Assembly: GCA_031265435.1 (NCBI GenBank)
Contig: JAISCR010000087.1
Location: 1 to 34,072, forward strand
DNA from: Treponema sp.
GTDB taxonomy: Bacteria; Spirochaetota; Spirochaetia; Treponematales; Breznakiellaceae
DNA length: 34,072 nucleotides
Reading direction: 5' to 3'
Part shown: in pieces, positions 1-34,072 of the stretch
How positions within the stretch are numbered: the first letter of the stretch is position 1
Layout of the letters: every line of letters begins with the position of its first letter
Notes under the pieces: generated by a model
Database searches by the model: none
Told to the model about the DNA's origin: nothing
The model's input: only the letters and a program-made list of their open reading frames with translations
Position numbers and translations under genes: made by a program

Positions 1-2360
1 AACATCTTCACCGCCTCCGCCCCATTTTCCGCGCAGTCTATTTTCAGCAAAGCGGGCTCCAGGAGGGCAAACACGATCTCCCGGTTGATTTCCACATCCT
101 CCGCCAGTAATATGCGGCGATCCGCGAAGGTGTCCACGACGTCGGCGGGGATGGGTTCCGCCGCTAAATGATTGTCCAGGCCTAAACATTCGGTAATGCA
201 GTCGGCAATAGCGGAAGGGAAAATAGGTTTGGACAAAAATTTATCCACCCCGGCGTTTTTCGCGTCTTCTTCGATGCCGGTCCATTCCTCGACGGAAATC
301 ATGATGATCACGGATTTATCGGCCCCCCGCTCTTTTATTTCCCGGGAAAGTTCTATCCCGTCCATGCCGGGCATTTTCCAGTCCACAAAATAAATGTCAT
401 AGGGGCCGTTCCGGGCGATCAATTCCAAAGCCGCTTCGCCGCCGGCGGCGGTATCACAGGAAACACCGAAACCCTGAAGAATTTCCCTGAAATATTCCCG
501 TATCTCAGGGACGTCATCTACCGCCAGAATACGGACGCTTTTCCAGTTCACGCCGGGGTTTAAAACGATCTTCCGGGCTCCCCGGCCGGTTTTTACCTGA
601 ATGGTAAAGAAGAATGTAGACCCTTTTCCCAAAGCGGATTCGATCCCTATAGTACCGTTCATAAGTTCCACAATCCGTTTGGATATGGCGAGCCCCAGGC
701 CCGTGCCGCCGAACTTCCGGGAGGTACTGCTTTCAGCCTGCTCAAAGGAGGTAAAAAGGCGGGCCTGCTGCCCTTCCGAAATGCCAATCCCCGTATCCCG
801 TACTTCAATCCGGATGGTGCATATCCCCGCTTCTTCTTTGACCAGACGGGCATCCAGAGATACCGAACCCTCCTCCGGCGTAAACTTCACCGCGTTGCCC
901 AGGAGGTTGGTGATCACCTGGGCGATCCGCAAATCGTCCCCCGCCAAATGCCGGGGAATGTTCCGGTCTATATGAACGGAGAAATTCTGACGTTTTTCAT
1001 TCACCCGGAAGTTGATTATGTTGATCACATTCTGGAGCACTTTTTCAAAATCAAATTCCACAATGAAAAGTTCAAAACGGTTGGCCTCGATTTTCGACAT
1101 ATCCAGTATGTCGTTGATGACGCCGAGCAGATGCACCGAGGCGTCTTCTATTTTGTTGAGGCAGTAGTTTTTCCGTTCCACATCGGAGGAGCTTTTCGCT
1201 ATGGAGGTCATGCCGATAATGGCGTTCATGGGCGTCCGTATCTCATGGGACATATTCGAAAGGAAAGCGCTTTTGGCGCGGGAGGCTTCCACGGCCAGAC
1301 GGGTCTGGTTTTGCAGTTCTTCGGTTCGCTGCCGGACCATCTCTTGCAGGGCAATTTCATTCCGCCGATGCCGGGCGATTTTTTTCCTGTTACTGTATAT
1401 CCTCAGCACAATAAATGTCAGCATGAGCGTGACGGCGATGGAAATGCCTGCCGCGCGCAGGATATACCACCGTTCTCTGTCATTGTTCATCAGTATCCAG
1501 CGGTTTTGAATCGCGGCCTTTTCGGCCGGCGTAATAGAGGAGAATGCCTTGTTCAGTATGCTGCGCAGCTCCGGCCAGTCGGTCCTGACCCCCATGTGAA
1601 ACCCCTCGTTGCGGTCGGAGTCAAAGGTTATGTAATTCAGATGGGACAGGCCGAGGTTGCGGATTGAATACAAAACGGTGGGCAGGTAGCCAAGCATGGC
1701 CGCCTCTCTGCCGTCGGCAACTGCCAGGATGGCTTCTTCTTCCGATGTGTACAGGCTGAGACCGGCTTTGAGGACGGAGAAGGCGAATTCGGCGTTGGAC
1801 GTGTTGCCCTGCACCGCGAGGGGCTGTCCCTGAAAATCGTCCATACCCTTGACGGGGCTGTCTTCGCGCACCACAAAAGCCAGCTTGTATTCATAATAAA
1901 GCTGCGAAAGCAGGAAATCTTTTTCCCGTTCCGCGGTCCAGCCCAGGGTGGGAAGTAGATCCAACTCGCGGGCCAGCACTTTTTTCTGCGCGTCGACGTA
2001 GGAAACATCTGTGGCCGGTTCAAAGCGCAAGCCTGTTTTAGCGCCGATCAGCGACAGATAATCCGGCGCGATTCCGGCGTAATTTCCATTGCCGTCCAGG
2101 AATTCGAAGGGAGCGAACGCGGGATCGATGCCCACCCGGATGACAGGGTGTTCCCGGATAAAATTTTTCTCCGCTTCCGTAAGATCCGGAACAGAATCTT
2201 GCGCCCCAAGGAAGAACGCCGGAACAAGCAACAGCAGGAGAACGGCAAAAACCGTTTTTCCGGGTTTAAAAAAACGGGGGCTTATCCCCGTAATCCGGCG
2301 GGGGGGAGGAGGGGTAAAGGATGCTAATCCGTTCATTATGGGGTCAATGAAGGTATTCAT
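1..2360 (-). CDS. Hybrid sensor histidine kinase with periplasmic solute-binding sensor and two receiver domains (3' end outside window)
   Basis: A continuous minus-strand frame of 786 codons runs off the left edge, so the C-terminus is missing. In order it shows an N-terminal hydrophobic segment (about residues 36-53), a family 3 solute-binding-like domain (about 70-290), a membrane helix (about 299-321), a short coiled linker, HisKA with the phospho-acceptor His372 in SHEIRTP, HATPase_c with N489, DTGIGI and GGTGLGL motifs (about 470-590), a receiver domain with probable phosphoryl Asp660 in FVDWKMPGMDG, and the start of a second receiver (LLAEDVEIN, from about 750). The layout is BvgS/EvgS-like: a periplasmic ligand sensor feeding an internal phosphorelay. 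The start is placed at 2360 after an AAGGGGG-like site and about 80 nt downstream of a good promoter. The neighbouring M20 gene is divergent. The ligand is unknown; an amino acid or small organic acid would fit the family. Confidence 0.93.
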   Translation of the reverse strand, partial: MNTFIDPIMNGLASFTPPPPRRITGISPRFFKPGKTVFAVLLLLLVPAFFLGAQDSVPDLTEAEKNFIREHPVIRVGIDPAFAPFEFLDGNGNYAGIAPDYLSLIGAKTGLRFEPATDVSYVDAQKKVLARELDLLPTLGWTAEREKDFLLSQLYYEYKLAFVVREDSPVKGMDDFQGQPLAVQGNTSNAEFAFSVLKAGLSLYTSEEEAILAVADGREAAMLGYLPTVLYSIRNLGLSHLNYITFDSDRNEGFHMGVRTDWPELRSILNKAFSSITPAEKAAIQNRWILMNNDRERWYILRAAGISIAVTLMLTFIVLRIYSNRKKIARHRRNEIALQEMVRQRTEELQNQTRLAVEASRAKSAFLSNMSHEIRTPMNAIIGMTSIAKSSSDVERKNYCLNKIEDASVHLLGVINDILDMSKIEANRFELFIVEFDFEKVLQNVINIINFRVNEKRQNFSVHIDRNIPRHLAGDDLRIAQVITNLLGNAVKFTPEEGSVSLDARLVKEEAGICTIRIEVRDTGIGISEGQQARLFTSFEQAESSTSRKFGGTGLGLAISKRIVELMNGTIGIESALGKGSTFFFTIQVKTGRGARKIVLNPGVNWKSVRILAVDDVPEIREYFREILQGFGVSCDTAAGGEAALELIARNGPYDIYFVDWKMPGMDGIELSREIKERGADKSVIIMISVEEWTGIEEDAKNAGVDKFLSKPIFPSAIADCITECLGLDNHLAAEPIPADVVDTFADRRILLAEDVEINREIVFALLEPALLKIDCAENGAEAVKM

Positions 2361-2446
2361 GGCCGCCCCCTTACAATAAACCCGGAGAAAGCAAGAACCG
2401 TACCAGGTCCGCTCTCAATCCAACATTCCCCGAAATATACTCCAGA

Positions 2447-2475
2447 ATTTTATAATATCCACCTCCCCATGTCAA
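2447..2475 (-). promoter_or_regulatory. Sigma-70-type promoter of the sensor kinase
   Basis: Reading the minus strand, a perfect TTGACA (2475-2470) is separated by 17 nt from TAAAAT (2452-2447). Transcription would start near 2440, giving an 80-nt leader to the kinase start at 2360. The rest of 2361-2568 shows no gene. Confidence 0.6.
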
Positions 2476-2568
2476 CACATACGCACGCACAGGAATCTTA
2501 AGGGCGTGGCCGGATCTATTCCCAATTCTCTATTCGGTATTGTAGAATCATTTTCAGGAGGAGAAACC

Positions 2569-3762
2569 ATGGAAGAAAAGAATATCGGAGCGGGTATAAG
2601 GGAAGCGGTCGAAAAACATGCCCCCGCGGCAAAGGCACTGAGCGATGACCTGGGCGCCCATCCGGAGATTTCCGCTCAGGAATTTGAAAGTTCAAAGAAA
2701 ATCGTCGCCATTCTGGAAAAGGCGGGCTACGAGGTTGAATTTCCCTATTGCGGGATGGAAACCGCCTTCCGGGCAGTGCTTGACCGGTGTTCAGGCCCTT
2801 CCGTCGCCCTTATGGTGGAGTACGATGCCCTTCCCGTGGTGGGTCACGGCTGCGGGCATAACCTTCATGGTTCCCTTTCCGTGCTCAGCGCCCTTGCCCT
2901 GATGGATCTCGGCGATCTTGTTACCGGGAAGCTCTACATTATCGGTACTCCTGACGAGGAGATAGACGGCGGGAAGATCGGCATGGCGGAAAAAGGGGTC
3001 TTTGATGGGCTCTCTCTCGCCGCAATGATGCATAGTACTTCGAGGGGGCTCTGTCAGGCCGATATGGACGCCCTGAGTCTCCGCAGTTACACCATGGAAT
3101 TTTTTGGCCGTTCGGCCCACGCGGTGGCCTCTCCCTGGGCAGGACATTCCGCCCTGGCTGCCGCCCGGAAATTTCTGGATCTTATCGACGCCCGGCGGGA
3201 ATGTTTTACCCCGGACATTCATGTAAACGCCACCATTACCGACGGGGGCAAGGCGGTGAATGTGATTCCCGAACACGCCGGGATCCGCATCGAATTCCGT
3301 ACCGCCTCCATGGCGGCTCTTGCCTCGGTAGACGATTTGATCGTGAAATGCGCCAAAGGCGCCGCCCTGGCCCTGGATTGTGAGGTTACATGGACGCAGA
3401 ACTACGACGATTTTGCGGATATGGTGAGGATCAAGACCCTGGAAGATGAAGTCGAAGGTCTCTTTACAAGCCGGGGCGCAAAAATGGAGGCGATCTCCCC
3501 CCCGATAGGTTCTACCGATGTGGGGAATGTCAGTTACCGCTGTCCCACGATACAGCCGCTCATAGCCATAACCGGCGAGGCTTTGTCTCTCCATACCCGG
3601 GAATTTGCCGAGGCCACGAAAACTCCCGCCGCTTTTGAGGCCATGAAGACGGGCGCCGAAATTCTTGCCGCTCTGGCCCTTAAAGTGTTCGGGGACGGGG
3701 AATTCCGGGACAAAATTCAGCGGGATTTTAAGGAAAGTCTGGAAAAAAAGACAAAAATTTGA
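2569..3762 (+). CDS. M20 family amidohydrolase (PM20D2/AbgB-like)
   Basis: This is a 397-residue metal-dependent amidohydrolase of peptidase family M20, subfamily D-like, which cleaves amide bonds of N-acyl amino acids or dipeptide-like compounds in the cytoplasm. Seen motifs are HPEIS (31-35), the metal-site GHGCGHN (92-98), PDEE (128-131), MMH (153-155) and a C-terminal SLHTREF. An extension to a GTG at 2506 is possible, but the ATG at 2569 follows AGGAGGAG at good spacing and is preferred. A YfcC-type carrier follows 85 nt downstream, so the pair may import and hydrolyse the same substrate. The exact substrate cannot be read from sequence. Confidence 0.9.
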   Translation: MEEKNIGAGIREAVEKHAPAAKALSDDLGAHPEISAQEFESSKKIVAILEKAGYEVEFPYCGMETAFRAVLDRCSGPSVALMVEYDALPVVGHGCGHNLHGSLSVLSALALMDLGDLVTGKLYIIGTPDEEIDGGKIGMAEKGVFDGLSLAAMMHSTSRGLCQADMDALSLRSYTMEFFGRSAHAVASPWAGHSALAAARKFLDLIDARRECFTPDIHVNATITDGGKAVNVIPEHAGIRIEFRTASMAALASVDDLIVKCAKGAALALDCEVTWTQNYDDFADMVRIKTLEDEVEGLFTSRGAKMEAISPPIGSTDVGNVSYRCPTIQPLIAITGEALSLHTREFAEATKTPAAFEAMKTGAEILAALALKVFGDGEFRDKIQRDFKESLEKKTKI

Positions 3763-3847
3763 CCCGGAAGCCGTCAAAATTTTTTTTCTTGCTATTTTGA
3801 GTCTTAGGTCTTAATATACTACCATAATTCTTAAAGGAGGCATGAAT

Positions 3848-5248
3848 ATGTCTGATGTAAACGCGGCGGGAAGGAAAAAGCTTGCCATGCCGCATGTCTA
3901 TGTACTGCTCACCATCATCATTCTGGTGGCGGCCGCTCTTACCTGGGTGCTGCCCGCGGGTCAATTTGAAAGGGTGCTCAATGCGAAGAACCAGAGCGTA
4001 GTTGTTCCCAACTCCTGGCATGCGATAGAGCAAACCCCGGTGGGTCCTTTTAAGGCCGTCAAGGCGATCTTTGACGGGATGGTTGATGCCGCGGATATTA
4101 TCTTCTTCATCTTTATCGACTATGCCGCAATCAGCCTGCTTATCGCATCGGGGGCTTTCCACGGCATGGTTTCCGGCCTCCTCAAGGTGCTTAAAGGCAA
4201 GGCCAGGGCGGTGATAATCCCGCTGTTCATCGTGATCTTCGGCTTTGCCTCCAGTACCATTGGTGTGTTCGAAGAAGCCCTGCCCTTTATCCCGATCTTT
4301 GTAGGCATCGCCATTGCCATGGGCTACGACGCCATCATCGGTATCGGCATAGTCGCGCTGGGTGTCGGCATGGGGTATTCCGGGGCCTTTATGAACCCCT
4401 TTACCGTGGGCATTGCACAGAGCATTGCCGAACTGCCTCCCCTTTCGGGAAGCTGGTACCGGATCGTCTGCCATATCGTGATGATTATTGTCGCTTCCAT
4501 TTATATGGTCCGTTATGCCCTCAAAATTCAGAAAGATCCCGGCAAGAGCCTTGTCGCGGGAGAAGACTTTTCAAAATTCACCGTAGGCGAAGATTCGATC
4601 TCGCATCAATTCGGCATCCGGCAGAAGCTTTCGATGCTGGTATTTCTGCTGACACTGGTGATGTTTGTAGTCGGCGTAAAAGTCTGGGGCTGGTATTTTG
4701 GCGAAATCGCAACGGTATTCCTGCTCATGGCGGTCGTTATTGCCATTATCATGGGCTGGAGCCCGAATGAGTTTTCCCGGAAGATGGTTGCGGGGCTTGG
4801 CGATATTACCGCGGCGTGTATGATGGTTGGTATTGCCCGCGGTATCCGTGTGGTACTGACCGAGGGCAACATCATTGATACTGTCGTTTACGGTATGGCT
4901 ATTCCCCTTCAGTATCTGCCCACATGGCTTGCGGGGGAGTTCATGCTTGTCCTGCAGACCCTGATCAACTTCCTTATTCCTTCCGGCTCAGGCCAGGCTA
5001 CTACCGTTATGCCTATCATGGCGCCCCTCTCCGATCTTCTCGGCATCTCCCGCCAGGTAGCGGTTCTTGCCTTCCAGTTCGGCGACGGATTGTCCAACAT
5101 ACTCTGGCCCACCGCCTTTGCGGTAGTCATGGCTGGAATCGGCGGCGTCAAGGTAACCACATGGTGGAAGTGGCTCGTGCCTCTCTTCCTCTGGCTGCTC
5201 CTTGCCCAGGCCGTGCTCATCGCCGTAGCGATTGGAATCGGATATTAA
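3848..5248 (+). CDS. YfcC family / C4-dicarboxylate-anaerobic-carrier-like transporter
   Basis: This 466-residue protein is almost entirely hydrophobic, with about twelve membrane segments, and resembles the YfcC/DcuC family (PF03606). Family-like features include VLPAGQFER near residue 35, the GMGYSGAFMNPF stretch near 180 and LIPSGSGQATTVMPIMAPL near 380. YfcC-type carriers are usually annotated as basic amino acid or dicarboxylate transporters, but few have proven substrates. ATG codons lie at 3842 and 3848. The AAAGGAGG at 3833-3840 is only 1 nt from the first and 7 nt from the second, so 3848 is chosen. It is co-directional with the M20 hydrolase and ends at a clear hairpin terminator. 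Confidence 0.9.
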   Translation: MSDVNAAGRKKLAMPHVYVLLTIIILVAAALTWVLPAGQFERVLNAKNQSVVVPNSWHAIEQTPVGPFKAVKAIFDGMVDAADIIFFIFIDYAAISLLIASGAFHGMVSGLLKVLKGKARAVIIPLFIVIFGFASSTIGVFEEALPFIPIFVGIAIAMGYDAIIGIGIVALGVGMGYSGAFMNPFTVGIAQSIAELPPLSGSWYRIVCHIVMIIVASIYMVRYALKIQKDPGKSLVAGEDFSKFTVGEDSISHQFGIRQKLSMLVFLLTLVMFVVGVKVWGWYFGEIATVFLLMAVVIAIIMGWSPNEFSRKMVAGLGDITAACMMVGIARGIRVVLTEGNIIDTVVYGMAIPLQYLPTWLAGEFMLVLQTLINFLIPSGSGQATTVMPIMAPLSDLLGISRQVAVLAFQFGDGLSNILWPTAFAVVMAGIGGVKVTTWWKWLVPLFLWLLLAQAVLIAVAIGIGY

Positions 5249-5307
5249 ATAGCGTCCGTCCGCATAGCCGGTTACTGTGCGGACAGATCGTTTTACCGCG
5301 AAGAGGG

Positions 5308-5342
5308 AATGCGGGATTCACGGAAAGAGTCCCGCATTTTTT
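5308..5342 (+). terminator. Rho-independent terminator after the YfcC-type gene
   Basis: AATGCGGGA (5308-5316) pairs perfectly with TCCCGCATT (5330-5338) across a 13-nt loop, and the right arm runs into a T6 tract. It lies 60 nt after the carrier stop codon. Confidence 0.85.
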
Positions 5343-5362
5343 GTTTAGTGTGTCGGCGCCCC

Positions 5363-5391
5363 TTGTAAAAGATTCCGGTTTATGGTATAGC
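5363..5391 (+). promoter_or_regulatory. Possible promoter before the small hypothetical gene
   Basis: TTGTAA (5363-5368), a 17-nt spacer and TATAGC (5386-5391) form a weak match to a sigma-70 promoter. The predicted start site falls almost on the ATG at 5398, which has no Shine-Dalgarno sequence, so a leaderless transcript is possible. This is suggestive only. Confidence 0.3.
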
Positions 5392-5397
5392 TGGTTC

Positions 5398-5772
5398 ATG
5401 GCCCGGCTTTTACGGGGGAAAATTCCCTGCCTTATTTTGGTGGTTTACACTGTTCTTGCCGTAATGGGAACTCTCTCTTTTACGGCGCTGGAACCTCTCC
5501 GTGCCGTTACCTTTGATGTGGAAAATCAGGGCCGCCCTTCCGCTTCTCTGGAGAGCTGTTCTATTCAGCCGCCCGGGGAAGAACAGGCGTTGTTTATTTC
5601 CAGGACAGGCGATTCCTCATTCTCTCCCCTGCGTACAGGTTTTCAGCGTTTTACTTTTCTGTCAGGCTTGCCGCGGATTGAAAACGCTTTTTCCAAATCG
5701 TCTTTTTTTCCGGGCGCGGAGGCGCATCATATCGCTTTAAGAAATACCATTCTTTTGAAACTCAGAATTTGA
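5398..5772 (+). CDS. Small hypothetical protein with N-terminal membrane segment
   Basis: I do not recognise this 124-residue protein. Residues about 9-32 are hydrophobic after a short Arg/Lys-rich start (MARLLRGK), which looks like a signal peptide or membrane anchor. The remainder is Ser-, Phe- and Arg-rich with no motif I know and a single Cys-Ser pair near residue 53. The gene sits alone between a terminator and a palindromic repeat, with no convincing ribosome binding site. The frame is open further upstream into the carrier gene, so the start is uncertain. It could be a genuine exported spirochaete-specific protein or a chance frame; coding status is moderate. Confidence 0.4.
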   Translation: MARLLRGKIPCLILVVYTVLAVMGTLSFTALEPLRAVTFDVENQGRPSASLESCSIQPPGEEQALFISRTGDSSFSPLRTGFQRFTFLSGLPRIENAFSKSSFFPGAEAHHIALRNTILLKLRI

Positions 5773-5805
5773 TCTTTTTCCTTCCGTCTTTTGTTATTTT
5801 CTCTT

Positions 5806-5848
5806 GAACCTGTTCCAAAACTTGTGTTTTCGGAACAAATTCAGGTTC
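5806..5848. repeat. Palindromic TGTYC-type repeat, copy A
   Basis: GAACCTG at the left end is inverted as CAGGTTC at the right end. Inside are nested GTTCC/GGAAC and AAAC/GTTT arms. The core resembles repeats at 7495-7526 and 11303-11331. It lies in the 157-nt gap before the OadG-like gene; it could be a dispersed palindrome or a regulator site. Confidence 0.55.
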
Positions 5849-5929
5849 TTTACGGGAAATTCCTGTAGAGAAGAAGTATGCAGACTGTATTTTGCGGGAT
5901 CATTCAGGCCGCAAAGGAAGGAGAGTATC

Positions 5930-6178
5930 ATGACTATTATGGGTATGTTGGAGCAAAGCGCAATTTTGACGCTGCTTGGCATGGGGGTTGTTTTTGCGTT
6001 TCTCTGGTTAATGATTGTTTGTGTCAGTTGGGTAGGAAAGCTGGTTCATGCCCTGGGTCTGGACAAGGACGTACTGCCGCAAAATGAAGCGCCGAAAAAT
6101 CCGGGCGGAGCGGTAAGGCCCGAAACCGCGGCGGCAATATCGGCGGCGGTAACGGAATACCGGAAAAAGGAGCATTAA
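5930..6178 (+). CDS. OadG-like sodium pump decarboxylase gamma subunit
   Basis: This 82-residue protein has one membrane helix at about residues 12-36 (containing LLGMGVVFAFLWLM), then a short polar Pro/Ala-rich cytoplasmic tail. That size and layout match the gamma chain (PF04277) of oxaloacetate or methylmalonyl-CoA decarboxylase sodium pumps, where it anchors and assembles the alpha and beta subunits at the membrane. The ATG at 5930 follows AAGGAAGGAG (5914-5923). Longer upstream in-frame starts cross the palindromic repeat and are rejected. No alpha or beta subunit lies within the window, so it is an orphan here. The family is short and weakly conserved, which limits certainty. Confidence 0.75.
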   Translation: MTIMGMLEQSAILTLLGMGVVFAFLWLMIVCVSWVGKLVHALGLDKDVLPQNEAPKNPGGAVRPETAAAISAAVTEYRKKEH

Positions 6179-6192
6179 AAGCAACATGTTTT

Positions 6193-6304
6193 GAAGAAAA
6201 AATTTACCTCGAAGTCGAATAAGTCGAAAAAGTTAAGAGAAGAGTGAGGGACTCTTAAAAAACTTATTCGACTTCTTTGACTTTAGCGGTTTATAAAATT
6301 CTTC
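6193..6304. repeat. Palindromic dispersed element with GAAGAA/TTCTTC ends, copy 1 (112 bp)
   Basis: It begins GAAGAA and ends in a conserved tail, GCGGTTTATAAAATTCTTC. The left half carries AGTCGAATAAGTCGAAAAAG and the right half ACTTATTCGACTTCTTTGAC, so the whole element can fold into one long hairpin. Related copies are at 20132-20240 and 24057-24184. It fills the gap before the methyltransferase promoter. Confidence 0.8.
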
Positions 6305-6328
6305 ATGTATCCACTGTTACAAGGTATC

Positions 6329-6358
6329 TTGAAACCGGGCTTTTATAAATAGTATAAT
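6329..6358 (+). promoter_or_regulatory. Sigma-70-type promoter of the adenine methyltransferase
   Basis: TTGAAA (6329-6334), an 18-nt spacer and a perfect TATAAT (6353-6358). Transcription should begin near 6365, about 5 nt before the ATG at 6370, and no Shine-Dalgarno sequence is present, so the mRNA may be nearly leaderless. Confidence 0.65.
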
Positions 6359-6369
6359 GCCGCGTATCG

Positions 6370-7488
6370 ATGGATGCGCAATACGAAAAAATAACCGAAA
6401 ACGAAGAATACCTCACCCGGCAGCTGATAACATACATCGGAAACAAACGGGCGCTCCTTGATTTTATAGGCTCCGGCATAGATAAAGTCCAAAAAAGACT
6501 GAACAAAAACAAGCTTGATATGTTCGATGTTTTCAGCGGTTCCGGCATTGTTGCCCGGTATTTCAAACAGTACGCGGGGCTTTTAATTGCGAATGATCTT
6601 GAAAAGTATTCGGCAATAATCAATCAATGCTATTTATCAAACCGGGACGAATTGAACATTGGGGAGTTGAAAGAATGTTACGATGAAATAACCGCTTCCC
6701 TGTCCGGGGAAGAATTGCAAAAAGGCATGATTACCGGATTGTATGCGCCCAAAGACGAAAATAATATAGGGCCGGAAGACCGGGTGTTTTATACCGTGAG
6801 AAACGCGATGTATATTGACACTTCCCGGCAATTGATTGAAAAAATGCCCGAAGCGTATCGCAGGTTTTTTATTGCGCCTCTCCTTTCGGAAGCTTCGATA
6901 CACGCGAATACCTCAGGCGTGTTCAAGGGTTTTTATAAAAACAGGGTGACCGGTACCGGGCAGTTCGGCGGGAAAAACCGGGACTCCCTGCTCAGGATAC
7001 GGGGCGAAATAAAACTGCCGTTTCCCGTATTCAGCAATTTCAATTCCCGGGTGATGGTCTATAACGGAGACTCCAACAGGATCGTCCGCGAAGCGCCGGA
7101 AGTGGATATTGCGTATCTCGATCCGCCGTATAACCAGCATCCCTACGGATCCAATTACTTCATGCTCAATCTGATTGCATCTTATACATATCCTGAAAGC
7201 ATCAGTAAAATTTCCGGCATTCCCGAAAACTGGAATCACTCAAATTACAACAGGGAAAATTGTGCCGCTTCTTCACTGGCCGATCTGGTTGCCGCCGTCA
7301 GGGCAAAGTTTGTTTTGATTTCATTTAATTCCGAAGGTTTTATAGGAACGGCCGAAATGAAGGGCATGCTGGAGAAGCAGGGAAAAGTTGAAGTGATGGA
7401 AAGAAAATACAATACATTCAGGGGCGGCAGGAATCTAAAGGCCCGCGGGATACACGTAAAAGAATTTCTGTATGTGCTGGAAAAATAA
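6370..7488 (+). CDS. Orphan D12-class DNA N6-adenine methyltransferase
   Basis: This 372-residue protein transfers a methyl group from S-adenosylmethionine to adenine in a specific DNA site. Seen motifs are a motif X-like TYIGNKRALLDFI (about 21-33), the SAM-binding motif I DVFSGSGIVARYF (53-65) and the catalytic motif IV DPPY (251-254), in the order typical of the D12/Dam-like alpha class (PF02086). The C-terminal part ends in KEFLYVLEK, common in this family. No restriction endonuclease lies on either side, so it looks like a solitary methyltransferase with a regulatory or protective role, or a relic of a restriction system. The start at 6370 is dictated by the promoter just upstream. The recognition sequence cannot be predicted. 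Confidence 0.9.
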   Translation: MDAQYEKITENEEYLTRQLITYIGNKRALLDFIGSGIDKVQKRLNKNKLDMFDVFSGSGIVARYFKQYAGLLIANDLEKYSAIINQCYLSNRDELNIGELKECYDEITASLSGEELQKGMITGLYAPKDENNIGPEDRVFYTVRNAMYIDTSRQLIEKMPEAYRRFFIAPLLSEASIHANTSGVFKGFYKNRVTGTGQFGGKNRDSLLRIRGEIKLPFPVFSNFNSRVMVYNGDSNRIVREAPEVDIAYLDPPYNQHPYGSNYFMLNLIASYTYPESISKISGIPENWNHSNYNRENCAASSLADLVAAVRAKFVLISFNSEGFIGTAEMKGMLEKQGKVEVMERKYNTFRGGRNLKARGIHVKEFLYVLEK

Positions 7489-7494
7489 AAGCTT

Positions 7495-7526
7495 GCCCAA
7501 AACTTCAGTTTTTAGGACAGGTTCAA
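7495..7526. terminator. TGTYC-type palindrome, copy B; likely bidirectional terminator
   Basis: CCAAAACT (7497-7504) pairs with AGTTTTTAGG (7507-7516) around a 2-nt turn, followed by GACAGGTTCAA. It sits between the convergent ends of the methyltransferase (+) and the EamA gene (-), with a long T-run at 7537-7556 on the plus strand. Its reverse complement, TTGAACCTGTCC then AAAACT, resembles copy A. Confidence 0.5.
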
Positions 7527-7534
7527 TAGACTCA

Positions 7535-8464
7535 TTATTTTTTTCTTTTTTCAAACAGTGCGAGGTAGACTCCGCCCAGCACCAGGACTGCGCCCAGCCA
7601 TTGAAGGTATGAGAGACGTTCCCCCAGGACGAAGAAACCCGCAATAACCGTGACTGCGGGGATCAGGTTGATGAGGAGGGAGCTGATCGAAATGCCCAGA
7701 TGCTTCATTGATTCGGCGTAGAACCAGTAGGCAAGGGCGGAACAGAAGAGGCCCAGAAATACGAGGTGGCAGATTACGGTGAGGCCTGCCTCTCCCCATG
7801 AGGGAATTTCAAGAAGGGCAAAGGGAAGGAAACCCAGAAAACCGAAGACCGACTGCCAGAACACGATGAAGAGTTGGGAATGGCTTCTGAAGAGCGGGCG
7901 GGTAAGGTAGCTGTAGAGGACCCAGCTTACGGCGGCTCCCGCCATGCAGATGTAGCCCAGGGCGGTTTTCCCCGCGGCGGCAGTTTCAAGGGAGAATGAT
8001 ACCCTGGCGACAAGCCACACCCCGATCATGGAGACCATGGCTCCAATCCATTGGCGCGGTCCTCCGGGCCCCGCCGCGGTATTCCGTGTTTTGTTCCGGC
8101 GGAGGAAAGCGCCGAGGGATTCGGTGATGATCATCAGTACCGGAATGGCCGCGGTGATGATCGAAGCCTCCGACGCGGTGATGAAGGTAAGGCCGTTGTT
8201 TTCAAAGAAGAAGTAGAGAGTCACTCCGCTCAGGCCGGCCCCCGCCAGAAGGGGAATATCCCGGCCTTCAAGTTTTTCATGCTTCATACTGCCTGAGGAA
8301 AAACGCCTGAGAACAAAGAGAAAAACCGCCGCCATGGCAAAACGCAGGGCGCCGATGCTCATGGGCGGAAAGACCTCAACAGTGATTTTGGTGGAGATGA
8401 AGGAAAAGCCCCAGAAGAGCATACAGAGGATCGCGAGGATGAGGGAGGAAACATGTTTGTTCAT
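7535..8464 (-). CDS. EamA/DMT superfamily transporter
   Basis: This 309-residue integral membrane protein has about ten hydrophobic segments arranged as two repeats, the pattern of the EamA (drug/metabolite) transporters. Recognisable pieces are FWGFSFISTKI near residue 20, LRFAMAA near 41, TASEASIITAAIPV near 97 and the C-terminal half with NLIPAVTVIAGFFVLGE and LGAVLVLGGVYLA. Members move amino acids, sugars or other metabolites out of or into the cell; the substrate is unknown here. It is divergent from the PLP enzyme operon, with which it shares a 132-nt intergenic region, and may export a metabolite of that pathway. That link is inference. Confidence 0.9.
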   Translation of the reverse strand: MNKHVSSLILAILCMLFWGFSFISTKITVEVFPPMSIGALRFAMAAVFLFVLRRFSSGSMKHEKLEGRDIPLLAGAGLSGVTLYFFFENNGLTFITASEASIITAAIPVLMIITESLGAFLRRNKTRNTAAGPGGPRQWIGAMVSMIGVWLVARVSFSLETAAAGKTALGYICMAGAAVSWVLYSYLTRPLFRSHSQLFIVFWQSVFGFLGFLPFALLEIPSWGEAGLTVICHLVFLGLFCSALAYWFYAESMKHLGISISSLLINLIPAVTVIAGFFVLGERLSYLQWLGAVLVLGGVYLALFEKRKK

Positions 8465-8535
8465 GAAGATTCACTGCCTGTTTGGTGTAATGGCGCGGCC
8501 GAAGACCGCGTGGAGACATCTTACCTGTTTTTCAA

Positions 8536-8564
8536 TTGAAAAGGAACACCTTATGGTATATACT
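8536..8564 (+). promoter_or_regulatory. Sigma-70-type promoter of the PLP-enzyme/YgeW operon
   Basis: TTGAAA (8536-8541), a 17-nt spacer and TATACT (8559-8564), giving a start near 8571 and a leader of about 26 nt with a GGGAGGA ribosome binding site. The TTCAATTGAA palindrome overlaps the -35 box and could be an operator. A small CGCGG/CCGCG hairpin lies upstream near 8495. Confidence 0.7.
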
Positions 8565-8596
8565 TCAGAACATACTAAAGCCGGGAGGATACAATA

Positions 8597-10069
8597 ATGA
8601 TAGATTTATCAATTAATAGTGCGGTTGTTGAGCGGAATGTCAAAAAGGCAAAGGAACGGGGAGTAATTATTCCAACCCTTGCCCAGATGAAAGATCCCGG
8701 CAGGATTCCGGCCCCTGTAAAGGAACGGCTCGGGAAGACGGGGCTCCAGGATCTTGATCCGGTAAATCTTTTCCGGGTGAGCTGGAAAAATGAACCCAGG
8801 GAATCCGGGGGGCTTTACGGAGGGCCCAACTTCATAGAGCTGCCGAAGAAACTTACCGGTGTCGATGCCCGGATCATCTGCATGGCGGGAAAGTTTTTTC
8901 CCACAGGCTGTCACAAGGTGGGAGCCAGTTTCGGCTGCCTTGTGCCGCCTCTTGTAACAGGGCAGTTTGATGCCGCCGCCATGAAAGCCGCGTGGCCTTC
9001 AACAGGCAACTATTGCCGGGGAGGGGCCTTCAATTCGAGGCTCTTGGCGGTGGATTCCATCGCCATACTGCCTGAGGGCATGAGCCGGGAACGTTTTGAG
9101 TGGCTCAAGACAGTGGCTACGGAGATCATTGCCACGGCGGGAACCGAATCCAATGTCAAGGAAATTTTTGACAAGGTGCATGAACTCAAAACCACCCGCA
9201 AGGATGTGATGATCTTCAATCAGTTTGAAGAGATGGGCAACTATCTGTGGCATTACAATGTTACTTCTTCCGCGATAGCCGAAGCCTTTGAGAGTATCCG
9301 CGGCAAAGACGGCAATTTTGCCGGTGTCTGTTTTACTTCGGGTTCGGCGGGAACTCTGGCGAGCGGCGACGCCCTCAAACAGCGTTATCCTTCAAGCAGA
9401 ATCGCTGTCGGCGAAGCCCTGCAGTGCCCTACAATCGTCAATAACGGTTTCGGTTCCCACAGGATTGAAGGCATCGGGGACAAGCATATTCCCTGGGTGC
9501 ACAATGTAAAGAATACCGACATGGCCATTGCCATTGACGATAATGACAGCATGGCTCTCCTCAGGCTCTTCAATGAAGAGGCCGGGAAAGAGTATCTGGT
9601 AAAGGAAGCCGGTGTTGACAGGAATACTGTTGAGAAGCTTGCCCTTATGGGAATTTCGGGTATCTCCAACATGCTCTGCTGCATTAAATTTGCAAAGTAC
9701 TACGAATTGACTCAAAATGACGTGGTGGCGACGGTGCTGACCGATTCTGTTGATATGTACAGGAGCCGCGTTGCGGAGCTTCGGGAGGAGTTGGGCGCCT
9801 ACACAGGACTCAGGGCGGCCGGGGACTTTGAACGGAGCCTCATGGGTGAAAGCACGGACAACATGCTGGAGTTGACGTATGCGGAACGGAAACGGGTGCA
9901 CAATCTCAAATACTACACCTGGGTGGAACAGCAGGGAAGGACTTCCGCGGATCTGGATGATCAGTGGTATCATCAGGAAAAGAGTTTCCTCGGTGTTCAG
10001 AAACAGGCTGATGAGGTCGATGCCCTTATCAATGAATTTAATGAAAGAACGGGGCTTCTCAAACAATGA
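8597..10069 (+). CDS. Fold-type-II PLP-dependent lyase-like enzyme
   Basis: This 490-residue enzyme has the marks of the tryptophan-synthase-beta fold (fold type II): a probable Schiff-base Lys107 in GCHKVGAS, the carboxylate-binding STGN loop (135-138) and a glycine-rich phosphate loop SGSAGT (248-253). It is longer than cysteine synthase (about 310) and diaminopropionate ammonia-lyase YgeX (about 400), and I do not recognise a characterised member. Beta-elimination or replacement on an amino acid is the expected chemistry. It opens an operon in which the next start codon overlaps its stop by 4 nt (ATGA at 10066-10069), so translation is coupled to the threonine-synthase-like gene. The YgeY and YgeW neighbours point to carbamoylated or ureido amino acids. 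Start: ATG after GGGAGGA. Confidence 0.85.
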   Translation: MIDLSINSAVVERNVKKAKERGVIIPTLAQMKDPGRIPAPVKERLGKTGLQDLDPVNLFRVSWKNEPRESGGLYGGPNFIELPKKLTGVDARIICMAGKFFPTGCHKVGASFGCLVPPLVTGQFDAAAMKAAWPSTGNYCRGGAFNSRLLAVDSIAILPEGMSRERFEWLKTVATEIIATAGTESNVKEIFDKVHELKTTRKDVMIFNQFEEMGNYLWHYNVTSSAIAEAFESIRGKDGNFAGVCFTSGSAGTLASGDALKQRYPSSRIAVGEALQCPTIVNNGFGSHRIEGIGDKHIPWVHNVKNTDMAIAIDDNDSMALLRLFNEEAGKEYLVKEAGVDRNTVEKLALMGISGISNMLCCIKFAKYYELTQNDVVATVLTDSVDMYRSRVAELREELGAYTGLRAAGDFERSLMGESTDNMLELTYAERKRVHNLKYYTWVEQQGRTSADLDDQWYHQEKSFLGVQKQADEVDALINEFNERTGLLKQ

Positions 10070-11298
10070 AAAACGTAAAAGGAGCGGTCTGCGTCAGGTG
10101 CGGGGCGGAACATGAAGCCGATGACAGTACCCTTACCTGCGTCAGGTGCGGAGGCATGCTGGATATAGTCTATGACTATGATTACATCAAAACGAGGCTT
10201 ACCCGCAAAACACTTGCCGAACGGAAAGAATTTTCTTTATGGCGTTACATGGAACTGCTTCCTGTCGAGGAAGCTTCGAGGATTTCACCCCTGCGGACCG
10301 GCTGGTCGCCGCTTTACAGGGCGGACCACCTCGGAGAGCTTTTGGGAATTAAGACCCTTTACATAAAGGATGACGGTCTCAATCCCACCTCAAGTCTCAA
10401 GGACAGGGCTTCGGCAATAGCGGTAGTGCGGGCCGCTCATGCCGGCAGGGATACTGTCGCCTGTTCTTCCACGGGGAACGCCGCTTCTTCCCTTGCGGGC
10501 GGTGCCGCCGCCATGGGGCTCAAGGCCTTTATCTTTGTGCCCGAACGCGCGCCCAGGGGAAAGGTGACGCAGCTTCTTATATTCGGCGCACAGGTGATCA
10601 GTGTCAGGGGAAACTATGAGGAAACCTTCAGGCTTTCCGCGCAGGCCATTGAAAGGTGGGGCTGGTACAACAGGAATGCCGCGATAAATCCCTATCTCAT
10701 GGAAGGGAAGAAGACCGTATCCCTGGAGATTGCCGAACAGCTTGACTTCAAGGTTCCCGACTATGTGGCGGTTTCCGTGGGAGACGGCTGTACCATAGCC
10801 GGGGTATGGAAGGGTTTTAAGGATCTGTATGCCATCGGTCTTATCGAAAAACTGCCCCGGCTTATCAGCGTTCAGGCCGAAGGCTGCTGTCCTGTGAACC
10901 GGGCAATCGAAACCGGAAAACCGATTGAGTGGATGGACGAGAATACCATTGCCGACAGTATCGCTGTGGGAGTGCCCCGCAACGGAGACAAGGCCCTTAT
11001 GGCAATACGGGAATCCGGCGGGATTACCGTCAATGTTTCCGATGAACAGATACTTGAGACCATGAAAATTTTGGGGAAAAGCTGCGGGGTATTCGGTGAG
11101 CCTGCGGGTGTTGCGGGAACCGCCGGGCTGAAGAAGGCGGCCGCCCTCATTCCGGCGGACGCAACGGTGGTGTCGGTGGTGACAGGCAACGGGCTTAAGG
11201 ACATTGTTTCCGCGCAGAAGACTGCCGGGGAACCCATGCTTCTGCCTCCCGACATGGACGCCCTCACGGAAGAATTTAAAAAAAGGAATATCATGTAG
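10066..11298 (+). CDS. Threonine-synthase-like PLP enzyme with N-terminal zinc ribbon
   Basis: This 410-residue protein has an N-terminal zinc ribbon with CVRCG pairs (Cys 9, 12, 25, 28), followed by a threonine-synthase-type PLP domain. The PLP lysine is probably Lys112 in [11 protein letters not shown], where classic threonine synthase usually reads PTGSFKDR. The STGNA loop is at 135-139. The altered motif and the catabolic neighbours suggest it may act on another beta- or gamma-substituted amino acid rather than O-phosphohomoserine; cysteate synthase is a known example of such a paralogue. Its start overlaps the preceding PLP gene (ATGA), arguing that the two enzymes are made together. A biosynthetic role cannot be excluded, but no other threonine-pathway gene is nearby. 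Confidence 0.85.
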
Positions 11299-11302
11299 AC
11301 TC

Positions 11303-11331
11303 TGTTCATAAAGTAACCGACTTTATGGACA
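11303..11331. repeat. TGTYC-type palindrome, copy C, in the operon's intercistronic gap
   Basis: TGTTCATAAAGT (11303-11314) pairs over 12 positions (one G-U) with ACTTATGG-type right arm 11320-11331 around a 5-nt loop. It lies between the threonine-synthase-like stop and the YgeY ribosome binding site. It lacks a T-run, so it is more likely an mRNA-stability element or dispersed repeat than a terminator. Confidence 0.55.
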
Positions 11332-11351
11332 AACACTGTAAGGAGCCGGAT

Positions 11352-12545
11352 ATGGATTACGCAAAGATCAAAGCTGCCGCAGAGGGATACCAAAAAGATA
11401 TGACGGAATTTCTGCGGGATCTTATAAGGATTCCGGGTGAAAGCTGCGGCGAAAAACGTGTCGTTGAACGGATTGTAAAGGAGATGAGGGAACTCTCCTT
11501 TGACAAGGTTGAAGTTGACAAGATGGGAAATGTCCTCGGCTGGATGGGGAAGGGCAGGACGCTTATCGCCTTTGATGCCCATATTGATACCGTGGGTATA
11601 GGAGAGCGGGGCAACTGGAAATTCGATCCCTATGAAGGCTATGAAAATGATACGGAGATCGGCGGCCGCGGCGCTTCGGATCAGCTGGGGGGCATCGTTT
11701 CTTCGGTTTACGGCGCAAAGATCATGAAAGATACGGGCTTGCTTTCCGAAAAATACCGGGTACTGGTAACAGGAACAGTGCAGGAGGAAGACTGCGACGG
11801 TCTCTGCTGGCAGTATATCATCAATGAGGACAAGATCCGTCCTGAGTTTGTGGTAATTACCGAGCCTACCGACGGGCACATCAACCGCGGACAGCGGGGG
11901 CGTATGGAGATCCGGGTGGAGGTGAAGGGAATTTCCTGTCATGGCTCCGCGCCTGAACGGGGGGACAACGCAATCTACAAGATGGCGGAGATCATCAATG
12001 AGGTAAAAGATCTTAACGGCCGCCTTAAGGATGACGCCTTCCTCGGAAAGGGAACTCTTGCGGTGTCGCAGATATTCTACAATTCGCCTTCCCGCTGCGC
12101 CGTGGCGGATATGTGCGCCATTTCCGTTGACCGGCGTCTTACCGGCGGCGAGACCTACAAGTCCGCAATCGCGGAGATTGAGGCGCTCCCCTCGGTGAAA
12201 AAATATGCCGCCGCGGTAAACATGTATAAGTATGACAGCGCAAGTTACACAGGACTTGTGTATCCAACGGATGCCTTCTTCCCCACCTGGGTGACGCCTG
12301 AGGATCATAAAATTACCCGGGCAATGGCGGAAGCTTTCCGGGGCATGTACGGCGAACCGGTGATCACGAAGTGGACTTTTTCTACCAACGGAGTTGCCGT
12401 CATGGGAAGGGAAGGCATTCCCTGCATAGGCCTGGGGCCGGGGAAGGAGAATCAGGCCCATGCCCCGAACGAGATTACCTGGAAGGCCGATCTTGTTCAG
12501 TGCGCCGCGGTGTATGCGGCTCTGCCTTCGGTGTATTGCGGATAA
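11352..12545 (+). CDS. ygeY: YgeY-type M20 hydrolase (selenium-metabolism-linked family name)
   Basis: This 397-residue protein is an M20 metallohydrolase close in length to E. coli YgeY (about 403). Metal-site motifs are H77-x-D79 in FDAHIDT, Asp110 in GRGASDQ, Glu145-Glu146 in TVQEED, Glu171 in TEPTDG and the C-terminal QAHAPNE. The family is found beside ygeW and ygeX in purine and ureido-amino-acid breakdown clusters, where it removes an acyl or carbamoyl-like group from an amino acid. The ATG at 11352, preceded by TAAGGAG, is chosen over 11325, which lies inside a palindrome. It is the third gene of the operon. The precise substrate is inferred only from context. Confidence 0.88.
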
Positions 12546-12552
12546 AAGACAG

Positions 12553-12582
12553 ATGGAGGAATGTTTAATGGAGGAATGTTTA
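12553..12582 (+). repeat. Tandem duplication of the ygeW ribosome binding site
   Basis: The 15-bp unit ATGGAGGAATGTTTA occurs twice in perfect tandem (12553-12567, 12568-12582). Each unit brings a GGAGGA. Only the second GGAGGA (12570-12575) is at ideal 6-nt spacing from the ATG at 12582, and this decides the start. Confidence 0.85.
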
Positions 12583-13775
12583 TGAGTATCATGTCTCACT
12601 TTACAAAAAAACTTGATTCCCTGAAATTCGGCGGTTTGTACGGTGAAGATTTTTTTCTTACCTGGGAAAAATCGGCCGATGAGATTGCCGCGGTTTTTAC
12701 CGTAGCGGATGCCCTGCGTTCCCTGCGGGAAAACAATATTTCCGCACGGGTATTCCGCAGCGGCCTGGGGATTTCGATTTTCCGGGACAACTCAACACGG
12801 ACACGTTTCAGTTTTGCTTCGGCCTGTAATCTTTTGGGACTTGCCGTACAGGATCTGGACGAGGGGAAGAGCCAGATCGCCCACGGAGAAACGGTGAGGG
12901 AGACCGCAAACATGGTGTCCTTTATGGCCGATGTCATCGGTATCCGGGACGACATGTACATCGGCAAGGGAAACGCATACATGCATGCCGTTGCCGGCGC
13001 GGTTAAAGAAGGCAACAGGGATGGTGTGCTGGAACAGCGGCCCGTTATCGTAAACCTTCAGTGCGACATCGATCACCCTACCCAGATCATGGCCGACATG
13101 GATCATATCATTCACCACTTTGGGGGTGTAGAAAATCTGCGCGGCAAAAAAATTGCCATGACCTGGGCCTATTCGCCTTCCTACGGGAAGCCTCTTTCGG
13201 TGCCTCAGGGCGTGGTGGGACTGGCGACCCGTTTCGGCATGGAGGTGGCTCTTGCCCATCCGGAAGGCTACGAAATTATGGAAGATGTAGAAAAGCTTGG
13301 AAGGGAAAATGCCGCTAAGTACGGCGGGAAGTTCAGCACATCCGCTTCCATGGCGGAAGCATTCGCGGACGCCGATATTGTCTATCCAAAAAGCTGGGCT
13401 CCCTTCAGGGCAATGGAAAGACGGACGGAGCTCTACGGTAACAATGATTTTGACGGCATCAAGGCCCTGGAAAAGGAGCTTCTCGCCCAGAATGGATCCC
13501 ACAAGGATTGGGAGTGCGGCGAAGATTTAATGAAGAAGACAAAAGACGGCAAGGCTCTCTACCTCCACTGCCTCCCCGCGGACATCAGTGGATTGAGCTG
13601 CAGGGAGGGGGAAGTAGCCGCGTCGGTATTTGACCGTTACCGTGTTCCGCTTTACAAACAGGCAAGCTACAAACCATATATCATTGCCGCCATGATCTTC
13701 CTTTCAAAATTCAGGGAACCGCAGAAACTGCTTTCGGAACTTGAAAGGAAAAACAGGGCCCGTGTCGCGTTGTAA
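12582..13775 (+). CDS. ygeW: Knotted carbamoyltransferase YgeW
   Basis: This 397-residue protein is a member of the aspartate/ornithine carbamoyltransferase superfamily. Seen are the carbamoyl-phosphate loop FRDNSTRTR (about 67-75), the DHPTQ motif (164-168) and HCLPADI (329-335), and the length matches E. coli YgeW (about 396). Recent work on bacterial uric acid degradation places YgeW at phosphorolysis of 2,3-diureidopropionate, yielding carbamoyl phosphate for ATP by carbamate kinase. The other genes of that route (xanthine dehydrogenase-like, dihydropyrimidinase-like, carbamate kinase) are not in this window. It ends the four-gene operon or runs into the radical SAM gene 18 nt later. The start is fixed by the duplicated ribosome binding site. 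Confidence 0.9.
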   Translation: MSIMSHFTKKLDSLKFGGLYGEDFFLTWEKSADEIAAVFTVADALRSLRENNISARVFRSGLGISIFRDNSTRTRFSFASACNLLGLAVQDLDEGKSQIAHGETVRETANMVSFMADVIGIRDDMYIGKGNAYMHAVAGAVKEGNRDGVLEQRPVIVNLQCDIDHPTQIMADMDHIIHHFGGVENLRGKKIAMTWAYSPSYGKPLSVPQGVVGLATRFGMEVALAHPEGYEIMEDVEKLGRENAAKYGGKFSTSASMAEAFADADIVYPKSWAPFRAMERRTELYGNNDFDGIKALEKELLAQNGSHKDWECGEDLMKKTKDGKALYLHCLPADISGLSCREGEVAASVFDRYRVPLYKQASYKPYIIAAMIFLSKFREPQKLLSELERKNRARVAL

Positions 13776-13793
13776 ATTCCGAATATCCGTCTT

Positions 13794-15458
13794 ATGAACC
13801 ACGCGGAGGGCATCCCTGTTGTTGTTATCGCGGCGCTGCATTTTGAGAAGGGGCCTGAAGCCGTTCCCCTGGGCGCCGCCTGTATCGTATCGGCCCTCAG
13901 GGAGCGCTTCGGGGAGAAAATTTTCGTGTCTCTCCGCGAGGGATTTGCGCCGGAAGGCTCTGCCTTACTCGTCAAAAAAATAAGCGCCGCGTGTCCTGAC
14001 GCGGCGGGCTTTTCCCTCTACAGCTGGAATCGCAGTATCTGTGTTGCGGCCGCAAAAGAAATTCGTAAACGTTTCCCCGGAATATTTCTCTTCTGCGGCG
14101 GCCCGGAAGCAAGCGCCCTTCCCGCAGGATTGCTGTTGAAAGAAGGCGGCCCCTTTGATGCCGTAGTCGAAGGGGAGGGGGAACGGAAGGTTCTTGCCCT
14201 TATTGAGGAACGGTTCTTTGCGGGAAAAGAACTTTCGCCCCGCGTCTCATTGCCGGTCACAGAATCTCCGCCTTACGGAGACGATCTTGAATCCCTGCCT
14301 TCGCCCTGGCTGGACGGGACGCTTGAGATCGGCGAATCCTCTACCGTGCTCTGGGAGCTTACCCGGGGCTGCCCCTATGCCTGCGCATACTGTTACGAGT
14401 CCAGGGGAGACCGGAGGCTCAGACATTTCGGCGAAGAGAGGCTCCTTGAAGAACTTAAAGTTTTTATCCGCGCAAAAGTTCCCTATGTGTTTGTGCTTGA
14501 TCCTACTTTCAATATCGAAAACAAAAGGGCCCTGAAAATTCTCGATATGATCCTTGCCGAGAGCAGAAAGGCTGAAGAAGAAGGCCTGCCCACGGATACC
14601 CACTGGCATTTTGAAGTGCGCGCGGAACTTGTCGGCAGGGCGCAGGCAAGGCGTTTTGCCGGACTCGGCGCTTCTCTGCAGATCGGTCTCCAGACTGCGG
14701 ACAGCAGTATCTGTGCGCATGTTGGACGTGTGCTGGATATGAAGGCATTCCGCCGGGGTATCGATATCCTTAATGCGGAAAGGGTTATCTTCGGGCTGGA
14801 TCTTATCTACGGTCTCCCCGGCGACAGCCTTGTCTCTTACAAGAGGAGCCTTGACTTTGCCCTCTCCCTCTATCCCAATAATCTGGATCTCTTCAGACTT
14901 TCCGTGCTCCCCGGTACAGCCCTTTGGAATTGGGCCGGACAACTGGAGATGGAGATTGAAGAAGAGGCTCCCTACATGGTGCTGGGAACAGGAACTTTTT
15001 CCGCGGGGGATCTTGAAAAAGCGGCTTCTCTTTCCGGGGGGACGGATATCTTTTATAACCGGGGGAGGGCGGTGCCATGGTTCCTGCAGGCCCTGAAACC
15101 TCTTAAAATGAAACCTTCGGTTTTTCTGGAAACCTTTACAGAGTTTCTGTCAAGCCGTACCGGAAAACCGGATGATATGAATTCAATGCAGATAGAAGAA
15201 CTGCAGCTTTCCCGGCTCGAAGCCTGTTACCGGAAATCCGGAAAAGAAACCCTGTTTCCCGCGTTGAGGGATATCATCCGCTGCCACGGCGCCCTGAGCC
15301 GTGCCCTTGCGGAAGGGCTGTCAACCGCGCTTGATCTTGAATACGATCCTGAGGAATTGCTTGAAGCCGGAGATCTGGAAAGCTTTGTCCCGGCGCTCAA
15401 AAAAAAGAAACGCCGTGTGCGGATCTTTCCGGGGCCCCGGGGGCCCGAAATGCGTTGA
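13794..15458 (+). CDS. B12-binding domain radical SAM protein (DUF4080-like)
   Basis: This 554-residue protein has an N-terminal cobalamin-binding-like Rossmann domain (about 8-140, with PLGAACIVSAL and GGPEAS), then a radical SAM core with the cluster cysteines C193-x3-C197-x2-C200 in RGCPYACAYC, and a C-terminal region of about 150 residues resembling DUF4080. Such enzymes bind a [4Fe-4S] cluster and SAM and often catalyse methyl transfer or tailoring; the reaction of this clade is unknown. The cobalamin-binding DxHxxG signature is not obvious, so B12 dependence is not assured. It lies 18 nt after ygeW and 42 nt before polB, without clear terminators, so co-transcription is possible. No strong ribosome binding site is seen. 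Confidence 0.85.
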   Translation: MNHAEGIPVVVIAALHFEKGPEAVPLGAACIVSALRERFGEKIFVSLREGFAPEGSALLVKKISAACPDAAGFSLYSWNRSICVAAAKEIRKRFPGIFLFCGGPEASALPAGLLLKEGGPFDAVVEGEGERKVLALIEERFFAGKELSPRVSLPVTESPPYGDDLESLPSPWLDGTLEIGESSTVLWELTRGCPYACAYCYESRGDRRLRHFGEERLLEELKVFIRAKVPYVFVLDPTFNIENKRALKILDMILAESRKAEEEGLPTDTHWHFEVRAELVGRAQARRFAGLGASLQIGLQTADSSICAHVGRVLDMKAFRRGIDILNAERVIFGLDLIYGLPGDSLVSYKRSLDFALSLYPNNLDLFRLSVLPGTALWNWAGQLEMEIEEEAPYMVLGTGTFSAGDLEKAASLSGGTDIFYNRGRAVPWFLQALKPLKMKPSVFLETFTEFLSSRTGKPDDMNSMQIEELQLSRLEACYRKSGKETLFPALRDIIRCHGALSRALAEGLSTALDLEYDPEELLEAGDLESFVPALKKKKRRVRIFPGPRGPEMR

Positions 15459-15500
15459 AATACCTTGGCGGTTCAGGGGAAATAATTTAGAATTACGGTC

Positions 15501-18086
15501 ATGGCGGAAACAGAAAACCACAGGCCCTGCCCGCAGATGAACACGTACCACGGTTTTATCATTCACAGTTATGCGGATCTCCGCAGGAACAGGATCTACA
15601 TTCTCGGCAGGCTTGCGGACGGACATTCATTTGCGGTATCCGTGTCCCGCTGGCGGCCTTATATTCACATCTACGAAAGCGACAGGGAAAGAGTTTCCCC
15701 GCTTTTGCGGCAGTTTTATTTTCAATACCTGGACTCGGATCTGGAAGACTTTTTCGGAAAAGAGACTCTGCTCCGTCTTGAGTTTGCCCGCTACGCCGAG
15801 CGTTCCCAGGCGGCAAAACTGATTGGAGAAGCCGGCATTCCCAGCCCTGACGGAGACGCAAAGCCTCAGGATCTCTACCTTTCGGAACGGCATATCCGGG
15901 GGCCCGTGGAGATCCGCGGCGGGAGCCGGCCGGGCCGGTACATCGATTTTGTGTTTGCCGATCCTGAACTCGGTACTATTCCTGCCGATTTTGAAACGAG
16001 GCCCTGGCCCCTGCGGATAGCGTCCATCGACATTGAGACCGATACTAAAACAAATGCCGTCAGGGCCGTAGGCATCGCGTGGACGGACAGCCTCCTGTGG
16101 CCCGAAGGAACGTACAACGGAACCGCCAGAAATGAAGGCCGCATGGTCAGAGTGCTGAGCCCCCCATCTTCGGAAGACAGGGAAAATTCAAAAACTCTGG
16201 TCTTTCATCCTGATGAAAGATCCCTGCTTGCCGCTTTTTTGGATGATATTCGAAGTATAGATCCTGATGTACTTACGGGCTGGAATTTTCTGGAATTCGA
16301 TTACAGAATTCTTTCGGAACGCTGTATCAGTCTGGCTCTGCCTTTTACCCTGGGAAGATCCGTTGAAGAGGCAAAGTTTTTTGCGGGTGACAAACAGGGG
16401 ACGGATTATTTCCATCGGCGGGGACGTTCCTCCGCCGCCCTGGTACCCGGCCGCCAGGTGATAGACGCATTGCGGGTACTCCGGGCCGGAGGCCGGGATA
16501 TGCTGGGCAGCAGTGACAGCGGCGAAAGTACGCTTGCGGACTTCAGTCTCGAGACGGTAGCCAGATCGGTGCTGGGAGAAGGGAAGGCCAGTATAGCCGA
16601 AAATGAAAATGTTTTTTCCAACGGTGAAGAGAAGATAGCCGCGCTTGACAGACTTTATGTTGAAGATCCGGAACGTTTCGGGGAATACTGCCTCCGGGAC
16701 GCGGAACTGGTGACAGGGATTCTGAAAAAGACAGGACTTTTCCGGTTGACGGCGGAACGGGCCGTGCTTACCGGCGTGAGTCTGGACAAGGCATGGACCA
16801 GCGTGGTGAGTTTTGAACGCATATACGGAATGGAACTGCGCAAGGCCGGCATTGCCCCGCCGCCTGATGATCCTGAACGTAAAGTTTCCGGCGCGGCAGG
16901 CGGAACCGTTCTTGATCCGGCGCCGGGGCTTTTTGAAAACATTGCGGTCTTCGATTTCCGCAGCCTCTATCCAAGTATCATGCGGACATTCAACATCGAT
17001 CCTCTTTCACACGCACGAACCGCCGAAGGGGACTTGATTAGCGCGCCCAACGGCGCCGCGTTTTCCCGTGCGCCGGGACTGCTTCCCGCTCTTATCGGAG
17101 ATTATTTTGCCGAACGGCGGAAGGCGCTGGACGAAGGTAATGAGACAGCCGCCCAGGTGTACAAGATCCTGATGAACAGTTTCTATGGGGTTTTGGGAAC
17201 CGCCTCCTGCCGTTACGGCCGCACGGAACTTGCCGGCGCCATCACCTCCTTTGCCCGCAAATGGCTTTTCCTTTCCCGCGACTGGTTTTCCGAAAAAGGC
17301 CGCCGTGTACTTTACGGCGATACGGATTCTCTCTTTGTTGAAACCGGCCTTACGGACGGGAGTGAATACAGTAACTTCGATTCCCTCTGTAAAAATCTTG
17401 CCGCTGAACTTAACGGTTTTCTTGCGGAGAAAATCAAAGAAGAATACGGAAGAGAATCCTTTATCGAACTGCGTTTTGAAAAGGTGTACCGCCGTTTTCT
17501 CATTCCCCATCTGAGGGGAGCGTTTCAGCGCGGCGGAGAGGCCGAAGCCAAGGGCCGGGCCAAGGGCTATGGCGGCTACCTTCTGCTTCCGGACGGAAGC
17601 TGCAGGGTAGAGGTAAAGGGCATGGAGGCGGTACGCAGTGATTCTACTTCTCTGGCCCGGCGGCTGCAGCTTGAGCTTCTGGAGCTGGTGTTTTCCGGAA
17701 AAGGCGAAGAAGCCTTTGCCGCGAGGCTCAGGGAAACCTTGCAGCTTTTGCGCGGCGGAAAACTCGACGCGGAACTTGTGTACCGCAAGCGCCTTACCCG
17801 GCCCCCGGAAGCCTACACCGCTTCTACCCCGCCCCAGGTCAAGGCCGCGCGGCTTCTGGGCTGGAAGGGACGGCGGGGGAGGGTAGAGTATGTGTGGACA
17901 AAAAACGGCGCCGAACCCCTGAGTCTGCCCCACGGGTCCCTGGACTATGAACACTATGCGGAAACCCAGGTTATCCCCGTGGCCCTCTCCATTGCCGCGG
18001 CCGCTCACTGGAATCTTTCCAAAACGGGCCTGACTAAAGGCTGGGAGGAAGGGCAGATTGAACTTGAGTTTGACACCGGTGTATAA
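15501..18086 (+). CDS. polB: Family B DNA polymerase (Pol II-like) with 3'-5' exonuclease
   Basis: At 861 residues it is somewhat longer than E. coli Pol II (783). Exonuclease motifs are Exo I DIE (177-179), Exo II NFLEFD (262-267) and Exo III YCLRD (396-400). Polymerase motifs are motif A DFRSLYPS (485-492), motif B KILMNSFYG (555-563) and motif C YGDTDS (605-610), all intact. The enzyme therefore should both synthesise and proofread. In bacteria family B polymerases serve lesion bypass and restart, or in phages replication; there are no phage genes around, and a chromosomal repair role is likelier. The start ATG at 15501 lacks a clear ribosome binding site, and an upstream start is not available in the 42-nt gap. 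Confidence 0.93.
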   Translation: MAETENHRPCPQMNTYHGFIIHSYADLRRNRIYILGRLADGHSFAVSVSRWRPYIHIYESDRERVSPLLRQFYFQYLDSDLEDFFGKETLLRLEFARYAERSQAAKLIGEAGIPSPDGDAKPQDLYLSERHIRGPVEIRGGSRPGRYIDFVFADPELGTIPADFETRPWPLRIASIDIETDTKTNAVRAVGIAWTDSLLWPEGTYNGTARNEGRMVRVLSPPSSEDRENSKTLVFHPDERSLLAAFLDDIRSIDPDVLTGWNFLEFDYRILSERCISLALPFTLGRSVEEAKFFAGDKQGTDYFHRRGRSSAALVPGRQVIDALRVLRAGGRDMLGSSDSGESTLADFSLETVARSVLGEGKASIAENENVFSNGEEKIAALDRLYVEDPERFGEYCLRDAELVTGILKKTGLFRLTAERAVLTGVSLDKAWTSVVSFERIYGMELRKAGIAPPPDDPERKVSGAAGGTVLDPAPGLFENIAVFDFRSLYPSIMRTFNIDPLSHARTAEGDLISAPNGAAFSRAPGLLPALIGDYFAERRKALDEGNETAAQVYKILMNSFYGVLGTASCRYGRTELAGAITSFARKWLFLSRDWFSEKGRRVLYGDTDSLFVETGLTDGSEYSNFDSLCKNLAAELNGFLAEKIKEEYGRESFIELRFEKVYRRFLIPHLRGAFQRGGEAEAKGRAKGYGGYLLLPDGSCRVEVKGMEAVRSDSTSLARRLQLELLELVFSGKGEEAFAARLRETLQLLRGGKLDAELVYRKRLTRPPEAYTASTPPQVKAARLLGWKGRRGRVEYVWTKNGAEPLSLPHGSLDYEHYAETQVIPVALSIAAAAHWNLSKTGLTKGWEEGQIELEFDTGV

Positions 18087-18234
18087 CTGCCAATAATGAG
18101 CGGCGGCGGCAGTCTGCCTTCCGCAAATCCTTGATTTTGGAAAAACATCAATTTGTAAAAAAAACAGTATTCCTCATAATTCCCTCACAATGTTATGCTA
18201 CACTTTGCCTGACACAAGGAGAGTAAAGGGCTTT

Positions 18235-20124
18235 ATGACGACAGAAGATGTTTGTGAGAGGACAATCCGTATCGGCGGTATGAGCTGCGTGAATTGTCAG
18301 AACCGGATCGAAAAGCAGCTTAAAAGCACCGCGGGCATTGAGGAAGCGTCCGTCAGCTACAATACCGGAACGGCAAGGGTAAGGTATAAGAAGGCGGTGA
18401 TCGGCCTTCACGAAATTACCCGAATCATCGAAAAACTGGATTACAGGGTGCTTGAAGATCAGGGCGCCGGGGAAGCTTCACCCGGTTCCGGCCGTCCGGC
18501 ATCCGGGATGGACATGGCCGGGACACTGATTATCATCCTCGCCCTGTACATGATCCTGCGCCGCCTCGGTATATCAAACATCGCGTCGGCCTTTCCCCTG
18601 GCGGAAGCCGGCATGGGTTACGGCATGCTCTTCATCATCGGCCTTGTTACCTCCGTTCATTGCGTCGCCATGTGCGGCGGCATCAATCTTTCACAGACAC
18701 TACGGACACATGCGCGGGGGAGTGAAGTTCCCGAAGTCCGGAGCCGTTTTGCCGTTCTCGTGCCAAGCGCGCTCTATAACGGCGGCCGCATCGTCTCCTA
18801 TACTCTTGTGGGCATTTTCGCCGGCGCGCTCGGTTCGGTGATAAGCGTATCGGGGCGTTTTCAGGGGGCCGTTCAGCTTCTTGCCGGAATATTCATGGTG
18901 ATTATGGGCATCAACATGCTCGGGTTTTTCCCTGCCCTGAGGCGTTTCAATCTCCGCATGCCAAAATTTTTTGCGGATAAAATCGACAAAGAGAAAGAGG
19001 CCGACAGGAATCCTCTCTTTATCGGGCTCCTTAACGGACTCATGCCCTGCGGCCCCCTGCAGGCCATGCAGTTGTATGCGCTGTCCACGGGCAGCCCTGT
19101 CGCGGGCGGCGTTTCAATGTTCCTGTTCAGCGCGGGGACTGTTCCCCTTATGTTCGGCCTGGGCGCATTGAGTTCTCTGTTGAGCGGTTCATTCGGGCAT
19201 GCCTTTTCCGCAAAGGTGATGAAGATTGGGGCCGTCCTCGTCGGCGTTCTCGGGCTTACCATGTTTACAAACGGCTGGAGCCTCTCCGCCCTGCCGAATC
19301 CCCTTGATACGCTTACCGCTTTTTTAAGGCCCTCCGGTTCGCAATCCGCTTCCGGCAACACGTTCACACCCCTTATTGAAAACGGTGCGCAGATTATCAA
19401 TTCCAGCCTGAGCGGCGGCCGCTATCCGGCAATTACGGTGCAGGAAGGCATCCCGGTAAAGTGGACGATCAACGCGCCGCAGGGAAGCATAAACGGCTGC
19501 AACAACAGAATGATCATCCGTGAATACGGCATAGAGCACCGTTTTACGCCCGGAGAAAACATCATCGAATTCATCCCGAAAAAAACAGGCAGATTCGCCT
19601 ACAGCTGCTGGATGGGAATGATACGGAGCAGTATCACTGTTGTCGGGAAAGGCGAAACCGCGGTAATTGAAACAGAACCCGTTCTCAGCCCTCAACCGGC
19701 GGGGGTGGACATAGCGGCGGACACCGTTGCCATAGCCGAAATGAACGGCGAAGGCCGGCAGGCGGTACGGATAGATCTCCGGGACGAAGGTTTCGATCCG
19801 GCAATCATCGTGGTGCAGAAATTCATACCGGTTGCGTGGACCGTCAATAACGATTCCCTGGACGAGGGGAACAGCGGCCTCATCGTTCCCGCGTACTACG
19901 CGCGGGTGGATATAGACCAGGGGGATAACGTCATCCAGTTCATGCCCGTCGCGGATTTTGATTTTTCGACTCAGGACAATGTTTTCTACGGTTATGTCAA
20001 GGTGGTTGACGATATTGCCTCCGTTGATATTGAAGCCATAAAAGCCGAAGTGTCGGAAGCGGAAACATTGATCTACCCGGACGCGTGGTTTGAACAGGCA
20101 GAAGGAGGGGCAAGTTGTCACTAG
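18235..20124 (+). CDS. HMA-SafE-cupredoxin fusion, probable copper/metal handling membrane protein
   Basis: This 629-residue protein joins three parts. Residues about 10-72 are a heavy-metal-associated domain with GMSCVNC (Cys18, Cys21). Residues about 95-345 are a six-helix SafE/UreH-type (TauE-like) membrane domain with HCVAMCGG (142-149) and GLMPCGPLQ (268-276). Residues about 398-470 and 510-590 are two cupredoxin-like beta domains; the first has Cys422, Cys458 and Met460, candidate copper ligands, while the second lacks the cysteines. The protein ends in Cys-His. Such fusions are linked to copper export or delivery to oxidases. A start at 18190 is possible, but ATG 18235 follows AAAGGG and the HMA domain begins right after. 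It leads a metal locus with DUF2318 and CopA genes. The gap 18087-18234 shows no other gene. Confidence 0.85.
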   Translation: MTTEDVCERTIRIGGMSCVNCQNRIEKQLKSTAGIEEASVSYNTGTARVRYKKAVIGLHEITRIIEKLDYRVLEDQGAGEASPGSGRPASGMDMAGTLIIILALYMILRRLGISNIASAFPLAEAGMGYGMLFIIGLVTSVHCVAMCGGINLSQTLRTHARGSEVPEVRSRFAVLVPSALYNGGRIVSYTLVGIFAGALGSVISVSGRFQGAVQLLAGIFMVIMGINMLGFFPALRRFNLRMPKFFADKIDKEKEADRNPLFIGLLNGLMPCGPLQAMQLYALSTGSPVAGGVSMFLFSAGTVPLMFGLGALSSLLSGSFGHAFSAKVMKIGAVLVGVLGLTMFTNGWSLSALPNPLDTLTAFLRPSGSQSASGNTFTPLIENGAQIINSSLSGGRYPAITVQEGIPVKWTINAPQGSINGCNNRMIIREYGIEHRFTPGENIIEFIPKKTGRFAYSCWMGMIRSSITVVGKGETAVIETEPVLSPQPAGVDIAADTVAIAEMNGEGRQAVRIDLRDEGFDPAIIVVQKFIPVAWTVNNDSLDEGNSGLIVPAYYARVDIDQGDNVIQFMPVADFDFSTQDNVFYGYVKVVDDIASVDIEAIKAEVSEAETLIYPDAWFEQAEGGASCH

Positions 20125-20131
20125 ACAGGAA

Positions 20132-20240
20132 GAAGAATATTTTACCCCAAAGTCGAAAAAGTCGAAAAAGGAAAGAGAAAAAGAGGATCTCTTAAAAAAC
20201 TTATTCGACTTATTTGACTTCGCGGTTTATAAAATTCTTC
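20132..20240. repeat. Palindromic dispersed element with GAAGAA/TTCTTC ends, copy 2 (109 bp)
   Basis: It starts GAAGAATATTTTACC, carries AGTCGAAAAAGTCGAAAAAG on the left and ACTTATTCGACTTATTTGAC on the right, and ends GCGGTTTATAAAATTCTTC. It sits only 7 nt after the SafE-fusion stop and 42 nt before the DUF2318 start, so it is inside the metal operon. Confidence 0.8.
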
Positions 20241-20259
20241 AGTATCCAAATATGACTCG

Positions 20260-20280
20260 AAGGAGATGTAAAGGAGATGT
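20260..20280 (+). repeat. Tandem duplicated ribosome binding site of the DUF2318 gene
   Basis: AAGGAGATGT occurs at 20260-20269 and again at 20271-20280. The second AAGGAG is 6 nt from the ATG at 20283, which favours that start over the ATG at 20277. Confidence 0.75.
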
Positions 20281-20282
20281 AT

Positions 20283-20747
20283 ATGAACATAAAAATTGGA
20301 GCGGTAGTATTGATGCTTCTTGCGTCCGCGCTCGCATTCGCGCAGAACGGACTCAATACGGTAAAGCCGGTAATCAGCGACCGGGATCTGGTTATCAGCA
20401 TTGATGAGCTGACGGAAAACGCTGTTTTTTATCCGGTGGATATAGGCGGGACCCGTGTTGAAGTATTGGCGGTTAAGGCTCCCGATGGTACAATACGAAC
20501 GGCTTTTAATACCTGTCAGTCCTGCTACCTTTCAGGCCGGGGTTTCTACAAACAGCAGGGCACGGTACTGGTCTGCCAAAACTGCGGTAAACGTTTCAGG
20601 ATGAGCCAGGTTGAAATCCGTTCCGGCGGCTGCAATCCGGTTCCCATCTTCAAGGATGATAAAACGGTAAGCGGAAACACCATTACAATCAGTAAAGAAT
20701 ACCTGGCCAGGGCGCGGGATATTTTCGCGCGCTGGAAGAGAAGTTAG
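20283..20747 (+). CDS. Exported DUF2318 (Fe-S/metal-binding) protein
   Basis: This 154-residue protein begins with a signal peptide ([20 protein letters not shown], cleavage probably after residue 20). The mature part carries two Cys pairs, C78-x2-C81 and C98-x2-C101, plus Cys117 in GGCNP, matching the C-terminal domain of DUF2318, which is often described as a membrane Fe-S protein and linked to iron or copper permeases. It likely binds a metal in the periplasm and passes it to or from the neighbouring SafE fusion and CopA. It is 14 nt upstream of copA, so the two are surely co-transcribed. The exact metal is unknown. Confidence 0.82.
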
Positions 20748-20761
20748 GCGGAGAATACAGC

Positions 20762-23158
20762 ATGGAAAATCAGACACTGAGTATCGGGGGCATGACCTGC
20801 GCGGCCTGCGCCCAGCGGGTAGAAAAGGCGATTCGCAGACTGGAAGGCGTTGAAACCGCCTCGGTAAACCTCGCCACGGAAAAGGCAACGGTGGTCTACG
20901 ATCCACAGAAGGTACGGAGGCCGGCAATCAGGGAAAGCATAGAAAAAGCCGGATACAAGGTTCTGGATTTTTCCGGGAAGGGGGCGCCTGACGAAGACAG
21001 GCTCCGAAAGGAAAAGGCGATAAAGGTTCTAAAGACCAAATTTATTATAGCCGTTTCTTTTGCCCTGCCTCTCCTGTATATCGCCATGGTGCCGATGATT
21101 AAGGTTGTAACACTGCCTTTTCCCAGAGCCCTTGCGCCCATGAATTTTCCCCTTATCTATGCGCTCGCAGAGTTACTGTTGGTTATCCCGGTTATCGCCG
21201 TGGGTTACCGGTTTTATACAGTCGGTTTCAGGGCGCTCATACAGCGCAGCCCCAACATGGATTCTCTCATTGCCGTCGGTACCACGGCGGCGGTTGTATA
21301 CAGTATCTATAATATTTTTCAGATAGCTCAGGGAGATTTCAACGCGGTAGACGCCCTCTACTTTGAAACCGCCGGGGTGATCATCGCCCTCATCCTTCTC
21401 GGTAAAACTCTTGAAGCTGTTTCCAAAGGAAGAACCAGCGAGGCGATTAAGAAACTTATGGGCCTGGCTCCCAAAACGGCGATCATTATCCGGGACGGAG
21501 ATGAAAAGGAGATCCCGATTGACGAAGTCGAAAGAGGAGACATAATTGTTGTAAAGCCCGGCGCAAAAATTCCCGTGGACGGAGTTGTGCTTGAGGGAAA
21601 CACTTCCATTGACGAATCGATGCTTACAGGCGAAAGCATGCCTGTTGACAAAAAATCGGGCGACATGGTGTATGCCGCCACGATCAACACCAACGGTGTC
21701 ATCCGGTTCAAAGCGACAAAGATCGGCAGCGATACTGCTCTTGCCCAGATCATCAAGCTGGTGGAGGACGCCCAGGGTTCAAAGGCGCCCATAGCCCAGC
21801 TTGCGGACATTGTTTCAGGTTACTTTGTTCCGATTGTCTGCGCCATTGCCCTTGCCGCCGGAATCGCCTGGTTTGCCGCCTCTTCGGCGGGCCTCGTTAC
21901 CCTGCCTCCCGGAAAGTCCGTGCCGGAATTTTCCCTTACCGTTTTTATCTCCGTGCTGGTCATCGCCTGCCCCTGCGCCCTGGGCCTTGCCACGCCGACA
22001 GCAATCATGGTGGGAACCGGTAAAGGTGCGGAGAACGGCATTCTGATTAAGGGCGGCGAGGCTTTGGAGACCGCCCACAGGATACGGACAATCGTTTTCG
22101 ACAAAACCGGAACCATTACCGAAGGCAAGCCTGAGGTGACAGATATTCTGTTAAACGGGGGGAGCCCCCCCCGCACTCCGGCCCCGCAAGGCGGGTCCTC
22201 CGCTGCCCCCTCTGCGGGGGAGGGCCCCCGCAACGCCCCCCCCGCCGCGGAGAATGTATTTCTTCAAATTGCCGCCTCCGTTGAAAAGGGAAGCGAGCAT
22301 CCGCTTGGACAGGCAATCGTAAAATCCGCAGAAGCGAGAGGGCTTGAATTGTTCAAGGCCGAAAATTTTGTTTCCCTTACAGGCCGCGGCATCGAAGCCT
22401 CTGTCAACGGAAGGGGTGTATTGGCCGGGAACCGCAAACTCATGGAAGAGAGAGGCATAGATCTGATCTCCATGGAGACGGACTCGGATCGCCTTGCCGG
22501 GGAAGGCAAGACGCCGATGTATGTGGTTATTGATAATACACTGGCAGGAATTGTGGCGGTTGCCGATGTGATCAAGAAGAGCAGCAGGGATGCCATTGAG
22601 AGACTTCACAATATGGGAATAGAGGTTGCCATGATCACGGGAGACAACAGGAAAACCGCGGCCGCCATCGCAAGGCAGGTGGGCATAGACCGGGTGCTTG
22701 CGGAAGTGCTGCCCCAGGACAAAGCAGCGGAAATAAAAAAACTGCAAACCGAAACATGCGGGGAGAAGCGCTCTGGCGCTTCTCCACATCATCGCAACGT
22801 AGTTGCGATGATAGGGGACGGGATCAACGATGCCCCGGCCCTCGCCCAGGCCGACATCGGCATCGCAATCGGAAGCGGCACCGATGTTGCAATGGAGTCC
22901 GCGGATATTGTACTCATGCGCAGCGATCTCATGGATGTGCCCACAGCCATAAATTTAAGCAAACGGACTATCCGCACCATCAAACAGAATCTCTTCTGGG
23001 CCTTCGGTTACAACGTACTGGGAATACCCATTGCGGCGGGAGTGTTGTACCTCTTTGGAGGCCCCCTCCTCAACCCGATATTCGCCGCCGCCGCCATGAG
23101 CATGAGCTCCGTATCGGTACTGAGCAATGCCCTCAGACTCAAGCGTTTCAAAGCATAA
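20762..23158 (+). CDS. copA: Copper-translocating P1B-type ATPase (CopA-like) with two in-frame insertions
   Basis: This 798-residue pump uses ATP to move copper (probably Cu+) across the inner membrane. It has one HMA domain (GMTCAACA, Cys13 and Cys16), eight expected membrane segments, the actuator motif TGES (289-292), the metal-binding CPC (403-405), phosphorylation site DKTGT (447-451), the nucleotide-binding HP (513-514) and GDGIND (685-690), all intact. Two stretches are unlike the family: a Pro/Ala/Gly-rich insert at about 466-497, at the junction to the N-domain, and [17 protein letters not shown] at 663-679, just before [11 protein letters not shown]. Both coincide with palindromic DNA and keep the frame. 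The gene lies 14 nt after the DUF2318 gene and ends at a hairpin terminator at 23180. Confidence 0.95.
22157..22252 (+). repeat. GC-rich palindromic insertion inside copA (N-domain junction)
   Basis: About 96 bp of extreme GC content made of short inverted pairs: G6-AG-C6 at 22157-22170, CCCCGC/GCGGG at 22182-22195 and CCCCC/GGGGG at 22206-22220. It encodes a Pro/Ala/Gly-rich segment absent from ordinary CopA proteins, and keeps the reading frame. Confidence 0.6.
22748..22812 (+). repeat. Double-hairpin insertion inside copA (before GDGIND)
   Basis: GGAGAAGCGC (22762-22771) is perfectly inverted as GCGCTTCTCC (22776-22785). ATCATCGCAAC (22788-22798) is perfectly inverted as GTTGCGATGAT (22802-22812), the latter being the codons of the conserved VVAMI. 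The extra residues are in frame. Confidence 0.7.
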
Positions 23159-23171
23159 AAACAGGGAGTGA

Positions 23172-23284
23172 TTCAACGCAAGCGGCGATGCCGCCGCTTT
23201 TTATAGGAGTATGCATTAACACTTCGTGTTAATGTCCGGTTTAACGCAAGCGGCGATACCGCCGCTTTTTATAGGAGTGTATAA
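23172..23284 (+). promoter_or_regulatory. Hairpin-plus-RBS module A (two AAGCGGCG hairpins with a TTAACAC hairpin between)
   Basis: Hairpin AAGCGGCG/CGCCGCTT at 23180-23199 is followed by T5 and AGGAG, and serves as the copA terminator. Then comes CATTAACAC/GTGTTAATG at 23214-23234, then the same AAGCGGCG hairpin again (23248-23267) with T5 and AGGAG (23273-23277), 7 nt before the lipoprotein ATG. The second copy places a terminator-like hairpin directly ahead of a ribosome binding site. Confidence 0.75.
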
Positions 23285-24010
23285 ATGAAAAAGACAAGGT
23301 TTAATAGAATTGCCCGGAAACCCCGGTTGTCCGGACAAAAACCGCTTATAAGTCTCATACTGACCGCGGCCCTTGCCGCTGCGGCAATATCCTGCGGAAA
23401 CCTGGACGTAGTAGGGAAAGATTCGGTTTCATCCTTTGACAGGCTTCTTAAAACAAGTTCCGTTACCCTTGCAAAAGACCAGCCCAACGGCGGCTGGTCT
23501 CTTACCGCGCCGGATTCAGTTTCAAAATTCATCTGGAGCAGTAACTATGCGGAAAGCCCTCTCTATGATGTGATGATCGCCTTTGAATCCGGACCGTTTA
23601 TTGACGCGGGCCTGAAACCCGGCATGCTGCCTGCGGGTTACACCGTTTTTGGAAACATGATCATGGTTGGTACGAAACTGGGTAAAGAGACCCTCACGTA
23701 TTCGGGAGACGCAACGCCCATTGCTTCCTATGAACAGATTGTAAAACTCAAGCGGAGCAGCATAGGCTATCACGGCGCCATGGATCATTACGGAGTGAAT
23801 CTGGGAGGCGGCAACCTCTTTGAATGGGCCAAGGACATGGACACAAATGACAAGGATATTGTTTTTGTTCTTAACCCGGAACCCTTCATCGCGGCGGGAA
23901 TTGATCCTGACAAAATCAATGGCTGGGCCTTTACAAAGGTAACGGTAGACGACGCCAACGGCAAACCGGTACAGGTAGACAAGATCCTCAAGCCTTTCGA
24001 TCTGCGGTAG
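23285..24010 (+). CDS. Hypothetical lipoprotein
   Basis: This 241-residue protein has a basic N-terminus, a hydrophobic stretch (about 21-35) and a lipobox ending AAIS-Cys37, so it should be lipid-anchored, as is common in spirochaetes. The mature part has no domain I recognise. It contains the repeated phrase FESGPFIDAGLKPGML and NPEPFIAAGIDPDKI, suggesting an internal duplication of a roughly 100-residue unit (about 80-150 and 190-240). The start has AGGAG 7 nt upstream, just after a terminator-like hairpin. It may follow copA as part of the metal locus, but no metal-binding motif is seen, so the association is positional only. Confidence 0.75.
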   Translation: MKKTRFNRIARKPRLSGQKPLISLILTAALAAAAISCGNLDVVGKDSVSSFDRLLKTSSVTLAKDQPNGGWSLTAPDSVSKFIWSSNYAESPLYDVMIAFESGPFIDAGLKPGMLPAGYTVFGNMIMVGTKLGKETLTYSGDATPIASYEQIVKLKRSSIGYHGAMDHYGVNLGGGNLFEWAKDMDTNDKDIVFVLNPEPFIAAGIDPDKINGWAFTKVTVDDANGKPVQVDKILKPFDLR

Positions 24011-24056
24011 TGTCTTGACATCTTTCAAACTGTAGGTGGTGGACTCAAGACCGGAT

Positions 24057-24184
24057 GAAGAATACTTTACCGCCAGGTCGAAAAAGTCGAAAAAGTATAA
24101 GAGCAGGAAGGAAGAAGAGGCGCTTCATACTCCGCCTGCTGAACTTATTCGACTTCTTTGACGTGACGGTTTATAAAATTCTTC
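24057..24184. repeat. Palindromic dispersed element with GAAGAA/TTCTTC ends, copy 3 (128 bp)
   Basis: It starts GAAGAATACTTTACCGCC, has GGTCGAAAAAGTCGAAAAAG on the left and ACTTATTCGACTTCTTTGAC on the right, and ends GGTTTATAAAATTCTTC. Its centre is longer than in the other copies and holds its own AGCAGG/CCTGCT hairpin. It ends 14 nt before the AraC-gene promoter. Confidence 0.8.
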
Positions 24185-24198
24185 ATATATCCACTTGT

Positions 24199-24227
24199 TT
24201 GACAGATTCTCCATTTTGGTCTATACT
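24199..24227 (+). promoter_or_regulatory. Strong sigma-70-type promoter of the AraC-family gene
   Basis: A perfect TTGACA (24199-24204), a 17-nt spacer and TATACT (24222-24227). Transcription should start near 24234, ruling out start codons upstream of that point for the regulator. Confidence 0.8.
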
Positions 24228-24274
24228 TGTGGTATACGTTTATACAGGACGCTTCACGTAAAGGAATTTCCGCT

Positions 24275-25229
24275 ATGGAAAAACGAAAGTTTTCTTCTGT
24301 ATTATCCCCCCCCCCCCCCGTGTATAGCTGCAAAACAAATAGTAAGCAATAAGCCTTATTATTTCAGGACAAAACTTAATCCTGTTTTTCCCTTCTATCT
24401 CTGGAATGACGTGTGGGATTCAAATAGTTCAGGCCATCCTCTGCACTGGCAGAAATATCTGGAAGTATTTCATATTGTAAAAGGGAAGGCTGATATATCC
24501 ATAAACGGGAAAATATATAGCCTTAAAGACGGCGATATAGCGGTTATCAATCCTGAAGTAATACACGGTTATGTTAACCAATCAGGCCATACCCATCATA
24601 TTGTATTTCTTTTCAGTATTGATTTATTTAACCAGTCCCTGTTTGAACTCAGGGATAAAGACAGTCAGACGATGATTTTTTCCCGCAAGACATTGATCAC
24701 CGCCGAAACCGATGGTGAACTCCACCGGCGTATGGCACATATAATATCGCAGATCAGCAGAGAATATCTTGCCATGAATGAGGGCTACAGGCTGGCAATA
24801 AGAAAGTATCTTTATGAAATGGCATTGCTGTATCTCCGTGAGATTCCACCTGTAAAAAGCAGGCCAAACAAGGCGGCAAAAGAATATTCCAATTTTCCCT
24901 CCTTCGAACGGACGCTGTCCTTTATTCATAAAAATTTTAAAACTCCCGGCATAACCCTTGAAGACGCCGCCGCGGCCGCCTCTTTAAGCAAATTTTATTT
25001 TTCCCGTCTTTTTAGAGATCGTACCGGAGAGACATTTCATGCATACCTGACGAGGCTGCGGGTCATGCAGGCCCGGGAATACTTATCCGGCTCGGATATA
25101 CCCATCACCGACATTGTTTATAAATGCGGTTTTGCCAGTCAGCAGACATTCAACCGTCAATTTTACGCCTATACCGGCGCCTCCCCTTCCTCTTACCGTT
25201 CCGGAACCCGTGTTCGCAAACAGGTCTGA
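24275..25229 (+). CDS. AraC-family regulator, out of frame at a poly-C tract (possible phase-variable gene)
   Basis: The body is an AraC/XylS regulator: a cupin-like N-terminal sensing half (HWQKYLEVFHIVKGKAD, then the GDIAVINPEVIHG stretch) and a C-terminal double helix-turn-helix (TLEDAAAAASLSKFYFSRLF and ITDIVYKCGFASQQTFNRQF). The body's frame has no ATG between the promoter start near 24234 and the conserved region. The only good start is ATG 24275, 8 nt after AAAGGAA, and from it the frame passes through 14 cytosines and ends after 25 codons. Deleting one C or adding two puts the ATG in frame with the body. So the gene is either switched off by tract length or the tract is misread. If intact, it should control the adjoining UroD/ABC operon. 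Confidence 0.8.
24306..24319 (+). repeat. Poly-C tract (C14) at the start of the AraC-family gene
   Basis: Fourteen consecutive cytosines lie 31 nt after the ATG at 24275. In the frame from that ATG, 14 or 15 C lead to early stops; 13 or 16 C open the full regulator. Confidence 0.9.
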
Positions 25230-25369
25230 TAATTTCTCTTCGCGGTAAATTTTTTCTTCAAAACATGCTGCTTTTAGAGCAATTTTTGGGTAATACTCAG
25301 CAAAAAGCAGTTAGCCAAATTTCCCCAGTCCCTGATAAAATAATAACCAATTGTGGGTAAGGATGAAAA

Positions 25370-26470
25370 ATGGATGTATCTGTCAAATGGACCGGCAAAT
25401 ATAAGCATAATTGGGAGGAAGCTTGTAAGTACCTGACGGCATGGTGGAATTGTGAAGAAACCGACAGGCCCCTGATTTTCAATCCGGTTCCGAAGCCGCC
25501 TGAGGAAAGGAAAGGGCGCCTCATAAGCCCAAAAAATCCTTCCGAAGCCGCCTGTTTTGATCTGGATGCCGATATAAGGCTGAACAATACCAGGTACAAT
25601 TTTGAAAACAATTTATACCTTGCCGAAGCTGTGCCCGGCGCATTCTGTAATTTCGCCAGTCTTTTGGGGATGCTCTGTGTCCAGGCGGGTGGCAAGATCG
25701 ATTACGCTCCCGATACATTTACCGCCTGGCTGGAAGAGGAAGACGACTTGTTCGATCTCCCTCTTCCTGAACCAGCTTCCCCATGCAGGGAATTGAAGTT
25801 TGCAATCGACATGATCCACCGTAACCATGAGGCCTTTGGCTATGACGCCGTGTTGGGCGCTAATCCCATGCTGGATCCAATGACTACCCTTTCACTGATG
25901 CGGGGTTCTTCAAATTTTTTAATGGATTTAATCGAACGTGAAGAAGATGTACTGCGCTGGCTCAAGCGTCTTGGAGAATTTCATTCCCAGGCTGTTGTTT
26001 CCTACCGTGAGGCAAGGGCTGTCCATGATCGCAGAGAAGAGTATAACTGGACAGGCGCCTGGGCGCCGGGCGACATGGATGCTATTCAGTGCGACGTATG
26101 CACCATGCTTTCTCCCGAAATGTTCAGAAAATTTGCAATGCCCGAGATGGAAAAAGAAGCGGCTTTTTTTGACTATACGATATGGCATCTGGACGGATCG
26201 GACGAATTTAAGCATATAGATGATATTTGCGGTATTCCGAATCTCCATGCAATTCAGTATGTTGACGAAAAAGGAAGGGATATCAGCTGCTTTTCTGACA
26301 TATGGAAAAAAATAACCGGGAAAGGCAAGAGCCTGTTATTCCATACCAAATCCGAATATGCCTTATCTTTGACAAAACTGCTTGGGTGTAAAGGCCTGTC
26401 TTTCTATCTTATGGATATTGATACCGAAGAAAAGATGCTTCAGTTTCTTGAAAAGTTGAAAGAAAACTGA
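25370..26470 (+). CDS. UroD-like (uroporphyrinogen decarboxylase superfamily) protein 1
   Basis: This 366-residue protein resembles the UroD/methyltransferase superfamily (PF01208) in its C-terminal half: QCDVCTMLSPEMFRKFAMPEM (about 240-260) is the characteristic segment in which a substrate-binding region precedes the helix, and IWHLDG (271-276) corresponds to the H-x-(D/C)-G site. Superfamily members include haem-pathway decarboxylases and corrinoid-dependent methyltransferases such as MtaA. It is not a classic HemE, lacking the usual N-terminal RP(x)W-type signature. It starts with AAGGATG upstream and heads an operon with a sugar-type ABC importer. A role in demethylating or processing the imported compound is plausible but unproven. 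No corrinoid protein is adjacent. Confidence 0.78.
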   Translation: MDVSVKWTGKYKHNWEEACKYLTAWWNCEETDRPLIFNPVPKPPEERKGRLISPKNPSEAACFDLDADIRLNNTRYNFENNLYLAEAVPGAFCNFASLLGMLCVQAGGKIDYAPDTFTAWLEEEDDLFDLPLPEPASPCRELKFAIDMIHRNHEAFGYDAVLGANPMLDPMTTLSLMRGSSNFLMDLIEREEDVLRWLKRLGEFHSQAVVSYREARAVHDRREEYNWTGAWAPGDMDAIQCDVCTMLSPEMFRKFAMPEMEKEAAFFDYTIWHLDGSDEFKHIDDICGIPNLHAIQYVDEKGRDISCFSDIWKKITGKGKSLLFHTKSEYALSLTKLLGCKGLSFYLMDIDTEEKMLQFLEKLKEN

Positions 26471-26485
26471 AGAGCGGATTAGGAC

Positions 26486-26507
26486 TTAATACAGATTTCT
26501 GTATTAA
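26486..26507 (+). promoter_or_regulatory. Intercistronic hairpin ahead of the binding-protein gene
   Basis: TTAATACAG (26486-26494) and CTGTATTAA (26499-26507) are perfect inverted arms around ATTT. It lies in the 60-nt gap between the UroD-like gene and the binding lipoprotein, 13 nt before the GGAGG. It may be an operator or protect the downstream mRNA. Confidence 0.6.
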
Positions 26508-26530
26508 ATAAATTTGTTTTGGAGGTTTCT

Positions 26531-27817
26531 ATGAAAAGTTTTCTGGTTTCTATTCTTGTTCTTGCTTTGGCTCTGCTGGGGTGCAAAGCAAAGGAAGGAG
26601 TGGCTTCCGCCGCTGCCTCCCCTGACGAAAAGGTAACCCTTGCCGTCTGGAATTTTACCAATGAGTTTGAATACGGTATGTTGGATCTCTACAAGGAGGC
26701 TCATCCCAACATAACAATAGAACATACATTGGTTCAGGAAAGCGCCGGGTATGTAAACAAGCTTGTGTCCGCCTTAACCTCGGGTCAGGGAGCGCCCGAT
26801 TGTTTTGCCCTGAATGTGAACTATACACGCCAGTTTGTTGAATCGGGTCAGGTATTGGATCTTACCGATATTTACAATTTATATAAGGATGCGCTTGTAC
26901 CATATCAGGTGGAAATTGGCAGCGATAACGGTAAAGTCTATGCCCTTTCATGGCAGGCCACTCCCGGCGCTTTCTACTACCGCCGAAGCCTGGCAAAAAA
27001 ATATCTGGGTACCGATGACCCGGCTCAAATTCAAACATATCTTTCCGATATGAATAAATTCATGGATACGGCCAAGACGCTCCATGATAAATCCGGCGGA
27101 AGCTGTGTGATTGTGCCCACATTTACGGGACTATTGGATGCCTATACCCCCAATCGTAAACAGCCCTGGGTGGTTGATGGCTCCCTGGTAATAGATCCCA
27201 TCCTTCTTGATTATATGGATGTATCCAGAACCATACGCGAAAAAGGCTACGACGCCCGTTTGGGCGGCTGGTCGGAAGGCTGGTTTAACGGCATGAAAGG
27301 CATCCTGAAAGATGAAAACGGAAATACAATCGATGTATTTGGATATTTCCTTCCCACCTGGGGCATAAGCTATGTATTCAAGACCAATGCGATGGAAACT
27401 TCAGGCGACTGGGCCATCGCTCCCGGCCCCATGTATCATTATAACGGCGGTACATATATCGCTGCCTACAAAGGAACCAAACATCCCGCGGAAGCAAAAG
27501 AATTTATCCGCTATATGACCGCCGATGACGATTTCCTGGAAGCCTGGGCCATAAAGCGCGGGGATTTGACTTCCAACAACAGGGTCAATGCCAAGGTAAA
27601 GGATCAGTTTTCCGATCCGTATGTGGGCGGTCAAAACCATTGGGCTCTGTTTTCGGAACTTGCTCCTTTTGTGAACGGTAAACTTGTTCAGGGCACGGAT
27701 GACGCAATAAATGCCATTTTCAATGAAGCCGTAACGGCCTATGCCAATAATGAAAAATCAAAAGAGAAGGCATTGGCTGATTTTAAAGATCAGGTTGCAA
27801 GCGAAATGGGATTTTAG
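26531..27817 (+). CDS. ABC importer substrate-binding lipoprotein (carbohydrate type)
   Basis: This 428-residue protein has a signal sequence with lipobox ALLG-Cys18 and the fold signatures of family 1 solute-binding proteins (AVWNFTNEFEYGMLDLYKEAHP, then GQGAPDCFALN, and a late YIAAYKGTKHPAEAKEFI segment). It should sit outside the inner membrane, lipid-anchored, and capture a sugar or glycoside for the two permeases downstream. The ATG at 26531 with GGAGG 5 nt away is preferred to a TTG at 26519. Hairpins flank the gene on both sides (26486-26507 and 27832-27901), which would let the binding protein be made in excess over the permeases, as is usual in such operons. Confidence 0.92.
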   Translation: MKSFLVSILVLALALLGCKAKEGVASAAASPDEKVTLAVWNFTNEFEYGMLDLYKEAHPNITIEHTLVQESAGYVNKLVSALTSGQGAPDCFALNVNYTRQFVESGQVLDLTDIYNLYKDALVPYQVEIGSDNGKVYALSWQATPGAFYYRRSLAKKYLGTDDPAQIQTYLSDMNKFMDTAKTLHDKSGGSCVIVPTFTGLLDAYTPNRKQPWVVDGSLVIDPILLDYMDVSRTIREKGYDARLGGWSEGWFNGMKGILKDENGNTIDVFGYFLPTWGISYVFKTNAMETSGDWAIAPGPMYHYNGGTYIAAYKGTKHPAEAKEFIRYMTADDDFLEAWAIKRGDLTSNNRVNAKVKDQFSDPYVGGQNHWALFSELAPFVNGKLVQGTDDAINAIFNEAVTAYANNEKSKEKALADFKDQVASEMGF

Positions 27818-27831
27818 TGTTGAGGGGTTAG

Positions 27832-27901
27832 AATTAACACTTTGTGTTAATTTTCGATTTACACAAGCGGCGAGACGTCCGCTTTTTGCAGGAGTAACAG
27901 T
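27832..27901 (+). promoter_or_regulatory. Hairpin-plus-RBS module B
   Basis: AATTAACAC/GTGTTAATT (27832-27852) is a perfect hairpin, followed 13 nt later by AAGCGG/CCGCTT (27865-27884) with a T5 run and AGGAG (27890-27894), then the permease ATG at 27902. It matches module A at 23214-23284 almost base for base in layout, though the loop of the second hairpin differs. Confidence 0.75.
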
Positions 27902-28861
27902 ATGCATAAGGCCGGCTATCAGGCAAGATTACAAAAATGGGGGTATATATTCTGTCTACCCTTTGTAACAGGTTTTATATTTTTCTTTCTGTGGCCGACT
28001 TTGTATACTGTTATTTTAAGCTTTGCGGATTTAAAGGGAATGCGGACTGATTTTAAACTTGTAGGCCTTAAAAATTTTGCAAAACTGGCCGGAGATAAAT
28101 TTTTCTGGGGTTCTGTCGGCAACACATTTATTATTTCAGGTGTTTCGATCATTTTCCAGATATGTGTTGCCCTCCTCCTGGCGATACTGCTTTCAGACAG
28201 TTATTTGAACCTGAAAGGAAGGGGATTGTTCCGGGCTCTGGTATATATGCCCAATCTGCTCACCGCAGTATCCATTTCACTTTTATTTTTAACACTTTTT
28301 CAGTATCCCACCGGGCCTCTGTCTCAAATCCTGTACAGAATGGGTTTACGTGTTTTGGTAGAACGGAACGGGGTGTCAAACTACGAGATGATGGATCTTT
28401 TCAGAAATGTTCTGTTTACAAGGGGGATAATTTCTTTTATTTTCTGGCTTATGTGGTATGGGTACCACCTTATTATTTTAATGGCGGGAATTACCGCAAT
28501 ACCGGTTTCCCTGTTTGAATCGGCACTGGTAGACGGCGCTTCGAGCCGTCAGACAACATGGTTTATTACATTGCCTTTATTAAGACCCGTTTTGCTGTAT
28601 GTGTTTCTTACCTGCATGATAGGCGGTATAAACGCCTTTGATATTCCCGCCATGCTTACCAACATGAGGGGGAATCCCGATTTTAAGGCGCGGACGACAA
28701 TAATGTATCTGTATAATGTTGCGTTTCAGGGATCAAATGATTATTCTTACGGAGCCGCTATCGCAATAGGGCTGTTTCTGATAACAATCGTTTTTGCCCT
28801 GTTCATTTTCTTTTTTCTCCATGACAGAAGTGACTTGAAAAAAGCCGAAGGGGCGATCTGA
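27902..28861 (+). CDS. ABC sugar-type permease, first subunit
   Basis: This 319-residue protein has six expected membrane helices, with the family's permease motif near residue 210 (SLFESALVDGASSRQTTWFI), matching the EAA loop that docks the ATPase. Its N-terminal helix (FCLPFVTGFIFFFLWPTLY) is typical of the MalF/UgpA class. The stop codon TGA overlaps the next gene's ATG by one base (28861), so both permeases are translationally coupled. There is no ATPase gene in the operon; a shared multi-sugar ATPase (MsmK-like) elsewhere in the genome is the usual solution. Confidence 0.93.
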   Translation: MHKAGYQARLQKWGYIFCLPFVTGFIFFFLWPTLYTVILSFADLKGMRTDFKLVGLKNFAKLAGDKFFWGSVGNTFIISGVSIIFQICVALLLAILLSDSYLNLKGRGLFRALVYMPNLLTAVSISLLFLTLFQYPTGPLSQILYRMGLRVLVERNGVSNYEMMDLFRNVLFTRGIISFIFWLMWYGYHLIILMAGITAIPVSLFESALVDGASSRQTTWFITLPLLRPVLLYVFLTCMIGGINAFDIPAMLTNMRGNPDFKARTTIMYLYNVAFQGSNDYSYGAAIAIGLFLITIVFALFIFFFLHDRSDLKKAEGAI

Positions 28862-29703
28862 TGATAAAAGGCATATTGTATATCAATGCCAAACGGTTTG
28901 TCGTATATATTTTTATGACATTCCTGGCAATTCTGGCAATTATACCTGTCTATATAATGATTATTAACGCCACAAGATCAACAATGGAAATTAATGCGGG
29001 GATTTCCCTCCTGCCCGGTAAACACCTGCTTTCAAACTGGAAATTTCTGACACGTTTTGATGTACCGTTTTACAAGGGCTTTTTTAACAGTGTAATTATT
29101 TCTCTGGGTTCTACCGTTTTGGCAGTTTATTTTAATTCAATGACGGCATACGGGCTTCATGTATACGCTTTTAAAGGCCGCCGGGTACTTTGGAGTATTA
29201 TTCTTATTGTTATGATGCTCCCGGGATCTTTGTCGTTCATCGGCTTTTATCAGTTTATGGCCCGCCTGAAGCTGCTTGATTCCTACATACCTTTGATAGT
29301 TCCGTCAATATCCATGGCTACCATGGTTTTGTTCCTGCGGCAATACATGAGTTCCGTAATATCCCAGGATATTATCGATGCGGCCCGCGTAGACGGCGCC
29401 GGAGAATTTTATATTTTTAACCGTATTATTCTGTTTTTATTAAAGCCTGCTCTCGCGGCACAGGCCATTTTTACCTTTGTAGCCTCATGGAATAATTTCT
29501 TTACCCCCTTTCTGTTATTGACTTCAATGAAAAAATATACCCTTCCAATGTTTGTGGTACTCCTGCGGGGAGATATTTACAAGACTGAACTGGGAGGTAT
29601 TTACCTTGGAATCGCGTTTTCCATAGTGCCAATCATGATCTTCTATGCGTTTATGTCCCGGTATATACTGTCGGGTGTTACTATGGGCAGCCTGAAAGAG
29701 TAG
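28861..29703 (+). CDS. ABC sugar-type permease, second subunit
   Basis: This 280-residue protein belongs to the MalG/UgpE class of permeases. Six hydrophobic segments are evident, and the EAA loop reads DIIDAARVDGAGEFYIFNRI at about residue 172-191. It forms the translocation pore with the preceding subunit, to which it is coupled by the TGATG overlap. A 64-nt gap separates it from the second UroD-like gene, which continues the operon. The frame and length are normal for the family, and no defects are visible. Confidence 0.93.
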   Translation: MIKGILYINAKRFVVYIFMTFLAILAIIPVYIMIINATRSTMEINAGISLLPGKHLLSNWKFLTRFDVPFYKGFFNSVIISLGSTVLAVYFNSMTAYGLHVYAFKGRRVLWSIILIVMMLPGSLSFIGFYQFMARLKLLDSYIPLIVPSISMATMVLFLRQYMSSVISQDIIDAARVDGAGEFYIFNRIILFLLKPALAAQAIFTFVASWNNFFTPFLLLTSMKKYTLPMFVVLLRGDIYKTELGGIYLGIAFSIVPIMIFYAFMSRYILSGVTMGSLKE

Positions 29704-29767
29704 GAGTACAAAATGATTCCTCAAGCCGGCAAACAGATACTGCGGACGCCCATACAAAGGAGCATTC

Positions 29768-31096
29768 ATGATTGCCGCAAAAGATAAAAACATCATCCGG
29801 GAATTGGCGAAACGGGTTGCCGAACTGGCAGCGCTGCCGGTAAACAGGGAGCGCGAACAACGCATCAGGGCCAACAACAGCCTCAAGCCGGGACGGCCCA
29901 TTGTATGGATTGATGAAATCCCCTGGCACGAAATGGATATTGATAACGAGCTTGTCTTGCAATGCCTGTCACCGGAAGCCCAGGCAATGGAAGCTTATCT
30001 CCGGCAGGTTCTTTACCGGTGGAATCATATACAGGCGGACATGGTAGTAGAAGATGTTTTTTATGTCGGCAAGGCTTATGATACCACTCTTGATTCTTCA
30101 AACCCCTATTCCGCATCCGCCGCCAGGCCGGAGGAAAGCCTCTGGTTAAGGAGATGGGCGGCTTACGGTACCCTGTTTGGAATATCGGGTGTACAGGTAA
30201 AAGAAGAGACGCTTTCCACAAACAGGGATAACCATATTGTATCCCACCATTATGAAGATCAGCTTGATACGGAAGACAAACTTGAAAAATTAAAAATCCC
30301 CACAATTACCGCAAGGCCCGATATAGATGAAAGAAATCTTGCTCTGGCAAACGATGTTTTTGACGGTATCATGCCGGTTAAACTGCGTGGACATCAAATC
30401 TACTATGCGCCCTGGGACGAGATTGCCATGTTGCGCGGAGTAACCAACTGTTACATGGACATGGCATGCCGTCCGGAATTTACCCATAGCATTATTTCAC
30501 GGTTTACCGGTATCTATGTGTCTACCTACGAACAGATGGAGGCCCAGGGACTTCTGGATTTTAATCTGCCCAATCTTCACAGTACGCCGTCATACACCGC
30601 CGAACTCCCCGCAAAAGACTTTGACGGAAAGATACGGTTTAAAGATATCTGGTTCCGCGGAATGGCCCAGCTTTTCGCGTCGACTTCCCCTGAAATGCAG
30701 GATGAATTCGACCTTCAGTATATGCGTAAGCTGATGGAACGCTGCGGACTTGCCTACTATGGTTGCTGCGAGCCCCTGGACAAGTTCATCCCCTGCCTGA
30801 AAAAAATTCCCAACATGAGAAAAATCGGAGTCAGCCCCTGGGCGGATGTCCGTTCCTCGGCGGAGCAGATCGGCGGAAACTATATCGTTGCCCGTAAACC
30901 GAATCCCGCCAACGTTGGACGAAATTTTGACCGGGAAACCGTGGAAAAAGAAACAGCCGAAACCATTGAAGCCTGCCGCGAAAATCAATGTCCTTACGAG
31001 TTTGTTCTGAAGGACATCAGTACGGTAAACAATAATCCCGAAAACCTTATCGAATGGACAAAGACGGTAATGGGTGTTATTGACAGATACTACTGA
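29768..31096 (+). CDS. UroD-like protein 2
   Basis: This 442-residue protein appears to be a distant UroD-superfamily member: FRGMAQLFASTSPEMQDEFDLQYMRKLMERCGL (about 297-328) followed by YYGCCEPLDKFIPCL (331-345) resembles the helix and Cys/His-bearing strand of UroD-like methyltransferases, with a metal site suggested by Cys333 and Cys334. It is longer than the first UroD-like gene and not closely similar to it. The start at 29768 follows AAAGGAG. Being the last gene after the permeases, it should act on the imported substrate. Its 3' end is repeated 998 bp downstream, past the MNT/HEPN pair. The function is not known; naming it a methyltransferase would be a guess. Confidence 0.75.
   Translation: MIAAKDKNIIRELAKRVAELAALPVNREREQRIRANNSLKPGRPIVWIDEIPWHEMDIDNELVLQCLSPEAQAMEAYLRQVLYRWNHIQADMVVEDVFYVGKAYDTTLDSSNPYSASAARPEESLWLRRWAAYGTLFGISGVQVKEETLSTNRDNHIVSHHYEDQLDTEDKLEKLKIPTITARPDIDERNLALANDVFDGIMPVKLRGHQIYYAPWDEIAMLRGVTNCYMDMACRPEFTHSIISRFTGIYVSTYEQMEAQGLLDFNLPNLHSTPSYTAELPAKDFDGKIRFKDIWFRGMAQLFASTSPEMQDEFDLQYMRKLMERCGLAYYGCCEPLDKFIPCLKKIPNMRKIGVSPWADVRSSAEQIGGNYIVARKPNPANVGRNFDRETVEKETAETIEACRENQCPYEFVLKDISTVNNNPENLIEWTKTVMGVIDRYY
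31056..31094 (+). repeat. 39-bp direct repeat, left copy (3' end of UroD-like gene 2)
   Basis: This 39-bp segment, the last codons of the UroD-like gene, recurs at 32054-32092 with 35 of 39 positions identical and in the same orientation. The pair brackets the MNT/HEPN genes. Confidence 0.85.
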
Positions 31097-31116
31097 GCCT
31101 CTTCCGTGGCTTCCCG

Positions 31117-31190
31117 CCCCTGACAACAGCGCTTTCACCGGTTCCCCGGTTACCGTTAAGTTCGTAACCCGGGCTGGGAGCGGTCAGGGG
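31117..31190. other. Structured intergenic region
   Basis: Outer arms CCCCTGAC (31117-31124) and GTCAGGGG (31183-31190) enclose an inner hairpin, CCCGGTTAC (31145-31153) against GTAACCCGGG (31164-31173). There is no T-run immediately after. It could be a terminator-like end of the ABC operon, a small RNA or a cruciform; only the inverted repeats are seen. Confidence 0.4.
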
Positions 31191-31239
31191 GAATTCTGAA
31201 AAAAATATCAGATTCTCCCGTGTGGCAGATTTCCCCGTG

Positions 31240-31268
31240 TTGACAGGGGCACGTAAAAATAGTAAAGT
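31240..31268 (+). promoter_or_regulatory. Sigma-70-type promoter of the MNT/HEPN pair
   Basis: Perfect TTGACA (31240-31245), 17-nt spacer and TAAAGT (31263-31268), giving a start near 31275 and a leader of about 24 nt carrying AGGGAGAG. Confidence 0.7.
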
Positions 31269-31298
31269 GTAATTCAGATAGCAGGGAGAGCAAAAAAA

Positions 31299-31634
31299 TT
31301 GCAAAATGACCTATCCAAAATAAAAAAAGAGCTTGACGCCATAACGAAATCCGTAGTTGAAAACATTCCCGTAGAAGAAATATATCTTTTTGGTTCCTTT
31401 GCCTATGGAATGCCGGGAAAAGATTCTGATATTGATTTATATTTGGTGTTCAAAGACGACATGCAAATACGGGAATATGAAGCTTTGGCAATGGCCCGCA
31501 AGGTTATGTTTGGTATACAGAACAGATCCATCGATCTTTTAGGACAAAAAAAACAAAAATTCCTCTATCGTTCAACCGGATTTGCAACCATCGAAAAAGA
31601 AGTTCTCCAAAAAGGTGTTAAACTCTATGGATAG
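31299..31634 (+). CDS. MNT-type minimal nucleotidyltransferase antitoxin
   Basis: This 111-residue protein has the minimal nucleotidyltransferase signature GSFAYG (32-37) followed by DSDIDLYLV (42-50), whose aspartates bind magnesium. In the HEPN/MNT (type VII) toxin-antitoxin systems this protein neutralises its partner by adding AMP residues to it. The start is TTG 31299, supported by AGGGAGAG 8 nt upstream; there is no alternative ATG in frame nearby. Its stop (31632-31634) overlaps the HEPN gene's start (31627) by 8 nt, typical of coupled pairs. It lies in an AT-rich patch unlike the genes to the left, consistent with acquisition. Confidence 0.88.
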   Translation: MQNDLSKIKKELDAITKSVVENIPVEEIYLFGSFAYGMPGKDSDIDLYLVFKDDMQIREYEALAMARKVMFGIQNRSIDLLGQKKQKFLYRSTGFATIEKEVLQKGVKLYG

Positions 31635-32025
31635 AATGGCGGAAGCGAAAGAATGGTTTGATATTGCTGATGGCGACCTTAGATCGGCAGAGCATCTTAT
31701 GACATTGCATTATCCAAGACCGGACAATGTCATCTGCAATTTATGCCAGCAAGCTGCTGAAAAATATATTAAGGGGTTTCTTGTTTATAAAGAAATTGAA
31801 TTCAGGAAAATTCATGATCTTGTCGCGCTGTTGGAATTGTCAAAAACAAATAATGTGGATATTTCAGTGTTGCTTGATAAGTGCGCCTTTTTGTTCCAGT
31901 ATGCGGTAGAACCTCGTTATCCCAACCGGCATGAATATACGGAAGAAGAAGTTAAAACAGCTATTCAATATGCCAAAGACATACACGTCTTTATAAAAAA
32001 AGTAATGGAAGATAATACCGGATAA
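31627..32025 (+). CDS. HEPN domain RNase toxin
   Basis: This 132-residue helical protein matches the HEPN family (PF05168): CNLCQQAAEKYIKGFLVYK (38-56), KIHDLVALLE (61-70) and the catalytic R-x4-H motif, Arg97 to His102 (RYPNRH). HEPN toxins cleave RNA, often tRNA, and are held in check by the neighbouring MNT protein through AMPylation. The motif is intact, so the toxin should be active. The ATG at 31627 overlaps the MNT stop and gives the family's usual length; the longer start at 31582 would sit inside the MNT gene and is rejected. Direct repeats flank the pair. Confidence 0.88.
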   Translation: MDRMAEAKEWFDIADGDLRSAEHLMTLHYPRPDNVICNLCQQAAEKYIKGFLVYKEIEFRKIHDLVALLELSKTNNVDISVLLDKCAFLFQYAVEPRYPNRHEYTEEEVKTAIQYAKDIHVFIKKVMEDNTG

Positions 32026-32053
32026 TTAAAGAGATGGACTCGCAGCAGGTTGA

Positions 32054-32092
32054 GGACAAAAACGGTAATGGGTGTTATTAACAGATGCTATT
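32054..32092 (+). repeat. 39-bp direct repeat, right copy
   Basis: A copy of the 31056-31094 segment with 35 of 39 bases matching, lying in non-coding DNA. The reading frame of the UroD-like C-terminus is only partially kept, so this is a vestige rather than a functional gene end. Confidence 0.85.
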
Positions 32093-32130
32093 ACTTTGGT
32101 ATTCAGGCGGAACGTGGTAAACAGAATTCC

Positions 32131-32273
32131 TTAATCTTTTTCCATTTTATACATAATTCTCCAATAATCAACTATTATTTCCCGATATAATATATATGAG
32201 CAATATATTCAATAATTTCATCCAGATCATTCCTTGCAGGAGCAGCCCACTTTATAAAATATTTTTCACCCAT
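32131..32273 (-). pseudogene. Broken ParE/RelE-type toxin
   Basis: Minus strand from ATG 32273 reads MGEKYFIKWAAPARNDLDEI and IEYIAHIYYIGK, then stops at 32175 after 32 codons. The opening is typical of ParE/RelE toxins (the x-W-x-P-x-A-xx-D-L start). Shortly after, in another frame, comes IVDYWRIMYKMEKD ending at 32131, which resembles the later RIVYRIE strand of the same family. The gene has therefore lost an internal piece and shifted frame. Its start overlaps the antitoxin stop, the normal layout of a toxin following its antitoxin. Confidence 0.65.
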
Positions 32274-32553
32274 TTTTCAAGCCGATTTTTGCTCTTAAGC
32301 TTGAAAAAACTTCTTCATTGTCATACACCCTGCCGTCTTGTATGGATTTTTCAGAAACCTGTAATAATTTCATAATAGATAAGGCATTGACCATATTCTG
32401 ATATGATTCGACATCCAATAAAACTCCCCGCGCTTCCCCGTGCTGAGTAACAATTATTGGTTTTTTATGTTCATTAATATAATTAATCATATCCGCAGCG
32501 TTTGTTTTGATGTACGAAATCGGCTTTATATCTTCCTTTAAGTTGATATTCAT
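32266..32553 (-). CDS. Phd/YefM-type antitoxin
   Basis: This 95-residue protein has the Phd/YefM antitoxin pattern: SYIKTNAADMINYINEH (19-35) then KPIIVTQHGEARGVLLDVESY (37-57), a DNA-binding and dimerisation unit, followed by a C-terminal tail that normally wraps the toxin. The start is ATG 32553, with GGAGG 8 nt upstream; an earlier ATG at 32574 is possible but lacks such a site. Its stop overlaps the start of a broken ParE/RelE toxin, so the antitoxin survives without an active local partner. It may still repress its own promoter or neutralise a related toxin elsewhere. Confidence 0.85.
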   Translation of the reverse strand: MNINLKEDIKPISYIKTNAADMINYINEHKKPIIVTQHGEARGVLLDVESYQNMVNALSIMKLLQVSEKSIQDGRVYDNEEVFSSLRAKIGLKNG

Positions 32554-32686
32554 AACATTTTCCTCCAACATCATTCAGTACATAAAAGATACCAAAGAAA
32601 GCCTGTTATGTCAAGCGTTTTTGGCAAGCATTTCACGGGAGGAGTAGACAACCGGGCCGGGAAACGGAAGAATATCATTTTTTCGA

Positions 32687-32715
32687 TTGCGAAAACCCGG
32701 CTCTCCTGTTATACT
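32687..32715 (+). promoter_or_regulatory. Promoter of the DUF2804 gene
   Basis: TTGCGA (32687-32692), a 17-nt spacer and TATACT (32710-32715). The start near 32722 gives a leader of about 36 nt with GGAGGAG before ATG 32758. Confidence 0.65.
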
Positions 32716-32757
32716 GTGTTATTCCGGGTTATTGATATTCGCACGGAGGAGAAAATT

Positions 32758-33789
32758 ATGCAGCGTGAAATTATGGCACAAACGGATCTTCTGGATAAAA
32801 GTGGCAATGTGTTATATCCGGGTTACGCCCGGCGCATGCTTGTCCGTTATAACCGGGAGAATATACGCTCCCGTCCTTTTGCGCTCAAAGAATGGGATTT
32901 TTACCAGCTTGCCCAGGGGGACTGGATATTGCAGACCACCATAGGGCATGTATCTTATGCGGCTTCAATTTCGGCCACTCTGTTCAATCTCCGTACCGGT
33001 CAAAGGGCCGGTTTTAACAGGATGCGTCCTTTGCCCCTGCGCAGTTTGAATATGCCGCTAAACCCCGAGGAACCCAACAGGCTGGAAGTAAAGGGCGGCG
33101 ATTATTCTGCCGCGTATTATGTAAGCGAAAAAACCCGTCGCATTGTTTTTAAAGCCCGGGAAAAAACAGGTCTGGTAGATATTGATATAACCCTGAACAA
33201 CGATCCTGCCAACGAAAAAATGGTAATTGTTACTCCCTTCAAAAAAAAGCCAAATCAGTTCTACCTTAATTACAAAGAAAATTTCTGGGGCGGGTCAGGG
33301 TATTTTACCCAGGCCGCGGAAGGGGGCGGCGATCTTACGGTGAACTTCGGCGGCGATACAACGGCGCTTATTGACTGGGGGCGCGGGGTGTGGCCCTTTA
33401 CCCAGGAATGGTTTTGGGGTAACTGCACCGCTTTTCTTGACGGACACCGCTTCGGTTTTAACATAGGCTGGGGCTTCGGCGATCTGAGCCATGCCTCGGA
33501 GAATATGGTGTTTTATGACGGTAAGGCCTATAAGCTGGGAATTCTGGATGTAAAACGGGAGGGCGGTAATTACATGGCAGACTGGCATTTTACCAGCGAC
33601 GACGGCATTCTTGACCTCGTGATGCAGCCGTTTTATGACAACTATACCCGGACTAAAATTCTCTTTATCGACACCCATTGTCATCAGATCTACGGAGCCT
33701 TCAGCGGTACTGTACGCATCCCCGGCGGCAAGACGCTGGAGTTGAAAAAGATAAGGGCTTTCTGTGAACACGCTGAAAATCGCTGGTAG
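32758..33789 (+). CDS. DUF2804 family protein
   Basis: This 343-residue protein matches the DUF2804 family of unknown function, with typical stretches such as WDFYQLAQGDWILQTTIGHVSY near the start, the NFGGDTTALIDWGRGVWPF region and FGFNIGWGFGD in the second half. It lacks a signal peptide or membrane segments and looks like a cytoplasmic beta-rich protein (lipocalin/CrtC-like fold has been suggested for related families). The ATG at 32758 is chosen because a strong promoter and GGAGGAG lie just upstream; the longer start at 32608 would precede the promoter. It is monocistronic as far as can be seen. Confidence 0.85.
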   Translation: MQREIMAQTDLLDKSGNVLYPGYARRMLVRYNRENIRSRPFALKEWDFYQLAQGDWILQTTIGHVSYAASISATLFNLRTGQRAGFNRMRPLPLRSLNMPLNPEEPNRLEVKGGDYSAAYYVSEKTRRIVFKAREKTGLVDIDITLNNDPANEKMVIVTPFKKKPNQFYLNYKENFWGGSGYFTQAAEGGGDLTVNFGGDTTALIDWGRGVWPFTQEWFWGNCTAFLDGHRFGFNIGWGFGDLSHASENMVFYDGKAYKLGILDVKREGGNYMADWHFTSDDGILDLVMQPFYDNYTRTKILFIDTHCHQIYGAFSGTVRIPGGKTLELKKIRAFCEHAENRW

Positions 33790-33820
33790 TATTTGAAGAA
33801 TATCCCTTGCGGAGTATGAT

Positions 33821-33937
33821 ATGAACCCGGGACAATTTAACCGTACCGCCATCGAATTTGACAAAACGGTACTCCCGCACTCCCAATCCTCAGGCTGTAT
33901 TTGTGATTCCTCTAAATCTCCTGAGACAATTCCCTGA
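33821..33937 (+). pseudogene. Probable truncated gene start
   Basis: After a GGAG, an ATG at 33821 opens a 38-codon frame (MNPGQFNRTAIEFDKTVLPH at its start) that dies inside the transposase 3' region. It reads like the beginning of a real gene cut by an insertion. I cannot name the family, and a chance frame is possible. Confidence 0.3.
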
Positions 33938-34072
33938 CTGTTTCAGTATCCAGCCCGGAAAATTTGACGACCTGTTCAAGGTCAAATCCGTTTTTGACGA
34001 GGTTTTTTGCTACCTCCCGCTTGCCATTTGCCTCGCCCCGAACTTCAAATTTTGCGGGCTGGATACTGAAAC
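33912..34072 (-). CDS. C-terminus of Rpn/PD-(D/E)XK nuclease family transposase (partial)
   Basis: The minus strand enters from the right edge and ends at TAG (33912-33914) after 52 codons. The tail reads GEANGKREVAKNLVKNGFDL and then EQVVKFSGLDTETVRELSQEI, the charged helix and helix-turn-helix-like end typical of Rpn (recombination-promoting nuclease) or PD-(D/E)XK transposase-like proteins. The catalytic part lies outside the window. The DNA of this tail includes an 18-bp inverted repeat with a segment at the window edge, which is unusual within a coding region. Confidence 0.7.
   Translation of the reverse strand, partial: FSIQPAKFEVRGEANGKREVAKNLVKNGFDLEQVVKFSGLDTETVRELSQEI
33940..34072. 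repeat. Perfect 18-bp inverted repeat in the transposase tail
   Basis: GTTTCAGTATCCAGCCCG at 33940-33957 is exactly inverted at 34055-34072, the last bases of the window. It may continue outside. Both arms fall in the transposase reading frame. Confidence 0.8.

Follow-up and report, generated by a model that had tools for sequence, protein, structure and literature searches.

The DNA analysed here, hereafter the window, is one entire contig of 34,072 nt from a Treponema sp. genome of 3.67 Mb in 206 contigs (84% complete). On its forward strand, positions 24321-25229 hold the intact body (302 codons) of an AraC-family regulator with a cupin-type N-terminal domain and a double helix-turn-helix, as judged by Pfam and by alignment. 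The Pfam matches are HTH_18 (2.6e-23), HTH_AraC (6.8e-19) and AraC_binding (1.1e-11), the last starting at residue 34. The double helix-turn-helix of the C-terminal domain (HTH_18), together with an AraC-type ligand domain, places the protein in the AraC/XylS family, and the conserved AraC residues are present in an alignment with its homologues.

The genes that follow on the same strand had been labelled a UroD/ABC operon in the original prediction. The ABC part of this label stands, with a solute-binding protein at 26519-27817 (SBP_bac_8, 3.9e-21) and two permeases at 27902-28861 and 28861-29703 (BPD_transp_1, 5.1e-13 and 8.2e-9, respectively). The UroD part is reduced to a URO-D-like protein at 25370-26470, for which the match to Pfam URO-D is sub-threshold (19.1 bits against a curated cut-off of 23.9). 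The last gene of the putative operon, at 29768-31096, encodes a protein of no known family, with zero matches to Pfam families or solved structures; a structure predicted for it without an alignment was discarded (pLDDT 33). Between the AraC gene and the next gene, no terminator-like site was found. The weak promoter-like site at 25312-25341 of the forward strand (TAGCCA-18-TAAAAT, 9/12 matches, with TG before the second hexamer) is of a kind no commoner than in shuffled sequences, and no convincing AraC-type binding repeats were recognised 5' of the operon. From their adjacency, we infer that the regulator controls these genes. Further along the window, at 31299-32025, two small overlapping genes resemble by eye a nucleotidyltransferase (MNT) and HEPN toxin-antitoxin pair.

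The layout predicted for the start of the AraC gene was confirmed. On the forward strand, a promoter-like site at 24199-24227, composed of TTGACA (24199-24204), a 17-nt spacer and TATACT (24222-24227), has 11 of 12 matches and is the top such site of the region; the ribosome-binding site AAAGGA (24260-24265) follows, with 9 nt of spacing to ATG 24275. The frame opened by this ATG (24275-24352) runs into a tract read as T-C14-G, the C14 occupying 24306-24319, and at this assembled length it is terminated after 25 codons by the TAA at 24350-24352 (the OFF state). The ATG frame enters the tract as T/CC and the AraC body leaves it as CC/G (the slash marks the edge of the tract), so the length of the tract must be 1 mod 3 for the two to be joined. 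Indeed, 13 or 16 C join them and 14 or 15 C do not, as had been claimed. The body frame is already open from TTG 24195, ahead of where any transcript driven by the promoter at 24199-24227 could begin. From the tract onward, the body frame has no ATG, GTG or TTG until the GTG at 24411-24413, and this GTG sits behind F23 and P24, the first two invariant residues of the homologue alignment. A long repeat that stands between a good start codon and a gene body, and whose length sets the frame, is the arrangement of translational phase variation.

The tract is also far longer than composition predicts, another mark of phase variation. Under Markov models of order 2 to 5 derived from the window, runs of at least 14 C are expected 1.2e-4 to 2.2e-4 times per window, both strands included. 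For the whole genome the expectation is 0.013 C/G runs of at least 14 nt on both strands, against at least 22 observed inside contigs, a count limited to runs flanked on both sides by 110 nt or more. Runs of at least 10 nt number about 61 by one count. Two positions dominate: between start codon and gene body, and intergenic. In the intergenic runs, the C-bearing strand is usually the one that encodes the next gene downstream, whose start lies some 40-300 nt further on; this gene often encodes a lipoprotein or a binding protein.

Runs placed like the AraC tract, between start codon and body, recur elsewhere in the genome: in the genes of four solute-binding proteins and two permeases of ABC type, in two lipoprotein genes, and probably in the gene of another AraC regulator. 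The full succession of start codon with Shine-Dalgarno sequence, run and body was recognised at the seven of these for which the frame is given below, the AraC regulator again as a probable case. Among the binding proteins, an SBP_5 protein on contig C21 (G10) is in frame; a protein on contig C45 (C20), an SBP_5 protein on contig C53 (G13) and a protein on contig C164 (G14, 26 nt from the contig end) are out of frame. One permease (contig C47, C14) is in frame, and the start-to-body run of the other lies at the end of contig C100. For the lipoproteins, the run on contig C85 (G15) puts the body out of frame, and a second run lies between start codon and body on the contig labelled C14. The second AraC regulator (contig C193, C16), a probable case, is in frame if started at TTG 522 of stretch L102. 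Three of the eight judgeable loci, this AraC gene included, are thus in frame, as would be expected if lengths were random. Solute-binding proteins, with 68 matches in the genome, account for four of about ten start-gating runs, which is far above chance by an estimate (about 4e-5) that assumes some 3,300 genes and includes no linker-matched control; Gly-rich linkers may be more tolerant of G runs than other sites. In addition, C/G runs were seen at the extreme C-terminus of two AraC-type regulators, one of them a response regulator (L103, 3000-3013; L272, end of contig C155), where a change of length would alter the last residues and would not switch the gene off.

The length of 14 C comes from one short-read assembly. 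In this genome and in its relatives, C/G runs at contig ends nearly always read G outward, which we take as strand-biased sequencing failure inside real runs. Exact lengths are therefore unreliable, and the assembled C14 may be off by a base. At the contig ends of G000, G014 and G007 the runs are as long as 73 nt, and some include GC junk. A two-colour poly-G artefact was rejected as the whole explanation for internal runs, since unique sequence resumes on both sides of them. It is also countered by the closed genomes of the family that carry runs and by G007, which is attributed to a study on HiSeq2500/4000, four-colour instruments (PMC9137090).

Long runs are widespread among the relatives. 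The number of runs of at least 11 nt per genome ranged from 0 to 140 in 24 other genomes of the family (f1), and from 0 to 8 in 15 genomes from other families of the order. The family includes three single-contig genomes, in which runs of at least 10 nt number 6, 4 and 0, so the runs are not solely an artefact of metagenome assembly. From isolate names and the literature, we infer that the run-bearing family is the termite-gut Breznakiellaceae (PMC9137090, PMC13067680). The AraC regulator itself has no close orthologue in the relatives: the best homologue is 46% identical, and no run was found at the gene start in the 27 best homologous AraC loci from other genomes of the family. An apparently split-frame AraC homologue in G017 (contig C255) likewise has no long run.

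Run length was compared at the linkers of binding proteins, where it differs among orthologues. Behind its signal peptide, a binding protein of G007 carries G16. Within the genus, orthologues 97% alike show GGGGGCTGGAGGT, AAGGGACT (short Gly codons), or G18 with GC junk; in the orthologues of other genera the site holds G16, G26 with junk, or no run. Similarly, the binding protein on contig C53 has G13 and its 96% orthologue has no run. The AraC gene has no orthologue suited to such a comparison.

Not every run is a switch, as many in the family are intergenic or, in G015, lie in repeats. G015 has the most of any genome, 135 runs of at least 12 C in 2.5 Mb; among the internal runs examined there, no more than one or two were candidates for start-gating, and these were weak. 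Run abundance alone does not prove switching. Several of the G015 runs (L273-L302) adjoin a repeated sequence, gctgggaggcc..ggcctcccagacccaccaaaag, and a stretch of G007 (L175, contig C9, 3000-7200) has three C/G runs spaced 844 nt in repeated DNA. Of 88 runs taken from seven genomes (G000, G004, G007, G014, G023, G157 and G050) and read with C on top, 44 are directly preceded by TA, mostly as TTA, ATA or CTA. This context, which often resembles a -10 box at its end, is a family-wide signature of the intergenic runs, which perhaps lie at the start of transcription. An intergenic element, C(n)-GATAGGWWTASYAGGATATA, is conserved across several genera with differing run lengths (L075, L098, L144, L178 and 12 stretches, L213-L224), and was matched only in records named as Treponema sp. 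MAGs and in one Spirochaetia bacterium. Finally, the single-contig genome G050 has, at about 1498-1510 of L143, TTGACA-atagcac-G13-TATAAT, in which the G run lies within a 20-nt promoter spacer; in its layout this would be a candidate phase-variable promoter.

The presence of such runs throughout the genome and the family, several of them at gene starts, makes phase variation much likelier than it would be from one odd tract. The C14 tract is probably a slipped-strand phase-variation switch of the AraC regulator, belonging to a multi-locus set concerned with nutrient uptake. The promoter at 24199-24227 would drive the gene, and ATG 24275 would serve as the translation start at every run length. 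Hypermutability of the tract through slipped-strand mispairing, the simplest account of the frame change, would then decide the product: the complete regulator with 13 or 16 C (ON), only a 25-residue peptide with 14 C, and a 17-residue peptide with 15 C (OFF). The regulator would most likely activate the adjacent genes for the URO-D-like protein, the ABC binding protein and the two permeases, so that a population would be mixed, with the uptake system on in some cells and off in others. The switch would be a member of a set that affects ABC binding proteins, permeases, lipoproteins and AraC regulators. The original prediction is partly supported: gating of the frame and the phase-variation reading fit all the sequence evidence, including the runs across genome and family, and control of the operon by the regulator is a suggestion from gene order.

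The main alternative, which we regard as unlikely, is that the tract is real and the assembled length is wrong or a minority one, the gene normally being in frame (C13 or C16) after near-neutral expansion in an unconserved N-terminal extension of a high-slippage lineage. The extension is indeed unconserved in the homologue alignment, runs are widespread in the family, intergenic regions and repeats included, and short-read assemblies break or yield junk at such runs. However, a coding C14 should be lost if frameshifts were merely harmful, and the start-gating runs cluster in genes for transport and regulation. It is more doubtful still that translation of the body is initiated 3' of the tract, with GTG 24411 as its start or by ribosomes that reinitiate once the 25-codon peptide has been made, run length then tuning expression or leaving it unaffected. 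This GTG is in frame, has GGAA upstream, and precedes the part of the body matched by AraC_binding, but a product started there would lack the invariant F23 and P24, ahead of which the homologues start, and the site at ATG 24275 is far better.

Long homopolymers are known slippage sites. Slippage of RNA polymerase or ribosome on C14 would give a fixed in-frame fraction in every cell, with expression lowered and not switched, and the frame geometry is equally compatible with it. We consider this very improbable, since lengths differ in the DNA at orthologous runs, which means that the DNA itself changes. That the gene is decaying and frozen in the OFF frame, as its assembled state and the lack of close orthologues in relatives might suggest, is hardly credible for a stop-free body of 302 codons with conserved residues, strong AraC domain scores, and a consensus promoter and ribosome site still in place.

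Beyond the phase-variation switch proposed for this gene, we tentatively suggest that termite-gut spirochaetes of the Breznakiellaceae type may have multi-locus poly-C/G phasomes aimed at nutrient uptake and its regulators, phase-variable AraC activators included, which would amount to a large phasome serving metabolic bet-hedging in a non-pathogenic insect symbiont. If true, this would suggest phase variation as metabolic bet-hedging and not as immune evasion. The mechanism is known; the host lineage, the class of targets and the scale appear to be unreported in the literature searched, where we found no paper on long C/G runs gating uptake proteins or AraC regulators family-wide in termite-gut spirochaetes.

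The tpr tracts of Treponema pallidum are mainly promoter-proximal and tune the transcription of outer membrane proteins, whereas the tract described here lies within the coding start of a regulator. Shared features are the order and the G/C homopolymers; their length varies in T. pallidum, at tpr and at further poly-G tracts (PMC7864442, PMC3656149), and in the present family at the linkers of binding proteins. Homopolymer length also affects regulator genes in Streptococcus pyogenes, namely Spy1337 and mga. The first of these we take to be of the AraC family. The Spy1336/R28-Spy1337 tract (PMC7098570) is an intergenic T run, while that described here is a coding C run, and the organisms are unrelated. 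The mga change, from 8C to 7C, concerns a short run, with reversion reportedly seen solely in animals (described in PMC11868660), as opposed to the C14 found here. Homopolymers gate translation by phase variation at the poly-G tracts of Neisseria HmbR/HpuAB (PMC3786947), and whole phasomes are described in Neisseria, Campylobacter and Helicobacter (PMC5084427, PMC6321876, PMC2823697). In these three genera, as here, a long C/G run near the gene start sets the frame by its length, at many genes per genome. However, they are mammalian pathogens or commensals, and ours is a spirochaete of the termite-gut type, in which the candidate switches would target proteins of ABC uptake systems along with AraC regulators.
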